Shown piece by piece: positions 1-64,000 of a stretch of 64,000 bases of DNA (the first letter of the stretch is position 1; each line of letters opens with the position of its first letter). The notes under the pieces were generated by a model that saw only the letters and a program-made list of their open reading frames with translations, made no database searches and was not told where the DNA came from. The translations under genes and the position numbers were made by a program. The DNA comes from Ktedonobacteraceae bacterium (GTDB lineage: Bacteria; Chloroflexota; Ktedonobacteria; Ktedonobacterales; Ktedonobacteraceae), in assembly GCA_035653615.1 (NCBI GenBank), contig DASRBN010000042.1, positions 1-64,000 on the forward strand, in the 5' to 3' direction.

Positions 1-2
1 AA

Positions 3-122
3 GCTTTTAGCCGTATCCGTGGGTATTTGTCCACGTTGCGCAAACAAGGGCTTCCTCTCTTGTCGGCTTTGCAGACCACGCTCTCTGGTCATCCGCTTCT
101 TCCCTCTTTTGAGGCAACTTGA
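3..122 (+). CDS. IS66-type transposase, C-terminal end (5' end outside window)
   Basis: An open frame enters from the left edge and stops at 120-122. The roughly 39 visible residues contain RIRGYLSTLRKQGLPLL followed by GHPLLPSFEAT. This resembles the conserved C-terminal tail of IS66 transposases (Ser-Tyr/Leu-Ser-Thr, Arg-Lys-Gln-Gly, then Gly-His-Pro). Only the tail is visible, so it cannot be said whether the element is intact. No IS66-like terminal repeat was recognised in the short space before the next gene, which ends at 129. The right end of the element may be lost or may overlap that gene. Confidence 0.65.
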   Translation, partial: AFSRIRGYLSTLRKQGLPLLSALQTTLSGHPLLPSFEAT

Positions 123-128
123 GCGAAC

Positions 129-626
129 CTAGGCAGTTACGTTTCCAGTCGCGCTAACAGTCAGAAACATAATGAAATTTGGATACGTTTCGCCTGTTAA
201 GTGGTGATTTGTATAGTGGCAAACAACACAACCAACCTGGTCGGTGTAATACGCTGTATCAGTATCCTGCCATGAAATTTCGAATTCGTCGTAGAGAGTA
301 GATGGACCGGTTCCATATGAACCCTCACAACCATTGGTAACGAGCATTTTCTGATTAACATTCGTAACGACACCGGGACCACCACAAGTACTATATGTAG
401 AACCTGAGAGTAATATTTCATTAGGTCCATCATATGATATACCCGCAGCTTCAGAGAGACAGGGGGAAGTATAAACAAATTGATGGGGGTGCTTGGCGTG
501 AGGGTGTGGCTTGGTAGTTGCAAGGGCGGATGATACTCCCGTGAAATCCAGAGGAAGTGTAACAATGCATGCTAGTAGTAAAGCGAACAAAAAGCTCTTC
601 ATGATAGTGCGAGTAGTTTTGAACAT
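129..626 (-). CDS. Small secreted Cys-containing protein, unknown function
   Basis: A 165-residue protein whose N-terminus is a convincing signal peptide: basic MFKTTRTIMK, a hydrophobic core at about residues 11-30, and a likely signal peptidase site after ALA near residue 37. A His/Pro/Lys-rich linker (KPHPHAKHPH) follows. The mature part has five cysteines, including a CVVC motif followed by a His-His pair near the C-terminus, which could bind metal or form disulfides. The start at 626 is supported by an upstream AAGGAAA. No family was recognised. The winged-helix gene upstream (899-1285) is on the same strand, but a terminator lies between them. The 3' end is only 6 bp from an IS66-type transposase end, so the C-terminus may have been altered by insertion. 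Confidence 0.6.
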   Translation of the reverse strand: MFKTTRTIMKSFLFALLLACIVTLPLDFTGVSSALATTKPHPHAKHPHQFVYTSPCLSEAAGISYDGPNEILLSGSTYSTCGGPGVVTNVNQKMLVTNGCEGSYGTGPSTLYDEFEISWQDTDTAYYTDQVGCVVCHYTNHHLTGETYPNFIMFLTVSATGNVTA

Positions 627-806
627 TAGAGTTTCCTTTCTTTGTGTCCACAGGGTGTGGCGTGTAAATGTTTAAGGTTTCCCGGCAAAAATGCAGGCTA
701 GATGAGCGGCAAGGGTTAAGTTTAAAGATTGCTCTACACCTTACCCGTTCTGCTAAGCAGAGCCAATAGGCAAAGGATACTTGAAAATTCTACGAAAAAG
801 AAGAGG

Positions 807-826
807 AAAAAAGCCCCTCTGAGGGG
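807..826 (-). terminator. Rho-independent terminator after the winged-helix gene
   Basis: On the minus strand, CCCCT and AGGGG form a 5-bp G/C stem around a 3-nt loop, followed by C and six T residues. It lies about 75 bp downstream of the winged-helix gene that ends at 899. Confidence 0.6.
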
Positions 827-898
827 AAAAAGCCCCCCAAAAAAGAGGATGTATTGGGGAAGCAATCAAGCAAATAGGCAGAAAAGGCAAAACAAAGA

Positions 899-1285
899 TC
901 AAGACTGGGCAGCGAGGAGTAAATAGCCATATCTCGAAACACGATGTATACTCAGTCCTGCAAGCTGCAATTTATTGCGAATCTTATCAATATGCTTATT
1001 CAGTCTCTTTTGAGTACTTCGATCTAATTCACAAGAAAACGCTTCTCGGGCAAGTTGAGAATCCGCTACAGGGTGCCCACTCAGCAGGGATAGAAGCAAC
1101 TGATACTCGATAGGAGTAAACTTTATTATAAGTGAGTCTACAATCAGGATCCCACTCTCATCATTCCGGTAAATGCGACGTGTTCCAATGGAGGGGCAAG
1201 AAACAAGCTCCGATGATATAAGGCACTCTCTCATCATAATAAATTTCAAATTCCGGGTCGACGAAAACCAGCTTGCTCTCTGCAT
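899..1285 (-). CDS. Winged-helix (OmpR/PhoB-type) DNA-binding protein
   Basis: About 128 residues. The C-terminal two thirds (about residues 48-128) match the OmpR/PhoB effector domain: a β-strand lead-in (ILIVDSLIIKFTPIEYQLLLSLL), a recognition-helix region (TQKRLNKHIDKIRNKL) and a terminal hairpin (IHRVSRYGYLL). There is no receiver domain with a phospho-Asp, so it is an orphan effector domain, probably a transcription regulator. The chosen ATG (1285) lacks a good Shine-Dalgarno sequence. A shorter start at the Met-Met pair near 1237 is possible. Its target is unknown; the secreted protein at 129-626 is the next gene downstream. Confidence 0.65.
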   Translation of the reverse strand: MQRASWFSSTRNLKFIMMRECLISSELVSCPSIGTRRIYRNDESGILIVDSLIIKFTPIEYQLLLSLLSGHPVADSQLAREAFSCELDRSTQKRLNKHIDKIRNKLQLAGLSIHRVSRYGYLLLAAQS

Positions 1286-1288
1286 CAA

Positions 1289-1685
1289 CGGGCGAGCTTA
1301 AGGCTCTAATCAGTAGGGTTCGTGCGTATGCAAGAGAGAAGAAAAGTTGAAAGTTATAGATTCACTTTCTTAAACGAAAGGTTATATGGCTGTATTTATC
1401 ATAATATACTTATCGGGTGATTGTCAATGGTATTTCTATTAAAATAAGAAAATCTAGAAATCTTGTTCAGGACAAGCATAAAAAATTTCTCTGAACTTTT
1501 GTAACATACTCGTGGATATATGGTGGTTAAGGAGAAGTTCCAGATGCTAAATTGACGAATTTTTTCCGGGAGGTGAAGAACTGGCACGATATTTACCTAT
1601 TCTTCCTGCTTTGACCTAACGTGAGAGCAGTTCTGTATGTAATCAGCCTGGTCCCTCTATTCTAAAGGGAAGTTAGACGTATTGG
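1289..1685. other. AT-rich intergenic stretch, no gene seen
   Basis: About 400 bp between the winged-helix gene and the glycosyltransferase gene. It is noticeably AT-rich. A 62-codon open frame (1399-1587, minus) has no family resemblance and no convincing ribosome binding site. The stretch probably holds the promoter of the winged-helix gene and the 3' region of the GT87 gene. Confidence 0.4.
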
Positions 1686-3128
1686 TCATGGTACGGCCAG
1701 GGGCTGTGTCTCTTTTCCCGTAAATACCGGTGGCAATGGCTTGCGCCGGCGTAGCTGGAACCAGTTGAAGAGATAGGCGAGGGTCAATAGCAGAAGTAGC
1801 CCGTCACGCAAGGCAACCGCCGGAATGAATCCCGGGACATAAGGTGCCAGAGTAGCGTCCGCGGTACGCAAATAGAAGTAAGGGTAAATCACGGTAGTGA
1901 GCAGCGAAATAGTGGTCCAGCTAAGCACCCAGAAGCGATTGTATGCGCCGCTGTAGGCCAGCAGGGGAATGATCCATATCAGGTATTGCGGGCTGAACAC
2001 TTTGCCGGTGACAATGAAGACAAGCAATATGGCAATAAAGGCCTGCACAACATCAATTTTCCCGCGCCACTGCAGCCAGATTGTGTAGACGTAGCCCAGC
2101 ACTAACAGTACATCAAACAGGAGTGATACGGGTTGGCCTAGAACACTGACCAGGTTGACCGAGCCATAGGTGTAGACGACCTGGACGGGAAAGCCGAGTT
2201 GCGTTCCTAACCAGACGAGTGTGCTGCCGGTAGCCTCGACTTGAACAGGGCGGTTCGCGAAATAGCTCAACTGGCTCAATACGGCTCCATTGAAATCAAA
2301 GAGCGCGAAGAATCCGGTAATACCTATAATAACGGCGAAGAAGATGAGCGTATTTTTCCAGCGCCAGTGAGGTATGCCTCGCACTAAACGGCCCAGTTCA
2401 CCTGGCAGAGTTTGTATTGTCAACGATCCGGGTGGGATAGAGAGCATCTGCGCGTCATGTTGTTCAGCAATAAAGAGCGCGGGCAGGAGCAAAATAGGAT
2501 AGATTTTGAGCAGGAAGCCGAAAGCCAGGGCAATATATGCCGCCGTCCAATGCTTGCGTTCTGCCGCGATGAGACATAGGAGTGTGAGCACGGCGGGTAC
2601 GAGGTCAAAGCGCGCCTGGGCGGTGGCCCATGCACCAATTAACAGGAAGACCGCGAATGCCAACGCCGCCCCGCGTGGAGCGTAACGCAACAATAGCCAG
2701 TAAATCAGCACGGACATCAGCGCCATGAGTATAGCAAACATGAGCTGGTAATAGTAGAGCGGCGCGATGAGGGCTAACGAGAAGACCACGACGGTGAGCG
2801 GGGGGTACTCCAGGGGAAGCATATGAAATGGTGGCTGCGACTGGGCTACGGAAGAGGTATTCAGAAATGCGCATTGAACACCAGGCAGTAACTTCTCGCC
2901 GCTGCTGCCTAGCCAGTAGGTGAGGGCGTAGCATTCGTAGCGCGCCCCATCGGTATGAGTCCAGAAAAATTGCCAGGACGCGCCCAGAAACATCAGGATA
3001 ATTACTACGATAATGGGTAGATAGGCGATAATACCCCTTCGCGCTACCAACGCATTCCAGAAAATAGTAAGGGGTCTGTCATTATTCGATTTGACTAACG
3101 CTTTCTCCGAGGCTTTTTCTTGTATCAT
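1686..3128 (-). CDS. GT87-type polyprenyl-phosphate mannosyltransferase-like membrane protein
   Basis: A 480-residue polytopic membrane protein with about ten hydrophobic segments beginning at residue 33. Motifs typical of the GT87/DUF2029 family are visible: EYPPLTVVVFSLALI, QARFDLVPAVLTLLCL and LLKIYPILLLPALF. The family transfers mannose, or a related sugar, from a polyprenyl-phosphate donor to lipid or glycan acceptors on the outer face of the membrane. Substrate and product cannot be read from sequence. It is a single gene, divergent from the peroxiredoxin gene. The N-terminal 30 residues are hydrophilic and cytoplasmic. Confidence 0.75.
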   Translation of the reverse strand: MIQEKASEKALVKSNNDRPLTIFWNALVARRGIIAYLPIIVVIILMFLGASWQFFWTHTDGARYECYALTYWLGSSGEKLLPGVQCAFLNTSSVAQSQPPFHMLPLEYPPLTVVVFSLALIAPLYYYQLMFAILMALMSVLIYWLLLRYAPRGAALAFAVFLLIGAWATAQARFDLVPAVLTLLCLIAAERKHWTAAYIALAFGFLLKIYPILLLPALFIAEQHDAQMLSIPPGSLTIQTLPGELGRLVRGIPHWRWKNTLIFFAVIIGITGFFALFDFNGAVLSQLSYFANRPVQVEATGSTLVWLGTQLGFPVQVVYTYGSVNLVSVLGQPVSLLFDVLLVLGYVYTIWLQWRGKIDVVQAFIAILLVFIVTGKVFSPQYLIWIIPLLAYSGAYNRFWVLSWTTISLLTTVIYPYFYLRTADATLAPYVPGFIPAVALRDGLLLLLTLAYLFNWFQLRRRKPLPPVFTGKETQPLAVP

Positions 3129-3156
3129 TTTGAATTTCGCTCGTGCAATAATCGGT

Positions 3157-3186
3157 TTGACAAGATCTTCCGGGCGGTGCTAGAAT
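3157..3186 (+). promoter_or_regulatory. σ70-type promoter for the peroxiredoxin gene
   Basis: A perfect TTGACA (3157-3162), an 18-bp spacer and TAGAAT (3181-3186). It leaves a 5' leader of about 130 nt before the peroxiredoxin start. Confidence 0.6.
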
Positions 3187-3326
3187 ACTGGACGATAGAC
3201 CGTCGTGTCGCTTGTGCGTTTATTTCATAACTTCGCACATTGTGCAAGACGATTTGCCGGCTTAGCCAGTAACGTTTCTATCCGCTAAGTTTCACACTAA
3301 CAATACGTCTGGAAGGATACATGCGA

Positions 3327-3812
3327 ATGAGTACTGCTACCCATGCAGAGACAAACACATTAAAAGTTGGTGATGTCGCACCCGATTTCACACTGAAGAC
3401 GAATAACCGTGAAGATTGGCGTTTGAGCGATTTTCGTGGCAAGAAAAATGTCGTACTTGCCTTCGTCCCTTTTGCTTTCAGCAAGGTTTGCTCGGCGCAG
3501 CTACCATCATATGAGGCCGAACTGGATCGCTTTAAGGACTTTGACGCGGAAGTCGTCAGTATCAGCATGGACAGCACCCATGCCTTAAATGCCTGGGCTA
3601 AATCGATGAATACCTCGTTTCCCTTGCTCTCGGATTTTTACCCCCAGGGAAAAGTGGTCGATTTGTATGGGTTGCGCAACCCGGCTGGAATGTCGAATCG
3701 AGCGGTGCTCGTCATCGACAAAGAAGGCATCATCCGCTTTATCGAAGTGCAGGACAGTCCCGGCAATATGCCAGACAATGAGAATTTGTTCGAGGCGCTG
3801 CGCAAGCTGTAG
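3327..3812 (+). CDS. 1-Cys peroxiredoxin, AhpE-like
   Basis: A 161-residue AhpC/TSA-fold peroxidase that reduces H2O2, organic peroxides or peroxynitrite in the cytoplasm. The fold begins with GDVAPDFTL. The active-site loop [10 protein letters not shown] carries the peroxidatic cysteine (about Cys55). It is the only cysteine, so no resolving Cys exists and an external thiol must recycle it, as in AhpE-type enzymes. The ATG at 3327 is chosen because AGGA lies 9 nt upstream; an in-frame ATG at 3321 is only 3 nt from that site. Gene end and the converging TetR gene end are adjacent (3812/3813). Confidence 0.85.
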
Positions 3813-4397
3813 CTAAACATTCTCCGGGTTCAACGAATTCGGACTGAATGCTATCGAAAGGGTGGGCTGGAAGACAAGCTCATGGAAAATGATGCCCATG
3901 CGCTCGGGTGGATAAGGCATATCGTGTTCCAGCCACCATTGGAGCAGGCCGATGGAAGAGTTGACAAGATGGTAAGCCGCGACCTCAGATGGTACAGCAC
4001 TTCCCTCTAAAGGAATGTTCTGATTCAATACTTCATCGGTAGCGATATCGATGATGTGTTCCATCAGGGGAGTGCTGCTGCGACTGCTCAGTAAGACGCG
4101 GATTATGCTATTGTTTTCCTGTACATAATGGAACAGGGTTTTGCCGAGAGCAACCGCATCCTCGCCCGGACCCATTGGTAAAAGATTTTTTAGCTCGGCA
4201 AGCACTACTTCCGATACTTCTTGCAGCAAGGCATCCTTATCGTGGTAGTGGCGGAAAAACGTGGCGTATCCTACATCAGCCTTGTCGGTAATATCACGGA
4301 TGGTGACGGCATCATAGCCTTTCTCCAGCGTCAAATCGATGAGAGCTTTCGCCAGCAGATGCTGTGTCCGTTTTACTCGTCTATCCTGCACATCCAT
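3813..4397 (-). CDS. TetR/AcrR family transcriptional regulator
   Basis: 194 residues. The N-terminal HTH domain is clear: RRVKRTQHLLAKALIDLTLEKG, then VTIRDITDKADVGYATFFRHYHDKDALL (recognition helix around residues 40-50). The C-terminal ligand-binding part is TetR_C-like and helical, as in small-molecule-responsive repressors. GGAGG lies 10 nt before the ATG at 4397. Convergent with the peroxiredoxin gene; the GrdB-like gene upstream (4447-5169) is on the same strand 49 bp away and may be co-transcribed or controlled by it. Confidence 0.85.
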   Translation of the reverse strand: MDVQDRRVKRTQHLLAKALIDLTLEKGYDAVTIRDITDKADVGYATFFRHYHDKDALLQEVSEVVLAELKNLLPMGPGEDAVALGKTLFHYVQENNSIIRVLLSSRSSTPLMEHIIDIATDEVLNQNIPLEGSAVPSEVAAYHLVNSSIGLLQWWLEHDMPYPPERMGIIFHELVFQPTLSIAFSPNSLNPENV

Positions 4398-4446
4398 GTC
4401 AAAAATTCCTCCCAGAAGTTTATTTCATAACATCATATCATGTTTT

Positions 4447-5169
4447 TCAGTTACTTTCCTGCTGGCGGATTGGTTGCCAATCGCTGCTGTCATAATCTGG
4501 ATAGGTGATTTCCCAGGGATGCCCTGGTTCTTCGCGCGCTTCCCAGCGCCTGAGCGCATCCAGCAATACTTTGCGCTGCAAGTTGTTCTGGTGTGGCCCA
4601 CCGAGGCTATTGCCCAGCTTGAAATGATATGGTGCGATTGAGCGAGGCGGCCCGGCCTGCTGCGATTGTTCGGGGGCGACGGTAATCAGGACGGTCGGAA
4701 TGCCAACCATCTCTATTTCGCGCTGGATGATGGCGCTTACCCTGTGGCAGAGGGGGCAGCCTGCCGTAAGCACAACACCATCGGCTTTGGAGCGTAAGAT
4801 TACTTTAGCCATCTCAGGAGCCGCTCGCTCATACAGATCGCGGAAGTTCTGTGTGTAGCCCATGAATCCGAGGTGCTTATCGCTTACTCCGGCGATGATG
4901 CCCTCTTCTGCCAGTTCGCGCAAACGGTCGATGGGAAAAACGACATTGATGTCCTCATCAGCATCGTGGTGGTCGTAATGATCGTGCGTAACCATTAATT
5001 GCTCGCTCCGCACATCTCCCGGTATAACACGCCAGCTATTATCGCCGTCAACATTGAACGGTTCCTGGTCTTTTAAATGAACGCCTGCCGTTGTAACGAG
5101 CGCGAACGAGGTCTGATTCAATTCGCGAGAGCGTGGGGTATAAGGAATGCAGCGTTTTGACATTGCCAT
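4447..5169 (-). CDS. GrdB/PrdB-like (glycine/betaine/sarcosine/D-proline reductase B family) protein with CPLC
   Basis: A 240-residue protein resembling the selenoprotein B family of glycine, betaine, sarcosine and D-proline reductases: FPIDRLRELAEEGIIAGVSDKHLGFMGY, then VVLTAGCPLCHRVSAIIQREIEMVGIPTVLIT. At the position where clostridial enzymes carry selenocysteine, this protein has Cys138 in a Cys-Pro-Leu-Cys-His motif, so it is a cysteine form. The other subunits of such reductases are not nearby, so the true reaction is unknown; a reductase or redox role is inferred. His/Asp-rich THDHYDHHDADED (residues 61-73) could bind metal. Upstream of, and same strand as, the TetR gene. Confidence 0.7.
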   Translation of the reverse strand: MAMSKRCIPYTPRSRELNQTSFALVTTAGVHLKDQEPFNVDGDNSWRVIPGDVRSEQLMVTHDHYDHHDADEDINVVFPIDRLRELAEEGIIAGVSDKHLGFMGYTQNFRDLYERAAPEMAKVILRSKADGVVLTAGCPLCHRVSAIIQREIEMVGIPTVLITVAPEQSQQAGPPRSIAPYHFKLGNSLGGPHQNNLQRKVLLDALRRWEAREEPGHPWEITYPDYDSSDWQPIRQQESN

Positions 5170-5329
5170 GATTTGATCGTCCTTTACCGAATTTTTTGCT
5201 ATAGTCAGGTGTTCCTAATAGTATATATCAGTTTTGCCCGCGATTGCTTTTTTGTGCTACTATAAAACTCGCAGGCACTATTTTTCTTTCTCCAATGGTG
5301 CCGGCAAACAGCTTGAGAAGGCAGGTTCT

Positions 5330-6652
5330 ATGGATGTGTCTAATGCTCCTCGTAGACTGACGGTTCGCCAGCAACTGATCCTCAGCGTCTTCTGGTTCTC
5401 ACTCAATGCGCAATCTGCCGCCCTTTTGCCGATTGTAATACCGCTCCAGATTTTGCTATTTGTGCCGCGGGGTGAGGTAGGAAATGCTCAGCAGGCGGTG
5501 CTGCTGGGCTGGATTTCGGCGGTGGGAGCGGTTGTCTCGCTGGTTCTACCACCGGTCTTCGGCATGTTGTCCGACCATACAACCAGCAGGTATGGGCGCC
5601 GGCGGCCCTATATTGTTGCTGGAACTGCACTGCTGTTGCTGAGCGCTTTGTTACTGGCGCTGGCCGGTAATGTCATCATTTTTGTCCTGGCCCTGGTCAT
5701 CAATCAGATTGGCAGTAATGCAGCCAATGCTGCTTACCAGGCGCTTTTGCCGGATCGCGTGCCAAAGGAGCAGCGCGGTGAGGCTTCCGGGTACGTAGGC
5801 CTGATGACGATCATCGGCAATGTCGGCAGCCTGGGAGTGGCGGCGTATCTGCTTGGCTCGGTCAGTTTGACTTCGACGAGCGCCGGTATTATACGGCAGG
5901 GAGCCGGCCTCTTTTATTTGCTGACTGGCATCGCCCTGTTTGTGGGTTTGGTCATTACAGTTATCGGGGTGCGAGAAAAACGCTACGTACTCCCACCAGC
6001 TGAAATGACACTTGGGCAAGAGAAGGCTTTAGTCCGTTTTCGCCGTTGGTTTGCGCATAACTGGATCAAACCGTGGCGTGATTATAATTTTTCGCTTATC
6101 TTTGTGACGCGCTTCTCCGTCATGATGGGGCTTTCCTTATTTATGACCTTCATCGAATACTATTTTGCGAATGTAGCCCACGCGACGAATTTCGTGCAGG
6201 CAACGGCGGGTGTGGCAATACTTGCGCTGGTGGGAGCGCTTTGCAGCGCCCTGGCACTGGGCATTTATTCTGATCGAGTGAAACGAGCGCCTGTGGTTTG
6301 TGCCGCTACCGTATGTATGGCGCTGGCCTCATTTTCTTTTGTGATTTCGCCCGGCAGCTTCCCTCTCTGGACGTTGGGTCTGCTCTTTGGTGTTGGCTAC
6401 GGCGCCTATAGCAGCGTCGACTGGGCTTTAGCGATTGACGCTATGCCTTCGCTGCAATCCATTGGGAAAGATTTAGCGTTGTGGGGCGCGTCCGATAATT
6501 TGCCATCGATCCTTGCTCCTCTTTTAGGAGGCATCATTATCGCCCAGGTGAGCATCTTTGCGGCAACTGCCCTGGGTTATCGCGCTATCTTCGCGGTGGC
6601 AACGCTCTTTCTCCTTTTTGGCGCGGCCCTGGTGCTGAAAATGCGCATGTAG
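5330..6652 (+). CDS. MFS transporter
   Basis: About 440 residues with 12 predicted membrane helices. The loop between TM2 and TM3 has the major-facilitator motif GMLSDHTTSRYGRRRPYI, and the second half repeats it (LGIYSDRVKRAPV). The pattern resembles sugar-cation symporter-like or general MFS_1 proteins; the substrate cannot be told. The ATG at 5330 is preferred over an upstream in-frame ATG (5234) because GAGAAGG lies 8 nt before it and the protein then begins MDVSNAPRRLTVRQQ, just before TM1. It is monocistronic. Confidence 0.85.
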   Translation: MDVSNAPRRLTVRQQLILSVFWFSLNAQSAALLPIVIPLQILLFVPRGEVGNAQQAVLLGWISAVGAVVSLVLPPVFGMLSDHTTSRYGRRRPYIVAGTALLLLSALLLALAGNVIIFVLALVINQIGSNAANAAYQALLPDRVPKEQRGEASGYVGLMTIIGNVGSLGVAAYLLGSVSLTSTSAGIIRQGAGLFYLLTGIALFVGLVITVIGVREKRYVLPPAEMTLGQEKALVRFRRWFAHNWIKPWRDYNFSLIFVTRFSVMMGLSLFMTFIEYYFANVAHATNFVQATAGVAILALVGALCSALALGIYSDRVKRAPVVCAATVCMALASFSFVISPGSFPLWTLGLLFGVGYGAYSSVDWALAIDAMPSLQSIGKDLALWGASDNLPSILAPLLGGIIIAQVSIFAATALGYRAIFAVATLFLLFGAALVLKMRM

Positions 6653-6772
6653 GGGAAATGCGCGATACTGGCATGAAGTGAGAGTAGCTGCTCACTTGCT
6701 TTCCTCATCATCTGAACCATTTCTCCTACAAGCTGCTTCTTACTTGCCTTTTCCGTGTTTGCAAGCTACACC

Positions 6773-8209
6773 CTATTTTCTCAGTTGCTTATTTCGTAAC
6801 CTGGGTATCAGTCTCTTGATCAAAAGCGGTACCCATCTGCGTAAATAGGTCAGCTTCCGTGGATCCACATCCTTTTCGCCATACCGTTCTAACAAGTACG
6901 CCTGCGTCAACTCCTCTAGAATCATCGCATCATCAGGTGACTTGCCTGCATATGTTTGTCTCGTCGGTTCTAGAGCGGCCAAAAGGCGATATTGATACTC
7001 GAGTGGCGTTTCGTTAGCGCGTCGTCTGCCTGCATCTTCACCTCGCCAGGCCATTGCTTGCAGAAATTCACGATAGCGGGCGCGCGCCGATGCGGCGTTG
7101 AGCGGTTCGCGTGCTTTTCTGACTTCCTTTGGCGGGCGGCGTCTCGCGCTAGCTGGTATGCTTTTTTGTATCTCATTCTCATCAATGCGACCTCGCAAGA
7201 TGTGCAGTATCATCCACACCACAGCTACCAGCACAACCAGCGTCAACAAGGCAATGCCTATGATCGCCAGTAATCGCAATGCCTCATCAACAAGAGGAGA
7301 AACGGGTGGCGCATGCTTTTCTGGTTGCGCATCTATCCCCGGCGTCGGAGTGAGTTTGAGTTTGAGAGGGCGGGGCGGGGGTCCCGGCTGCGCAAAAAGG
7401 AAACCTAGCAGCCAGAAATACCACGCACGCACTATCGTGAGCAATGGCGCAAACAACGCTTCAAGCGGTCCAAATGCTGCCACACTCAGGATCATCGTGA
7501 AAGCCGCGATTGCCGCCAGGAAAAACAGCGTCAACAGCCCCGTTCTCGCGAACTGTGTACGCAACCCTCTGCTCGCGTTCGGGCTGCTATACTTCGTATT
7601 CAAATAACTCACCGAAAGTGCCGCGAAACCGCTCAGACCAAACACCGGCAGAACCATTCCGAGCGCATCAAATAGCGGTGTATGAGAAAACGCGGGATAG
7701 ACTACTACTAACAGCAGCAGGGCCAGGAGCGTTCCAAATCCGATCTGAAAAATAACCAGCAGCGACTCTTCCTGCCCACCTTTTTCAACACGCACCTTCC
7801 CACGCCACCAGAAGCTGAGGCTCAGAATACCTGTAGCAATGAGCTGTGGAATACCTGCCGCAAACGGGGGATGCAGGCCCACTACCAGGAGATAGATCAC
7901 TGGTAACGCAGGAACATAGACCAGCTGAGCGCGCTCTTCCCCTAGCCGTGGCTGGATCCCTCGTTTTACCACGAACGCCCACCAGTAGGTACTCCACCAG
8001 ATGAGTATCACGCCACCCTCGAGTAGAAGTGGTGGTTCGCTCTTGCCTGTAAAAAGCAGCGCCCCGATCACAAATCCCAGCACCCCGAACTGCGCTTCCA
8101 TCACTCCCACCACCATCGGAACAGCCATGGTGTCCAGCCAGTTGAAACGGGCAGGCCTCCGTTCAGTCAGGCGCTCGCCTTTCGTTAGCAATGGCGTGAA
8201 TAAGCGCAT
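6773..8209 (-). CDS. DUF4129-type membrane protein of the MoxR operon
   Basis: About 478 residues. The N-terminal two thirds hold about eight to nine membrane segments. The last segment (about residues 320-345) is followed by a cytoplasmic or exterior C-terminal domain with ASARARYREFLQAMAWRGEDAGRRRANETPLEYQYRL, the DUF4129 signature region found in transglutaminase-type proteins of MoxR operons. No transglutaminase Cys-His-Asp core is visible here. The start is uncertain: the chosen ATG (8209) overlaps the end of the DUF58 gene by 47 bp, and GGGAGGAAG lies upstream of it; an in-frame ATG also exists at 8263. Last gene of a MoxR-DUF58-DUF4129 operon. Confidence 0.7.
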   Translation of the reverse strand: MRLFTPLLTKGERLTERRPARFNWLDTMAVPMVVGVMEAQFGVLGFVIGALLFTGKSEPPLLLEGGVILIWWSTYWWAFVVKRGIQPRLGEERAQLVYVPALPVIYLLVVGLHPPFAAGIPQLIATGILSLSFWWRGKVRVEKGGQEESLLVIFQIGFGTLLALLLLVVVYPAFSHTPLFDALGMVLPVFGLSGFAALSVSYLNTKYSSPNASRGLRTQFARTGLLTLFFLAAIAAFTMILSVAAFGPLEALFAPLLTIVRAWYFWLLGFLFAQPGPPPRPLKLKLTPTPGIDAQPEKHAPPVSPLVDEALRLLAIIGIALLTLVVLVAVVWMILHILRGRIDENEIQKSIPASARRRPPKEVRKAREPLNAASARARYREFLQAMAWRGEDAGRRRANETPLEYQYRLLAALEPTRQTYAGKSPDDAMILEELTQAYLLERYGEKDVDPRKLTYLRRWVPLLIKRLIPRLRNKQLRK

Positions 8210-9527
8210 GCCATCTCTCACTTCCTCCCACAGCATATATGGGGAAATCAACCGCCTCAGCAAGGGTCAGCATATCCTGGTCACCTACCAGTACACATTG
8301 GACAACACTCCCTTTTGAACGCACTTCCTGAAGCCGTTCGATGGTGACCGGAGACAAGGTCTGTACCGCACTTACGAGTATGACGGATGTTCCTCTGGTG
8401 AATATCTCGTCTTGCCTCTCCAACACCTCTTCCATCGGCACGTTCAGGTAAGGCACGAGCCGCGCAAAGGTGGTCAACAACCGCTCGTATTGTCCTGCGT
8501 CACGATCAAAAGGCACATATATCCCTTCAGGAACAAGATCAGCCGCCATACCTGGTTCTCCCCAGTGCTGCTTCGCTTGCCCGACAGTCTGGCCGCTCAA
8601 CTCCCGCCCGGTCAGCGCGGCACAATTTGTCAGCAGGCCTACCATATAGCCTTCATCGAGCGAGTAGATCGCAACCGAGGCAGCCACTGCTATCGCAAAC
8701 TCCTGCATCTCCCAGCTCAAAGCGACCAGTGTTTTCTCCGGCGTTCCCATCTCCAATATGACAAGCACCCGGCGTTGATAACTGTACTCGTACACTTTAC
8801 TACGTAACTCGCCAGCGCGGGCGCTGGTCTTCCAATGAATGCGGCGCGGATCGTCATCCAGTTGATACTCACGCACGCCTACTACATAGAGCGGATCCTC
8901 GAACAGTCCATGTGTCGTATGTGCTTCTCCCATCAGATGCAGCCCTGGCAGTCCCAGGTCTTCCAGGGAAGCCAGAGGCGGGTAGACCAGCAGCGTGTCA
9001 TACAGCGGCAACGTGATCCGTCGTTTCATCCAGCCAAACGGATCACTGATTTCTAAGGTAAACGGCCCCACCATGTAGAAGCCACGCCCAAAGCAACGCA
9101 GATGATAGCGACGAGTCGTTCGCTCAAATCCCCACAGGCTTCCAACATAATCTATGGCCCCCAGCGTCTCGCGTTGCGCCTCTTGCAGAGAGAAAAACGG
9201 CAGCGGGGGTCGTAACGGCACCTGACAGGCCAGCCCGATCAGGGGCAGTCGTTTCTGGTTCTCAATCGTCACCGTGAGTGCCACATCTTCCCCAAAAAAG
9301 AGGCGTTGCGGGTGGACCTGTTGGCGCGCTTCAAGCGAGCGCAATGCATAGCGATACCACCAGGCAGGCACACAAGCGATAACCAGCGCGAACAGCGCGG
9401 CCAGGAACAACAGCGGTTGTTCAATTACCAGGCTCATGATAGAGAGGACGCAGCCAGGCACATACCAGAGTCGGTGCAGGCGCAACGGTTTCGTATCGAG
9501 CGGGTCAAGAACATCATCGGTCTGCAC
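8163..9527 (-). CDS. DUF58 domain protein (MoxR partner)
   Basis: 454 residues. Two hydrophobic segments near residues 25-60 are followed by a Greek-key-like region and the DUF58 core: VGVREYQLDDDPRRIHWKTSARAGELRSKVYEY. The family is a von Willebrand A-like partner of MoxR AAA+ ATPases, often needed for assembly or activation of exported enzymes. It sits 12 bp after the MoxR gene, and its 3' end overlaps the DUF4129 gene, giving a tightly coupled operon. Confidence 0.85.
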   Translation of the reverse strand: MQTDDVLDPLDTKPLRLHRLWYVPGCVLSIMSLVIEQPLLFLAALFALVIACVPAWWYRYALRSLEARQQVHPQRLFFGEDVALTVTIENQKRLPLIGLACQVPLRPPLPFFSLQEAQRETLGAIDYVGSLWGFERTTRRYHLRCFGRGFYMVGPFTLEISDPFGWMKRRITLPLYDTLLVYPPLASLEDLGLPGLHLMGEAHTTHGLFEDPLYVVGVREYQLDDDPRRIHWKTSARAGELRSKVYEYSYQRRVLVILEMGTPEKTLVALSWEMQEFAIAVAASVAIYSLDEGYMVGLLTNCAALTGRELSGQTVGQAKQHWGEPGMAADLVPEGIYVPFDRDAGQYERLLTTFARLVPYLNVPMEEVLERQDEIFTRGTSVILVSAVQTLSPVTIERLQEVRSKGSVVQCVLVGDQDMLTLAEAVDFPIYAVGGSERWHALIHAIANERRAPD

Positions 9528-9539
9528 GTATCCCTCTTC

Positions 9540-10553
9540 CTACTTTCTGGCCGGTGGTGGCGCGATTTCTTCTATAGGTACAGGGATAGCCTCGATAATT
9601 TCTGCTAGAATTTCTTGTTGTCGTTTTCCCCGCAGCCGAGTGCGTGTGGTAGTGAGTAATCGGTGCGGAAGTAAGCTGGGAGCCAGCCGCTTCACATCAT
9701 CCGGCAGCACATACGCCCGCCCCTGCATGGCCGCAAATGCCTGGCTTGTCCGGTAGAGCGCCATGGTGCCACGCGGGCTAATGCCCAGTGCTACCGCCGG
9801 ATGCTCCCGCGTTGTCCGCACAATAGCAAGCAGATAGCGTTCAACCTGCGCCTGCCAATGAACTTGCCGGATCACGCGTTGCAGTTCTATCACCTGCTCC
9901 GCTGTTACGACCGGTTGCAAGCTCTCCAGCGGGTCTTCCTGTTTAAAGCGGTGCAGGATGGCCTGTTCCTCATCTTCGGTAGGATAGCCAAGCCGGGTAC
10001 AAAGCAAAAAACGGTCCAGTTGCGCTTCAGGAAGCGGAAACGTTCCTTCCAATTCGATTGGGTTCTGGGTCGCCAGGACCAGAAACGGCTTTGCCAGCGG
10101 CATTGTTTCCCCATCCACCGTTACTTGCCGTTCCGCCATCGCTTCAAGCAAGGCCGCCTGCGTGCGCGGTGTAGCCCTATTAATCTCATCCACTAATAAA
10201 ATATGCGTAAAAATCGGACCTGGACGAAAGATAAAGGCTTGCTTGCGCTGATCAAAATAACTGATGCCGGTAATGTCCGTCGGTAACAAATCCGGCGTTC
10301 CCTGAATACGATGGAACGAGGCCCCCAATGAATGTGCTAGCGCCTTCGCTAGCATCGTCTTGCCCATCCCCGGCATATCTTCAATCAACACATGTCCATC
10401 GCTCAACAAGGCTGCGATCACCAGGTCAATCACCTCGCGCTTGCCAATCAACACTCGCTCAATATTCTCTCGCATCGCCTTCGCCGCCTGTTGCACTTGC
10501 CCCACCTGGGCGGCAAATGCCTCGTCAGCTAGCATAGGCCTTGCCTCTTCCAC
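9540..10553 (-). CDS. MoxR-family AAA+ ATPase
   Basis: 337 residues of the AAA_3 class. Walker A is seen in EDMPGMGKTMLAKALA (about residues 57-72) and Walker B in HILLVDEINRATPRTQAALLEAM, with sensor region VLATQNPIELEGTFPLPEAQLDRFLL and a C-terminal lid domain with sensor 2 (GISPRGTMALYRTSQAFA). MoxR proteins act as chaperone-like ATPases with DUF58/VWA partners. First gene of the operon. A start at Met7 (10535) is also possible. Confidence 0.92.
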   Translation of the reverse strand: MEEARPMLADEAFAAQVGQVQQAAKAMRENIERVLIGKREVIDLVIAALLSDGHVLIEDMPGMGKTMLAKALAHSLGASFHRIQGTPDLLPTDITGISYFDQRKQAFIFRPGPIFTHILLVDEINRATPRTQAALLEAMAERQVTVDGETMPLAKPFLVLATQNPIELEGTFPLPEAQLDRFLLCTRLGYPTEDEEQAILHRFKQEDPLESLQPVVTAEQVIELQRVIRQVHWQAQVERYLLAIVRTTREHPAVALGISPRGTMALYRTSQAFAAMQGRAYVLPDDVKRLAPSLLPHRLLTTTRTRLRGKRQQEILAEIIEAIPVPIEEIAPPPARK

Positions 10554-10634
10554 GTGTCAGCATAGACTCCTCCTCTGTCATAGAGAAGCGCCGTTTAAAA
10601 TTCCTGAATCGTAAAGCTCCTCTAACACATTTTG

Positions 10635-11141
10635 TTATGTACGCTTCTCCTTTACCTCGCCTCCAATACCCGACAACTTCCTAACTACTATTCCTCCTAC
10701 TTGGTCAAAAGAGATGGGACCCCACAAGACAGAATCTACACTTTCTGCTTGGTTATCCCCTTGAACAAAAAGATGTCCTGGAGGAATATGCCACATGCGC
10801 TGGTTTCCAATATGGTGTTGAGCATGCAGCGATAGTGTAACATGTTCTGAAAGATCAGAAGGAAAGGTAATTATATCACCAGGGACTCCGGTAATACGCT
10901 TAATGTATGGTGGGAGTCCCTTGAATCGCTGACTTTCTTGCTGTAAGATAATGATTTGACCTCGTCGTAAAAATCTGGCCGGCCAAAAACGCCAGATGAG
11001 TACACGATCACGCTCGCAAAGAGTGGGAAGCATACTCCGGCCTTGTATTGTAATCACTACAAAAGCAACACGTATTATCCCAATAATAACACATATCAAG
11101 AGTAAGAGGAATATGTCGCATATGAATAAAAACGTCATCAC
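10635..11141 (-). CDS. Signal peptidase I (S26), linked to the Cys-rich peptide locus
   Basis: 168 residues with one N-terminal membrane anchor (residues 3-30). Box B IQGRSMLPTL carries the nucleophile Ser36, and YIKRITGVPGD carries the general base Lys81. GDNQAESVDSVLWGPI (128 on) is the box E equivalent of GDN..S.DSR. All catalytic parts of type I signal peptidase are present, so it should cleave Ala-X-Ala sites on exported proteins. It is short for the family. It follows a secreted Cys-rich peptide whose leader ends in AVA, which suggests that peptide is its client. The start is GTG 11141 or the next codon, ATG 11138; no strong SD separates them. Confidence 0.85.
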   Translation of the reverse strand: MMTFLFICDIFLLLLICVIIGIIRVAFVVITIQGRSMLPTLCERDRVLIWRFWPARFLRRGQIIILQQESQRFKGLPPYIKRITGVPGDIITFPSDLSEHVTLSLHAQHHIGNQRMWHIPPGHLFVQGDNQAESVDSVLWGPISFDQVGGIVVRKLSGIGGEVKEKRT

Positions 11142-11228
11142 GAGCTTTTCTCTTCTTCATCAATTCGGCAAGCATTCGCGATCCTACGGAAACATTAGAG
11201 CATAAAGCTAGGAGCTATGAGCGATGGC

Positions 11229-11261
11229 CCTCCACACCTAAGCGCACGTCAGGTGTGGAGG
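11229..11261. other. Perfect 11-bp hairpin between the peptide and peptidase genes
   Basis: CCTCCACACCT (11229-11239) and AGGTGTGGAGG (11251-11261) pair fully around an 11-nt loop. No T-tract follows on either strand, so it is not a standard Rho-independent terminator. In a polycistronic message it could slow decay of the upstream peptide mRNA or reduce read-through into the peptidase gene. Confidence 0.6.
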
Positions 11262-11310
11262 ACAGGCTTCATAAGTCCATTTAGATGCAAAAACCGCGCT
11301 CCCACATTAA

Positions 11311-11610
11311 CTAGTCGCAATAACCTCCCCCGCAACAACTGGTGTACTGGGTACAATTGAATGCCCCTGACTCACACTGGTTAAAACCTGCTGCATAATA
11401 GTTTACAGTGACTGGGCAGCCAAGTGCCTTATAACAAGCTGAGTCATAATGCCACTCGCAATGACTCTCGCAGTATGTTCCACTGCAAGCGACGGCGATA
11501 GATTGTGGAGCAATCACAACCACAATACGGTCGATAAAGGTACTGAGCGGATTGATCTTCGATATGAGGCGATCAACCATCGAAACAAGAGTGTTCGCGA
11601 ATGATTTCAT
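11311..11610 (-). CDS. Cys-rich secreted peptide precursor (bacteriocin-like), ten Cys
   Basis: 99 residues. Residues 1-41 form a leader with a weak hydrophobic core (IVVVIAPQSIAVA) ending in Ala39-Val40-Ala41, a good signal peptidase I site. The predicted mature part (42-99, 58 residues) has ten cysteines at 42, 47, 51, 59, 65, 79, 86, 92, 93 and 98 and ends CCGGGYCD. A strong AAAGGAG precedes the ATG. An even number of Cys and the neighbouring thioredoxin and MauE-like genes suggest up to five disulfides. Size and Cys density recall disulfide-rich bacteriocins (fulvocin C, halocin C8) or small redox-enzyme subunits such as MauA, but no family was recognised. A toxin or structural role is inference only. 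Confidence 0.7.
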   Translation of the reverse strand: MKSFANTLVSMVDRLISKINPLSTFIDRIVVVIAPQSIAVACSGTYCESHCEWHYDSACYKALGCPVTVNYYAAGFNQCESGAFNCTQYTSCCGGGYCD

Positions 11611-11643
11611 AAGAAATCTCCTTTGTTGAGGTTTAGTTACTTT

Positions 11644-11658
11644 GTTCGGTTAGCGAAC
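11644..11658. promoter_or_regulatory. Inverted repeat upstream of the peptide gene
   Basis: GTTCG-GTTAG-CGAAC, two 5-bp arms around 5 bp, lies in the 135-bp gap ahead of the peptide gene, about 34 bp from its start. It could be a binding site for a dimeric regulator that controls the peptide apart from the genes upstream, but this rests on symmetry alone. Confidence 0.3.
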
Positions 11659-11745
11659 ACACCAATCAAAGCTACAAAAACTGCCTGAAGAATTGTTTCA
11701 CAAGAAGCTTCTCAAATCACCTCCCTTCGTCCGTTTCATGAGACA

Positions 11746-12306
11746 TTAAACTGTACTTTGTTCTACCTGCCTTTCCCAAGCTTCTGCAAGCCCCTTCCAT
11801 TTTCCCCATTTCAAGTTCGGCGACCCAGTAGACTGCACTTTGCCTTCTGTATCAATCAAACAATAGGCTGGAGTACCTGACACTAGATAATCCTTCGTAA
11901 AGGGATTACTATCGTGAGGTGCTATCAGAATCGGCAAGGTGATGTTGAATTCGTCAACAAAACGGCGTGTTCGTTCACTGTCAGCCGTACTCACTAGCAC
12001 AAGATCAACGTTCGCTCGTGCCGCCTTCGGACCGAGGTATTCGTAACTCGGCAGGGCTTCACGGCATGGCCCGCATGCCGGTTCAATAAATATAAAAGCT
12101 ATATTTCTTCCTGTAAATGATTCTAAAGTCACCGTTTCGCCACGGAGGGTTTCAGCAGAAAAATGGGGTGCTGGCTGTCCTTCCTTGAGACTGTTTCTCG
12201 GCTGATACATAGAATTTATTCTTCGCACAAGCGCAAGGGTTAAGATCAGATTCACTAACACAAGCACCCAAAGTAATATTGAACTTAGCAGAAGAAGTTG
12301 TTGCAT
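11746..12306 (-). CDS. MauD/TlpA-like membrane-anchored thioredoxin
   Basis: 186 residues. One N-terminal membrane anchor (about 5-28) places the thioredoxin fold outside the membrane. The domain starts GQPAPHFSAETLRGETVTL, with active site Cys78-Gly-Pro-Cys81 in FIFIEPACGPCREALPSYEYL and the cis-Pro loop VSGTPAYCLID. This is the AhpC/TSA-redoxin form seen in MauD and in TlpA/ResA proteins. It lies 39 bp after the MauE-like gene and before the Cys-rich peptide gene, so a role in making or rearranging disulfides of that peptide is likely. SD AAGGGATG precedes the ATG. Confidence 0.85.
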   Translation of the reverse strand: MQQLLLLSSILLWVLVLVNLILTLALVRRINSMYQPRNSLKEGQPAPHFSAETLRGETVTLESFTGRNIAFIFIEPACGPCREALPSYEYLGPKAARANVDLVLVSTADSERTRRFVDEFNITLPILIAPHDSNPFTKDYLVSGTPAYCLIDTEGKVQSTGSPNLKWGKWKGLAEAWERQVEQSTV

Positions 12307-12345
12307 GTTTCATCCCTTGTTTCTGGACACCTGTATTCAGCGGAA

Positions 12346-12879
12346 CTACCCCTGCTGAAAAAGCTGTACAATTTCGTCAAGATGAAGCCAGAGAAACCAA
12401 AATACCGCTGCTCCAAGTCCAATCACTCCCCATTCAGCCGGACTAAGGTATGCCTGGCTAGTATTCGGTTCGGCAAGAATAATGCATCCAGCACAGGCGC
12501 ATACGATAAAACCTACATTCCTCCACCCTTCAATAGCGGACACCATTTTTTTCGTCGAACCAAAACAATTGCAGGATGTTCTAATATGTCGTCGCAAGAC
12601 CGAAATAAGGGCGGTACAGAATATGCTCAAAAGCAAAATACTTAGGTAAAAACCAGGTTTCAGAAATGGCCCTCCTACGGTAACGAGCAGAGCAACAACA
12701 CATTCTCCAACTAAGAAAAGCAAAGCCACTGCGCGCGTAATAGATCGAGGCAAGATGTCAAACTGAATGATTGTTTGCTCAAATGCGGCCATATTCATCA
12801 TCTTTTTTACCGATGAAAAGCCAAAGACAAGTGCTATGACGATACGGCAGAACGACAAAACAAAGAGCAGAATCATCAA
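12346..12879 (-). CDS. MauE/DoxX-like redox membrane protein
   Basis: 177 residues with four to five membrane helices. The family motif Cys103-Asn-Cys105-Phe-Gly is present after an Arg-rich loop (LRRHIRTSCNCFG). A second Cys group lies in a membrane helix (Cys127, 129, 132). MauE-type proteins pair with MauD thioredoxins in methylamine dehydrogenase maturation and in other loci where disulfides are formed outside the cell. Here the partner thioredoxin gene follows at once. Start is TTG 12879 or the adjacent ATG 12876, behind GAGGAG. First gene of the peptide operon. Confidence 0.8.
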   Translation of the reverse strand: MMILLFVLSFCRIVIALVFGFSSVKKMMNMAAFEQTIIQFDILPRSITRAVALLFLVGECVVALLVTVGGPFLKPGFYLSILLLSIFCTALISVLRRHIRTSCNCFGSTKKMVSAIEGWRNVGFIVCACAGCIILAEPNTSQAYLSPAEWGVIGLGAAVFWFLWLHLDEIVQLFQQG

Positions 12880-12991
12880 TGAAGTATTTCTCCTCTTTAT
12901 AATGAGCTAAATTGCCATTGGCCGAACAAAAAGTTTGAGAGGTATCTATCAGGAACGAACTACAGGGTGCATAATACAAGCATCTTGATAA

Positions 12992-13020
12992 AGCATACCT
13001 GATATTTCTTTATTTATCAA
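12992..13020 (-). promoter_or_regulatory. σ70-type promoter of the Cys-rich peptide operon
   Basis: On the minus strand, TTGATA (13020-13015), a 17-bp spacer and TATGCT (12997-12992). It lies about 115 bp upstream of the MauE-like start and just 16 bp from the left end of the insertion sequence, which leaves both hexamers intact. Confidence 0.5.
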
Positions 13021-13027
13021 GTGCAAT

Positions 13028-13036
13028 AAGTATGAA
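13028..13036. repeat. Left 9-bp target-site duplication
   Basis: AAGTATGAA directly abuts the left inverted repeat of the insertion sequence. An identical copy lies at 14712-14720, as expected for a single unrearranged insertion. Confidence 0.9.
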
Positions 13037-13058
13037 GGGTGTGTTTCATTTTTTTGCA
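13037..13058. repeat. IS left inverted repeat (22 bp)
   Basis: Reads GGGTGTGTTTCA, seven T, then GCA inward, and is the exact reverse complement of 14690-14711. Confidence 0.9.
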
Positions 13059-14305
13059 CCAACCAGGGGCGAGCTCGTCGAGGGAGAAGAAGGACGCCTC
13101 AAAAACGGTTTGCGCCAGGAATAGCCAGGGCTCACCCGACGAACAGTCGGCTGGGCCGCAGCCTCAACTGCTGGGGAAGAGGCAGCGGCCACAGGTGGTC
13201 GACCGAGTCGCTCCAGCCGGACTTGCCAGTACATCAGGCTCCACAAGACAGAGGCGAGTCGCTGTTGGCTCTTGGCCTCTCGCCGTTGGCTCCGTTGGCT
13301 GCGCAGCTTCGCCTGAACTTGCTTCCACGTTTGGCTCCAGCGTCGATTACAGACCGCATTGCGCAGCACGAGCATGGGATTGACGTTCTGCTCCTGCCAC
13401 CGCATGCCTGCTCCTTTTAAGCGGGCTTCCACCACCAGCTTGTTGGCGCTCTCGACGCTGCCGGAGCCAATGGGCCACCCGGCGGCCTGATAGCTGGGGT
13501 CTTGCATCTGCCCCTCGCGCTTCTCTAAATAGGCCAGATGGCTCTGGATGGTGGCACTGGGAAAGTGAGCGGCCACCCCCCTGAGATGGCGCAGCACGCG
13601 AGAGGGTCCCTCATGCTTGAGCCGATGCAACGCCCCTTGCAGCCACCACTGGGGCAAGTGGCCTCCCTGCGCTCTCACCTCCTGCCCGATTTCGTTGAGG
13701 TATTCACTGGCATGGGCAAAATCTAGGATGCGCACCGCATCAGCGCGATGGTAGTCGACCAGGCCTTGCAGCCACAGCGCCCCATCTTGCACCGCGCACA
13801 CCTCCTTTGCCCCTTCCAGCCCTCGTCGATGCGTTTCCACCAGGGCAGCTTGTTCAAAGCTGGTGGCCTCGGCCAGACGGGAGAAGTAGGAGAGGTGTTG
13901 GGTGCAGACCTCCCCTCGTTTGTTGCGTGCCACTTCCCCCAAAGCCAGGGTCTTGATTTCCACCCATTCCCCCCCAACCAGATGCACCATCGCTCCATCC
14001 GCACTGAGCTGCTGTTTGTCGGCTCCAGCAGGAGCTTGGGGCAACTCCTGCTGGAGGCGCTCCTGCTCGGCCTCATCGAGTCTAAGCCCGATCTGTGCAT
14101 TGTTCAGGGTGGCGCGTCGAGCCGTCGCCTTGCTTACCCGTATCCCTACCAGGTCAGCGAGCAGCTCGGCAGCTTGCTCAAAAGGCATCCAGATGCACAA
14201 CCGCACCAACGTTTCCTCCCCGCGTGGACTCAGCCCTGCACTGCCCAGGCCTAACTGCTCATCGAGGGGGAAAAAAGCCTTGCCCACATTGTGGGCAGGT
14301 GCCAT
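13046..14305 (-). pseudogene. ISKra4-type transposase, C-terminal frame (frameshifted)
   Basis: This frame carries the catalytic part. Acidic motifs visible are LSADGAMVHL (first Asp), VCAVQDGALWLQGLVDYHR and VRILDFAHASEYL (middle), and PIGSGSVESANKLV (Glu), fitting a DDE-type transposase. The meaningful sequence begins only at FFPLDEQLGLG. The codons before it (MAPAHNVGKA) are an out-of-frame reading of the zinc-finger coding sequence of the other frame. Joining the two requires a +1 (or -2) shift within the T6-C5 run at about 14266-14276. A Ser/Pro/Arg-rich tail ends the protein. Either frameshifting or slippage joins the frames, or the copy is inactive. Confidence 0.75.
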
Positions 14306-14681
14306 AGGTGCGTCTCACCTTGACCGCTTGCCCTCCGCTCGTTTCTACAAAGCGGCTGTGCTCTCCTCGCGACACCAATGCTTTGCCACACGTCTCACAC
14401 CTCGGGCGTTGCTCTTGCGGCAGCTGACTCCATGACTGGCTCTCTCCCATCTGCACCAGATCCTCGATCACTTGCGCCCGCACCTGGTTCATTTGCTCAT
14501 CGACCGCCGCTTCGATCTCAGCCCACGTCGCCGCTGGGTGCTCTTTCCTCCATTGGCTCATCCCTAGCAGGTCGCGCAAACCGGCGCTCACTTGCTGGAT
14601 CTGCTCACTGCGCTGCCGTTTGTTCTTCTTAGCTTTCCTGCTCTCATCTCCCTCGGCTTGTTTTTCCCTGTATTGTACCAC
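14259..14681 (-). pseudogene. ISKra4-type transposase, N-terminal frame
   Basis: 140 residues. A basic, coiled-coil-prone N-terminus is followed by a zinc-ribbon: CETCGKAL (Cys-X2-Cys) and, later, CPQCGQGFFP (Cys-X2-Cys), which is typical for the start of ISKra4 transposases. The frame stops with PPR directly after the homopolymer run, while the other frame continues FFPLDEQLGL. The natural protein would read through this point as one chain of about 540 residues. Removing one base from the run restores it. Confidence 0.75.
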
Positions 14682-14689
14682 CTCCTTCG

Positions 14690-14711
14690 TGCAAAAAAAT
14701 GAAACACACCC
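14690..14711. repeat. IS right inverted repeat (22 bp)
   Basis: Starts TGC, then seven A, then TGAAACACACCC outward; pairs without mismatch with 13037-13058. Confidence 0.9.
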
Positions 14712-14720
14712 AAGTATGAA
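14712..14720. repeat. Right 9-bp target-site duplication
   Basis: AAGTATGAA, identical to 13028-13036. Removing one copy and the element restores a continuous ancestral sequence. Confidence 0.9.
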
Positions 14721-15136
14721 TTATCTCTATGTGTTTGCTCTTTTGAAAGGAAAATAGCAAGAAAGGACATCATGTAGTAAAAGTCGTCCAGACTGCGTGT
14801 CTTTTCGCCTCCACTATGGTGGGAGGGAAAGCAAAAAGACAAGCAATCGACAACAAGCAAGGACTTCTGGCTTGTGCCGTCGATGTGTGGGATCATCCTG
14901 AAGGCGAAAGCAACGCGACCTGACACATTCGTTAAGAAGGAAAACTCCCAGCAGATGACAACTTCAGCCGCGAGATTTCTGCTACGAGTTTTTTTAAAGA
15001 AGATGCACTCAAAGCAGATAAGAAGCGAGAGGAAAAGAAAATCTTCAAGAGATATGATGGAAGAATCTTGCGCTCCTGAGACCTGATAGACTCCCCTCGT
15101 CCTGGAGACTGCTGGGAATCACTACAGGAAAAAGGC
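14721..15136. other. Intergenic stretch between the IS and nfeD, no gene seen
   Basis: About 415 bp. Short open frames on both strands lack ribosome binding sites and family features. A minus-strand frame starting at 14926 runs into the IS end; if the IS is removed it could continue for a short tail, but nothing supports it as a gene. Confidence 0.4.
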
Positions 15137-15165
15137 TTGACAAGGCCATAGCAGTATGTTATATT
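15137..15165 (+). promoter_or_regulatory. Strong σ70-type promoter upstream of nfeD
   Basis: TTGACA (15137-15142), a 17-bp spacer and TATATT (15160-15165), close to consensus. It lies about 175 bp upstream of the nfeD start, so the message would have a long leader. Confidence 0.6.
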
Positions 15166-15170
15166 TGTTT

Positions 15171-15185
15171 ATAACAATTCGTTAT
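15171..15185. promoter_or_regulatory. Palindrome at the predicted transcription start
   Basis: ATAAC-AATTC-GTTAT overlaps the expected +1 of the promoter at 15137-15165. This position suits a repressor operator. Evidence is symmetry and location only. Confidence 0.35.
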
Positions 15186-15339
15186 GAAAGCTGGAGTATA
15201 ACCTGGGCGCGTATAGCTGTTGCAGGGGAATCCTACAACTTTCGAGCCTACATTGAGCTTGTGGTATGATACTGATGGAAATTGAATACTAAATGGAGCG
15301 CGTTGTTTTTGCCGGGTGTTTACCGGTTGGAGGGATACT

Positions 15340-16788
15340 ATGTTTTCGCATCGCGCCGGTCGCAAGTCATCCGCGTTGTCGCTTTTGCCCTTAACGGTTA
15401 TTATCCTGGGGCTGGTCATTGTCGCTCTGTCCTTTGGCGCTCGTCCCGCGCAGGCTTCATCTACAGCTCCGCATGTCGATGTCATGCAGCTCAATAGTGA
15501 AATTGATCCTGCTTCGCTGCGCTATCTCACCAACAGCATCAATATTGCTGAGAATGACGGCGCGACGGCATTGGTGGTCGAGATCGATACACCTGGGGGT
15601 GACATCGAATCAATGAACCAGATGTACGAGGCTGAACTGAATAGTACTGTACCGATTATTGCCTACGTTTCTCCGTCAGGTGCTCAAGCCGCTTCCGCGG
15701 GCGCGTTTGTCACGCTTGCCGCGCATGTCGCCATCATGGCGCCGACTACGCGTATCGGCGCATCCAGCCCTGTGACGGATACAGGTGGTGATATTGGCAG
15801 CACGCTCAAAGCCAAGATTGAAAATGACCTGGAACAGCTGATGACCAGCGTTCAGACGCTCTATGGGCGCAACGTCAATCCGGCTTTATTGATGATTACG
15901 CAGGCAAAATCTTACAATGATAGCGCCGCGGAGAGCCAGCATATTGTTGATTGTGCCTCTCCTTACAACGATCAGGTGATAGAGCAAAAGAACCTGCCAT
16001 GTACTGGCGCAAATAATCTGAGCGACCTCTTGAACATGATCAATGGGCGTGTGGTTATGCTGCATTCCGGGAAGTCCGTCACATTGAATACAGAGGGGAT
16101 TGCGGTTCAGAATCTCTCGCCGGGCATTGTTGATACGCTCTATTCGCTGTTGATTGATCCGAACATTGTATTCCTGCTCTTCATTGTTGCGGTCGTAGGC
16201 ATATTCGTTGAGATTTCGCATCCGGGTGCGATTGTGCCGGGCGTTACAGGAGGTATTGCGCTGATCCTTTTCCTGTTTGGCGCCGGCTCGCTCTCGCCAA
16301 ACTGGGCAGGTCTGGCGTTAATGGCGCTGGCATTCGTACTGCTTGTACTCGATGTCAAGCTGACAACCCATGGAGTGCTGACGATTGGTGCGGTGGTCTC
16401 GCTGATCGTCGGGGCTTTGCTGTTCTTCAATAGCGGAGGGCCGTATTCGGGACCCCAGGTGAACCCCATCATTGTTTATGCGATGGGAGGTCTGGTTGGC
16501 CTGGTTGGCCTGTACGTTGTCACTTTGATCATACGAATAAAGCGCAGGCCTGTTTCTACAGGAACAGAGGGTATGATTGGTAATACTGCTGTCGCCGTCA
16601 CTCCTCTTCTACCCGAAGGACGAGTAAATTACGAGGGTGAGGATTGGGCAGCTGTGTTGGACCCGCCTGCAATTTCCGTCGATCCTGGCTCTCAAGTTCG
16701 TATTGTTGCCGTCGAGGGTTTACGTCTACACGTAAAACCTGTTGTTGATACACTTAATAATCCTACCCCTAGCTATATTGGGGGGTAA
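15340..16788 (+). CDS. NfeD-type membrane serine protease (long form, ClpP-like)
   Basis: 482 residues. A signal peptide or anchor (about 10-40, ending AQA) is followed by a ClpP-class domain: VVEIDTPGGDIESMNQMYEAEL, then YVSPSGAQAASAGAFVTLAAHVAIMAP (catalytic Ser in SAGA) and ARG/Lys-containing QAKSYND. Several membrane helices and a C-terminal OB-fold NfeD domain (GMIGNTAVAVTPLLPEGRVNYEGEDWAAV) complete it. Such proteases cleave stomatin C-termini, and the partner gene follows 15 bp downstream. GGAGG lies 6 nt before the ATG at 15340, which decides this start over one 24 bp upstream. Confidence 0.88.
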   Translation: MFSHRAGRKSSALSLLPLTVIILGLVIVALSFGARPAQASSTAPHVDVMQLNSEIDPASLRYLTNSINIAENDGATALVVEIDTPGGDIESMNQMYEAELNSTVPIIAYVSPSGAQAASAGAFVTLAAHVAIMAPTTRIGASSPVTDTGGDIGSTLKAKIENDLEQLMTSVQTLYGRNVNPALLMITQAKSYNDSAAESQHIVDCASPYNDQVIEQKNLPCTGANNLSDLLNMINGRVVMLHSGKSVTLNTEGIAVQNLSPGIVDTLYSLLIDPNIVFLLFIVAVVGIFVEISHPGAIVPGVTGGIALILFLFGAGSLSPNWAGLALMALAFVLLVLDVKLTTHGVLTIGAVVSLIVGALLFFNSGGPYSGPQVNPIIVYAMGGLVGLVGLYVVTLIIRIKRRPVSTGTEGMIGNTAVAVTPLLPEGRVNYEGEDWAAVLDPPAISVDPGSQVRIVAVEGLRLHVKPVVDTLNNPTPSYIGG

Positions 16789-16803
16789 TAAAGGAGGCGT
16801 TTC

Positions 16804-17658
16804 ATGGACCCAACCACTGCAATCCTGGTTATCATTGGCGTCATTGTTGTTATTGCGATCTTATTGTTCCTGTCTGCTATCCGGGTGGTGCAGCAATACG
16901 AACGAGGCGTGATCTTCGTGCTTGGTCGTTTGACAGGCGCGAAAGGACCAGGAATTTTCCTGGTGCCACCATTCATCTCGCGTATGATCAAGGTTGACCT
17001 GCGTATCGTTACGCTAACGGTTCCACCGCAGGAAGTGATTACGCGCGATAATGTGACGATAAAGGTCACAGCGGTGATCTACTTTTACGTTGTTGACCCG
17101 GCCCAGGCCGTTGTAAATGTGATGAACTTCATCCAGGCCACGACGCAAATTGGTCAGACGACGCTGCGTAATGTGCTTGGTCAGTCCGAACTTGATGAAT
17201 TGCTCTCACAGCGTAACAAGATCAATCGCGAATTGCAGACGATTATTGATGAGCATACCGAGCGCTGGGGCGTGAAGGTTACTGCTGTAGAAATCAAAGA
17301 TATTGAGCTGCCTGTTACCATGCAGCGCGCTATGGCGAAGCAGGCGGAAGCGGAACGCGAGAAGCGAGCCAAGATCATCCATGCCGAAGGTGAATTGCAG
17401 GCTTCGGCCCAACTGGCTCAGGCCGCTCAAATGATCGGTTCGCAACCTGCTACCTTACAGTTGCGCTACCTGCAGACGCTGACAGAGATTGCGGTTGAGA
17501 AGAACTCGACCATCATCTTCCCACTGCCGCTTGATCTGATCGAGCCGTTCCTCAACCTGACAAAGCAGAACGGGCATCTGGCCGCTGCTACTGATGGACA
17601 CGATATGCCGACTGCGCGAGAAGTACCGCCGGTGTACCAGACGCCACGCCAGGGATAG
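16804..17658 (+). CDS. Stomatin/SPFH-domain protein (slipin)
   Basis: 284 residues. One N-terminal membrane segment (about 5-25) is followed by the SPFH domain: IRVVQQYERGVIFVLGRLTGAKGPGIFLVPPFI, with VDLRIVTLTVPPQEVITRDNVTIKVTAV. A helical coiled region follows (MAKQAEAEREKRAKIIHAEGELQASAQLAQAA). Stomatin-like proteins form membrane microdomain oligomers. The NfeD protease gene is directly upstream, the classic stomatin operon pair. SD AAAGGAGG lies before the ATG. Confidence 0.92.
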   Translation: MDPTTAILVIIGVIVVIAILLFLSAIRVVQQYERGVIFVLGRLTGAKGPGIFLVPPFISRMIKVDLRIVTLTVPPQEVITRDNVTIKVTAVIYFYVVDPAQAVVNVMNFIQATTQIGQTTLRNVLGQSELDELLSQRNKINRELQTIIDEHTERWGVKVTAVEIKDIELPVTMQRAMAKQAEAEREKRAKIIHAEGELQASAQLAQAAQMIGSQPATLQLRYLQTLTEIAVEKNSTIIFPLPLDLIEPFLNLTKQNGHLAAATDGHDMPTAREVPPVYQTPRQG

Positions 17659-17683
17659 CGTCGATAGCTTTCTGAAGAACATG

Positions 17684-17732
17684 AAAAAGGGAAGTGGTTC
17701 GCAAACATTGTTGCGAACCACTTCCCTTTTTT
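17684..17732. terminator. Bidirectional Rho-independent terminator, slipin/pyrE
   Basis: A perfect 16-bp stem (17689-17704 with 17711-17726) around a 6-nt loop, with A5 before and T6 after. It serves both converging genes: the stomatin gene on plus and pyrE on minus. Confidence 0.92.
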
Positions 17733-17741
17733 CCTGGATGT

Positions 17742-18407
17742 TTAAGAATAGTTTTCCCCTTGTTTGCTGCGTAAATATTCAGCGCAGGTCTGGTAGGTTT
17801 CCTCGGAAATCAAGCCACGGGACATATAGTGCGTGAGCATGACATCGAGTTTGAGAATGCTGATCAGATTGTAGCCGCGGTGTCTTAAACGTTCGGCTGC
17901 TCCATGTTCGCGGTCAACAAGGACGATTACATCCTTGACTTTCAGGCCGTTCTCTTCCAGCAATTCGGCGGTTTCCAGGATGCTGCTGCCCCGGGTGACC
18001 AGGTCGTCGATGATAAGGGCGGTATCACCCCGTGTGAAGCGGCCCTCAATGCCGCGTTTGCCCGTTCCTTCGGGCCGGATACGTGCATAGATAAGGGGAT
18101 TATTGGTTTCTAAAGAATAGGCGGTTGCTAATAACAATCCTCCCACCGGCACCCCTGCGACAACTGCAAAGGGGTGAACTCGCGGACGGCGTAATGATTG
18201 TGCAAGGTTGATTTCTTGCTGCATGAGCTTGCTAGCAACGCGTAAAGCGGTTGGATTGCTTATAAGGACCTTAGGATTCACAAAGACAGGGGAGCTAACC
18301 GCCGATTCGCTGACGGTAAAGTTCCCAAATTTTACGCCCCCGAGGTCAAATAAGGCCTGTGCCAACCAGAGATTATCCAGAGACTGCTCTTTCGCCACCT
18401 CTCTCAT
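17742..18407 (-). CDS. pyrE: Orotate phosphoribosyltransferase
   Basis: About 222 residues from the chosen start. It converts orotate and PRPP to orotidine 5'-phosphate in pyrimidine synthesis. Visible are LAQALFDLGGVKFGNFTVSES (N-terminal OPRT region), VVAGVPVGGLLLATAYSLE, and the PRPP loop ALIIDDLVTRGSSILETAELL. The open frame extends upstream to 18575, but residues before MREVAKEQSL have no OPRT likeness and overlap a TATACT promoter-like box. The ATG at 18407 is therefore preferred; an ATG at 18449 is possible. Ends on the shared terminator with the slipin gene. Confidence 0.85.
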   Translation of the reverse strand: MREVAKEQSLDNLWLAQALFDLGGVKFGNFTVSESAVSSPVFVNPKVLISNPTALRVASKLMQQEINLAQSLRRPRVHPFAVVAGVPVGGLLLATAYSLETNNPLIYARIRPEGTGKRGIEGRFTRGDTALIIDDLVTRGSSILETAELLEENGLKVKDVIVLVDREHGAAERLRHRGYNLISILKLDVMLTHYMSRGLISEETYQTCAEYLRSKQGENYS

Positions 18408-18551
18408 CCTTTCTCGATCAAATGGGCTTGCGCTGTACCAGTATACCATAACTTGTGTGAGCAGGGAACTGTTTTGGGCTAATCTGGCGACAAATAATGG
18501 CCTGACCTCTTCCTTTCTTTGGCTTGATGAGGTATACTTACCAGGGGGTGT

Positions 18552-18581
18552 TTGAGTTTCAGAAGAATGTTTCACTATATA
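18552..18581 (+). promoter_or_regulatory. σ70-type promoter for the secreted protein gene
   Basis: TTGAGT (18552-18557), an 18-bp spacer and TATATA (18576-18581), about 115 bp upstream of the start at 18698. Confidence 0.4.
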
Positions 18582-18697
18582 CCAAGGTAATGGGAGATGT
18601 TGGGGAGTGGAACCCGAGACAATTCTTCAAGTGTAATGTACCACCTCTATGCGTAACCCCTGGATTAAGGCAGATTAACGAAAAGGAGATTCCGTCC

Positions 18698-20431
18698 ATG
18701 CAAAAGAAGCAGAAGTCCATCCTTGCCTCGTTTCTCGTCCTGGTAGCGCTGTTGGTAAGCACAATTAGTCTCAATGCGGCAGGCGCGCATGCGCAAAGCC
18801 AGAACTCCGCGCCCAATCTTATGAAGCCGGCTCAGGGGATTAAAACCCTGTCGGCAAAAGTGAAATTTGTCGGCGCGGTCAATATGCAAAAGGTTCCCAA
18901 AGCAAGTCCTGGAAAGGCGCAGAACGATTTCCAGGTGCCCTTGCTAACGGGCACCAGTGCAGTGCAGTACGCGAAAGAAAAATCTATTGCCGCGCACAAT
19001 ACCTCTTCGCCGTTCATTCCGAACGCCTTTCCGTCTGGCTCGGTTGGGGCAAACATTCCGGTTGCGCAGAAGAATTTTGATGGCCTTGCCAATTCAAATT
19101 CAATCTGTCCCTATTTCAAGCATGGCTGCCAGCCCCCTGACATGGCCCTGGCCGCTTCACCGCAGTGGATCTTAGAAGGTGTCAATATGTCATTCGGCGT
19201 GTATGATACCCTTGGAAATCTGCTTTCCGGCTGGCCGAAGAACTTCTCGCAATTCTTTCAGGTCAGCGCCCCTTGCGACCCGAATGGTCCATTTCTCTAT
19301 GATCCACGTGCTTTCTATGACCCGAACCAGGGCCACTTCTGGGTAGCGGCGCTGCAGGTAGAGGGGGCCTTTGGGATAGGCAAAAATTGTCCGTTTACCA
19401 CCATAACGTGGTTTGCAGTCACAAAAACGAACAACCCCAACGGTATCTGGTATGTCTACAACATCTTCGGTGGTTTTGACGGGACGGTTTCTGACTATAC
19501 TCAATTTGGCTTCGATGACCACAATGTGTACTTCAACCTCAATCAATTCAGCGCCGATGGCTCGACCTTTGAGTATGACCTGCTCTGGGTGGGATCAAAA
19601 GCAGAATTTGAACATCCTAACGGTTCTTTCCAATTGTTTGGCTATGGCGACCTTATGGCGCCGGATGGTACGCTGGTCGATACAGTGCAGCCGGTGGAGA
19701 GCGAAACAAGTCCCCATGCCACGTCTAAAGATGCCCTGTTTGTCAGTTCGTTCAATATCAACTCAGGTGGCGGCAATTGTGTCAACGGCTGTAGTGGCGT
19801 CATCCTCTGGGATTTCGAGAATCCTTTCTCGTTTGGGGGAAAAGTGCTTGAGATTGTGGTGCCAACAATCACCTATGCGCTGGCGCCCAATGCAGACCAA
19901 CCAGGTTGTACCCAATGTATCGAAACGCTCGATACGCGCATCAGTGCCACTCCGGTCTATCATGAGGGGCTTGTAACCTTCGCGCTTGAGACGGCGGCGC
20001 AGAATAAGTCACAGGTAGTGCCTGCCATATTCTGGGCGCAAATCCAGCCGCAGTTTGTAAAAGGCCACGTACAGAGTGCGAGCATCTATCAGAGTGGTAT
20101 TGTGGGCTTCGAGGGCGACCAGGCAGCTTCCTTCGGCGCTTTGATGCCCGATTACAATGGTGGCCTGCTAATGGTCTACGATACGATGAGTAGCGGCATC
20201 AATCCCAGCATTCTCTACACCGGACGTAAAGTAACGGATCCGCTTAATACATTCGAGGGTCCTGGGCATTATCTCCAGGTGGGAGTAGCTCCTACGAAGG
20301 ATTCGCGTTGGGGCGATTACGAGGCTACATCGTATGATGGTCCTACCTATGACCATATCTGGTTTGCCTCGCAGTACTCCAATAAGAAAGGCGATTGGAC
20401 GACTCGCATTGGAGAAGAACTGCTTGGCTAG
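18698..20431 (+). CDS. Large secreted protein, unknown function, probably β-propeller-like
   Basis: 577 residues from the ATG at 18698, which has AAAGGAG 10 nt upstream; the open frame begins earlier but the upstream part reads through the promoter region. A signal peptide (KKQKSILASFLVLVALL to AHAQ, about residues 3-31) is clear. The mature part has repeated aromatic and Asp/Gly-rich segments (YDPRAFYDPNQGHFWVAAL, YTQFGFDDHNVYFNLNQF, SRWGDYEATSYDGPTYDHIWFASQY) that suggest a β-rich, possibly propeller, fold. Paired cysteines (CPYFKHGC, CVNGC, CTQC) could form disulfides outside the cell. No enzymatic motif was recognised. Confidence 0.7.
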   Translation: MQKKQKSILASFLVLVALLVSTISLNAAGAHAQSQNSAPNLMKPAQGIKTLSAKVKFVGAVNMQKVPKASPGKAQNDFQVPLLTGTSAVQYAKEKSIAAHNTSSPFIPNAFPSGSVGANIPVAQKNFDGLANSNSICPYFKHGCQPPDMALAASPQWILEGVNMSFGVYDTLGNLLSGWPKNFSQFFQVSAPCDPNGPFLYDPRAFYDPNQGHFWVAALQVEGAFGIGKNCPFTTITWFAVTKTNNPNGIWYVYNIFGGFDGTVSDYTQFGFDDHNVYFNLNQFSADGSTFEYDLLWVGSKAEFEHPNGSFQLFGYGDLMAPDGTLVDTVQPVESETSPHATSKDALFVSSFNINSGGGNCVNGCSGVILWDFENPFSFGGKVLEIVVPTITYALAPNADQPGCTQCIETLDTRISATPVYHEGLVTFALETAAQNKSQVVPAIFWAQIQPQFVKGHVQSASIYQSGIVGFEGDQAASFGALMPDYNGGLLMVYDTMSSGINPSILYTGRKVTDPLNTFEGPGHYLQVGVAPTKDSRWGDYEATSYDGPTYDHIWFASQYSNKKGDWTTRIGEELLG

Positions 20432-20494
20432 TGCAATGAATGAGTTGGGCGGTGAGAGGCCACTGCTCAGCTAATCGGATCCAACTGATCCTTG

Positions 20495-20519
20495 CGTGGT
20501 TCTGCTCAGCAGAACCACG
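20495..20519 (+). terminator. Hairpin terminator overlapping the radical SAM stop codon
   Basis: CGTGGTTCTGC pairs with GCAGAACCACG over 11 bp around a 3-nt loop; TTTCTGT follows on the plus strand. It is placed 60 bp after the secreted protein gene. The loop TCA is the stop codon (TGA) of the convergent radical SAM gene, so that gene's last codons lie in the stem. Confidence 0.6.
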
Positions 20520-21897
20520 TTTCTGTCAGGTGTGGCAGCACCTTCTTAGTCCCGTAAGCCTGTGTAGCGCATGAAACGCACATATCCTGCCCATTTGCTG
20601 CCAGCGCCAGAGACTTGATGTGGAAGAAGGTCTCGATGGGGTCCGACTGAGCGGCCAGCGCCTCTTCAACCAGCGCGGCAACCTGGCATTGAAGCGCGTC
20701 CATGCGTGGGTCGGGATGCCGCCAGTTGTAGGTATAAGCGGCAGGATCAGGTTCTCCCAACCAGGATTCACCCGCAACTGTATGAAGCAAGGCAGAACCG
20801 GGTGGTATCAGCAGGCGTATCGAGAAATGCACGGGATCGACATGCTCGATCAAATGCCGCTCCTCAAAGAAGTTCAAAAGCGCAATGTAGCTGTCGAGCG
20901 TTTCCCAGGGAGAGAATGGCAGTAGCGATGGGCGCAGCGGAATACCCACCTCGTCCATCAGATCGAAAGCGGCAGCAACATCCGAGGCAGAATGCCCCTT
21001 ATCGAGATGGTGTAGCACATGATCATTGATGGATTCGACCGCCGAGACGATGAAGGCGCAGCCAAGTTCGCGCAATTCAGGCAGCAATTGATGATGCTTC
21101 AGCAGGTGTTCGATCTTGATCGTCGCATCGAAAGTCACTTCAGGAAATTCCTCGTGCAAGGCGCGGATAATACGCATCGCGTGTGTCGGCCCGTTGAAGA
21201 AATCCGGGTCGCCAAATGTAATGTGGCGCGCGCCTGATGCGATCTGGGAGCGAATATCTGCCAGTACGACTGGAAGCGGTATGGCGAAGAAACGGCCCTT
21301 GTATACGGGCGAAATAGGACAGTGCAGGCAGGTGTGTTTGCAGCCACGTGTTGTTTCGGTATAGCCTGCCAACATAGTATTGCCATGCAATTCAAGATGG
21401 GCATAATGATCGAGCGATGGCAGCTGATTGCGCTCCGGCACCATGTAGGAAGTTCGTTGTATCCAGGGATTGCTCGTATGGTGACGTGTACTCACGCCCG
21501 CTATTGTATCATCTTCCCCCCGTTCCAATGCCGCGATAAGCTCTAAAAGTGGTGTCTCGTATTCTCCCCCAATAGCAGAATCGATGGTTCCCTCCAGCAG
21601 GTAATCGGCATTGAGCGAGGCGTAGAGGCCGTAGAAGCAAATGTGGGCAGCAGGATTGAGCGAGCGCACGCGGCGCACTATTTGCTCTCCCAGTCTCAGA
21701 GCAGTATGCATGGGTACGGAAATACCGACGAAGCGAGCTTTGAGGATAGCTTCATCGGTTAATGATTCCACAGCTGCATCTACCGGCAGTGGGGCGTATC
21801 CTGCCGTATGCAACCTCGCTTGTAGAGAGGCAAGATGCAATGGCTGGTGGCCGAGTTCGTAGCATGAGATGAGCAGGATGTCGCCTGGATCTCTCAT
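20506..21897 (-). CDS. Radical SAM protein with N-terminal cobalamin-binding-like domain
   Basis: 463 residues. Residues 1-130 resemble a B12-binding Rossmann domain of radical SAM enzymes (ILLISCYELGHQPLHLASLQARL, IDSAIGGEYETPLLELI), but the cobalamin ligand motif Asp-X-His-X2-Gly is not seen. The SAM [4Fe-4S] ligands are Cys186, Cys190 and Cys193 in RGCKHTCLHCPI, followed by ITFGDPDFFNGPTHAMRIIRAL. A C-terminal Cys-X2-Cys (MCVSC) may hold another cofactor. Substrate is unknown. Its ATG overlaps the stop of the YggX gene by 4 bp, which suggests translational coupling. Confidence 0.85.
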   Translation of the reverse strand: MRDPGDILLISCYELGHQPLHLASLQARLHTAGYAPLPVDAAVESLTDEAILKARFVGISVPMHTALRLGEQIVRRVRSLNPAAHICFYGLYASLNADYLLEGTIDSAIGGEYETPLLELIAALERGEDDTIAGVSTRHHTSNPWIQRTSYMVPERNQLPSLDHYAHLELHGNTMLAGYTETTRGCKHTCLHCPISPVYKGRFFAIPLPVVLADIRSQIASGARHITFGDPDFFNGPTHAMRIIRALHEEFPEVTFDATIKIEHLLKHHQLLPELRELGCAFIVSAVESINDHVLHHLDKGHSASDVAAAFDLMDEVGIPLRPSLLPFSPWETLDSYIALLNFFEERHLIEHVDPVHFSIRLLIPPGSALLHTVAGESWLGEPDPAAYTYNWRHPDPRMDALQCQVAALVEEALAAQSDPIETFFHIKSLALAANGQDMCVSCATQAYGTKKVLPHLTETWFC

Positions 21898-22232
21898 TTC
21901 TTACGAGGTGCCCCGGCTCCGCCCTTCCGGCTTTGCCCTCCTGGTGCGCCTCTGCCAGCGCCGGCATTTTCAGGTATCCACCCTTCCGGCATTTTGGCAT
22001 TGGGGCCGAAGAAAAACTCTTCCATCTGTTCGCGCAGGATTTTGCGCGCCTCCGGATCGGCCAGATTCAGCCCATAATGGTTGATGAGAAGTGTACTCTG
22101 AGCAGGCCACATATCGTAAGCCTGCTGGGAAATGTTCTCATAGATGCGTTGCCCCAAAGGACCCGGAAAAGGTGGTTTCTCCAGCCCCGGAAGTTCGCGC
22201 CCTAATTTGACACAATAAACCATACGTGGCAT
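21894..22232 (-). CDS. YggX-like Fe(II)-trafficking / oxidative damage protection protein
   Basis: 112 residues. The first 75 match the YggX family closely: MVYCVKLGRELPGLEKPPFPGPLGQRIYENISQQAYDMW, then STLLINHYGLNLADPEARKILREQMEEFFFG. The family protects Fe-S proteins from oxidative damage and may deliver iron; its conserved Cys is present (Cys7). A 35-residue Gly/Ala/Lys/Arg-rich tail absent from typical YggX is added. Overlap with a radical SAM gene (an Fe-S enzyme) fits an iron-sulfur role, but that is inference. Confidence 0.88.
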   Translation of the reverse strand: MPRMVYCVKLGRELPGLEKPPFPGPLGQRIYENISQQAYDMWPAQSTLLINHYGLNLADPEARKILREQMEEFFFGPNAKMPEGWIPENAGAGRGAPGGQSRKGGAGAPRKK

Positions 22233-22295
22233 GATAATAACTCCCTGATCATTAAAGGATATATCCTATACAGATACTACAAGATCACTTGTGCT

Positions 22296-23225
22296 ATGTC
22301 AAATGCAACGGCATCTAAACATCCCGAGGTTCTGTTTTTTGGCATGACGGGTAATTTTTCAGCCCTTTCATTGCTCGCTCTCCTGGAGCATGGTATTGAG
22401 GTAAGCGCCGTCGTCATTCCAGCCCTGCATTCCGGTCCTGATCAACCGGCAATCCGGCACTTAGAGCAGAAAAGTAAAGCGCGCTCGATGCTGCCCATGC
22501 TGCATCCTTCAGCGCCTGCTTCCATCCTGGAAATAGCATTTGAGCGGCAGATTCCGGTATGGGAGGTATCTGGCCTGGCGCGCCCGGAGGCGGTTGCTTT
22601 ATTGAAGGATTACCAGCCTGACGCAATCTGTGTGGCCTGTTTTTCACAGCGCATTCCTGAACCAATCTTGCGGATTCCGCGTTTTGGCTGTCTCAATGTT
22701 CATCCATCCTTATTACCGGCCAATCGCGGCCCCGAACCGCTCTTCTGGACGTTTCGCGAGGGTAACAGGCAAACGGGCGTGACCATCCATTTGATGGACA
22801 GGGGTATGGATACAGGTCCGGTACTGGCTCAAGAAGTGGTAGAGGTCCCTGATGGTATCAGCTATGCACAGCTGGAAATGCAGTGCGCAAGACTTGGAGG
22901 GGCGCTGCTTGCTCGCAGCAGCTGGGAGCTGTATAGGGGCACAGCGAGGGCTGTAGCGCAGGATGAAGCAAAGAGTAGTTATCATCCATATCCTGCTGCC
23001 AGTGATTTTATTGTGCCCGTAGCGGAATGGGATGCGCGCCATGTCTATAACTTTATTCGTGGCCTGGAAGCGTGGGGCGAGCCAATTACCTTACAAATTG
23101 GAGATAGGTCGATGCAGGTGAGAACCGCTATTTCTTATAGCCATGATACAAAGCAATATTCTCTAGGGGGAGAAGAGTTATGGGTGCCATGTCGTGTTGG
23201 GTCGGTCCGAATAAGGAGGAGTTAA
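22296..23225 (+). CDS. Formyltransferase-family protein (Fmt-like)
   Basis: 309 residues. The formyl-THF transferase core is complete: LNVHPSLLPANRGPEPLFWTF gives catalytic Asn134 and His136, and MDRGMDTGPVL gives Asp172. The fold starts VLFFGMTGNFSALSLLALL. A C-terminal domain (about 205-309) is shorter and unlike the tRNA-binding domain of true methionyl-tRNA formyltransferase, so a sugar-nucleotide or other amine formyltransferase is as likely. It is divergent from the YggX gene; substrate is unknown. Confidence 0.75.
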   Translation: MSNATASKHPEVLFFGMTGNFSALSLLALLEHGIEVSAVVIPALHSGPDQPAIRHLEQKSKARSMLPMLHPSAPASILEIAFERQIPVWEVSGLARPEAVALLKDYQPDAICVACFSQRIPEPILRIPRFGCLNVHPSLLPANRGPEPLFWTFREGNRQTGVTIHLMDRGMDTGPVLAQEVVEVPDGISYAQLEMQCARLGGALLARSSWELYRGTARAVAQDEAKSSYHPYPAASDFIVPVAEWDARHVYNFIRGLEAWGEPITLQIGDRSMQVRTAISYSHDTKQYSLGGEELWVPCRVGSVRIRRS

Positions 23226-23260
23226 CAATGCAAGGCTTACTCTCGTCTTCTTCAGCATTA

Positions 23261-23680
23261 TTAACCACCCAATAACTCTTCTATCGTGTGCAAAAATTCG
23301 TCCAATTCCAATGGCTTATTCATGCCAATGATGTGACGCTTATCGATTTCTGCTTTAGGGAGTCGCGCGCTGATGAGAATGGCCGGAACGGTTTCCAGGC
23401 CCATAATGGCATGGAGTTTATCATACAGCTCAATGCCGTTCATTCTGGGCAGTTGATAATCCAGAATGAACAGGCTCGGTTTGATATCCATCACCGTTTT
23501 TAGCGCCTGGAAGCCATCGGTCACGAGTAGCGCCTGGTGATGAGTCTCCTGTGAAATAGCCTGGGCCAGGAAGGAACCAATGCCCACGTCATCCTCGACT
23601 ACCAGAATTGTTTTGATGGAAGCGCTTTTATCGGTTGGTGTATTTTCTTGCCTGACTGACTCGGCAGAGTCGGGAAGCAT
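23261..23680 (-). CDS. Single-domain response regulator (CheY-like)
   Basis: 139 residues. The receiver domain has the acidic pair Glu29/Asp30-31 (LVVEDDVGIGSFL), phospho-acceptor Asp74 (FILDYQLPRMNGIELY), Ser104 (ILISARL) and Lys122 (MNKPLELDEFL). No output domain, so signalling goes through protein contacts. About 20 N-terminal residues are hydrophilic and unstructured. No cognate histidine kinase gene lies in this window. Confidence 0.88.
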   Translation of the reverse strand: MLPDSAESVRQENTPTDKSASIKTILVVEDDVGIGSFLAQAISQETHHQALLVTDGFQALKTVMDIKPSLFILDYQLPRMNGIELYDKLHAIMGLETVPAILISARLPKAEIDKRHIIGMNKPLELDEFLHTIEELLGG

Positions 23681-24050
23681 GCGCCAACTCCAATACTAGT
23701 AAGAATTTAGCGAACGCAAGCTTTCTTGCAGTTCGTATTCATTACAACAGACGTTATTACTAAATGGAATGTGAGCGTTAGATTCTTACATTGATTACGA
23801 TAGCAGGTTACGCATTATGTTTTATGGGCGCTGTGGATGAAGTCCAATTGAGCAATAGATAATGCATAACCTCATCTTGCAGTTCGGCCATAGCCGAAAT
23901 ACGTCTGCCGTGATTATAACATTTCAATCACGTTTTGGGAAGATACATAGTTTCAAGTTCAAGAGTTCTTATCCTTTTAGGCCAAACTGATTGAGAAGTG
24001 AACTCAGCTTCAATGCATGAAATCAAGATATCTTATGATTGACTTCCTGT
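23681..24050. other. Intergenic stretch, no gene seen
   Basis: About 370 bp between the response regulator start and the UspA stop. It presumably contains the promoter of the response regulator gene. No open frame with a ribosome binding site, no RNA-like structure and no repeat were recognised. Confidence 0.35.
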
Positions 24051-24503
24051 TCAGCGTACTAAAAGAACCGGGCATGGAGCGTGGTCAAGCACGAAACGCG
24101 CTACATGGCCAACAGACTTTGGTCCTATCGGTGGACCAGGATTTTTAGGTGAGCGTGGGCAGATGACGATAAGATCAGCCAACCAGTCTGCGGCGCATTG
24201 AACGATTTCGCGTTCAGGGCGGCCCTCACGCTGCAAACGTTCCGCATTGGAGAAGTAGCGCGCCCCCTCCTCAAGAATATCCTGGGCGGATGCTACTTCC
24301 GCCTGTCGCATCTGTTCGCGCCTGGGAGCAGGAGGATGGGGTGGGCGTAGAAATCGCTCGCGCTGGCGCTCCATTTCTCCCTGTGGGCCACTATCGATCA
24401 CGTAAAGTAGCCCGATAGTGCGTGCTTCTGATTGCAGCATTGTGGAAACTGCTTTGCTGATCTCTTCAATATTCGTTCCATCCAGGCAGCAGAGTACGCG
24501 CAT
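24051..24503 (-). CDS. Universal stress protein family (UspA)
   Basis: About 150 residues. The family start MRVLCCLDGTNIEEISKAV, the middle segment RPEREIVQCAADWLADLIVIC and the end VGHVARFVLDHAPCPVLLVR match UspA-fold proteins. The nucleotide-binding motif is incomplete (IGPKSVGHVARF instead of Gly-X2-Gly-X9-Gly-Ser), so ATP binding is uncertain. GAGGAGG lies 6 nt before the ATG at 24503, which decides the start. That places it 11 bp after the transporter gene, in one operon. Confidence 0.82.
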   Translation of the reverse strand: MRVLCCLDGTNIEEISKAVSTMLQSEARTIGLLYVIDSGPQGEMERQRERFLRPPHPPAPRREQMRQAEVASAQDILEEGARYFSNAERLQREGRPEREIVQCAADWLADLIVICPRSPKNPGPPIGPKSVGHVARFVLDHAPCPVLLVR

Positions 24504-24514
24504 TGATTTCCTCC

Positions 24515-25825
24515 TCAAAGCAGCAATAGCCAGATAGTAATGGCCCCTGCCAGTAACATGAACGGTGTTACCATTATACCAACTTTAAAGTAATCCAGTC
24601 CTGATACATCCAGGTTGCGACGTCGAAGAATTAATAGCCAGAGGATAGTCGCAAGCGAGCCAACCGTCGTCAGGTTCGGTCCCAGGTCGCAGCCGAACAT
24701 GGTCGCGGCGATAAAGCCCAGGCGGGCAGATGCCGCGATATGCCCCGTAGCTCCAAGCGCCGATCTCATCACGATAGCCATCGGAATATTATTAATCAAG
24801 TTGGTGCCGATTGCCGACCCGGCGGTGCCGATAGCAACTGCTCCCAGGCTAGTGCCGCCTGAGAGGTGAATCAGCAACTGGCCAAATTGTGCTGTCAGGT
24901 GCGTGTTCTCTACCGCTTTTACGACGATAAACATGCCTCCGATAAACCCGAAAATGGACCACGAGATTTGCTTGCCCAGGTCATTAAATGCCAGTTGTTT
25001 CCACACCAGAGCGCCTATGAGCAGGAGAACTGCTCCTCCCAATGCGACCAGAGAGAGCGGCACCTGTAATGCCGAGGCAATGATATAGGCCACTGCAACG
25101 AGTAGCAAAACGCTACAGGTGTAGCGGAAGTAGGTTCGATGCCGGATCGATTCGGCTGCCGAGGGCAGGCGCTTGGCATCGAAAGTGCCCCGCACCTGCC
25201 TGCGATAGAGCCAGAAAAAGAAAGCGATATTGATGCTGATGACTACCAGGCTGGGCAAAAACAGGAGGCGCAGGAATGTCCAGAGGTCGAGCCGGAACGA
25301 TGAAAGAATGATGATATTGATAGGGTTGCTGACCGGCAGCAGGAATGAGGCGGTATCGGCAATGAAGGTACACGCAAAAAGGAAAGGCAGGACAGGGAGC
25401 CGCAGCCGTGTCACCAGAGTGTAGACGATGGGCGTCAAAATCAAGGCCGTGGCATCGTTGGAGAGTATCATCGAAATCAAACATCCCAGCAGGAAGGTGT
25501 TCAGCAAGAGTCGCCTGGAACTACCACCTGCCAGCCTTGCTGCCTGCGCTGCTAACCAATCGAAGAGGCCGGCAGCTTCGGCTAGCGCAGAGATGGACAT
25601 CATGCCGAGAAAAAAGAAAAATGTATTCCAATCGCTTGCCAGCGTAGCCAGCGCATCAAGGGGATTGATGAGGCCAATGATGAGCAGCAGCGCGGCCCCA
25701 GCCAGGGCAATCATGGCCTCGTTCAATTTGAACGGACGAACCATGATGCCAATCAGCGTCAAGAGTGCTATCAGCGAGATAAGTATGGTTGTAGTAAGTG
25801 CGGGTACATGAAAGAACTGCAGCAT
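24515..25825 (-). CDS. ArsB/NhaD-type ion transporter
   Basis: About 436 residues with 11-12 membrane helices. SNDATALILTPIVYTLV and the second-half copy IGTNLINNIPMAIVM are the paired signature loops of the ArsB/CitM (IT) superfamily, including arsenite/antimonite effluxers. No arsR or arsC is nearby, so the substrate (arsenite, an organic anion or Na+) is undetermined. The downstream UspA gene is 11 bp away; a stress-responsive ion-transport operon is likely. The start could also be a GTG 18 bp upstream. Confidence 0.8.
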   Translation of the reverse strand: MLQFFHVPALTTTILISLIALLTLIGIMVRPFKLNEAMIALAGAALLLIIGLINPLDALATLASDWNTFFFFLGMMSISALAEAAGLFDWLAAQAARLAGGSSRRLLLNTFLLGCLISMILSNDATALILTPIVYTLVTRLRLPVLPFLFACTFIADTASFLLPVSNPINIIILSSFRLDLWTFLRLLFLPSLVVISINIAFFFWLYRRQVRGTFDAKRLPSAAESIRHRTYFRYTCSVLLLVAVAYIIASALQVPLSLVALGGAVLLLIGALVWKQLAFNDLGKQISWSIFGFIGGMFIVVKAVENTHLTAQFGQLLIHLSGGTSLGAVAIGTAGSAIGTNLINNIPMAIVMRSALGATGHIAASARLGFIAATMFGCDLGPNLTTVGSLATILWLLILRRRNLDVSGLDYFKVGIMVTPFMLLAGAITIWLLLL

Positions 25826-25991
25826 AGAAATAGCATAACCCACTTTAGAGCGAAATGGTAGACGTTAAAGCTATACATAACACGAATTTACGGCTGAGAA
25901 AGAGACATTTGCTAACTCTCTCGACGCCTGGGCTTCGCTGTGGTATCATCGGTGCAATCATACAACATTTCATAGAAGGATCGGCTGTACT

Positions 25992-28900
25992 GTGTATCTC
26001 AAGCGCTTAGAAATGCTCGGCTTTAAGAGCTTTGCGAACAAAACCACGTTGGAGTTCAGTACGGGTATCACCGCGGTTGTGGGACCGAACGGTGCGGGGA
26101 AATCCAATGTCGCGGACGCGGTGCGCTGGGTACTGGGCGAACAGAGCATGCGCCAGCTACGTGGCAAGAAGAGTGAAGATATCATCTTTGCGGGCGGGCA
26201 TGGAAAAGCCGCGCTTGGCATGGCCGAGGTTTCTCTGACGCTGGATAACAGTAGCGGTTGGGTGCCTTCCGAGTACAGCGAAATTACCGTCACCCGCCGC
26301 AGCTATCGTTCGGGTGAGAATGAATACCTCATCAATAAGCAGAAAGTGCGCCTCAAAGATGTCGTTTTGCTGCTGGCCCAGGCTCGTATCGGCCACGACT
26401 CTTATACGGTTGTTGGTCAAGGTTTGATTGATGCTGCGTTGAGCCTGCGTGCTGAGGAACGGCGCGGTTTGTTCGAAGACGCGGCTGGCATACGCCCCTT
26501 TCAAGTCCAGCGTGTCGATGCTGAGAATCGCCTGCGCCAGACCGAGCAAAATCTGGATAGGCTGCGCGACATCGTAAGCGAGATAGAGCCGCGCCTGGGA
26601 CCTCTCGCTGAACAGGCACGCCGCGCCGTCGAGTACCGCCAGTTGAACAACGAGTTACAAAATGTGCTCCTCACCTGGTATGCCCTGCAATGGCGACGTT
26701 TGCGCACTACCAGAGAGCATTCTGAGAGCGCGGAACAAGAACAGGCGTTGAAAGTCCGGCAGGTCGAGCAGGCATTGCAGGCAGTGGAGCAACAGAAGGA
26801 TGCCCTGCGAGCCAGGAAACAAAGCGCGCAGAATGCCATTATCGAGGCGCGTAGAGAACGCGGTGAGGCTAACGAAGTTGTCCAGCGTATAGAGCGCGAA
26901 CTGGCGGTCAGCGAAGAGCGGATCGCCAGCCTGGAACGGCAGCAGAGCGAGCAACAGCAGGAGGAGCGGCGCCTGCGCGAACGCCTGATAGTCGCCCAGC
27001 AGCAGGTGATTGATCTTGAAGAACAATGTGACCTTGCCGATGAAGCCGTGGATACAGATGCAGCATCCTTGGCAACGCTGGAAGCGCAGGTGGCAAAGGC
27101 GCAAAAAGAATACGAGATGGATGAACGGCGACTGCGCAGTGCCCAGAGCGAACTCATCCAGGTTCAAGCCCGCCTGGGTGCCAGCCAGTCCGATCTTGGC
27201 AGGCAGCAGAAGCATCTTGGAGAACGCAATCGTACCCTGGCGGCGAGGCGCGATAGCATCGCGCAAACGCAGCAATCCCTGCGCGCCCTGGAAACACGCC
27301 TGCTCGATGAACGAGCTCATCTCACCACCGCCCGTAACGAGGAACAGCAGTTTGTTCAGCGCAAATCGGCGCTTGCTCGTACTCTTGCTGATGCACAGCA
27401 GGAACTCGAACGCTTGAAATCCACACTGGCCGAGGCGGATCGGCAGCGCCGGACCGTTTCAGATCGGCTCAATATGCTGAAAAACTGGCGCACGAGCCTG
27501 AGCGGATATAGCGACGGCGTGCGCGCTCTACTACGCCCGCCATCCGCTAACATCTCTGGAATAATTGGTCCGGTTCCCCAACTTGGAGTTGCAACCGCTG
27601 GATTGGAAGCTGCATTAGAAGCCGCGCTGGGGCCATATTTGCAGGCAGTAGTGGTTGCGACCTTCGCAGATGCCCGTTCGTGCCTGAATTATTTGCAGTC
27701 TTCAAAGGCGGGGAAGGCGATGATCGTGTGGCTATCCCAGAATGAAAAGCAACGAGAGGGCGAAGAGACCTCAGATGCCGCAAGCCAGCAGGTAGGGTTG
27801 GAAGAAGAGAGATTACATCGGTTTCTCGAAGGTATACCTGCGTTGAGAGATCGGGTGATTGGTTATGCCTGGCGCTCTATCCAGAGCGAAGCCCGCTATA
27901 CACAGTTATTTCGCACGATGCTATGTGGCACAGTCATCGTGCATGATCTGGAAACTGCGCGTACTGTACTTGATGCACTGCTGCTCGTGCGAGGAACTGC
28001 CAATGATCCCCACATCGAAAAGCTGGTAACGAGAAATGGTGAGGTGCTCCATAGAGATGGCTGGCTGGCTGGAGGAAGCACTAAAGATGCTGGGCAGCAA
28101 GGTTTGCTTGCATATGAACGTGAATTACACGAGTTGCCGGAACAGCTTGAAAAACATGTGACCCTGGTTAACCAGATAAACGACATGATCAGCGAGGTGC
28201 AGCGCAGCCAGGAGGTACGGCGTGTCGAGCAGAATGCACTCGAGAAACAGTTGCAGAAAGTAACTGCTCGCATCGGTGAATTGAATAAGGCCGTTGGAAA
28301 TACGCAGCGCGAACAGGAGCGCCTGCAAACCGAATTGCAGCTATCGACCTCAATCGAACAGCAGTTAGCCGCAGAACTGGCCGGATTGGAGCAGGAGGTA
28401 CAGGCTGCGACTGAACGCGTGCGCGCTCATGAAAAGTCTCAACGCGAACTGGCCGGGCTGGTCGAGGAATTGCAAGCAGAAGTAGAGGAGCGCACGCAGG
28501 CCTACCGCTACCAGCAGGATGAACTGGGCAAGGCCCGCACTGCCCTGGCATTGAAACGGCAGGAGGCGAAGGCACTGCGCCAGCAACTGGCCACTCAGCA
28601 GGCACAGGTGCAGGATCTGAAAACGCAGGTCGAGCAGCGCGTGTCACGTGTCAAACAGGCGGAGGAGCAAAAGCAGGCTTTACAGCAGGCTATCGCGCTG
28701 AACCGGGCAGAACTGGAACAGGCTCGCGAGCAGGTTCTGCTGCTGTCAGAAGCGTTACACGTTGCCGAAGAGCAGGCAAATAAGATTGACGAGCAAATCC
28801 TGTCTTTGGAACAGGAGTCGTTGCAACTGCGACATACGATGAACGAGCTGGAGGTAGCCTACCGGCGCTGCCTGCTGGAAAGCCAGAAGGCGCGGGACGC

Positions 28901-29774
28901 CGTTGAGGCCCTGTTGGAGCAATTGCGTGAAGAGATGGGCATCAGTGATCCAGGAGAACTGCCACGCTATACTGCTACTCAAACTGAATCAGGTCTGAAT
29001 GGCGTAGATAGCCCAGAAGATGATCTAGAAGTTTCTTCTATCGAGGTGGGTGTGCTTTCGGAGGAGGACGAAGCCCAACTGCGAAAACTGCGCAGGCGTG
29101 TTGACAATTTGCGCGCCCGGCTCAAGGCTCTTGGAGGCTCCGATCCAGACGCGCCGCAGCAATATGAGGAGACGCGCACACGCTATGAATTTCTTTCGAC
29201 GCAGATCGCAGATATGGACCAGGCCGCGCAGCATTTGCGCTCAATCATTAGCCAGCTGGATGCAATGATGGCGCGCCAGTTTGAAGTCACCTTCGCTGCC
29301 GTCAATGCGCGTTTCCGCGAACACTTCACGACGCTCTTCAACGGTGGTACGGCGCGCCTGGAACTGATCTCTGCGAGAAATGAAGACGAGGATGGCGCGG
29401 CCCCAAATGCTATGCCTGCCGGAGTGGAGGTGATAGTGCAGCCACCGGGGAAGAAGGTGCAGGACTTATCGTTGTTATCGGGCGGCGAGCGAGCGCTGGT
29501 TTCGGCGGCGCTGCTTTTCGCCTTGCTGGAAATCAATCCGCCGCCGTTCTGCTTGCTGGATGAAGTCGATGCCGCCCTGGACGAATCGAATGTGACGCGC
29601 TTCTGTGAGATTTTGAAGCGTCTCGCTCGCAACACGCAGTTTATCGTGATTACGCATAATCGTGTTACTATGATGGAGGCGCAAGTGATCTACGGCGTCT
29701 CAATGGGCGGTGATAGCGTATCAAGGCTGATCTCCATGAAGCTGGAAGATGCTGTCGTTGCCGGAGACCGCTAG
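25992..29774 (+). CDS. smc: Chromosome segregation SMC ATPase
   Basis: 1260 residues, GTG start. The N-terminal head has Walker A GPNGAGKS (31-38), then GEQSMRQLRGKKSEDIIFAGG. Two long coiled coils flank a hinge (about residues 515-690, ISGIIGPVPQLGVATAGLEAAL through NDPHIEKLVTRNGEVLHRDGWLAGG). The C-terminal head carries signature LSGGERALVSAALLFALLE and Walker B FCLLDEVDAALDE. Length is at the upper end for bacterial SMC, owing mostly to the coils. Partners ScpA/ScpB are not in the window. Confidence 0.95.
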   Translation: MYLKRLEMLGFKSFANKTTLEFSTGITAVVGPNGAGKSNVADAVRWVLGEQSMRQLRGKKSEDIIFAGGHGKAALGMAEVSLTLDNSSGWVPSEYSEITVTRRSYRSGENEYLINKQKVRLKDVVLLLAQARIGHDSYTVVGQGLIDAALSLRAEERRGLFEDAAGIRPFQVQRVDAENRLRQTEQNLDRLRDIVSEIEPRLGPLAEQARRAVEYRQLNNELQNVLLTWYALQWRRLRTTREHSESAEQEQALKVRQVEQALQAVEQQKDALRARKQSAQNAIIEARRERGEANEVVQRIERELAVSEERIASLERQQSEQQQEERRLRERLIVAQQQVIDLEEQCDLADEAVDTDAASLATLEAQVAKAQKEYEMDERRLRSAQSELIQVQARLGASQSDLGRQQKHLGERNRTLAARRDSIAQTQQSLRALETRLLDERAHLTTARNEEQQFVQRKSALARTLADAQQELERLKSTLAEADRQRRTVSDRLNMLKNWRTSLSGYSDGVRALLRPPSANISGIIGPVPQLGVATAGLEAALEAALGPYLQAVVVATFADARSCLNYLQSSKAGKAMIVWLSQNEKQREGEETSDAASQQVGLEEERLHRFLEGIPALRDRVIGYAWRSIQSEARYTQLFRTMLCGTVIVHDLETARTVLDALLLVRGTANDPHIEKLVTRNGEVLHRDGWLAGGSTKDAGQQGLLAYERELHELPEQLEKHVTLVNQINDMISEVQRSQEVRRVEQNALEKQLQKVTARIGELNKAVGNTQREQERLQTELQLSTSIEQQLAAELAGLEQEVQAATERVRAHEKSQRELAGLVEELQAEVEERTQAYRYQQDELGKARTALALKRQEAKALRQQLATQQAQVQDLKTQVEQRVSRVKQAEEQKQALQQAIALNRAELEQAREQVLLLSEALHVAEEQANKIDEQILSLEQESLQLRHTMNELEVAYRRCLLESQKARDAVEALLEQLREEMGISDPGELPRYTATQTESGLNGVDSPEDDLEVSSIEVGVLSEEDEAQLRKLRRRVDNLRARLKALGGSDPDAPQQYEETRTRYEFLSTQIADMDQAAQHLRSIISQLDAMMARQFEVTFAAVNARFREHFTTLFNGGTARLELISARNEDEDGAAPNAMPAGVEVIVQPPGKKVQDLSLLSGGERALVSAALLFALLEINPPPFCLLDEVDAALDESNVTRFCEILKRLARNTQFIVITHNRVTMMEAQVIYGVSMGGDSVSRLISMKLEDAVVAGDR

Positions 29775-29826
29775 CTTTGCAAATTTTTGGAATTTTACGA
29801 ATTTGCAAAATTCCGCAAAAAAGGTA

Positions 29827-29855
29827 TTGACATGGCTCCCGAATAGTAGTATTAT
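29827..29855 (+). promoter_or_regulatory. Promoter of the 5S rRNA gene
   Basis: Perfect TTGACA (29827-29832), a 17-bp spacer and TATTAT (29850-29855). It lies about 33 bp upstream of the 5S 5' end, between smc and the rRNA. Confidence 0.7.
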
Positions 29856-29888
29856 ACACCCTGTCAAGAGAACCGCCTGTATGTGCAG

Positions 29889-30012
<124 letters not shown>

Positions 30013-30034
30013 CCGCCCACATAGGCGGTTTTTT
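30013..30034 (+). terminator. Terminator of the 5S rRNA gene
   Basis: CCGCC (30013-30017) pairs with GGCGG (30024-30028) around a 6-nt loop, followed by six T. It directly follows the 5S 3' end and abuts the stop codon of the convergent aminotransferase gene. Confidence 0.85.
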
Positions 30035-31197
30035 CATGACTTTATATGTTTCAGCGCCTCCACCAGCATATCTATCTCATCCTCCTTATTATAAAACCCC
30101 GTCGATATCCGCAGTGAATCCATCGTCGGAATGTTGCGAATATAAATATTGTGTTCCTGGCTCAGGTATTGCACGACCTCAGTAGTATTGCGACCATCCA
30201 GTTTGAAGGAGAGCAGGCCGCTTGCACCGGGCTTTGGAGTCAGAATAGTAATGCCAGGCAATGATTTAAGCGCGTTGCAGGCATAGGTGTTGAGCGATGA
30301 AATACGTTCGTAGAGCCAGTCGTAACCGACGGTCTTCTCAAGCCAGTTCAGGACGGCAGCCTGACCAGCCAGTGCTGCTGTCTGGCGCCCGCCGACCTCA
30401 AAGCATTGCGCGTTCTCAAGCAGCTCCCATTCAATGCCTTCTTCGTGTTTGATCGACCAGTAGCCAACATAAGTGGGTCTGACATAGTGAAGCGATTCTT
30501 TGCGCACGTATAACGCGCCTGTGCCGTCGGGTCCACAAAGCCACTTTTGCATAGGGATGGCGTAGAAATCGATACCGAGCGCTTTCACATCGAGCGGTAT
30601 TGCGCCTGCCGATTGCGCGCCATCGATTAGCACAGGAATGCCCAGTTCGTGGCCGGTGCGTGCGACTTCGCGAATATCGAGAACGGCCCCGGTCGTCCAG
30701 GTAACATGAGAAATGGAGATCAGGCGCGTGCGCGGCGTTATCAAGTCAGTAATGGCTTCAAGAATGGGACGGTCAGTATTCGGCCCCAGGTCGGCAAAAC
30801 GTATCACGACTCCTGCACGATCACGAAGCTGGTAGAGCGGGGCAAGCAGACTCATATGCTCGTGATTAGTGGTAATAACCTCATCTCCAGCATGCCAATC
30901 AATACCATAGCTGATGATATTCAGGCCCTCGCCGGTGTTGTCGGTCAGAGCGATCTCGCCCTCGTGAGCGTTGAGCAGACTGGCTACACGTGTGCGGGCC
31001 TCGGCGTAAATTTTTCCCATCGACTCGAATGCGGCTGCTCCTAAACGGCCATTGCGCCATTCGCTATCTATACGTTCCTGCATAGCAGAAATAACGCACG
31101 TGGGCAAAGGGCCGAATGTGCCCGTGTTCAGGTAGATATGAGATGTGGTGGCAGGCATTTCCTGGCGAATAGACTGTAAATGTGTGAGGTCCGGCAA
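30034..31197 (-). CDS. Class V aminotransferase (isopenicillin-N-epimerase/cysteine-desulfurase-like)
   Basis: About 387 residues. PLP-enzyme motifs: IYLNTGTFGPLP near the N-terminus, ALTDNTGEGLNIISYG, VLIDGAQSAGAIPLD (PLP Asp), and IPMQKWLCGPDGTGALYV with the Schiff-base Lys. The pattern is that of class V enzymes related to isopenicillin N epimerase and cysteine desulfurase; the substrate is unknown. Start: GAAGGAG lies 7 nt before a TTG at 31197, just ahead of the conserved part. An ATG at 31221 and one at 31332 are in frame but lack such a site. Confidence 0.8.
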   Translation of the reverse strand: MPDLTHLQSIRQEMPATTSHIYLNTGTFGPLPTCVISAMQERIDSEWRNGRLGAAAFESMGKIYAEARTRVASLLNAHEGEIALTDNTGEGLNIISYGIDWHAGDEVITTNHEHMSLLAPLYQLRDRAGVVIRFADLGPNTDRPILEAITDLITPRTRLISISHVTWTTGAVLDIREVARTGHELGIPVLIDGAQSAGAIPLDVKALGIDFYAIPMQKWLCGPDGTGALYVRKESLHYVRPTYVGYWSIKHEEGIEWELLENAQCFEVGGRQTAALAGQAAVLNWLEKTVGYDWLYERISSLNTYACNALKSLPGITILTPKPGASGLLSFKLDGRNTTEVVQYLSQEHNIYIRNIPTMDSLRISTGFYNKEDEIDMLVEALKHIKS

Positions 31198-31344
31198 AAT
31201 AACGCTCCTTCGTAGCTCCATCGTAGAAGTATCTTCGTTGCGTGTGGGTTCATCGCCTGTTTTCGCTATTGGGTTGCTGCAAACGATGAACGAGCGCTGA
31301 CAACTATTCAGTGTAATCAAAGTATATCTCAAAGTTTAGAGAGG

Positions 31345-31674
31345 TTGCCAGTTGTGAGCGTTCGTGACAATTGTCAATTACGGAGTTTCTGGCATGGCAT
31401 AATCAGCTTGAGGCTGTCCTGGCTCTGGCAGGGAAAGGTAGTACGCCATGTGCATCTAAAAGACCACGACGGTCATTTCGGTCTGAGGGAGGGATTGAAC
31501 TATCTGCACCCGGGTGAAGGACAGATCGATTTTCGACGCTTTGTACAGCAGTTGAAAGCGGCAGGTTATGATGGCGCTTTGAGTCTGGAAGCGCGAGCAA
31601 TCGATTCCGAAGGGCAGGTCGATGTTGAACGCATCCAGGCGAGTCTGCAATTTATGAGGCAATTGATTGGTTGA
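31345..31674 (+). pseudogene. Truncated sugar-phosphate isomerase/epimerase (IolE-like), C-terminal end
   Basis: The last ~80 codons encode VVRHVHLKDHDGHFGLREG, GEGQIDFRRFVQQLKAAGYDGALSLE, the C-terminal strands and metal-site region of xylose-isomerase-like TIM-barrel proteins (usual length about 270). The first ~25 codons have no likeness to the family, and nothing matching the missing N-terminal two thirds lies upstream. Best read as a remnant of a deleted gene; a short functional peptide is unlikely. Confidence 0.65.
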
Positions 31675-31757
31675 TAAGAAGGCCTGCGTCTACGCCTGAC
31701 TTGAAACGTGCGATAATGTGAATAGAGAAAAAACCTTTAACCAGGAGATAGCGTCTT

Positions 31758-32297
31758 ATGCGCATACGCAATTACAGGCCGGGAGATATTCCGACGCTTT
31801 TACATATACAACAGGTTTCCGCCCAGGCTGATGGTACCGAGGCGATGAGCGAGGCCGATTTCGAAGAATGGCTGGAGCAGCCCGATCTTGCTGCACCCAT
31901 GAATGTGTTCAGGATTACTGACGATGACGAAGATGATCCAGATGAATGGGGGCAGGCGGGAACGCTGGATGGTCTGGAAGGTGAGACAATTGGGTATACT
32001 GTGCTGCAATTGCGCCGGAGTCAGCACGCCTATCACTTTCTTTGCGAGGGAGCGGTGTTGCCACAGCACCGGCGTAGAGGCGCCGGACAAGCCCTGCTGA
32101 TCTGCGCGCTTAATCATGCCCGTATGCGAGCATCAGAATTTGAATTTGAGGCGCAACAGGAGGGCTTTCCTATCTACTTTGAGGCGTTGCTGCCAGTTCG
32201 CGATCCTGCATCGGAGAAACTGGCGGCGAAATTCGATATGCAGCCAACCGATGAGCAGGCTTTGAAGGGTATGAGGCTGTATCGTTTCAAATTGTGA
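31758..32297 (+). CDS. GNAT-family N-acetyltransferase
   Basis: 179 residues. N-terminal IRNYRPGDIPTLLHIQQV and acetyl-CoA motif A VLPQHRRRGAGQALLICALNHAR (Gln/Arg-X2-Gly-X-Gly/Ala) are typical. An acidic loop (TDDDEDDPDEWGQ) is inserted before motif A. The acceptor is unknown. AGGAGA lies 9 nt before the ATG. Convergent with thyX; the two stop codons abut. Confidence 0.82.
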   Translation: MRIRNYRPGDIPTLLHIQQVSAQADGTEAMSEADFEEWLEQPDLAAPMNVFRITDDDEDDPDEWGQAGTLDGLEGETIGYTVLQLRRSQHAYHFLCEGAVLPQHRRRGAGQALLICALNHARMRASEFEFEAQQEGFPIYFEALLPVRDPASEKLAAKFDMQPTDEQALKGMRLYRFKL

Positions 32298-33218
32298 TTA
32301 CACTTTTTCGAAATCCGTTTTCACGGTGTAAGTGCCATCAGAAATTTCTTCCAGGGTATAATCGCCAAAGAGAACGGGATCGGCCTGATAGAGGCAGAGG
32401 AAGGCGCGAACTGCCAGTTCGCGAATCTCGGTCTCGGCATGTGCGCTGGCTCGCATCTCGATAATGTGTCGCCAGGCGCGGGCATTGCCGGTGACGACGA
32501 TGGGGGCCTCTGTTTCGTTGGGCAGGATCGAACGGGCAGTCTGTTGCACTTTTTTGCGCAGGTCGGTGCGGACCTCGGCGCTCAGAATCTTTGTTCCTGC
32601 CTGCTGCATCTCCAATAAGCGATTGGTTAGAGTCGCATACTCACCGGCGGCACGTTCGATGCGCTCTAGAAATTGCGCGTGCAGCTCCTCATCACCCTGG
32701 TATTCGGGACGCTCGACGAAGCGTAGCATGCGACCGGATACGTAGCGCTGGCTCAGCTGGGAAAATCCGAGTCCAGCACGATGTCGTACCAGTTCGTGTG
32801 TGACGCTGCGCGAGATTCCATACAACAGGAGGCTATAGTTAGCATGTTCAAAGACCGAGCCGTGCCCTGAAGACTTGAGGTTGTTGAAGTAACGTTCCGC
32901 GTTAACATTAAATGTTCGACCGCGACCGAAGCTCATATAGCAAAGCTGGCCGGCGATTTTGCACAATTGCGCGCCGTCCGGCAAGGGTGTCGGGTCGTCC
33001 AGGTACTCGCTAAAATGGAGCGATTCGTCGAAGCCCGCGAGGAACCCTTGCAATCCTGCCGGATAAACGTGTGGACGCGCCAGCATCACTACCCCTGGTT
33101 TCAGAAGGTACGCAATACCGCCAGGTGAATGCTGTATAGGGGAATGAATTGTGGCGAATCCTGCATCCTCTTTGCCGCTGAGATCGCGGAAGAGTGTTTC
33201 AGGCATGATTACAGACAT
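32298..33218 (-). CDS. thyX: Flavin-dependent thymidylate synthase (ThyX family)
   Basis: 306 residues. It would make dTMP from dUMP with methylene-THF, FAD and NADPH. The family region is ELVRHRAGLGFSQLSQRYVSGRMLRFV. The classical motif is Arg-His-Arg-X7-Ser; here eight residues separate RHR from that Ser, one more than in the mycobacterial type. Other conserved parts are GHGSVFEHANYSLLLYG and NARAWRHIIEMRASAHAETEIRELA. AGGAGG lies 5 nt before the ATG at 33218, which is chosen over a start 30 bp upstream. No thyA is in the window. Confidence 0.88.
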   Translation of the reverse strand: MSVIMPETLFRDLSGKEDAGFATIHSPIQHSPGGIAYLLKPGVVMLARPHVYPAGLQGFLAGFDESLHFSEYLDDPTPLPDGAQLCKIAGQLCYMSFGRGRTFNVNAERYFNNLKSSGHGSVFEHANYSLLLYGISRSVTHELVRHRAGLGFSQLSQRYVSGRMLRFVERPEYQGDEELHAQFLERIERAAGEYATLTNRLLEMQQAGTKILSAEVRTDLRKKVQQTARSILPNETEAPIVVTGNARAWRHIIEMRASAHAETEIRELAVRAFLCLYQADPVLFGDYTLEEISDGTYTVKTDFEKV

Positions 33219-33309
33219 AGATGCCTCCTGATTTACTTGCTCATACATATTATCCTGCTGATAAGTCTAGCAGGTCGGAAGCGGTCTGGCTACACTACAG
33301 TACAAACAG

Positions 33310-33531
33310 CTATTTGTTCTCTGTAGATACCTCCGCGGGCTTCTCTGGTAGAGCAAGTAATGCATCTAATGTAGAGCGACGAACACGGTAGGCCTGGCGT
33401 GTGCCACGGTGCGGAAGGGTAATAGCTTCCAGAATACCATTTTTGATCCAGCGGCGTACCGTTGTATCATCGACACGTAATTGTTTGGCAACTTCACGGA
33501 CCGTCAACAGGTCTGATTCGTCTTTAGCCAC
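33310..33531 (-). CDS. Excisionase-type (MerR-like) small DNA-binding protein
   Basis: 73 residues, GTG start behind AGAGGG. LLTVREVAKQLRVDDTTVRRWIKNGILEAITL is a helix-turn-helix of the excisionase/HTH_17 type, followed by a wing (RQAYRVRRSTLDALLAL). No integrase or phage gene is close, so it is more likely a small regulator than a true excisionase. Confidence 0.8.
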   Translation of the reverse strand: MAKDESDLLTVREVAKQLRVDDTTVRRWIKNGILEAITLPHRGTRQAYRVRRSTLDALLALPEKPAEVSTENK

Positions 33532-33755
33532 GTTGCCCTCTTTCTGGTCGTGTGCTAGAAAGGAGAGCAGTCCTGTTTTAGTGCAGCTAATTGCAGGACT
33601 GCATACATCATATATTTGACTATAAAGACGAACATCCTGTTTTTTAGTAACTCTGAGGATTAAAGCCGCTGCTGACTCTATTGCATTATTCGTGTAGTTT
33701 CAACGAAAAAGCCACCTTTATGTGCTAATGAATGAAATCTTGTGTGTTATTGTTT

Positions 33756-34751
33756 CTATCCGCCAATCATCGACATACTTCGGTTGGCACGTTTGAAACG
33801 CTTATCACCAATATAGTGCTTCAGTTCTTTGTTCCAAACGGCCTTGCGTATGACGTTGGCAAGCTCTTCGTCCGTAGCATCTGAGCGGATTACTGCCCGC
33901 AGGTCGGTTTCTTCGGTGGCAAAGAGGCAGGTACGGAGTTGACCATCGGCAGTCAGGCGAATGCGGTCGCACGATGAACAAAATGGCTCGCTGACAGGAT
34001 TGATGAAGCCGACTTCGCCAATGCCGTCGCTAAAAGTATAGCGGCGCGCTGTTTCGGATGGATCACCTGAAGTGATGGGAACGAGCGGGCCATACTCAGC
34101 TTCGATGATGGCTTTCAGTTCAGCACCGGTCAGGATATCTTCCTTGCGCCAGATCTGGTCGGCATCGAGCGGCATAAATTCGATCCAGCGTATGACATAC
34201 GCTTTGCGCCGTGCCAGGCGCGCGAAATCGAGCACCTCATCTTCACTAAATCCGCGAATGGCGACAGCATTCACTTTAATCGGATGAATAGAGGGATATT
34301 TTTCGAGTTCTTCCAATCCTTGCAGGACGCGGTCGAGTTGATCGCGGCGCGTCAACTGCGCGAATTTCTCACGAACGAGCGAGTCCAGGCTGACATTGAT
34401 GCGCGTCAGGCCGGCTTCGGCCAGTGCAGCTGCCTGTTGTTTCAGCAGGATGCCATTGGTGGTCATACTGAGGCTGTGTAGACCTTCGATCTGGCGCAAC
34501 TGTCGCACGAGTTCAGGAACATCGCGTCGCACCAGCGGTTCGCCGCCGGTCAAACGTATCTGCTCTATACCAATGCTGACTGCGACCCTGGTGATGCGCA
34601 CAATCTCTTCATAGGAGAGAATCTCGGCCTTTTTGAGCCAGGGCAGACCCTCTGCGGGCATGCAATACGTGCAGCGAAAATTGCATTTATCGGTAATTGA
34701 GATACGCATGCTTTTGATACGGCGTCCATAGCTATCGACGAGCGGTTCCAT
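33756..34751 (-). CDS. moaA: GTP 3',8-cyclase (molybdopterin biosynthesis)
   Basis: 331 residues. It is the radical SAM enzyme that starts molybdenum cofactor synthesis from GTP. The N-terminal cluster is Cys23, Cys27, Cys30 in DKCNFRCTYCMPAEG, followed by RLTGGEPLVRRD. The second cluster is visible as PFCSSCDRIRLTADGQLRTCLF. The C-terminus ends SMSMIGG, with the Gly-Gly tail required by MoaA. AGGAG lies 8 nt upstream of the ATG. Single gene here; other moa genes are not in the window. Confidence 0.95.
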   Translation of the reverse strand: MEPLVDSYGRRIKSMRISITDKCNFRCTYCMPAEGLPWLKKAEILSYEEIVRITRVAVSIGIEQIRLTGGEPLVRRDVPELVRQLRQIEGLHSLSMTTNGILLKQQAAALAEAGLTRINVSLDSLVREKFAQLTRRDQLDRVLQGLEELEKYPSIHPIKVNAVAIRGFSEDEVLDFARLARRKAYVIRWIEFMPLDADQIWRKEDILTGAELKAIIEAEYGPLVPITSGDPSETARRYTFSDGIGEVGFINPVSEPFCSSCDRIRLTADGQLRTCLFATEETDLRAVIRSDATDEELANVIRKAVWNKELKHYIGDKRFKRANRSMSMIGG

Positions 34752-34827
34752 ATTTAAGTCTCCTGGGTTATATCTGAGTTGGCTGGTCGGTAATGTCTAT
34801 GTATTACTATACCACATTTCGGCAGTA

Positions 34828-35760
34828 TCAATCCCGTAGGAGCGGCATAACTTCTCGCGCAAAACGTTCGATCTGCTCCATACGATCTGGCCAACGTGGG
34901 ACCATGAATTGGAGCGCCAGGTGATCGACACCAATTTCGCGATAGGCCTGAAGAGCTTCCACCAGTTGTTCAGGGGTGCCGCGCAGGTGGCTCTCATCCT
35001 GTGGCGCCGGTTCGCGCGTCACCTCAATCGGGCGGCAGCATGCCAGCCCCACCTGTTGCGGGTCGCGTCCAGCTTCGATAGCCAGGCGCTGGACATTGTC
35101 ATAACCAGCCTTGAGTTCCGAGGGTGTGATCTGTACATAGTAGGGAAACCATGCATCGCCGTATTTTGCTGCGCGGCGTTGGGCGCTGATTCCTTCGCCT
35201 CCGACCCAGATAGGAATGCGCGGCTTCTGGATAGGTTTGGGATAGAAAGCCAGGTCCTGAAAATTGTAGAACTGGCCCTGGAAAGTTATATGCTCTTCTG
35301 CCCACAGCCGCGAAAGAATCTGAAGTTGTTCGTCGGTCATACGCCCCCGGTCCTTGAACGATACGCCCAGGGCGGCAAATTCCTCTTCCATCCAGCCTAC
35401 GCCAATGCCCATAATGAGACGGCCCTTTGAAAGTTGCTCAATGGAAACGGCTACGCGCGTCCAGTACAGGGGATGACGATAGGGCAGAACGAGGACGCTG
35501 ATGCCCAGGGTTATCTTCTGCGTGCAGCCGGCCAGAAATGCCAGGCATGTGAGCGAATCCAGGAATGGACGGTCGGGTGGGACGATAAATTCGTGGTTCT
35601 CGCTGTATGGGTAAGAAGTGGAAATATGCCAGGGCGTGACGACGCGATCTGCCGACCAGATGGCGTCAAATCCCTGCTCCTCGGCGCTCTGTGCTGCCTG
35701 CATCAGGGTATCCGGCCCCGTTGCTCTGCCCGAAATAGGAAGAAATACGCCAAACTTCAC
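34828..35760 (-). CDS. LLM-class (luciferase-like) F420-type oxidoreductase
   Basis: 310 residues, GTG start with AAAGGAG 7 nt before it. Luciferase-like TIM-barrel: KFGVFLPISGRATGPDTLMQAAQSAEEQGFDAIWSADRVV, then KITLGISVLVLPYRHPLYWTRVAVSIEQLSKGRLIMGIGVGW and IPIWVGGEGISAQRRAAKYGDAWFPY. The LLM class includes FMN and F420 enzymes; F420 use is inferred from the F420 cluster at 45-49 kb. The substrate is unknown. Confidence 0.85.
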   Translation of the reverse strand: MKFGVFLPISGRATGPDTLMQAAQSAEEQGFDAIWSADRVVTPWHISTSYPYSENHEFIVPPDRPFLDSLTCLAFLAGCTQKITLGISVLVLPYRHPLYWTRVAVSIEQLSKGRLIMGIGVGWMEEEFAALGVSFKDRGRMTDEQLQILSRLWAEEHITFQGQFYNFQDLAFYPKPIQKPRIPIWVGGEGISAQRRAAKYGDAWFPYYVQITPSELKAGYDNVQRLAIEAGRDPQQVGLACCRPIEVTREPAPQDESHLRGTPEQLVEALQAYREIGVDHLALQFMVPRWPDRMEQIERFAREVMPLLRD

Positions 35761-35876
35761 CGGCTGGCTCCTTTCAGTTGGAACTGTTTTCTGTAGTGAA
35801 GTGTACCATGGCTTTTAGGAAGGGGCAATGTACCGGATCTCCCTCGTAAAGAATCATATCTTGAGCCGGCAGATTC

Positions 35877-36185
35877 CTACTGTCTACCATCCAGGAGAAT
35901 TTGCCATCGCTCGACTTTTGCGATGCGCCGCACTCCTTCTGAAATCCAGGGATCGCTGGCGAAGCGGGTCTCGATGGCTTGCCTGCTTTCAGCGTTGATG
36001 ATCAGGAGAACTTTTTCTTCACTGTCAAGCGGGCCACCCAGGACAATGAAGCCATCATCGACAAAGGCATCCATGAGCTTTGCATGCTCATCCCAATACT
36101 TTTGCTCGCGCATCGAACGTTTGTTGTCCCAGTTATCACCTCGCTCTAGCGTGACAACGAAATAGGTTAAAGGTTGTTTCGGCAT
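35877..36185 (-). CDS. YciI-like protein
   Basis: About 102 residues. It matches the YciI/YCII dimeric α/β fold: FVVTLERGDNWDNKRSM, then WDEHAKLMDAFVDDGFIVLGGPL with the conserved His-Asp pattern, and RFASDPWISEGVRRIAKVERWQIL. The family's biochemical role is uncertain. Start at the Met of MPKQPLTYF (36185) fits the family better than an upstream in-frame ATG at 36245. Confidence 0.78.
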   Translation of the reverse strand: MPKQPLTYFVVTLERGDNWDNKRSMREQKYWDEHAKLMDAFVDDGFIVLGGPLDSEEKVLLIINAESRQAIETRFASDPWISEGVRRIAKVERWQILLDGRQ

Positions 36186-36294
36186 GGATCTCGCCTTTCT
36201 GAGCATATGACATTTTTCTTCTATTCTATGCTCAATACAGGACAAATTCCTTCCTAAACAACCTTGTGTGTGACAATATGCCTGCTAGAAACGA

Positions 36295-37785
36295 TTAGCG
36301 CCGGCCCTCCCAAAGTACACGTTCTTCCGACCGTGGATCATCCACCACTTGTGAAGTGGTATCGAAGCGCATCGTTGCTCGTTGCTCCAGGTTATATTGC
36401 GGCCAGCCGGGAGTGCCACTGCTAGCAAAGGCGATCCAGGCGGTATGCATGGCATCGGCGAGCTGCTGTGGAGGGTTGGGTCCTGCCAGTCCTTCGTAGC
36501 CTTCCTTGTCCAGATTGTCGAAGATGAAAGGAACATCCAGCGCATGGCATGCACCCAGGCGCCCATCGAATGAGGGAGATTGCCAGGCGAACTCGTACAT
36601 ATAGGTGCCCCCGGTACCCTGTTGAGAGTGGACCTCGGCCATGCGGATGGCCGGGATGCGGAAAAACCAGTCGGTGATGATGGTGGCAAGCAATTCACCG
36701 GGTGTGGCGTCCTTACGATTTGCGCGGTAGGTGGCAAGGGTTTCTTCAACCGGCATTCCATACCCTGCGATAGCAGCACGGAGCATCTGCTCATTGACAA
36801 GCTTGATCGTTCCTTGAGGAACCACATAGAGCCGGAACTCGTCGGCGTTGGTTCCAACCAGCACATCGATGTTCGCACCCGCTCCGGCGGCAATAGCGTC
36901 GATGGGAAGTGTTGGCAGCGACTCTCCATCGATCACCGGCAGGAAAGGTACGCCGTTGATCGCGGCCTCTCCCCAGCGCTCCGGGTTGGGATTCGCGGAG
37001 ATTTCGACTCTCATTTGCTGCTGGGCTTGAACAAGGCGGCTGATGGGGACGGTTGCGATAGCCTGGAGTGTTGGTTCAACGCCCAGCTTCTCAGCCAGCG
37101 CGTGGCCGATCTTTTTTGCTGTGGCAGGTGAAAAGGCATGGTGAGCTGCTCCGCTCTGAGCGATGCCGCGGCGAAAGAGGCCAGAAGCGGCAGGCATCGC
37201 CATCAATGTGCCGACGCTCATCCCGCCAGCCGATTCGCCAAAGATGGTGACGTTGTTGGGATCACCGCCGAAGTTGGCAATGTTTTCCTGCACCCAGGTG
37301 AGGGCTGCGATCTGATCGAGCATACCGAGGTTGGCAATGCCATCCCCAAGATAGAGGAAGCCATCGGCTCCCAGGCGATAGTTGATGGTGACGCAGACGA
37401 CCCCGTGCTGGGCGAAGCGCGTGCCATCATATGTTGGCCATGCCCCTGACCCGTTAAGGAAGGCGCCGCCATGAATCCAGACCATCACCGGCAATCGCGC
37501 GCTTCCTAATTCCGGTGTCCAGATATTGAGGTTCAGGCAGTCCTCGCCGGGGATATCTACTTCTGGCAGGAGAACATCGAAAGGGGGAAAATATGGGGCC
37601 TTGGGTGCTGTCGGGCCAAAGTTGAGCGCCTCGCGCACTCCATTCCATGGTTCTGCGGGCCGTGGCGGCGAGAAGCGGTTGGGGCCAAAAGGTGGCGCTG
37701 CGTAAGGAACACCCTTGAATGCTGCTACTCCATCAGATACACTTCCCTGTACGCTTCCCTGGCGGGTTCTGACGACTGTTTGCAT
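36295..37785 (-). CDS. Type B carboxylesterase
   Basis: About 496 residues. α/β-hydrolase of the carboxylesterase/para-nitrobenzyl esterase type: VRTRQGSVQGSVSDGVAAFKGVPYAAPP, EDCLNLNIWTP, VMVWIHGGAFLNGSG (oxyanion hole), GESAGGMSVGTLMAMP (nucleophile Ser) and GACHALDVPFIFDN (His). No signal peptide, so cytoplasmic. GAAGGAG lies 8 nt before the ATG at 37785; this decides against the upstream ATG at 37812. The natural ester is unknown. Confidence 0.9.
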   Translation of the reverse strand: MQTVVRTRQGSVQGSVSDGVAAFKGVPYAAPPFGPNRFSPPRPAEPWNGVREALNFGPTAPKAPYFPPFDVLLPEVDIPGEDCLNLNIWTPELGSARLPVMVWIHGGAFLNGSGAWPTYDGTRFAQHGVVCVTINYRLGADGFLYLGDGIANLGMLDQIAALTWVQENIANFGGDPNNVTIFGESAGGMSVGTLMAMPAASGLFRRGIAQSGAAHHAFSPATAKKIGHALAEKLGVEPTLQAIATVPISRLVQAQQQMRVEISANPNPERWGEAAINGVPFLPVIDGESLPTLPIDAIAAGAGANIDVLVGTNADEFRLYVVPQGTIKLVNEQMLRAAIAGYGMPVEETLATYRANRKDATPGELLATIITDWFFRIPAIRMAEVHSQQGTGGTYMYEFAWQSPSFDGRLGACHALDVPFIFDNLDKEGYEGLAGPNPPQQLADAMHTAWIAFASSGTPGWPQYNLEQRATMRFDTTSQVVDDPRSEERVLWEGRR

Positions 37786-37902
37786 CCTACATCTCCTTCT
37801 AATTTGGGACATGTAAAATATTAGAAGCTGAAAAGGTTTAGAGAAAGTATATCATATTGAAGCGGTTGGTAATTGGTTACCACTTTTGATTGCTACTGAA
37901 CA

Positions 37903-37940
37903 AAAGGCACGCTAGCCGGGAGATAAGCTAGCGTGCCTTT
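37903..37940. terminator. Long hairpin after glnA
   Basis: AAAGGCACGCTAGC (37903-37916) and its exact complement (37927-37940) form a 14-bp stem around 10 nt. On the minus strand the stem ends in TTT followed by TG. Probable glnA terminator. Confidence 0.75.
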
Positions 37941-37967
37941 ATCCGTTAGTCTGGATGTTTTGTGAGC

Positions 37968-39398
37968 CTATACGTCGTAGTAGAGCGCGAACTCAATCGG
38001 CGCCGGTCGCAGGCGCACCTCGTCGGCCTGCGCGCGTTTCATTTCTACATAATGTTCGAGGACATCGGTTGTGAAAACGCCGCCTTCGAGCAGGAAGGAA
38101 TGGTCATCCTCAAGCGCGTTCAAGGCTTCGTCGAGAGAACCGGGAACGGAGCGAATCTCGCGCAACTCCTCTTTCGACATATGATACAGGTCGCGATCAA
38201 CCGGCCCGTAGCCATAATCGCTGGGATCGATGCCGCGCTTGATGCCGTCGAGACCGGCCATCAGTAGAGCGGAGAAGGCCAGATAGGGGTTCGCAGTCGG
38301 ATCAGGCGGGCGGAATTCGATACGCTTGGCGGATGGGCACTCCGTCAATGGGATGCGTACTGCCGCGCTGCGATTGCCCTTGGAGAAGACCAGGTTGACA
38401 GGAGCTTCGAAGCCGGGCACCAGGCGCTTGTAGCTGTTCGTGGTCGATGCCACGATTGCCAGCAGCGCGGGTGCGTGTGTCAGCAGGCCACCAATGTAGT
38501 AGCGGGCGATCTGTGAGATGCCGGCGTAGCCTTCCATATCGAAAAACAGGGGTTTCTCGCCTTTCCACAGGCTCTGGTGGACGTGCATGCCGGAGCCGTT
38601 GTCGCCAAAGACCGGCTTGGGCATGAAGGTAACGGTCTTGCCATACTTGCGCGCGGTATTCTTGACGACATATTTATAAAGCATGACATTATCCGCGGTC
38701 TTGAGCAGGGTATTGAAGCGGATATCGATCTCGGCCTGTCCAGGACCACCGACCTCGTGATGCTGGGCCTCGACTGGCACGCCTAAGTCTTCGAGCAGTA
38801 GCGCCATCTCGCTACGAACATCCTGCAAGGTATCGTTGGGGGCGACCGGGAAGTATCCCTCTTTCACACGCATACGGTGACCAAGGTTGGCGCTACCATT
38901 GCGAGAGCTATTCCAGTGTGCCTCGTCGGAGTCAATTTCCGCATACTGGATATTTGAGGTAGAGTTGTATCGCACATTGTCAAAAATGAAAAATTCGGCT
39001 TCAGGGCCGAAGTAGCTGGTATCGGCTATGCCGGTAGAACGAAGATATGCCTCGGCTTTGCTGGCAATATAACGCGGGTCGCGAGAATAGGGTTTTTTAC
39101 GACCGGCGGGTCCGGGATGGGCGATATTACAAACCAGGCTCAATGTTGGTACTGCGGTGAAAGGGTCCATAATGGCGCTATCCGCATCGGGGATAACCAG
39201 CATATCACTTTCGTTGATGGTCTGAAAACCACGGATACTGGAACCGTCAAACGCTTTCCCTTCCACGAACGTCTCTTCTCCAAGTTCACGCAAAGGAACA
39301 CTGAAATGCTGCCAGGTTCCCGGTAAATCGACAAACTTGAAGTCCACCATTCTAGCACCGTGATCTTTAGCGAATTCTAATACCTCTTCAGGGGTCAT
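37968..39398 (-). CDS. glnA: Glutamine synthetase, type I
   Basis: 476 residues from the chosen start. It makes glutamine from glutamate, ammonia and ATP. VDFKFVDLPGTWQHFSVPL (N-domain), GKAFDGSSIRGF, TSYFGPEAEFFIFD (metal Glu), VEAQHHEVGGPGQAEIDIRF, NGSGMHVHQSLWKG-type loop, NSYKRLVPGFEAPV and NRSAAVRIP are all in place. The Tyr in DLYHMSKEE sits where adenylylation occurs in some type I enzymes. The ATG at 39398 gives normal family length; an upstream ATG (39467) would add 23 residues of no likeness. Confidence 0.95.
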   Translation of the reverse strand: MTPEEVLEFAKDHGARMVDFKFVDLPGTWQHFSVPLRELGEETFVEGKAFDGSSIRGFQTINESDMLVIPDADSAIMDPFTAVPTLSLVCNIAHPGPAGRKKPYSRDPRYIASKAEAYLRSTGIADTSYFGPEAEFFIFDNVRYNSTSNIQYAEIDSDEAHWNSSRNGSANLGHRMRVKEGYFPVAPNDTLQDVRSEMALLLEDLGVPVEAQHHEVGGPGQAEIDIRFNTLLKTADNVMLYKYVVKNTARKYGKTVTFMPKPVFGDNGSGMHVHQSLWKGEKPLFFDMEGYAGISQIARYYIGGLLTHAPALLAIVASTTNSYKRLVPGFEAPVNLVFSKGNRSAAVRIPLTECPSAKRIEFRPPDPTANPYLAFSALLMAGLDGIKRGIDPSDYGYGPVDRDLYHMSKEELREIRSVPGSLDEALNALEDDHSFLLEGGVFTTDVLEHYVEMKRAQADEVRLRPAPIEFALYYDV

Positions 39399-39647
39399 GT
39401 TTTCTGCTCTCCTTTTACTTACATCTGTAACTGCCTGATTGCTGGAAGAAAAGGCCTGCGATATCATAGAGATTTAAATTGGTTAATTTGTACAGGAGAT
39501 AAACATGCGCACTGCATGATACCGTCCTGTTCAACTCTTCTGTAATATTACGCGGTTTAATCGGTAAATTCTATGGCTAGATTACCTAAAGCACTCTCCC
39601 TTGATTTATGCAATTTGCACAAGTCGGGGGAGAAAAACGGATATGGC

Positions 39648-39674
39648 TTGCATACGTGAAAGGGAGTGTATAAT
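39648..39674 (+). promoter_or_regulatory. Possible promoter for the membrane protein at 39706
   Basis: TTGCAT (39648-39653) and a perfect TATAAT (39669-39674), but the 15-bp spacer is short. It lies about 32 bp upstream of the start codon. Confidence 0.35.
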
Positions 39675-39705
39675 ATAAGCTATAGATTGGTAAGAGGAGA
39701 ATATT

Positions 39706-40338
39706 ATGAAGAAGCCGGACCTACCACTATCGACCCCGCTATTGCCACCTCCCAGGCCTCGTTTTGTTTATAGAATTCGCGCCTGGCTGCGTACCCGAAC
39801 CGGGCGCATCGTCTTTCCCCTGATTACATGGTTCATTGGTTTGCTGATTGGGATTATGATCGTGCTATCCATCGCGCTTGGGGGGGATGGACAACTGCAC
39901 GCGACTCCTAAATTGCCGGTATCGGGAGATATTATTGTAGAAGCCGATAAGACGTATCTTACTGATCTGATTATGCAGGACCTGCAAAGCGCCGGATTAC
40001 CCGGCACGGTCAAGAATGTGCGAGTCACGCTGGTCAATGGCGATCAAATGACCATTACCGGTGATGATGAATTTAGTTTTTTAGGCTTTGGCATGACGCG
40101 CAATTTTACGGTTGTAGTGCAGCCATATGTGACTTCATGCGTACTCCAGGTACATGTTGTACATGTTGATTTGAATAGTATACCGGTCACGGGCTTTGTA
40201 TCCGCTTTTGAGGAGAATATCAATTCACAATTGCAGATGAAACCGACCGGGCTTCCCTCCGGTTTTACCTACTGCACCGTGGGGGTGCGTACAGAAACCG
40301 GAGGGTTGTTTATAAGTTACGCGGCAACCCCGGTTTAG
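39706..40338 (+). CDS. Single-pass membrane protein, unknown function
   Basis: 210 residues. A Pro-rich cytoplasmic N-terminus (STPLLPPPRPR) and basic stretch precede one membrane helix (about 35-60). The outer part (about 65-210) looks β-rich, with ISGDIIVEADKTYLTDLIMQDLQ and TCV/CTV cysteines. The layout recalls YpmS/DUF2140 or LmeA-like single-pass proteins, but no clear motif supports that. GAGGAG precedes the ATG. It is the only gene between glnA and the kinase remnant. Confidence 0.6.
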   Translation: MKKPDLPLSTPLLPPPRPRFVYRIRAWLRTRTGRIVFPLITWFIGLLIGIMIVLSIALGGDGQLHATPKLPVSGDIIVEADKTYLTDLIMQDLQSAGLPGTVKNVRVTLVNGDQMTITGDDEFSFLGFGMTRNFTVVVQPYVTSCVLQVHVVHVDLNSIPVTGFVSAFEENINSQLQMKPTGLPSGFTYCTVGVRTETGGLFISYAATPV

Positions 40339-40347
40339 CCTTTATCC

Positions 40348-40562
40348 TTATCGTTGCACGCGCCCGGTCACATCGCCACTCATCAGGTGTTGCACCTCAG
40401 CGAGGGTCACCAGATTCAAGTCCCCTGGAATCGTGTGTTTGAGCGCAGAAGCCGCGACTGCGAAGTTCAGCGCCTCTTGCTCATCCATACCTGTCGTCAG
40501 ACCATAGATCAATCCGGCTGCAAAGGAATCCCCGGCTCCAACGCGATCAACGATATCTCATA
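40348..40562 (-). pseudogene. PfkB-type sugar kinase (KDG-kinase-like), C-terminal remnant
   Basis: Reading the minus strand, codons from about 40562 give [20 protein letters not shown], the GAGD catalytic-base/anion-hole motif of PfkB kinases, then [25 protein letters not shown] and a normal stop at 40348. A TGA lies in frame directly upstream and the rest of the roughly 300-residue family is missing. It is thus the 3' end of a deleted gene. The IPGDLN end resembles 2-keto-3-deoxygluconate kinases, which fits the glucose-dehydrogenase-like gene next to it. Confidence 0.8.
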
Positions 40563-40617
40563 AGGGCCAGATTCAAGACTTTTGTCAAAGTTTGATCATC
40601 CAGGAAATCCAGACCTA

Positions 40618-41733
40618 TTAATTACAGGAAATGACGCTCTTAATGCCCGCAGGTCGTTCAAGAATGCGCTCGGCGGCCTGTTCAATCGGAGTGCGCTCCG
40701 CCATCAGAGCACGTACAGCATCGGGCCAGCGCCGGTGGAAGGTCTCCAGATCTGCGATTGCAGCGTTGAAAGCTTGTGGTCCCGCGTTGACCGTTCCCAA
40801 CACCACCTGATTCTTCAAGACCATCTCGCGAAAAAGGGAGGCTGGATCGGCTTCAATCAGGGTTTGTCGGCCAGGGACGCCCGTCAGGATATAGATTCCA
40901 TTCGGACCCAGTGCCCGTAGCACGTCCAACGCGAGCGCGGAGTGACCGACCGCCTCATAGACTAGATCGATCGCACCAATCTCTGCTTCAAGCTGAGATG
41001 GCAAGAGCGTCCGGCTCGAAAGGTAGGTCGCGCCAATGGCTTTCGCAACTGCGATACGGGGATCTGGTTCTTGCTCCCGCGAATAGATGAACGTCTCGAA
41101 TTCGGCTGTTCGCAGGGCCATCGCGCCTAACAAACCCACCGGGCCTGCTCCCAGAACCAGTGCTGTGTGCCCACGACCCTGCGTGCGCGCAGAGACTGAC
41201 GGGTCAATCCAGGGAGGACGACGTTGCGTGAGTCCATACAACTGATATTCTGCTTTTTCGATGATGGTCAGCGGCTCAACCAGCACAGCGCTCTCACGGA
41301 GGTGATGTGGCACGAGATGCATGTAGCATGCCTCATCCACAACCAACTCAGTCAAATAGCCATGCACCCCTTTGATGCCGCGCTCGGTAAAATCCCCCGT
41401 TTCGCAGAAATCCTGATGACCGGCACGGCAGGAGCGGCACCTGGCGTGAGGACAGGGACGGCGCACCGTTGGCACGACCAGGTCACCCGGCGCAAGAGAA
41501 GTGACGGCTGCCCCAGCCTCGACTACTTCACCTAACGCTTCGTGACCGATGACCAGGTAATTGGCGCCCGCTGGAGGTGTACCATAGGCAAAGGTGCAGA
41601 TCTCTTTATCCGTGCCACAGATCCCAATATCCAGCATGCGGAGCTTGACCTGATCCGGTTGGGTGATGACCGGCTCATCCTGTTCAATGAGCTTCACTTC
41701 CCGGCTCGCGGGAAACACGGCAATCGCTTTCAT
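40618..41733 (-). CDS. Zinc-dependent glucose 1-dehydrogenase-like medium-chain dehydrogenase
   Basis: 371 residues. Catalytic zinc ligands: Cys39 (DIGICGTDKEIC), His64-Glu65 (VIGHEALGEV). Structural zinc: Cys94, 99, 102, 110 (CPHARCRSCRAGHQDFC). The NAD(P) fold is at VLGAGPVGLLGAMAL. The overall pattern resembles archaeal glucose 1-dehydrogenase, the first step of a non-phosphorylative or semi-phosphorylative Entner-Doudoroff route. A KDG-kinase-like remnant lies right after it. AAGGAGG sits 5 nt before the ATG at 41733, which fixes the start. Other sugar or polyol substrates are possible. Confidence 0.82.
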   Translation of the reverse strand: MKAIAVFPASREVKLIEQDEPVITQPDQVKLRMLDIGICGTDKEICTFAYGTPPAGANYLVIGHEALGEVVEAGAAVTSLAPGDLVVPTVRRPCPHARCRSCRAGHQDFCETGDFTERGIKGVHGYLTELVVDEACYMHLVPHHLRESAVLVEPLTIIEKAEYQLYGLTQRRPPWIDPSVSARTQGRGHTALVLGAGPVGLLGAMALRTAEFETFIYSREQEPDPRIAVAKAIGATYLSSRTLLPSQLEAEIGAIDLVYEAVGHSALALDVLRALGPNGIYILTGVPGRQTLIEADPASLFREMVLKNQVVLGTVNAGPQAFNAAIADLETFHRRWPDAVRALMAERTPIEQAAERILERPAGIKSVISCN

Positions 41734-41827
41734 CCGTTCCTCCTTAAAAAGGTATCCAGCAACAACCCGCGTATAAACTTGGGACAGCGTGGTTAGAGAC
41801 TCCAAAAGAGATGTGGGGCACCTTTGA

Positions 41828-43909
41828 TTAAATCATGAGACGTTCCAGGTGATCAACGGATTCAGGAACCACAACCCTTCCTTTTCCGAAAATATCGGTA
41901 TGGCCCCAACGACCGGGGATGCCTGACATCTGCAGGTAGCCCAATGTTTTTGGGACAACCGGGTGAGCTGTGAGACGGTCACCTACCGGTTCCAGTCCGA
42001 GCATTGTGCGAATCAAGAGCAGGGGCGTTCCTGTCGCCCAGGCTTGAGGACTGCACGCCGTTGGGTATTCGACTGGAAAGCCCGTCAGGTTTCTTGCATA
42101 GCCCGCAAATGCCTCCGGTAAACGGCCCTCAAAGAATCGCGCCGCTTCTAGCATGGCAAGCGCAATGCGCGCCGCTTCCTCATCATATCCATAGCGTCTG
42201 AGTCCCAGCGCAATAATCGAGTTGTCATGGGGCCAGACGGTGCCAATGTGATAGCCAAGAGGATTGTACCCGCCCTCTCCCTCGGCCATAGTCCGTATGC
42301 CCCAACCGGAAAAGAGTTGGTCACTCATCAAATGGCGCTTACATGCTTCTGCCTTCTCCTTTTCGACAATGCCGCTCCAGAGCAGATGTCCGATATTGGA
42401 GGTGAGTGAATCCACCTGACGACCATCGCCATCGAGAGCCAGCGCAAAAAACTCCCGCTGCTCGACCCAGAAATCCTGGTTAAAGTGGCGCTTGAGTTCT
42501 GCTGCTTCTTTCTCCAACCGCCTGGCCAGTTCCGGGTCGCCCCAGAATGTTCGCGCGAGGCGAGCGCAGCGCACCTTCGCATCGTAGACATATCCCTGGA
42601 TCTCACAGACCGCAAGAGGGCGACGGGCAAGACTCCCATCGGCAAAGAGGATCGAGTTCCAGGAGTCTTTCCAGCATTGATTTTCTAACCCGGTTTCCTT
42701 GTTTCGGCGGTCATACTCCACGTAGCCATCCCCATTGAGATCACCAGAGGTATCGATCCAGGTCAGAGCGGTCCGCGCTTCCATTTCTAACTCACGCACC
42801 AGGTTCTCATTACCCGTCCAGCGTTCATATTCATCCAGGCAGACGAGGAACAGCGGTGTGGAGTCGGCGGCTCCATAGTAAGGGGAGTGCGGGCGCTCCT
42901 CAAAGGCTGTCATCTCGCCAAAACGGACCTCGTGGAGGATTTTCCCCGGTTCCTCGTCTCGGAAATCATCGTAGCGTGTGCCCTGTTGTAAGGCAAGCTG
43001 CCGCAGGGTGGTTTCGAGTATCTCCGGATAGAACGGTAGGGCCTGGAGACCGGTGAGCAGGCTATCGCGCCCAAAGATGGTCATGAACCAGGGTAATCCG
43101 GCAGCCGGTAATGCGCCACCAGGCACCAGGTAGGAGTGAAAGCGCAGCGCAGCGAGATCGACCAGGCTGCGCTGATAGATGCGACCCAGCCAGGGCCAGC
43201 CGGAGGTGATCTCGGGTGCATCCTGGTGCCACTTTGCCAGTCCCAGTTGCATATCTGGTCTGACGCGTAACGCGCTGTGTTGATACCGCACCGCATTGTG
43301 GAGAATATGCATATTGGATATCTCTACATCAACTTCCAGGCAGGCATGCCATTCCTTGTGAGGCTCAATATGTACAGAGAAGGTGAAACCATGCTCATCA
43401 ATAGCGGCCTGTGCCGTGGTAGAAATCCATGTCTCACGGACATAGCCCTCGCGACGATAGCCCAGGATTAAGAGGCGATCCTCAATGTGGTGGAAGTAAG
43501 TTCCTTTTTTCGGAAGCGCGTCTTTGACTTCAAAAAGATCAGCAAAATCGGCTGCGACATCGAGACGAACCTGAAAATCAACCGGCTGCTCTTTATGATT
43601 AGCAATCGTCAGGTCTTCGTGAAAACCGTTGCCAACGGAGCGTTTGCGTATTACGGAAAGATCCGCATCGACATAGGTGGTCCCTGTTCCCGGTGCAAGA
43701 AAGAACTGTGCGCTAAAGTAGCTGTCAAGCTCGTCCGTTGACAAAATAGCCAGCTGTTTCCCATCAAGCGCCAACACCCAGCGCGAAAGGAAGCGCGTAT
43801 CCCACGAGAACAGACCTGTCGGTTCACTTGTAGAGGCATCAATGTTTCCGCGCCGATCACTCACAACAAACGTATTGCCTTCAAGGATGCTGATCGTATT
43901 TTCGCTCAT
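41828..43909 (-). CDS. Amylo-α-1,6-glucosidase / glycogen-debranching-type protein
   Basis: 693 residues. The N-terminal β-domain (about 1-230) begins ISILEGNTFVVSDRRGNIDASTSEPTGLFSWDTRFLSRW, typical of the 'GDE N-bis' domain. The C-terminal (α/α)6 barrel carries WFMTIFGRDSLLTGLQALPF, EVRFGEMTAFEERPHSPYYGAADSTPLF, and NPLGYHIGTVWPHDNSIIALGL with catalytic-region acidic residues. It likely removes α-linked glucose from branched oligosaccharides or a related glycan. The ATG overlaps the stop of the SCP2 gene (4 bp). Confidence 0.82.
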   Translation of the reverse strand: MSENTISILEGNTFVVSDRRGNIDASTSEPTGLFSWDTRFLSRWVLALDGKQLAILSTDELDSYFSAQFFLAPGTGTTYVDADLSVIRKRSVGNGFHEDLTIANHKEQPVDFQVRLDVAADFADLFEVKDALPKKGTYFHHIEDRLLILGYRREGYVRETWISTTAQAAIDEHGFTFSVHIEPHKEWHACLEVDVEISNMHILHNAVRYQHSALRVRPDMQLGLAKWHQDAPEITSGWPWLGRIYQRSLVDLAALRFHSYLVPGGALPAAGLPWFMTIFGRDSLLTGLQALPFYPEILETTLRQLALQQGTRYDDFRDEEPGKILHEVRFGEMTAFEERPHSPYYGAADSTPLFLVCLDEYERWTGNENLVRELEMEARTALTWIDTSGDLNGDGYVEYDRRNKETGLENQCWKDSWNSILFADGSLARRPLAVCEIQGYVYDAKVRCARLARTFWGDPELARRLEKEAAELKRHFNQDFWVEQREFFALALDGDGRQVDSLTSNIGHLLWSGIVEKEKAEACKRHLMSDQLFSGWGIRTMAEGEGGYNPLGYHIGTVWPHDNSIIALGLRRYGYDEEAARIALAMLEAARFFEGRLPEAFAGYARNLTGFPVEYPTACSPQAWATGTPLLLIRTMLGLEPVGDRLTAHPVVPKTLGYLQMSGIPGRWGHTDIFGKGRVVVPESVDHLERLMI

Positions 43910-44265
43910 GACTCTCTCCTGCTGCTTGCCATGTGCGTGCTCTTGCCTGGCTGGTTTTCAAAGACCCGCTGGAAAACGTGGGCCAGTCCAATATTTCCCT
44001 GAATAGCCAGCTTGCCCTGAAGGAAGGCGGTGAGCGGATTTTGCACGCCTCTAGCAAGAGCAAGGAAGGTGTCTTCACTACAGGACATGACACTATCGGG
44101 GAGCATGGCATCACGATTGACGGTGATGGCACCTTTGTTGATCACCACATTCCAATATCCTTCTCCCTCAATGTTCCACCGGACAGTACCTGAAACACTG
44201 TGAAGCAGGGGTTCGTAACGACGCGTTGCCAGTGCTGTGAAGAATTCCTGGACTTGCTGAGACAT
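43906..44265 (-). CDS. SCP2 sterol-binding-domain protein
   Basis: 119 residues of an SCP2-like fold: GTVRWNIEGEGYWNVVINKGAITVNRDAMLPDSVMSCSEDTFLALARGVQNPLTAFLQGKLAIQGN. Such proteins bind lipids or hydrophobic ligands. Its TGA overlaps the ATG of the debranching enzyme gene, so the two are probably co-translated, though no functional link is known. AAGGAG lies 10 nt before the ATG. Confidence 0.85.
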   Translation of the reverse strand: MSQQVQEFFTALATRRYEPLLHSVSGTVRWNIEGEGYWNVVINKGAITVNRDAMLPDSVMSCSEDTFLALARGVQNPLTAFLQGKLAIQGNIGLAHVFQRVFENQPGKSTHMASSRRES

Positions 44266-44307
44266 TATTGCTTTCTCCTTGCCAACCCTATGGTCTGCAT
44301 GTTGCCG

Positions 44308-44808
44308 TTATGCCCGCGCGGGGATCGCTGGTCCGAGCATTTCGTGTAAGCGAGCCTCATCTTCCTGTGAGAGTGAAGTTCGGATCACTTCAAACCGGTA
44401 CTGTTTCAGTGCCGGCAACACCCTATCGGCAACCTCGTTACTGGTGAGCAAAAACAGCGCGGCTTCGCCGGGATGGATCGCGCTGCCCACCTGTTTGATA
44501 AAATCATCGTTGATTCCAACGTCGCTGAGTCTGCCTGCAAGCGCGCCCGCTCCCGCGCCAATCGCAGCGCCCAGCAAAGGGGATAGGAACAACAACCCTA
44601 TCAGCATGCCCCAGAAGGCTCCTCCCAGTGCGCCTTTTCCCACCAGGTCATTTTCCTGACGGATTTTTGGCCTGCCATTCGGTTTCAATGTCACAAGAGC
44701 GGCATCTTCCACTGTGATCAGGTGCTGCTGGTTCAGGCGCTTCAGCGTATCGAGAATGTTGTCCGCAGTAGTCTCATCCGCGCATTTGAGTACAAAGAGA
44801 TTACTCAT
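44308..44808 (-). CDS. DUF1269 family membrane protein
   Basis: 166 residues from an ATG with AAAAGGAG 8 nt upstream. SNLFVLKCADETTADNILDTLKRLNQQHLITVEDAALVTL opens the family, and a glycine-rich membrane-type segment follows (LGGAFWGMLIGLLFLSPLLGAAIGAGAGALAG). The function of DUF1269 proteins is unknown. The open frame extends to 45042, but the added part reads through a decayed SDR remnant and is not coding. Confidence 0.82.
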   Translation of the reverse strand: MSNLFVLKCADETTADNILDTLKRLNQQHLITVEDAALVTLKPNGRPKIRQENDLVGKGALGGAFWGMLIGLLFLSPLLGAAIGAGAGALAGRLSDVGINDDFIKQVGSAIHPGEAALFLLTSNEVADRVLPALKQYRFEVIRTSLSQEDEARLHEMLGPAIPARA

Positions 44809-45012
44809 GGATATGCTCCTTTTCGAGGGGGGTATTTTCTCACTCCGATGTATCTCGTCCCCTCTAATGCTAGTATGAGGAGGAAGTATCATGAAAACAT
44901 TATGAGCATCGTTATGGGCAATGGCCTGGGTACTGATCGAGATGCAGTTTCCAGACCTGATGCGTCTGTTCCTGGCCATCAAGGATGGCACAGCACTCTG
45001 GGAAGCCATAAC
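44809..45012. other. Intergenic region between DUF1269 and an SDR remnant
   Basis: About 200 bp. Probably the DUF1269 promoter region plus further, unrecognisable, decay of the SDR gene that ends at about 45156. No intact gene is visible. Confidence 0.4.
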
Positions 45013-45060
45013 AAAAAAAACTTTTCTGGAACGGTTAAGCATCTTGACCGTCCCAGAAAA
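45013..45060 (-). terminator. Rho-independent terminator after the F420 operon
   Basis: On the minus strand, a 14-bp stem with one mismatch (45060-45047 with 45035-45022) and 11-nt loop is followed by G and eight T (45020-45013). It lies about 190 bp beyond the PPOX gene's stop. Its right arm overlaps the SDR remnant, so the stem may have arisen from a local inverted duplication. Confidence 0.6.
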
Positions 45061-45156
45061 GTGACCAAAACTGCGCTGTTTCTGACTTCTGATGATGCAT
45101 CGTTTGTGCTAGGATTAGAGGTTGCTGCGGATGGTGGCCGACTTTTAAACGCCATG
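45040..45156 (+). pseudogene. Short-chain dehydrogenase (SDR), C-terminal remnant
   Basis: About 38 codons read HLDRPRKVTKTALFLTSDD, ASFVLGLEVAADGGRLLNA. This is the usual end of classical SDRs (Glu/Lys-Val-Ala-X2-Ala-Leu-Phe-Leu-X-Ser-Asp-X-Ala-Ser-Phe-X-X-Gly, then Asp-Gly-Gly). The remaining ~200 residues, with the Gly-rich NAD motif and Tyr-X3-Lys, are missing. A gene remnant. Confidence 0.7.
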
Positions 45157-45247
45157 CGGCCGGGTTTTCGACGATTTACCTCCTATGCTTTTAGCGGGAC
45201 CTTTCCCGCTAAGCTGTATCTCTCTGTTTCCCTGCCCTCAACAAGTT

Positions 45248-45652
45248 TCAAAAGTGTTCGATAACGTGTTGTATTTTCAAATGGATGGTTTCCCGGGGTT
45301 CGCTCGAGAAGTGGGCCTCCATTTGCTGCTTCGCCGATTCTTCGCCATCGTAACGGACGGCCAGCCGGTAGATATCCCGCTGGGCGATTTCCGAGTCATC
45401 AATCAGTTCGGCAGTGCCGCTGACGGTGACGTAATTGTATCCATCTGGTACGCATACCGAAATGCGTGGATCGCGGCGCAGGTTACGATCTTTGAGGCGA
45501 CCGATTTTCGTATTCATGACGATGGTATCACCCTCAAGCAGGTACCACATGGTGGTCAACTGGACAGAACCATCGACGTTGATCGTTCCCAGTACGGCAA
45601 ACCGGCGCTCTTGCAAGAACGCACGCGCTTTTTCAGATAGTTGAGTAGCCAT
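45248..45652 (-). CDS. PPOX-class probable F420-dependent enzyme
   Basis: About 134 residues. Split-barrel of the pyridoxamine-phosphate oxidase type: LSEKARAFLQERRFAVLGTINVDGSVQLTTMWYLLEGDTIVMNTKIGRLKDRNLRRDPRISV. This N-terminal pattern is typical of F420-binding reductases. GGGAGG precedes the ATG at 45652. It lies 28 bp after cofC, as the last gene of the F420 operon, which supports F420 as its cofactor. The substrate is unknown. Confidence 0.85.
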   Translation of the reverse strand: MATQLSEKARAFLQERRFAVLGTINVDGSVQLTTMWYLLEGDTIVMNTKIGRLKDRNLRRDPRISVCVPDGYNYVTVSGTAELIDDSEIAQRDIYRLAVRYDGEESAKQQMEAHFSSEPRETIHLKIQHVIEHF

Positions 45653-45680
45653 AAATATTCCTCCCTTTTTTATTGATAAT

Positions 45681-46319
45681 TCACAAGTTCGGGGTTGCAA
45701 GCTTAGCATAATTCGCTTGTTGGCAAATACAACCAGCGTCTTGTATCTCGTGGAGATCATCAATCGTGTCAACATCCATAGCGAGGCCACGGCTGTTGTA
45801 GATCAAGTAATGTAAGTTTCTCTGTATTGCTGCTTGTTTATGGAGGTGCAGGCTGTTGGGGCCAAAGAGATATGGCAACGCCAGCGGCGGGCGTACAAGG
45901 ACAGCGTTGGTTCCAGTTCCCTCCCTTGATGCCGCAAGTACGACTTCATACTGTGCAGATTGCCTGGCGAGAGCGCGAATATCGCAAACCGTCAGCAAGG
46001 GAAGGTCTGCGGAGATCGTCAAAAGGGCAGCTGAGCCTGCTGCGAGTTCTCGCCGGGCGGCAGCTTCCAACGCGGGGTTATGTCCATCTCTCTCTTCAGG
46101 CAGCGCGTGTGCCCCCCATTGCTCGGCCTGGGATAGCACCCGAGCATCGGCGCTTACTACTGATATATGTTCGAAGCATTCGCTCTGGCGCAGAATCCGC
46201 AGCACATGATGCAGCATATCCAGAACTAATGTTTCGCGTTCGTGCTGTGTTAAAGAGGGGACCAGGCGACTTTTAGCCAGGGCGAGCGATTTTACCGGAA
46301 TAAGAGCTGTATACTTCAT
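45681..46319 (-). CDS. cofC: 2-phospho-L-lactate guanylyltransferase (F420 synthesis)
   Basis: 212 residues. It activates 2-phospholactate or phosphoenolpyruvate with GTP in F420 synthesis. The nucleotidyltransferase start ALIPVKSLALAKSRLVPSLTQHERETLVLDML, the motif LLTISADLPLLTVCDIRAL and TGTNAVLVRPP are visible. The start at 46319 begins with that motif; an upstream in-frame ATG (46376) is less likely. It follows cofD by 66 bp. Confidence 0.88.
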   Translation of the reverse strand: MKYTALIPVKSLALAKSRLVPSLTQHERETLVLDMLHHVLRILRQSECFEHISVVSADARVLSQAEQWGAHALPEERDGHNPALEAAARRELAAGSAALLTISADLPLLTVCDIRALARQSAQYEVVLAASREGTGTNAVLVRPPLALPYLFGPNSLHLHKQAAIQRNLHYLIYNSRGLAMDVDTIDDLHEIQDAGCICQQANYAKLATPNL

Positions 46320-46385
46320 AATTTTCAGGTGAAGATATTTCCTATAGCCATAAACTATTCGACTAAACTCCTTCAAAAAGGGAAT

Positions 46386-47318
46386 TTAAAATGCCAGGCC
46401 CGCTGCCTCCAGGACGTACCGCGCCAGGGCAGCTTTTGCCTGGCTATCGCGCATAATAGTATTGGTTGCCATCGCCGGTATGCCCAGGTCTTCGATTCGT
46501 TCGATCAGGTGAGCATCCTGTTCGTCGATGACCATTACATCCAGGAAATCCCGGTAACAGCGGGCAACACCAACAGGTGATACTTCCATTCCCAGACCGC
46601 GCATCAACTTGTCGGCAGGTCCTTTGATCGGCGTTCCACCGACAATCGGGCTGACGGCGACCACCATGCCGCTAGCTTCGTGAAGCGCATCATGGATACC
46701 GGGAACGGCCAGAATGCTACCGATACTCACGATAGGATTGCTGGGCGCAATCAGGATGGCCTCGGCCTCCTTGATGGCATCCAGAACTCCTGGAGCCGGT
46801 TTCGCTTCGCTGGTGCCAATAAAGACGACATCCTGTACTTCATCTGTGCAGTGCCGTTTGACCATGTATTCCTGGAAATGAAGCAGGCCTGCTGGCGTCT
46901 GAATATGTGTCGCTATGGGTTGATCGCTCATAGGTATGATACGGATATTCAGGCCAAAATGCTGACGCAGGTTCTCGGTGACTTCGCTCAGCGTCTTTCC
47001 CTGCCTGAGCAGGTTCGTGCGATGTATATGCGTGGCAAGATCGCGGTCGCCGAGCAGGAACCAGTCTTCATTGCCATAGGCCGTCAATTGCTGCATCGTA
47101 TTGTAGGTATCGTTGCGAATGCCCCAGCCACGCGTTTCATCAACCAGTCCGGCGAGGGTATAGGTCACGATATCGATGTCGGGCGAGACATGCAGTCCGT
47201 AGAAATCGCGATCATCGCCGGTATTGACGATGACGGTGAGCCTGTTCTGAGGCACAACCTGTACCAGGCCTTGTAAGAAGCGGGCCGCACCTACGCCGCC
47301 GGCAAGAACTACAATCAT
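46386..47318 (-). CDS. cofD: 2-phospho-L-lactate transferase (F420 synthesis)
   Basis: 310 residues. It joins the activated lactyl group (or its PEP-derived form) to Fo. The family start IVVLAGGVGAARFLQGLVQVV, the VNTGDDRDFYGLHVSPDIDIVTYTLAG motif and the later APSNPIVSIGSILAVPGIHDAL and VSPIVGGTPIKGPADKLM are all clear. The FbiA/CofD homolog of the pathway. It is 8 bp after the nitroreductase gene. Confidence 0.95.
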   Translation of the reverse strand: MIVVLAGGVGAARFLQGLVQVVPQNRLTVIVNTGDDRDFYGLHVSPDIDIVTYTLAGLVDETRGWGIRNDTYNTMQQLTAYGNEDWFLLGDRDLATHIHRTNLLRQGKTLSEVTENLRQHFGLNIRIIPMSDQPIATHIQTPAGLLHFQEYMVKRHCTDEVQDVVFIGTSEAKPAPGVLDAIKEAEAILIAPSNPIVSIGSILAVPGIHDALHEASGMVVAVSPIVGGTPIKGPADKLMRGLGMEVSPVGVARCYRDFLDVMVIDEQDAHLIERIEDLGIPAMATNTIMRDSQAKAALARYVLEAAGLAF

Positions 47319-47326
47319 AAGATCCT

Positions 47327-47986
47327 CTAATCAAAGCGAACTATTAAGCTATTCAATGGCAGACGCTCACGTCGTTGTGGGTCAGCGGCTGCGTATCCAA
47401 CGGTAATCAATGCGTGTGGGATGAGTCGTTTGTCCAGGTCGAGCGAATTACACACCACTTCCGGGCAGAACAGTGGGGCACACATCCAGCCGCTATCAAG
47501 TCCTAGGTCGTAGGCCATCAAGAGCATGTTTTGAATGGCCGCTCCCAGGCTTTGTATCGCCATGATCGTTTCGTCGGCCTGCCTTTTTTCATCCAGGTAA
47601 TGGTCGAGGTCTTCAAGATACAGGCATGGAATAATGATGACGGGTGCATTCAGGATGCGCTGCCGTGATTTCTCAAGCCGGATGTTGACAATCTCCTCGT
47701 CCTGACCATCCATGCGCAGGTTTTGCTGCCAGGTCTCGCCCATAGCCGCGGCAAGCTGGGCTTTGACGGCCTGTTTTGTCAAGACCACAAAGCGCCAGGG
47801 TTGCCTTCCATGCGGCGATGGCGCCCAGCGAGCCGCCTCTAAGATCTGTTCGATCAGGTCGCGCGCTACCGGGCGCGCTAAGTATTTACGTACACTGCGC
47901 CTGCCACGCAACAGGGATGCCAGATTATCCGTCCGGCGAGGTAATGTTACCGCTCGCTGCTCAGATTGTATTGTCACGTTTGCCAT
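47327..47986 (-). CDS. Nitroreductase-family protein, FbiB C-terminal-like
   Basis: 219 residues. FMN-binding nitroreductase: LRGRRSVRKYLARPVARDLIEQILEAARWAPSPHGRQPWRFVVL, later AAIQNMLLMAYDLGLDSGWMCAPLF. In mycobacteria this fold is the C-terminal half of FbiB, which reduces dehydro-F420 made from PEP. Here it is a separate gene between cofE and cofD, so it probably performs that reduction. That is inferred from fold and position. Confidence 0.85.
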   Translation of the reverse strand: MANVTIQSEQRAVTLPRRTDNLASLLRGRRSVRKYLARPVARDLIEQILEAARWAPSPHGRQPWRFVVLTKQAVKAQLAAAMGETWQQNLRMDGQDEEIVNIRLEKSRQRILNAPVIIIPCLYLEDLDHYLDEKRQADETIMAIQSLGAAIQNMLLMAYDLGLDSGWMCAPLFCPEVVCNSLDLDKRLIPHALITVGYAAADPQRRERLPLNSLIVRFD

Positions 47987-48124
47987 TCACCTTTTTTACT
48001 GCTGCTTACAGGAAGTTGCCTGATGCATTTGCCCTTCACATGATCGGGTTTGCCCGCTATACTCTCCCTTGCAGAGAAGCGGCGGGACCTGGATCTTTTC
48101 ACGACTTCCCGGCAGGGATTGAAA

Positions 48125-48880
48125 CTAGCGGAACATATCCATCGAGGGGTCGCGCAAAAGCATTTTCATGCTGGCCTCTCCTCGGTGATACGGATAGCCA
48201 CGAATGAGGGCGACAGGCACACCATCGACCTTCCCCATTACCAGCTCCGCCGCCGATGCCAGTTCATCGACTACCGCAATCACGCTGGCATGTAATTCAT
48301 AGCCATAGGGGTCATATTGTCCTCGATAATCCGCCAGGGGTTCAATTCCCGCTATCCCGATGGCCATGTTGACCTGCCCATTGCGCCAGGGACGCCCCCA
48401 GGTGTCTGAAATAATAATGGCAATATCAAAATCTGATCCTTCGCCTGAAAGCTGCTGCAAACGCGAACGTAATTCTTGCGCTGAGCGATCGGGATCAACC
48501 GGCAGCAGCGTGATGGCGCGATTCCCATCCACATTCGATTCGTCGACGCCCGCATTGGCGCAAACGAAGCCATGCCTGGTCTCGGTCAACAATACTCCAT
48601 GATCCATGCGCACGACACGACGGCTTTCACGCAATACGACCTCAATGTAGGGTGCATCCTTTCTGCTCTCAAGAGCAGCAATGCGAGCGAATTCTGATGG
48701 TTCTATCTCATCAAGATTGACGACTCTGCCCTCGGCTTTAGAGACGATTTTTTGCGTTACAACGAGTATATCACCTTGCTGGAGTGTTAGTTGCTGCGTT
48801 TGCATGGCTTCATAGATGAGAAGTCCCAGGTCAGCGCCTGGGGGAATCTCGCCTATGCCGGTAATGGGTAAGATGTGCAA
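48125..48880 (-). CDS. cofE: Coenzyme F420-0:L-glutamate ligase
   Basis: 251 residues. It adds glutamates to F420-0. ILPITGIGEIPPGADLGLLIYEAM, DILVVTQKIVSKAEGRVVNLDEI, ETRHGFVCANAGVDESNV and IIISDTWGRPWRNGQVNMAIGIAGI are the family motifs. The start read as TTG 48880 has GGAGG 15 nt upstream, which is far; the true start is uncertain by a few codons. First gene of the F420 operon. Confidence 0.93.
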   Translation of the reverse strand: MHILPITGIGEIPPGADLGLLIYEAMQTQQLTLQQGDILVVTQKIVSKAEGRVVNLDEIEPSEFARIAALESRKDAPYIEVVLRESRRVVRMDHGVLLTETRHGFVCANAGVDESNVDGNRAITLLPVDPDRSAQELRSRLQQLSGEGSDFDIAIIISDTWGRPWRNGQVNMAIGIAGIEPLADYRGQYDPYGYELHASVIAVVDELASAAELVMGKVDGVPVALIRGYPYHRGEASMKMLLRDPSMDMFR

Positions 48881-49032
48881 TTCCGTGATCGTATGCCTCC
48901 TGGTAGACTAATAAACAATGCTATTATACGTTCTGCCCTCCTGGTACTGCAAACAGTGAAGTATCGAATATCTGGCCAGCGTTAATGTTTTATAATAGGG
49001 GCAAAAGCTTTCGAAAGGGGGGAAAAGTTCAT

Positions 49033-49983
49033 TTGAACGAATTGCAATCATCCACAGCAGGTAACACTCCTGACCAGGAACTTCTCTACTTCTGGGCATT
49101 GGGCGATTTGCATTATTGCGCTATTGATTCATGGCATGCAGTCCATACCCAGCGATTAGCACCCATGTTTCGAGACCTGCGTTCGCTCTGGTCCCGCGAA
49201 GGCTATCCTGCATTTTGTGTCTCTCCCGGCGATATTATTGAGAGGAGTGCGCCGGAGAACTTCGAACTGGCGAAAAAGGAACTTGAAAACCAGCTTGGAA
49301 AGGTTCCATTTTACCCCGGACTCGGTAATCACGAGTTATATGCTGACGGCGATGAGAGCGTCGAGAATCTGATTCAAGACTATACCGTTTTCTGGGGCAA
49401 GCCTGTGCGTTACTTCTGGGTGGAAAACAGCGTCCTGTGCATCATGCTTGATGCCATAGGATATCCAGAGCCGTTCTATACGCAGGAAACGCTGGCCTTC
49501 CTGGAAACAGCGCTGGCCAAGCACCCGAAGCATCCCGCGGTCATCTTTTCTCACTGCCCGCTCTACAATACCGTTCTGGATCGTGGAAGTGGGAGCGAAA
49601 GCCAGCTCGATTATCACACGTTGGACCCGTTTTTTGCCATTCAAAATTCTGACGAGGTGCGAGCTATTCTTGCGCGGCACAGGAATGCGGGACTCTACCT
49701 CAGCGGGCACACACATTCTGGCTGGCAGGCGCCAAATCTTGTCTATACGGAGCAATTGGGCGACCATGATGTCACATTTATTAATGTGATGTCACCATGG
49801 TACACGGGATTTCATAAGGGGCCGCGCCTGAGCAGTGATCATACCCATTGCGATTATACACCTGATGCGCCTGATGTTCTGGTTTCGTTCTCCGTCCAGG
49901 TGTATCGCGATAAAGCGCTCATTCGCTTGCGCGATCATCGAGGGAGAAACTGGCTGGCAGAATGGGTGGTTCCTATTGGCTAG
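49033..49983 (+). CDS. Metallophosphoesterase
   Basis: About 316 residues. Calcineurin-like metal site motifs: WALGDLHYC (first Asp/His), VSPGDIIERS, YPGLGNHELY (Asn-His), IFSHCPLY and LSGHTHSGW. Substrate unknown. A TTG at 49033 is preferred because AAAGGGGGG lies 9-10 nt before it. The upstream ATG (48985) sits on top of a TATAAT box (48991-48996), so it would precede the transcript. Confidence 0.8.
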   Translation: MNELQSSTAGNTPDQELLYFWALGDLHYCAIDSWHAVHTQRLAPMFRDLRSLWSREGYPAFCVSPGDIIERSAPENFELAKKELENQLGKVPFYPGLGNHELYADGDESVENLIQDYTVFWGKPVRYFWVENSVLCIMLDAIGYPEPFYTQETLAFLETALAKHPKHPAVIFSHCPLYNTVLDRGSGSESQLDYHTLDPFFAIQNSDEVRAILARHRNAGLYLSGHTHSGWQAPNLVYTEQLGDHDVTFINVMSPWYTGFHKGPRLSSDHTHCDYTPDAPDVLVSFSVQVYRDKALIRLRDHRGRNWLAEWVVPIG

Positions 49984-50113
49984 ATAGCCAGGAGAGCATA
50001 GGCCAGCGCTCAGTGAAACTTGCCTTTCATGGAAAACGCTTTATATCTAGAGAATGGTATGACTGTTACCATTGCTTTTGAGCTATCACTACATGAAAGG
50101 AGTATGCATATCT

Positions 50114-50467
50114 ATGCTACAATCACTGGCACGTTTATTACTTTCGGGTATCTTCATCACGGGAGGGGCCGAAGCATTTTTGCACCCCGGTGGGCGAGTC
50201 AATAAGGTTTCTGATGCCGGTATTCCCCAACCGAAGCAATCTGTAGAGTTGAATGGACTGGCGATGGTCGTTGGTGGAACGATGATGGGGCTGGGGTTGG
50301 CACCCAAATTGGGAGCTCTTATTCTCCTTGGCACCCTCTTGCCGACCACATTTGTCGGGCACGCGTTCTGGAAAGAGGAAAGCGAAGCGGCAAGAAAGGG
50401 CCAGGCGACTCAGTTCTACAAGAATCTTGGCTTGCTAGGTGGTTTACTGCTTGTGATTACCGAATAG
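50114..50467 (+). CDS. DoxX-like membrane protein
   Basis: 117 residues with four membrane helices: LARLLLSGIFITGGAEAFLHPG, LNGLAMVVGGTMMGLGLAPKLGALILLGTLLPTTFVGHAFW, and NLGLLGGLLLVI. DoxX-type proteins often serve redox or respiratory roles; the function here is unknown. AAAGGAG lies 11 nt before the ATG at 50114. Single gene. Confidence 0.8.
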   Translation: MLQSLARLLLSGIFITGGAEAFLHPGGRVNKVSDAGIPQPKQSVELNGLAMVVGGTMMGLGLAPKLGALILLGTLLPTTFVGHAFWKEESEAARKGQATQFYKNLGLLGGLLLVITE

Positions 50468-50571
50468 TGCAGGTTGGGCGTTTTCAGGCTATAATAGGCT
50501 TATACTAACTGCAAGGGCGCATTTTATGCGTCCTTTCTACTATTTTATTCAATCATGAGAAAGGGACCAAT

Positions 50572-51306
50572 ATGAGCGAGCAGGAGCAAAATAAAGTCGC
50601 GCTGGTAATTGTAGCGCATCCCGATGATGCAGAATTTGGGGCCGCGGGAACGGTTGCTATCTGGGCAAGGGAAGGCTGGGATGTCTATTATGTTATTTGT
50701 ACGGATGGTGCAGCAGGCGGCCCTGATGATGCGACCGATGTCGGGCCTGCCGCGAGGCGCAGGGATTCTGAAATACGCAAGAACGAGCAGCGAGCGGCTG
50801 GTAAGATACTTGGACTAAAAGATGTTGTCTTCCTCGATTATCCCGATGGTCTATTGGAGCCAACGATTGGACTGCGGCGCGACCTTGTGCGTGTGCTGCG
50901 CAAGTACCGGCCATCGCGCGTGATTTTCCAATCGCCGGATAGAATCTGGACGCCTGTATTGATGATTCGCCGCTTCCATCCAGATCACCTGGCGGCGGGT
51001 CGAGCTGCGATGGCGGCAATTTATCCCGCGTCACAAAACCCATGGGATTTTCCAGAACTGCTGGAAGAGGGATTGATGCCGCATAAGGTGACGGAAATTT
51101 ATATTATGGGCGCGCCTGTGGTCAATCACTTCGTCGATATCTCCAGTGTAATTGATCAAAAGATCGAAGCGCTGCTTGCGCATCAAAGCCAGTTTCCTGG
51201 CGGGGCCGATGAGATCGTCAAGATGATTCGCAAGCGGAGCCACGATCTGGGCGAAAAATACGGGGTAGAATACGCCGAGGATTTTCACTTTACTGAGAAT
51301 AAGTAA
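50572..51306 (+). CDS. PIG-L/LmbE-family deacetylase
   Basis: 244 residues. Zinc ligands are visible in IVAHPDDAEFGA (His16, Asp19) and RRFHPDHLAAGRAAM (His). The DGAAGGPDDATDVGPAARRRDSEIRKNEQRAAGKILGL region is typical of the BshB/MshB-like N-acetylglucosamine-amide deacetylases. Its substrate is not known. GGGA lies upstream of the ATG. It ends about 70 bp before the FMN riboswitch region. Confidence 0.88.
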   Translation: MSEQEQNKVALVIVAHPDDAEFGAAGTVAIWAREGWDVYYVICTDGAAGGPDDATDVGPAARRRDSEIRKNEQRAAGKILGLKDVVFLDYPDGLLEPTIGLRRDLVRVLRKYRPSRVIFQSPDRIWTPVLMIRRFHPDHLAAGRAAMAAIYPASQNPWDFPELLEEGLMPHKVTEIYIMGAPVVNHFVDISSVIDQKIEALLAHQSQFPGGADEIVKMIRKRSHDLGEKYGVEYAEDFHFTENK

Positions 51307-51335
51307 GTTTCTCAAGTTTTTGTTAGATCGTCCCC

Positions 51336-51364
51336 TTGCATTGTGCGATACTTTGTGCCATACT
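51336..51364 (+). promoter_or_regulatory. Promoter of the riboswitch-controlled transporter operon
   Basis: TTGCAT (51336-51341), a 17-bp spacer and CATACT (51359-51364), just upstream of the FMN riboswitch 5' end. Confidence 0.5.
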
Positions 51365-51375
51365 TTTATATAGAG

Positions 51376-51530
51376 ACCTTCGGGGCAGGGTGTAATTCCC
51401 GACCGGCGGTATGGTGAGCGCCCGATGACGATTACCAAGCCCGCGAGTTCATGATCGGTTCTATATCGGTCATGCGACTGATCCGGTGAGAGGCCGGAGC
51501 CGACGGTTAAAGTCCGGATGGGAGAAGGTT
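51376..51530 (+). ncRNA. FMN riboswitch (RFN element)
   Basis: The conserved RFN blocks are all present in order: ACCTTCGGGGCAGGGTG, AATTCCCGACCGGCGGTA, AGCCCGCGAG, GATCCGGTGAGAGGCCGGAG, CCGACGGTTAAAGTCCGGAT and GGGAGAAGG. It binds flavin mononucleotide and turns off downstream genes when FMN is abundant. The first gene downstream is an ABC permease at 51778. Confidence 0.95.
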
Positions 51531-51557
51531 TGGCAAATCTGCGGACTGTTTGACTTT

Positions 51558-51660
51558 GTTGCTTGCTCTATAGCAACGAAGAATAAGGAAGCAGGTGATT
51601 GCGAAGATTGCCCATATCCTATGTGAGGGTAATCGTGTAATCGCCTGACTTGTTGTTATC
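51558..51660 (+). terminator. Riboswitch expression platform (attenuator hairpins)
   Basis: A small hairpin (GTTGCT 51558-51563 with AGCAAC 51572-51577) is followed by a long imperfect stem (51592-51613 with 51627-51647) and a T-rich stretch ACTTGTTGTTATC. This is a plausible transcription attenuator. Because the T-tract is weak, translation control cannot be excluded. Confidence 0.6.
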
Positions 51661-51777
51661 CGCTATGCTCTCCTTGCGTCTCCCTCACATGCCTCTCCAG
51701 GTGAGTTGAATTGGCGGCTTTTCATGGAGTTTTCTCTCAGGATTGGCTGTCGATATAGCTTTGACCGAGGGAAGTTG

Positions 51778-52650
51778 ATGAGCGTGACAACCTCTACTTC
51801 ACAAGACGTATCTCTGGAGATACGCACAAGTGCGCGCGGCGGCAAAAAAAAGCCATTGTCGTCGTCATATACGAAAGCGCGTGCCACTCTGAATGCTACC
51901 CAGCGCCTGTTGCTGGTAGTGCCCCCTGTTGTGCTGGCTCTACTTTTATTGCTGGGCTGGTACGTGAGTACGACGTATGGGCATGTTTCCAATTTGATAC
52001 TGCCGGCGCCCGCGGATGTTTTCGCCGCGCTGTCTGATGGCCTCACTGCCGGTTGGTTGCTGAGCAATGCATGGATAACCATTCAGGAGAGCCTGCTTGG
52101 TTTCCTGCTCGCTGTCGTTGTCGCACTGCCGCTGGGGTATGGATTGGCGAAATCGCGCCTCATAGCGGCGACCGTCCAACCCTATCTGGCGGCGGGGCAG
52201 GCTATTCCAGCCATCGTGATTGCTCCCATCCTGATTATATGGGTTGGCTATGGCCTGGTGCCTATCGTCATCCTCTGTATGCTGGTTGTGCTGTTCCCCA
52301 TGGTGATTACTACCGAACTGGGAGTACGGTCAATCGATCCTGCGCTTGTTGATGCGGCGCGGGTCGAAGGAGCGTCCGGCTGGGCAATGCTTGCTCGCAT
52401 CGAGTTCCCGCTGGCGCTACCGGCTATTCTCGCAGCAGTGCGTACTGGATTGACGCTTTCAATTACCGGCGCGCTGGTAGGAGAATTTGTCAGCGCCGGC
52501 GGTACTGGACTTGGCGGTTTGCTGTTGCAGGCGCAGAACCAGATCAATACGGCATTGCTGTTCGCGACGCTGATCATCTTAGCAGTGCTGGCTGCCCTCT
52601 ATTACAGCAGCTCATGGCTCCTCATGAAATTGGCAGCAATGATCTATTAA
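51778..52650 (+). CDS. ribX: ABC transporter permease, RibX-like
   Basis: 290 residues from the ATG at 51778, preceded by GAGGGAAG; the upstream part of the frame overlaps the riboswitch leader. Six membrane helices and the binding-protein-dependent permease loop VDAARVEGASGWAMLARIEFPLALPAILAAVRTGLTLSITGALVGEF. It is of the taurine/nitrate/thiamine-precursor type. FMN-riboswitch control points to uptake of riboflavin or a precursor, as described for RibXY in Chloroflexi. No ATPase gene is adjacent. Confidence 0.85.
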   Translation: MSVTTSTSQDVSLEIRTSARGGKKKPLSSSYTKARATLNATQRLLLVVPPVVLALLLLLGWYVSTTYGHVSNLILPAPADVFAALSDGLTAGWLLSNAWITIQESLLGFLLAVVVALPLGYGLAKSRLIAATVQPYLAAGQAIPAIVIAPILIIWVGYGLVPIVILCMLVVLFPMVITTELGVRSIDPALVDAARVEGASGWAMLARIEFPLALPAILAAVRTGLTLSITGALVGEFVSAGGTGLGGLLLQAQNQINTALLFATLIILAVLAALYYSSSWLLMKLAAMIY

Positions 52651-52700
52651 GCCGTGTTCCACTACATCATGCAGAATGTATGTGAATGGAGAGTATTCAG

Positions 52701-53813
52701 ATGCAGAATTATCGTCGTCCCAGCTTTGTGCTGTCTTTTTTGCTGGTGTTCAGTATGCTAGGGGTGCTGTTAGCTGCCTGTGGTGGTTCAAGCAGCGGTA
52801 ATACTGGCACTGGCGGGTGTAAATCGCCTGCGGATATTTCTAGTACTACGAGCAATTCGCCTGTCAATTCGTCCGTCTCGTTAGATGTGCAGGGTCATAA
52901 GACAGGCGGTGCGGCGAAGGCATTGCAAAATGTTTCTATCGGTCTAGGCTACATTCCAGATATCCAGTTTGCGCCTTTTTACGTCGCGAAAAGTAAGGGG
53001 TATTATGCTGCTGCCGGCCTGAATGTGACGCTGAATCATGGTATTGTCAACAACCTGCTTGCGGAGCTGGCATTGGGCCATAATACCTTTGCCTTTGCCA
53101 GCGGCGATGAATTGCTGGTCGCACGCAGCCAGCATTTGCCGCTGATCGATGTTTCTACGATCTTCCAGAAATATCCGGTGAGCCTGATTGTACCCGCCAA
53201 TTCTCCGATCTGTACGCTTGCCGATCTGAAGGGTCATACAATTGGCGAGCCTGGACCATTTGGCGCAACCTACATAGGATTGTTAGCGCTCCTGTATCAC
53301 GCGCATCTCTCGCTATCCGATGTGCATGCCGAGTCGATTGGTTTTACGCAGGTAGCAGCGCTGGTGGGGCACAAGGTCGATGCGGTGATGGGCTATTCGA
53401 ACAACGAAGCGCTGCAACTACCTGAACGCGGCTTCCCGGTGCGCACATTCAATGTCTCCGATTACCAGCCGCTCGTTTCCAACGGCATCATCACGACTGA
53501 GAATACATGGCAAACCCAGCCTCAGCTGGTACGCAGCTTCGTGCAGGCAACAATCCAGGGGCTGCAAGAGGTCATTGCGAACCCGACCGAGGCGGTTCAG
53601 ATCAGCCAGTCGTATGTGCCCGGTATGAATACCACGACGGCGATGTCGGTACTGCGGGCAACCATTCCAATCTGGAAAGGCGACGGGGCACATCCTCCTG
53701 GCTATAACGATAGCGCGACATGGCAGTCGATGCAGCAGTTCCTGGTCGCTGAGAAGATCATCCCATCCGCGCAGGATTTGTCGCAGGCTTTTACCAATGT
53801 GAGTACTTCGTAG
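52701..53813 (+). CDS. ribY: NMT1/THI5-like substrate-binding lipoprotein, RibY-like
   Basis: 370 residues. The signal peptide ends in a lipobox, LLAAC (Cys27), then a Ser/Gly-rich linker. The binding domain starts NVSIGLGYIPDIQFAPFYVAKSKGYYAAAGLNVTL and continues GEPGPFGATYIGLLALLYHA, the NMT1/SsuA type. It is 50 bp after the permease gene and shares its FMN riboswitch, so riboflavin or a close precursor is the likely ligand. GGAGAG precedes the ATG at 52701. Confidence 0.85.
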   Translation: MQNYRRPSFVLSFLLVFSMLGVLLAACGGSSSGNTGTGGCKSPADISSTTSNSPVNSSVSLDVQGHKTGGAAKALQNVSIGLGYIPDIQFAPFYVAKSKGYYAAAGLNVTLNHGIVNNLLAELALGHNTFAFASGDELLVARSQHLPLIDVSTIFQKYPVSLIVPANSPICTLADLKGHTIGEPGPFGATYIGLLALLYHAHLSLSDVHAESIGFTQVAALVGHKVDAVMGYSNNEALQLPERGFPVRTFNVSDYQPLVSNGIITTENTWQTQPQLVRSFVQATIQGLQEVIANPTEAVQISQSYVPGMNTTTAMSVLRATIPIWKGDGAHPPGYNDSATWQSMQQFLVAEKIIPSAQDLSQAFTNVSTS

Positions 53814-53985
53814 GTCCCGCCTCGACAAACGGGCACTGATATTGTTAAATAGAAGCAGTTGATGATAGAAAGCACATTGGCATATCCTTTCTTTATGGAT
53901 ATTGAGCCTGCAGGGATGAAGATGCAGGAATCACAATTTAGCTCTGGCATGTAGTAGTATAACCAGCACAACCTCAGGAGGATAT

Positions 53986-54714
53986 ATGAACTACACCACT
54001 ATTGGCGACATCGTGCGGGGAGATCGAGAAATTTTTCCGCCCTACCTGTATGAAGCCTATCAATCGACACGGCGTCGCGCGCCGCTACTCCCACTCATCG
54101 AGGTGCCGCTGACCCTCTCGGAACTGACCGGCCCTGGACCGGCCATCAGTGCCATCACCCCGGAGGATGCTGATCTCACGCGCAATGCCGGAACCGGTGG
54201 TGAGGCTATCGGCCAGCGCATCATTGTGACCGGGCGCGTCCTGGATGAACTTGGGAATCCAGTACCCCATACACTGCTGGAGATCTGGCAGGCCAATGCA
54301 GCAGGACGCTACCTGCATAAACGCGATCAGTGGCCAGGGCCACTTGATCCCAATTTTCTGGGTATGGGGCGTTGTTTGACCAATTCTGAGGGTGTGTATC
54401 GCTTCCTGACCATTCGCCCGGGAGCCTATCCCTGGCTCAATCACCCCAACGCCTGGCGACCGGCCCATATCCATTTCTCGCTGTTTGGCCTATCGATGCG
54501 CTCGCGCCTGGTCACGCAGATGTACTTTCCCGATGACCCACTGCACGCGCTCGATCCCATCCTCAATGCTGTGCCGACCGAACAAGCCCGCCAGCGCCTG
54601 ATCGCCTCTTATGACCATAACGTGACCGAGCCAGAATGGGCGCTGGGCTATCACTGGGACATTGTACTCGCCGGGGCCTCTGCCACGCCATTTGAGCCAG
54701 TAAAGGAGGGATAG
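53986..54714 (+). CDS. pcaH: Protocatechuate 3,4-dioxygenase, β subunit
   Basis: 242 residues. It cleaves protocatechuate to 3-carboxy-cis,cis-muconate with Fe(III). ELGNPVPHTLLEIWQANAAGRYLHKRDQW and RFLTIRPGAYPWLNHPNAWRPAHIHFSLFG contain the iron ligands Tyr, Tyr, His, His (GRY, AYPW, AHIH). The N-terminus PPYLYEAYQSTRRRAPLLPLI is the normal β extension. GGAGG lies 5 nt before the ATG. First gene of the pca operon. Confidence 0.95.
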   Translation: MNYTTIGDIVRGDREIFPPYLYEAYQSTRRRAPLLPLIEVPLTLSELTGPGPAISAITPEDADLTRNAGTGGEAIGQRIIVTGRVLDELGNPVPHTLLEIWQANAAGRYLHKRDQWPGPLDPNFLGMGRCLTNSEGVYRFLTIRPGAYPWLNHPNAWRPAHIHFSLFGLSMRSRLVTQMYFPDDPLHALDPILNAVPTEQARQRLIASYDHNVTEPEWALGYHWDIVLAGASATPFEPVKEG

Positions 54715-54716
54715 AT

Positions 54717-55298
54717 ATGAGCAAGCTCATACTGACCAGCTCGCAAACGGTCGGGCCGTTTTTTGCGCCCGCGTTGCTGCGCGCGGATGCGGAACGTCAC
54801 ATTCTGGTTGAACCGCAGACTGTCGGTGAGCGTATTCGCATTGAAGGACATGTCCTGGATGGCGACAGGTTGCCTGTTCCTGATGCCCTGGTGGAAATCT
54901 GGCAGGCCAATGCATATGGTCGCTATAATCATCCCGGCGATCAGGGGCCAGCATCGTTGGATCCCTCATTTGTGGGCTTTGGTCGCTCTGGCACTGAGAA
55001 CGAGGGGTTCTACTGGTTTGAGACCATCAAGCCGGGACCCGTTCCTTTTGATGCGGAGCGCTGGCAGGCGCCCCATATCTGTATCACTATATTCTCGCGT
55101 GGCCTGCTCAACCACCTGGTGACGCGCCTGTACTTCGCCGATGAACCGACCAATGCCAGCGATCCCATCTTACTGCGCGTGCCTGAGAATCGACGCGCGA
55201 CCTTGCTCGCGCCCCGTTACCAGGAAGGAGCGGACGTAGTCTACCGCTTTGATATCATTCTGCAAGGTGAGGGCGAGACCGTGTTTTTCAACGTCTGA
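54717..55298 (+). CDS. pcaG: Protocatechuate 3,4-dioxygenase, α subunit
   Basis: 193 residues. It has the same dioxygenase fold: SQTVGPFFAPALL, DGDRLPVPDALVEIWQANAYGRYNHPGDQ and GFYWFETIKPGPVPFDAERWQAPHICITIFSRG. The iron-binding residues are lost (no AHIH), as is normal for the α chain, which shapes the active site with PcaH. The start is 2 bp after the pcaH stop, with GGAGG overlapping the pcaH end. Confidence 0.95.
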   Translation: MSKLILTSSQTVGPFFAPALLRADAERHILVEPQTVGERIRIEGHVLDGDRLPVPDALVEIWQANAYGRYNHPGDQGPASLDPSFVGFGRSGTENEGFYWFETIKPGPVPFDAERWQAPHICITIFSRGLLNHLVTRLYFADEPTNASDPILLRVPENRRATLLAPRYQEGADVVYRFDIILQGEGETVFFNV

Positions 55299-55312
55299 GC
55301 AAGGAATGCTGT

Positions 55313-57181
55313 ATGACAGAACCGGGTGATATATCCTTCTTCAGCATGCCGGGTATGGCGACTATCTTCTCGCCTCAGAGACATGTACAGGCCATGCTCA
55401 CATTTGAAGCGGCGCTCGCTTCCGCGGAGGCCCGTGCCGGAATCATCCCACACGAAGCGGCAACCGCTATTGCTGCCGCTTGCAAGGTGGAGTTGTTCGA
55501 TGTCGCAGCGCTCTACCATGAAGCTGCGCTGGCCGGAACTCCCGCGATTCCCCTGGTACGCATGCTCACGGCCCGTGTAGGGGGAGAGGCGCAGCAGTAC
55601 GTGCATTGGGGAGCCACGAGCCAGGATGCAATCGATACCGCCTTGATGCTTCAAATGCGCGACGGGCTTGACTTGCTGATAGCCGAACTGCTCAAGGTGT
55701 GCGTGGCATGCGCTGCCCTTGCTGAAAATCATCGCCAGACGCTTATGGCAGGGCGGACACTGCTCCAGCAAGCGGTGCCAATTACCTTTGGCCTCAAGGC
55801 AGCGCGCTGGTTGGCTCTTGCAGTACGCCAGGTGAAGGCACTGTATGAGCATCGGGCGAGGACGTTAGCTGTGCAACTTGGTGGAGCTGCCGGTACACTG
55901 GCCTCACTGGGAGATCAGGGAATTCAGGTGCTTCACTTCCTTGCTGAGGAGCTAAAATTACCGGCGCCCGATCTGCCGTGGCATACTGAACGCGACCGCG
56001 TTGCCACAATCGCCACGACTCTGGGCATAGTCGCGGGGGCGATGGAGAAGATTGCCTGCGATGTGATTCTCCTGGCGCAAACTGAAGTCGGTGAGGTCTC
56101 CGAGGGTGCCGCGCCGGGAAAAGGAGGGTCATCGGCAATGCCCCAGAAGCGCAATCCCGTTGATGCGGTCGCTGCGATTGCCTCAGCACGATTAGCCATT
56201 GGAGTAGTGCCAGTCATCTTGTCGGCGATGGCGCAGGAGCATGAGCGGGCAGCCGGTGGTTGGCAGGCGGAATGGGAAGCTATCCCGAACCTGTTTCGCT
56301 ACACAGCAGAGGCCATCGAACGCGTTCGCAGTGCGCTTGCCAATTTGCAGGTTGATACTGCGCGCATGAAAGCCAACCTTGATCTGACCGGTGGGTTAAT
56401 TATGGCCGAGTCTTTAACAATGGCGCTTGCTTCACACATGGGAAGACCCGAGGCGCAGCAGCTTGTCAAGGCGCTCTGCGAGCGTGCGGTAAAGTCAGGC
56501 ACAAGCCTTCAGCAGGTCGCCCAGGCAGATGAGCAGGTGTGTGCTATTCTTTCCTCTAAAGAGATCGACCATGCCCTTGATCCCAGCAAATACCTGGGCA
56601 GCACTGATACATTTATTGACCGTGCTCTCGCATCCTACAGCGAGGTCAAGGTGTTGCAAACGAACTGGAGGAAGAAATTGATACAGGTACGCAAAGCAAT
56701 TCTTAAGGATGTTGATGCGATTTGTCGTATCTGCGCTGATGGCTGGCGTAATACTTATCAGGACATCTACTCGCGAGAATACATCGAACGTACTATTAAC
56801 GAATTCTATAATCCTCAACGGGTAGAAGGAGAGGTTCTTCATCCAGAAGGCTGGGATGGTTGGCTTGTTGCGGAACAGGATGGAGTGGTTGTTGGCGCAG
56901 GTGGAGGCGGAATGATAAGTCCTGGCGTAGGAGAGGTCTTTGTCCTGTATGTAGATCCCCAACGACGAGGAAGCGGTATTGGAACGGCTTTGCTTGAGGC
57001 CATTACAAATCAACAGCGTAAGTCGGGAGCCAAAGAACAATGGGTCTCTGTTGAAGCAAAAAACGATAAGGGTCTGCCGTTTTATGAGGCACGCGGTTTT
57101 ATCCGGCGAGGCGAACGCACTGCTTATGGAAGTAAGCCTGAAGAAAATATAATCTCTCTTCGCCTCTACCGGCCTATCTAG
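55313..57181 (+). CDS. pcaB: 3-carboxy-cis,cis-muconate cycloisomerase fused to a GNAT domain
   Basis: 622 residues. Residues 1-455 are a full PcaB of the fumarase/argininosuccinate lyase superfamily, with the SAMPQKRNPVDAVAAIASARL signature (residues 277-297 or so). Residues 456-622 are a separate GNAT domain: LIQVRKAILKDVDAICRICADGWRNTYQDIY, then VYVDPQRRGSGIGTALLEAITNQQRK and GLPFYEARGF. At the junction GGAGG lies 6 nt ahead of an in-frame TTG (56678), so the GNAT part may have been, or may still be, made separately. The PcaB part makes 4-carboxymuconolactone in the β-ketoadipate pathway. It follows pcaG by 14 bp. Confidence 0.9.
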   Translation: MTEPGDISFFSMPGMATIFSPQRHVQAMLTFEAALASAEARAGIIPHEAATAIAAACKVELFDVAALYHEAALAGTPAIPLVRMLTARVGGEAQQYVHWGATSQDAIDTALMLQMRDGLDLLIAELLKVCVACAALAENHRQTLMAGRTLLQQAVPITFGLKAARWLALAVRQVKALYEHRARTLAVQLGGAAGTLASLGDQGIQVLHFLAEELKLPAPDLPWHTERDRVATIATTLGIVAGAMEKIACDVILLAQTEVGEVSEGAAPGKGGSSAMPQKRNPVDAVAAIASARLAIGVVPVILSAMAQEHERAAGGWQAEWEAIPNLFRYTAEAIERVRSALANLQVDTARMKANLDLTGGLIMAESLTMALASHMGRPEAQQLVKALCERAVKSGTSLQQVAQADEQVCAILSSKEIDHALDPSKYLGSTDTFIDRALASYSEVKVLQTNWRKKLIQVRKAILKDVDAICRICADGWRNTYQDIYSREYIERTINEFYNPQRVEGEVLHPEGWDGWLVAEQDGVVVGAGGGGMISPGVGEVFVLYVDPQRRGSGIGTALLEAITNQQRKSGAKEQWVSVEAKNDKGLPFYEARGFIRRGERTAYGSKPEENIISLRLYRPI

Positions 57182-58014
57182 ACGGACTCATCGACCCATA
57201 CCGTCATCAAATACGCAATCCGTAACCCTGCTCGTTCCATATTGTTCTGGCTGATTGAGCCGAATGTTCCGGCGAACCCGATCGCCAGCTCGCAACCTGC
57301 CTCTGCCGCATCACGCATGCGGCGTTGGGTTAATGCCGTGTGGCACCCATGTTTGCGGAACGCGGGCAATGTTGCGCCACCGCTAAGATAGGCAATGCCG
57401 TCATGGATATATAGACCGGCCATAGCCGCCGGAGTTTCGTTAACAGAGGCGATGTAGAGGCGAGAGCCGGGAGCAGAAAACGCGCCCTTGCGTATGTCCA
57501 TTATTACTTTCCTCTGTGGCCCGGCAGGAAATTCAAAACCATCCGCCCAGAGTTCAAGGAAAAGATCAATGTCGTCCAACGAAATCTCTTTTATCGATAC
57601 TCCCTGTGAAAGCGCCTGGTTGCTCACCTGTGGCCAGCCATAAAGGACCGTACCGTTGGGGGTTGGATAGAGTCCATGCTGAATGAGTAGCTGGGCGAAT
57701 TCTGATGTAAATTCTGTGGGGGCCAGGTCGATATTACATTGCAGGTGCTGCCCACGAAAAAAGCCCAGGATATCATCTAATTTGTCGCTCTCTTCCAATG
57801 TGAGGCCGACAACCCTGTTCCACCAGCCGGAGAAGGGTATGCCACACGCCATATAGGCAGTAGCATTGCCAAAGCGTTGAACGACGAAATCATAAGGGTT
57901 GCCGGGCTGTTGTCGCACCTGGATGGTACCATCCAGGTGCGATGCATCGATAACTGCCTGGATGCGACGCGCGAGCTGTTTGGTTATCACCGGTGGCTGC
58001 ATGCTATTTCTCAT
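57178..58014 (-). CDS. GNAT-type acetyltransferase, tandem-domain
   Basis: About 278 residues. The C-terminal half is GNAT-like: VSIKEISLDDIDLFLELWADGFEFP, AAMAGLYIHDGIAYLSGGATLPAFRKHGCHTALTQRRMRDAAEAGC and FGSISQNNMERAGLRIAYLMTVW. The N-terminal half may be a degenerate second GNAT. Start at ATG 58014, 8 nt after the kinase stop, gives an operon. An upstream frame overlapping the kinase gene is unlikely to be used. It converges with pcaB; the stops overlap in CTAG. Confidence 0.75.
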   Translation of the reverse strand: MRNSMQPPVITKQLARRIQAVIDASHLDGTIQVRQQPGNPYDFVVQRFGNATAYMACGIPFSGWWNRVVGLTLEESDKLDDILGFFRGQHLQCNIDLAPTEFTSEFAQLLIQHGLYPTPNGTVLYGWPQVSNQALSQGVSIKEISLDDIDLFLELWADGFEFPAGPQRKVIMDIRKGAFSAPGSRLYIASVNETPAAMAGLYIHDGIAYLSGGATLPAFRKHGCHTALTQRRMRDAAEAGCELAIGFAGTFGSISQNNMERAGLRIAYLMTVWVDESV

Positions 58015-58022
58015 CTCAATAG

Positions 58023-59708
58023 TTAGCTTCCCTTGCTTAACGAAGCGTTGAGCAATTTCCATTGTCCATTCTCGGTTCCGACCACGTAATATCCCTGGTA
58101 CGTACTGATATGCGTACCACCGCCAGAACTGTTATCCTCAGTAGCAGTGATGGTGACCGCAACTTTAAAGGTGCCGTCCGAGTTGGATGTTATGGCGCCA
58201 AATTGAACGTCATCGTGTTCGGTATGAGAGTAACCGCTTGCGAAGCTATTATACGATTGTTTGCTTTGGAGATAGCTTCCGAACAGGTTGTAGGCATCAG
58301 CATAATCTCGAACATTGATATAGTCGAAATAACTCTGAACCGTTGCCTGGGCCTGTTGCATGGGAGTGGGCGTCGGCGGAGTTGTCGCGGTTGGCGAGGG
58401 TTGCGTCGTCGCGGTTGGATTCGTTGTGGGAGTGGTTTGCACGACGGGCGTTGGAGTCGGTGAATTATTGGGCGAGGACTGCCCTGTAACGATCTTCAGG
58501 CCGAAAAATGTTCCGCCCGCAACTAAAACAAAGACTACCAGGGCGCCAATAACCAGTAACGGTGTATTAGATTTGCTTTTCTGCCCGGCTGGTGCCTGTA
58601 CATATGGGGCTACAGGAGCATTGACACCAGAGATTGGCCTTTCGATACCCGAAGCACCAGCTCTTAGGACCTCTGGTGACTGAGAAACAGGAGTGACAGG
58701 CAAGGCCTGGCGAATAGCCGGTAGAGGAGTATTCTGGCGCTGGGTAGCGGAAGATGCGCTGATCTCCTGCACAATTCCGGGGTGAGAGGGCGATGAACCA
58801 GGAACCGGGAGCGTATCGTTGTCCGGCACGTAATTGACGGAATGAGGTGTGTTAATGGCAACCCGAAACGCCTGCGCCAGGTCCAGGGCCGACATGTAGC
58901 GGTCTTCGCGTCTTTTGGCGGTGGCCGTCATCAATACAGCATCCACGGCAGGTGGAATGGCGGGATTAATTTGAGATAACGAAGGCAATGGCTCCTGAAG
59001 GTGTTTTACTGCCACCATCAGAGGAGTGCTACCGATAAATGGAACGCGCCCGGTCAGCATTTGAAATACCAGGATACCGAGTTCGTAAATATCGGCCCGC
59101 TGGTCGATTTGCTCGCCATGTGCCATTTCTGGGGCCATGTAATCTGGTGTGCCTACCATCATCCCGGTACCGGTCAAGGTGGATGCTTTCGAAATGCTAT
59201 GCTCCTGCATGATGCGAGCGATGCCGAAATCGGCCAGAACCAATCGCCCATCACTATGAATCAGGAAGTTGCTGGGTTTGATATCGCGGTGAATCACGCC
59301 CTGGGCATGGGCATAACTGAGTGCGTAGGCGGCCTGGTCGAGATAAGTGGCCGTTTCCTGCATAGAAAGCGCGCCGCGCCTGGCCAGCAGATCGCGCAAG
59401 GTGCCACCGCTGAGATAGGGCATAACCAGGTAGGCAAGACCATCTTGCTCGCCGTATTCATAAATTGGCATAATGTTGACATGTTCGAGTTTAGCGATCA
59501 CATCGGCTTCGCGCCGGAAGCGTGCCAGGAAGTCGCTATATGCGCTGCTCGAAGGGGGAACATTCGGCTGCAAGACCTTAACGGCTACCATGCGAGCGGG
59601 GCGAGCCTGCTCCGCGAGGTAAACAACCCCCATTCCTCCATGCCCAAGGAGTTTTATTAGCGTACATGTTCCCAGTATTTTACCTACGAGATCGTTTTCA
59701 TTCCTCAT
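58023..59708 (-). CDS. Membrane Ser/Thr protein kinase
   Basis: 561 residues. Kinase domain about 11-275: Gly-rich loop LGHGGMGVVY, Lys44, HRDIKPSN (catalytic Asp142), ADFGIAR (DFG 160-162) and GTPDYMAPE activation segment. A Pro/Thr-rich juxtamembrane region follows, then a single membrane helix (TPLLVIGALVVFVLVAGGTFFGL, about 380-400), a Thr/Pro-rich linker and a C-terminal exterior domain of NTF2/DUF4878 type (QAQATVQSYFDYINVRDYADAYNLF). There are no PASTA repeats. The ligand is unknown. Confidence 0.92.
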   Translation of the reverse strand: MRNENDLVGKILGTCTLIKLLGHGGMGVVYLAEQARPARMVAVKVLQPNVPPSSSAYSDFLARFRREADVIAKLEHVNIMPIYEYGEQDGLAYLVMPYLSGGTLRDLLARRGALSMQETATYLDQAAYALSYAHAQGVIHRDIKPSNFLIHSDGRLVLADFGIARIMQEHSISKASTLTGTGMMVGTPDYMAPEMAHGEQIDQRADIYELGILVFQMLTGRVPFIGSTPLMVAVKHLQEPLPSLSQINPAIPPAVDAVLMTATAKRREDRYMSALDLAQAFRVAINTPHSVNYVPDNDTLPVPGSSPSHPGIVQEISASSATQRQNTPLPAIRQALPVTPVSQSPEVLRAGASGIERPISGVNAPVAPYVQAPAGQKSKSNTPLLVIGALVVFVLVAGGTFFGLKIVTGQSSPNNSPTPTPVVQTTPTTNPTATTQPSPTATTPPTPTPMQQAQATVQSYFDYINVRDYADAYNLFGSYLQSKQSYNSFASGYSHTEHDDVQFGAITSNSDGTFKVAVTITATEDNSSGGGTHISTYQGYYVVGTENGQWKLLNASLSKGS

Positions 59709-59805
59709 TTCATACCCTGCCCTTGTATCAGGTAGTTCTGTCTCTTCTCCTCAATATTAATCTATATCGATGCAATTGTATAGTTCATATTTCACAGGAG
59801 ACTTG

Positions 59806-60846
59806 TTAGTGCATTGCCTTCAACCGGCTATATTCCTCACGAAATGTCTTTTCCATTGCTCGTTTTTGTGTCTCAGGCAGGAAACTGGCACGAACTCCAT
59901 TGAGCGCGATCTGATCAATTGCACCGGTTTCCAGTCCGAATTCGGTTGAAAGCAAAACATACTCATCGTTGAGGGTTGTGTTGAAGAGAGGAGGATCATC
60001 GCTGCTGATGGTGACGATAGCGCCTGCACCATGGAGCCGTGGTAATGGATGAGATGCATAGTCGGGATACATTCCAAGCTGGATATTGCTTGTAGGCGTG
60101 ATGTCGAGTGGAAGGCGGTGAGCGACGAGATATTCGACCAATCCTGGGTCTTCGATGGCGCGCACACCATGCGCAATACGCTCGGCTCCTAGCGCCTGTA
60201 TTGCTCCCCAGATGCTCTCCGCGCCCGCCATTTCACCGGCATGGGGAACACTGTGCAGGCCCTCAGAGCGGGCCTGCTCGAACCAGCGGGCGAAAGGTTC
60301 CGGGGGCGCACCTGCCTCTGAACCGGCCAGACCAAGTGCCACGACGCCATCATTTTTCCCCTCAATAGCCACGTGTGTGACGTAATCGGCCATTGAGCCG
60401 GTAATCGATGGCTCGGCCCATTTGCGCACAATATTGAAAATCCAGTTGAGAGTAATGCCGAAGTCGTCCTGGACGCGCTTTCGCCCTCGTTGTATACCTA
60501 TAAACCAGGTATCCTGCGGAATGCCGAACCGGTAGTGCGTACTGGGCGTGACCGTGACTTCGGCATAGCAAACGTTTTGCCTTGCCAGTTCCGCGCCCAG
60601 TTCGTAGACGATCAGTTCGTAATCCTCGACCGTCTTCAAACAGCGTGTCACTATGATGAACATCTCAACAAAATGATCGAAGTCGCGGTAGGTGAATGAC
60701 TTGCGGAGCGCGGCCTCATCCTGATAAGGTAAGTCGATGCGATTGCGCCGGGCAAGCCCCAATACGGTAGCGGGTTGAATAGCGCCCTCCAGGTGGATGT
60801 GCAATTCAACTTTGGGCATAGCGCGTAAGTAGCTCTCAATAGACAT
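59806..60846 (-). CDS. add: Adenosine deaminase
   Basis: 346 residues. It turns adenosine into inosine. Zinc ligands His16 and His18 (PKVELHIHLEGAIQP), the SVPHAGEMAG site (His and catalytic Glu) and ERIAHGVRA and TISSDDPPLF (Asp-Asp) are all present. Cytoplasmic purine salvage. Single gene, start at ATG 60846 with only a weak SD. Confidence 0.92.
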   Translation of the reverse strand: MSIESYLRAMPKVELHIHLEGAIQPATVLGLARRNRIDLPYQDEAALRKSFTYRDFDHFVEMFIIVTRCLKTVEDYELIVYELGAELARQNVCYAEVTVTPSTHYRFGIPQDTWFIGIQRGRKRVQDDFGITLNWIFNIVRKWAEPSITGSMADYVTHVAIEGKNDGVVALGLAGSEAGAPPEPFARWFEQARSEGLHSVPHAGEMAGAESIWGAIQALGAERIAHGVRAIEDPGLVEYLVAHRLPLDITPTSNIQLGMYPDYASHPLPRLHGAGAIVTISSDDPPLFNTTLNDEYVLLSTEFGLETGAIDQIALNGVRASFLPETQKRAMEKTFREEYSRLKAMH

Positions 60847-61031
60847 GCTTTTTACTACTCTCTTTCTCTACCATGTCGCCTCCATTATACACATTTTGTA
60901 GCAGAGCCAGCTAATCCTGTTTAAATGCGAGCCCTTGTTTTGTAATAGACAACGTCGTGATGGATAAAGCCGTCCTTAATCTTATAGAATACGACTAAAA
61001 ATAAATGGAAGCGGTGAAATTATACTAAATA

Positions 61032-61061
61032 TTGACAACAGCCGGCTCTTCATGGTATGCT
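61032..61061 (+). promoter_or_regulatory. σ70-type promoter for the small unknown gene
   Basis: Perfect TTGACA (61032-61037), an 18-bp spacer and TATGCT (61056-61061). It lies about 93 bp before the start at 61154. The rest of the 307-bp gap after the adenosine deaminase start (60847-61153) shows no gene. Confidence 0.55.
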
Positions 61062-61153
61062 TTGCTTATCGCTCAGATGAGGGGTTGTGGACAATGCGAC
61101 GAAGGACCCATTCTGCCCTGGTATTTCAGAGTTTTGAAAGGAGGATCGCCCAC

Positions 61154-61495
61154 ATGATCGATTTCACGACTGCTCCCAGCTTTGAGGAAATCACATCCTT
61201 CGTAAAAGAAAAATTCGATGCGCTGAGGGTACCTTACATGCAGTGGGCCAACATTGCCCGCCTTGCCGTTCAAGGACTACCTTACGATGCAGAGAGACTC
61301 GCGCAGCTGAAGCTCTATATAGACGGTGTGCGAGCCGAACTGAGACGGGTTATTGTGGTAGCCTCTGAACATTTCTCTGAAGAGCAACTTGTGCAGCTGC
61401 GAGATCGTGCGGGCATGAGCAAGACTGCCTGGAAGTCCCTCAAGAAACGCTGCGGGATTACGATCAAGAATGGGTTTTCGCTTGTGAGTTATTAA
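61154..61495 (+). CDS. Small cytoplasmic protein, unknown function
   Basis: 113 residues. The start is fixed by AAAGGAGG 8 nt upstream. The predicted structure is mostly helical, with VPYMQWANIARLAVQGLPYDAERLAQLKLYIDGVRAEL and a basic end SKTAWKSLKKRCGITIKNGFSLVSY. No signal peptide or membrane segment. No family was recognised. The gene converges with the GT39-type gene, and the stop codons overlap (TTAA). Confidence 0.65.
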   Translation: MIDFTTAPSFEEITSFVKEKFDALRVPYMQWANIARLAVQGLPYDAERLAQLKLYIDGVRAELRRVIVVASEHFSEEQLVQLRDRAGMSKTAWKSLKKRCGITIKNGFSLVSY

Positions 61496-63291
61496 GGGGC
61501 GATACGTTTCTCCGGTTCGTATACAATGTATCCGTTTGCGTGGAACTCCTTGTAAGTAATGTGTTCTTTCGCGGCTACTTGCTCGAAGTATTGCGCCTGG
61601 ACCGAGCCTTCTGCTAGCACATAAAATGGTTGCGGTGCCTGGGCAACCATGGCTCGATAAGGGAAATAGCGGTCAAGGCCGGGTCGCAATCCTTTATCGA
61701 GCGCGGCGCAGATAATCTGTTCGTTGCTGAGAAAGGTGATGCGGTTGCAGTCATCGTACTCCATGTAGACCCGCGTAGCTCCTAAACGAAGAAGGCTCTG
61801 GATCAAGGCATACTGGCGCCGGAAGCTTGCCTGCGCCGGGGTAACTTGCTGGGTGAAGATCGTGATGGTTCCTAACAGGCATGTCCCCAATATGAGCACA
61901 ATCACTCCATAGCGGCCGATTGCTTTGAGACGCCCGCTCCAGCTTTGAAAGGTTTTCACACTGTGTTTCTTTTCCCACAGCGGAGCGAGCACAGCAGGTA
62001 TGGCTATCAGAAGTCCGATCAGGTAGCGCGCAGAAGTGTAAGGAGTGACTGCCGATGCCTGCGGGTAGAGGATGAAAGCTAGCAGTGTCGCGCCTGCGCC
62101 TACGAGGATCATGAGGCGGCCAGCGTGACGGATAGCTTCATGCCGCAGTTCTGGAGAATAGTGCTGCCCATGCGGCGGTATTTTCTGCCAGTACTGCCAG
62201 AAACGACGCGCGGCAGTAATGGCCGCAACGCAAAACAGCAGCAGAAAACCCAGGCCCCAGATGCCATGAACGCCTGTGCAGAAGAGCGTCGCTGCATTCG
62301 ATTGGTTGGAAAGTGGCCACTCATTTACTTCCGCGATGGGGCACAACGTATTACCACTGGTAATCAGAGGAACCGAGACCAGGAATGTTCCCATAACTTC
62401 CTGGAGCGGGCGCGGACCAATGCCTTGCGGCGAAATAGTTGCCACCTGCTTTGACAATCCGTTCAGCGAAGGATAGGAGGGCTCGCGATATCCCCCAGAA
62501 GAAAATAGCGCGTTCTGGTTCGGAGTTACCGGAACTGTGGCTTTGTAAATGAGGAATGGCGATAGGCCAATCAGAAAACATACTGCCAGCAACGAGAGCG
62601 ATGGTAGGCGCAGCTCTCTACGGCAGAAGAGTGCGAGCAGAAGACCCGCGACCAGAACAAATGGCAGGCACAAGGGATAGCTCCAGAGATCAAGGCCCGC
62701 GCATCCTCCCCAGGCAGCATAGGCGATGATACGAGACCATGACAAGCGCTTGCTCTTTTTCGCTGAAAGTGTCGTATCGTTCTCATCATCCCTCTGTTCA
62801 AGTGGATTTGCGCTGAAAGCAAGCCAGGCAGTGAGTAGCAGGAGCAGGGCCGTAAAGAACAGGTAATCGGGATCGCCTCCATTCGCCAGCAATTGCCGGA
62901 ATATCACGTCGGGCGCTCCAAGAGACAGGATGACAATCGAGAATAGCGCCAGGGATTTTGCATAGAGCCTCGAAACCAGGAGGTATATGCAGAGCAGAAA
63001 GAGCGCGAAAAGGAGAACCGTCGTAAGCCTGAGCGCGAAGGTCGATGGCCCAAAGAGATGAAAAAAGAAGGCGCCGATATATGCTTCTGCTGATCCCAGG
63101 TAATCTTGCCCGTAGTAGACCAGTGGATGGGCCCCATGATAGGCGACATCGAAAGCCATCAGCCCCATCGTTCCTTCATCGTTATATGGAGCCGGCCAGC
63201 TTAAGGCGATGAGAATCAGGCGGAGCAGTGTTCCTGGCGTGAGAATAACGGCGGCACAGCGATCATAGCCATCAAGACGACGGCCTGGCAT
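61492..63291 (-). CDS. GT39-type membrane glycosyltransferase-like protein
   Basis: About 599 residues with 11-12 membrane segments and a C-terminal exterior domain. PAPYNDEGTMGLMAFDVAYHGAHPLVYYGQDYLGSAEAYIGAFFFHLFG holds the Asp-Glu of the first loop, as in GT39/ArnT-like enzymes that use polyprenyl-phosphate sugars. The sugar and acceptor are unknown. GAGGAG lies 6 nt before the ATG at 63291, which decides the start over a TTG 18 bp upstream. Confidence 0.75.
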   Translation of the reverse strand: MPGRRLDGYDRCAAVILTPGTLLRLILIALSWPAPYNDEGTMGLMAFDVAYHGAHPLVYYGQDYLGSAEAYIGAFFFHLFGPSTFALRLTTVLLFALFLLCIYLLVSRLYAKSLALFSIVILSLGAPDVIFRQLLANGGDPDYLFFTALLLLLTAWLAFSANPLEQRDDENDTTLSAKKSKRLSWSRIIAYAAWGGCAGLDLWSYPLCLPFVLVAGLLLALFCRRELRLPSLSLLAVCFLIGLSPFLIYKATVPVTPNQNALFSSGGYREPSYPSLNGLSKQVATISPQGIGPRPLQEVMGTFLVSVPLITSGNTLCPIAEVNEWPLSNQSNAATLFCTGVHGIWGLGFLLLFCVAAITAARRFWQYWQKIPPHGQHYSPELRHEAIRHAGRLMILVGAGATLLAFILYPQASAVTPYTSARYLIGLLIAIPAVLAPLWEKKHSVKTFQSWSGRLKAIGRYGVIVLILGTCLLGTITIFTQQVTPAQASFRRQYALIQSLLRLGATRVYMEYDDCNRITFLSNEQIICAALDKGLRPGLDRYFPYRAMVAQAPQPFYVLAEGSVQAQYFEQVAAKEHITYKEFHANGYIVYEPEKRIAP

Positions 63292-63419
63292 TAGGAACTC
63301 CTCGTACAACTTATTTTATCAGCGAGCTGACAGATCGGATACTACCCTACTTTGGAGTTCGTGTCAACCTGGGGAAGCGTGGAATGAGGGGCCATCGCTT
63401 TGGCTAACGCTTAAGCCTT

Positions 63420-64000
63420 TTATCCAGGTAAAAAGTCGGGCGCCAGGTGTGCCAGCCCCTCGGTGATCACCAGCAGGGTCTGATCGGCCATCTCATCAGC
63501 GGAGGGTGTGCGTTCTTTGCGACCCCATTGGACGGCGGGACCGAAAATGGCCCAGCTGACTACAGAGGCGACCAGTTCCAGGCGTATACCTGGGCGTTTA
63601 CCTGCAACCCTGGCTTGCTTAAGCCATGCCAGTAAGACCTCGGCCAATTCCTGCTGTACTGCTTGTTCTACCCTCGGATCGAATTGACGGTCGCTGGGTT
63701 TACAATTTGCATGAAACTCGTCCATGAAGCCAAACGCTGCTCTGACCAATGCACGCAGGCTCTGCATGTTCCAAGCGGGCGCAGGAGGAAGATGCCGGAT
63801 CAGTGCTTGCTGAAACATCTCACGAATGATTGAATCGAGCAGTGCGTATTTATCAGGAAAGTGAGCATAAAATGTGGCACGGTTGACCGTCGCACGATCA
63901 GTAATCTCCCCAATACTAATCGAGGCCATGTCTTTCTCTGCCATCAGCTCCATAAACGCCTGTTGGAGTAACTTGCGCGTGCGCTTCACACGGGGATCCA
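63420..64000 (-). CDS. TetR-family regulator (5' end outside window)
   Basis: The frame is open to the window edge, and the residues at the edge (DPRVKRTRKLLQQAFMELM) are the usual start of a TetR HTH, so the true start lies beyond 64000. SISIGEITDRATVNRATFYAHFPDKYALLDSIIREMF is the HTH with its recognition helix. The C-terminal domain (EVLLAWLKQARVAGKRPGIRLELVASVVSWAIFGPAVQWG) is of the TetR_C type. A GTG at 63989 could be taken for a start but splits the family motif. Confidence 0.88.
   Translation of the reverse strand, partial: DPRVKRTRKLLQQAFMELMAEKDMASISIGEITDRATVNRATFYAHFPDKYALLDSIIREMFQQALIRHLPPAPAWNMQSLRALVRAAFGFMDEFHANCKPSDRQFDPRVEQAVQQELAEVLLAWLKQARVAGKRPGIRLELVASVVSWAIFGPAVQWGRKERTPSADEMADQTLLVITEGLAHLAPDFLPG

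What the first reader, a model, noticed from the sequence alone, without database searches (positions are those of the whole stretch)
10635..13020. Cys-rich secreted peptide with its own oxidative-folding pair and signal peptidase
Four minus-strand genes in a row encode a MauE-like membrane redox protein (CNCFG motif), a MauD/TlpA-like thioredoxin (CGPC), a 99-residue precursor whose 58-residue mature part holds ten cysteines after an AVA cleavage site, and a full signal peptidase I. MauE and MauD are known to help mature the multi-disulfide subunit of methylamine dehydrogenase. Here the client looks to be the small peptide, and no dehydrogenase genes are nearby. This suggests a self-contained module for making a disulfide-locked extracellular peptide (possible antimicrobial, signal or structural protein). 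The peptide's function is inference; no known family was recognised.
Basis: partly seen in the sequence, partly recalled or inferred. Interest (0 to 1): 0.75.

Follow-up and report, generated by a model that had tools for sequence, protein, structure and literature searches.

The report
Dedicated assembly line for disulfide-rich peptide
A soil bacterium of the Ktedonobacteria carries a small gene set that appears to make, cut, fold and release a cysteine-rich peptide; related sets in its relatives keep the leader but vary the active part, as in bacteriocin or venom-peptide families, and the product is still uncharacterised.

Summary
The four-gene block is real: MauE (PF07291), a MauD/TlpA-type thioredoxin with CGPC, a 99-aa precursor (41-aa leader, AVA site, 58-aa core with 10 Cys) and an S26 signal peptidase with an intact Ser/Lys dyad. 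The precursor matches nothing in Pfam, NCBIfam, PHROGs or PDB. It does belong to a new family: 15 members here, in 5 of 47 Ktedonobacteria genomes plus two other Chloroflexota. Fourteen of the 15 lie beside MauE and TlpA. Cores diverge more than leaders (6-10 Cys); Ktedonosporobacter rubrisoli has four in tandem. Several family loci add an ABC exporter without a peptidase domain. S26 accompanies 7 of 8 family loci and none of 39 other MauE loci in the class. More broadly, 25 of 47 MauE loci in the class have a same-strand ORF with 8 or more Cys within 2 kb, against 3 of 130 control tiles; many of those clients have Tat-like leaders instead. Best reading: a RiPP/bacteriocin-like pathway in which S26 removes the leader and MauE-TlpA folds the exported peptide. 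The bioactivity is unproven. decRiPPter (2020) had already proposed MauE/MauD with Cys-rich precursors in Streptomyces, so this is a new variant of a known, still uncharacterised kind.

The parts
12346..12879 (-). MauE-family membrane redox protein, 177 aa, CNCFG motif (TTG start, or ATG at 12876 behind an AGAGGAG ribosome site)
   Evidence: PF07291 1.5e-23; 43-47% identical to MauE of four other modules incl. K. robiniae, K. formicarum and own contig C44
11746..12306 (-). TlpA/ResA/MauD-type membrane-anchored thioredoxin, 186 aa, CGPC
   Evidence: PF00578 5.2e-15, TIGR02661 2.1e-9 below cut-off; CxxC kept in 10 of 10 modules
11311..11610 (-). Cys-rich precursor, 99 aa
   Evidence: no Pfam/NCBIfam/PHROG/PDB match; family profile built without it E=4.1e-11
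11488..11610 (-). leader, 41 aa, amphipathic helix ending APQSIAVA
   Evidence: conserved family leader; predicted helix 4-33 at low confidence
11314..11487 (-). predicted mature core, 58 aa, 10 Cys
   Evidence: AxA site conserved in position across the family; cleavage not shown
11228..11263 (-). stem-loop between precursor and S26 gene, likely limits read-through or protects the precursor mRNA
   Evidence: -31.6 kcal/mol, z=-4.0; a hairpin lies after the precursor in 11 of 12 loci checked
10635..11141 (-). S26 type I signal peptidase, 168 aa, Ser/Lys dyad intact
   Evidence: PF10502 1.6e-21, TIGR02227 84.8 bits over cut-off 47; catalytic motifs aligned
12992..13020 (-). promoter-like site TTGATA-17-TATGCT upstream of MauE (weak evidence)
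   Evidence: consensus scan, number found not above chance

Best explanation
The block is a production unit for an exported, disulfide-rich ribosomal peptide. The ribosome makes a 99-aa precursor with an amphipathic leader. The precursor crosses the single membrane, in most relatives by a dedicated ABC exporter (in this genome possibly the one on contig C34, or Sec). The dedicated S26 peptidase cuts after A-x-A. The 58-residue core is then folded at the outer face by MauE, acting as membrane electron relay, and the CGPC thioredoxin, giving up to five disulfides. The leader is the shared recognition tag; the core is the variable payload, most likely an antimicrobial (bacteriocin-like) or signalling peptide. 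Shown from sequence: gene order, motifs, family, leader/core contrast, co-occurrence. Inferred: export route, cleavage, disulfides, activity.
For: Family recurrence with the same neighbours in 5 of 47 class genomes and in two other Chloroflexota. Jackknife profile E=4e-11. Among K. rubrisoli paralogues the leader is more conserved than the core in 9 of 10 pairs (e.g. t3/t4 89% vs 58%, dN 0.05 vs 0.36). ABC exporter with no peptidase domain found by Pfam, next to S26 in the MAG, K. rubrisoli, K. robiniae, K. formicarum and Chloroflexales loci. S26 with 7 of 8 family loci and 0 of 39 other MauE loci, p=1.3e-7. MauE loci carry a Cys-rich ORF of 8 or more Cys in 25 of 47 cases versus 3 of 130 controls, p=2e-14. 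Related MauE/TlpA pairs sit in a class I lanthipeptide cluster (LanB, LanC) and in MvdD-type ATP-grasp clusters. Hairpin after the precursor gene.
Against: No experiment. No ABC exporter or immunity gene in the window locus. One orphan precursor. Core not folded confidently (pLDDT 50). MauE redox direction is inferred from the mau literature. A TlpA/ResA-like CGPC motif is often reducing rather than oxidising (own knowledge).
Confidence: 0.72

Rival explanations
1. The peptide is a structural or surface (spore, aerial-mycelium, envelope) protein, or a signal, rather than an antimicrobial; the machinery is as proposed.
For: No immunity gene recognised; core of the window is acidic (net -4) and not cationic; the class has a complex life cycle (PMC6497799).
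Against: Patchy distribution (5 of 47 genomes), tandem paralogues and diverging cores are more typical of secreted effectors.
Confidence: 0.35
2. The Cys residues bind metal or need reduction: TlpA (CGPC) and MauE act reductively or as isomerase, and the product is a metal-binding peptide.
For: The TlpA is closest to ResA/StoA models, which act as reductases (own knowledge); several cores have Cys-rich ends and some His.
Against: Cys spacing is not conserved as a metal site would be; extracellular export favours disulfides; the mau literature assigns MauE to disulfide formation, itself only speculated (cited in PMC7794033).
Confidence: 0.15
3. MauE/TlpA are general folding helpers and their position beside the precursor is incidental.
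For: The genome has 10 MauE genes, so MauE is not unique to this peptide.
Against: MauE sits beside Cys-rich ORFs far above background, with separate MauE/TlpA copies per client, many of them Tat-type; fixed order in independent genomes.
Confidence: 0.06
4. The window peptide is a Sec-exported protein or a lipoprotein (AVA-C resembles a lipobox) and does not use a special export route.
For: Its leader has the most hydrophobic stretch of the family (KD9 2.32); no ABC gene at the locus; Cys directly follows AVA.
Against: The first Cys is at residue 42, late for a lipobox; most relatives have 1-4 residues between AxA and Cys; a type I peptidase is encoded next to it.
Confidence: 0.25
5. It is a remnant or relative of methylamine dehydrogenase maturation with a small light-chain-like protein.
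For: MauE and MauD-like genes adjacent to a Cys-rich exported protein, as with MauA.
Against: No PF02975 match in the genome or for any of 15 precursors; no profile match to any MADH chain of the PDB.
Confidence: 0.03

Closest known systems
decRiPPter candidate RiPP families with mauE (one also mauD) in Streptomyces (Kloosterman et al. 2020, PMC7794033)
   Same: MauE (and MauD) beside a precursor with at least 8 Cys, no mau dehydrogenase; proposed role in precursor modification
   Different: Streptomyces, not Chloroflexota; no S26 gene is mentioned in that passage; precursor sequences could not be compared here (supplement not held)
TMcin (Staphylococcus; PMC13252029)
   Same: Same logic: leadered precursor, membrane protease for the leader, dedicated thiol oxidase, ABC exporter
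   Different: S2P-type protease instead of S26, DsbA (CPHC) instead of MauE+TlpA, one disulfide and a transmembrane helix in the product
mau system (methylamine dehydrogenase maturation)
   Same: MauE plus MauD-like thioredoxin serving a disulfide-rich exported client
   Different: Client is a 58-aa peptide unrelated to MauA; no light chain in the genome; heavy chain not detected (search control silent)
Class I lanthipeptide and MvdD-type ATP-grasp clusters of Ktedonobacteria with MauE-TlpA (L056, L054, L055)
   Same: Related MauE/TlpA used inside recognised peptide-modification clusters
   Different: They have LanB/LanC or ATP-grasp enzymes; the window module has none and no leader-family precursor occurs there

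Membership tests
RiPP / bacteriocin-type precursor pathway | conserved leader with variable core | tested here: met
   Leader more conserved than core in 9 of 10 K. rubrisoli pairs; family-wide 39% vs 27% identity once shared Cys are left out; dN contrast
RiPP / bacteriocin-type precursor pathway | leader peptidase encoded with the precursor | tested here: met
   S26 gene in 7 of 8 family loci of the class, catalytic residues intact; that it cuts the leader is inferred
RiPP / bacteriocin-type precursor pathway | dedicated exporter | tested here: inconclusive
   ABC exporter in most relatives; absent at the window locus, one with MauE-TlpA on contig C34
RiPP / bacteriocin-type precursor pathway | post-translationally modified, bioactive product | not testable with these tools
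   needs mass spectrometry and bioassay
decRiPPter mauE candidate family | mauE (and mauD) next to a precursor with at least 8 Cys, no mau dehydrogenase | tested here: met
   10 Cys in the core
decRiPPter mauE candidate family | precursor homologous to the Streptomyces precursors | not testable with these tools
   supplement not held; no Actinomycetota genomes reachable after the one genome-contig scan
Methylamine dehydrogenase (mau) system | MADH light chain PF02975 present | tested here: not met
   0 matches in the genome at E<=1, weak hits in 5 controls; none of 15 precursors
Methylamine dehydrogenase (mau) system | MADH heavy chain PF06433 present | tested here: inconclusive
   0 matches, but the control rang nowhere
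Lanthipeptide | LanB/LanC/LanM-type enzyme at the locus | tested here: not met
   none among the window ORFs scanned; present only in the unrelated L056 cluster
Sec signal peptide | hydrophobic core before an A-x-A site | tested here: inconclusive
   A-x-A kept; window KD9 2.32 but other leaders 0.6-1.5
Tat signal peptide | twin arginine in the leader | tested here: not met
   no RR in any of the 15 leaders, unlike many other MauE clients of the class

The most novel reading that the evidence does not exclude
A new class of leader-guided, S26-processed peptides whose only core modification is disulfide formation by a dedicated MauE-TlpA pair, with a leader-constant, core-variable architecture like conotoxins; and, behind it, a general rule that MauE proteins are client-dedicated folding factors for exported Cys-rich proteins, of which methylamine dehydrogenase is one special case.
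Probability: 0.5. Interest if true: 0.78.

Novelty: new variant of a known kind. Interest (0 to 1): 0.62.

Why it matters
If true, it gives MauE, a widespread membrane family with a guessed role, a directly testable function: making disulfides in one small client encoded next to it. It also gives a searchable leader for mining disulfide-rich peptides in Chloroflexota, which the family and RiPP libraries used here do not recognise, and a compact gene set for producing multi-disulfide peptides.

Tried and rejected
Viral contigs: no relative of the precursor. Plasmids with MauE: no match. Class of G304: no further member. AlphaFold model of the precursor too poor to use (pLDDT 49.8), so no fold search was run. 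PADLOC: only generic ATPase matches to the ABC protein. Weak hits L005, L009-L013 and L015 were dropped: stops inside or no module beside them, and not found by the profile. MADH light-chain kinship looked tempting by eye but failed the profile test. A lipoprotein reading was considered and kept as part of a rival.

Full report
Observation. The precursor has no match at E<=1 in Pfam or NCBIfam, none in PHROGs or PADLOC at the thresholds used, and no credible match in the PDB sequences, alone or as a family. Upstream lies a transposase ORF pair (13046-14681), downstream MoxR-DUF58-DUF4129 genes. Module G+C is 44.5% against 52.6% for the window and 60.7% for the transposase stretch.

A family exists. 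The same genome holds a second module on contig C44 with the order MauE, TlpA, precursor, S26. A profile then found the family in 5 of 47 Ktedonobacteria genomes, in one further Chloroflexota genome (G304) and, through MauE, in a Chloroflexales MAG (L071). Named hosts are Ktedonobacter robiniae, Ktedonospora formicarum and Ktedonosporobacter rubrisoli. Without the window sequence the profile still finds the window ORF at 4e-11, the next ORF of the window at 0.1. Of 15 precursors, 14 lie beside MauE and TlpA; the exception is an orphan in K. rubrisoli at 1398725. K. rubrisoli carries four in tandem in one module.

Leader and core. Leaders are 35-44 aa, amphipathic, with a conserved end of the type (A/L)P(Q/T/K)..A.A. 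Cores have 6-10 Cys and vary in length and spacing. Between K. rubrisoli paralogues the leader is more conserved in 9 of 10 pairs; for t3/t4 dN is 0.05 in the leader and 0.36 in the core, while dS is 0.45 and 1.22, so part of the contrast could be rate rather than selection, and most other pairs are saturated for dS. Over the whole family the raw identity of leader and core is equal (39% each) because shared Cys inflate the core; without Cys-Cys columns the core falls to 27%.

Machinery. TlpA keeps CxxC in 10 of 10 modules. S26 keeps its Ser, Lys and GDN motifs in 8 of 8. In four modules S26 is fused to a second thioredoxin-like domain that has lost the CxxC pair (HKLC, ERLS, NRLA, TSIS), perhaps a client-binding domain (role inferred). 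An ABC exporter of 610-629 aa, with ABC ATPase and in some cases a detectable membrane domain but no peptidase domain, follows S26 in the MAG, K. rubrisoli, K. robiniae, K. formicarum and Chloroflexales loci. The 0.4-Mb K. rubrisoli locus also scores for this exporter within 4 kb. The window locus has none; the own-genome contig C34 carries such an exporter with MauE and TlpA at a contig edge. The C44 module instead adjoins a 925-aa FtsX-like permease. A stem-loop lies between precursor and next gene in nearly all loci, as is common where a precursor must be made in excess (own knowledge).

Wider rule. The genome has 10 MauE genes, and reading their surroundings shows a Cys-rich, often twin-arginine, exported ORF beside nine of them; the tenth is at a contig edge. 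Across the class, 25 of 47 MauE loci have a same-strand ORF of 60-180 aa with at least 8 Cys and a Cys-free start within 2 kb, against 3 of 130 strand tiles of control DNA (p=2e-14). The criterion is mine and was tightened after a first pass (33 of 47 versus 19 of 130); all three thresholds give p below 1e-12. Control DNA came from 13 stretches of five genomes, not from every genome. S26 occurs with 7 of 8 family loci and 0 of 39 other MauE loci (p=1.3e-7). Loci of one genome are not fully independent, so these p-values are optimistic.

Links to peptide natural products. Related MauE-TlpA genes lie in a class I lanthipeptide cluster (L056: LanC, LanB, ABC, MauE-TlpA fusion) and beside MvdD-type ATP-grasp genes with an SDH-type protease (L054, L055). 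decRiPPter reported three Streptomyces candidate families with mauE, one with mauD, each with a precursor of at least 8 Cys (PMC7794033). TMcin biosynthesis, shown experimentally, uses the same division of labour with other proteins (PMC13252029). The survey of Ktedonobacteria secondary metabolism does not mention MauE (PMC6497799).

Mechanism proposed. Export (ABC or Sec), cut after A-x-A by S26, folding by MauE and TlpA outside the membrane, release. What is shown is sequence and association; export, cleavage, disulfides and activity are inferred. The redox direction of MauE-TlpA is the weakest step.

Verdict. Observation confirmed, interpretation supported with the changes above; a new variant of a known but uncharacterised kind.

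Noticed in passing
own genome contigs C39, C37, C23, C12, C33 (L080-L085): Every further MauE gene of the genome away from a contig edge adjoins one or more exported ORFs with 8-18 Cys, mostly with twin-arginine leaders; three on C39 are MauE-TlpA-TlpA fusions of about 510-545 aa.
   Followed up: partly
L018:7554-8519, L020:9528-10577, L052:4340-5278, L057:5543-6514: S26 peptidase fused to a thioredoxin-like domain whose active-site cysteines are lost; possibly a client-binding domain.
   Followed up: partly
L056:204-7846: Class I lanthipeptide cluster (precursor with CC motifs, LanC, LanB, ABC) containing a MauE-TlpA fusion.
   Followed up: no
L054:4485-7974 and L055:5350-8735: MvdD-type ATP-grasp gene, ClpP-like SDH-type protease, MauE and TlpA in a row: a possible further peptide pathway; precursor not identified.
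   Followed up: no
L051:4933-7478: K. formicarum locus with intact MauE whose TlpA reading frame is broken off next to a transposase-like ORF; looks like a decayed module.
   Followed up: partly
L018:4773-7550 and L082:3358-6015: Large FtsX-like permeases (925 and 885 aa), 55% identical, each beside a MauE and Cys-rich peptide locus of the same genome; candidates for export or self-protection.
   Followed up: no
L071:2160-4760 and 7232-9829: Two large solute-binding lipoprotein-like genes (about 865 aa) flank S26 and ABC in the Chloroflexales module.
   Followed up: no
window 13046-14681: Two overlapping transposase ORFs (frameshift arrangement) with higher G+C directly upstream of the module.
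   Followed up: no
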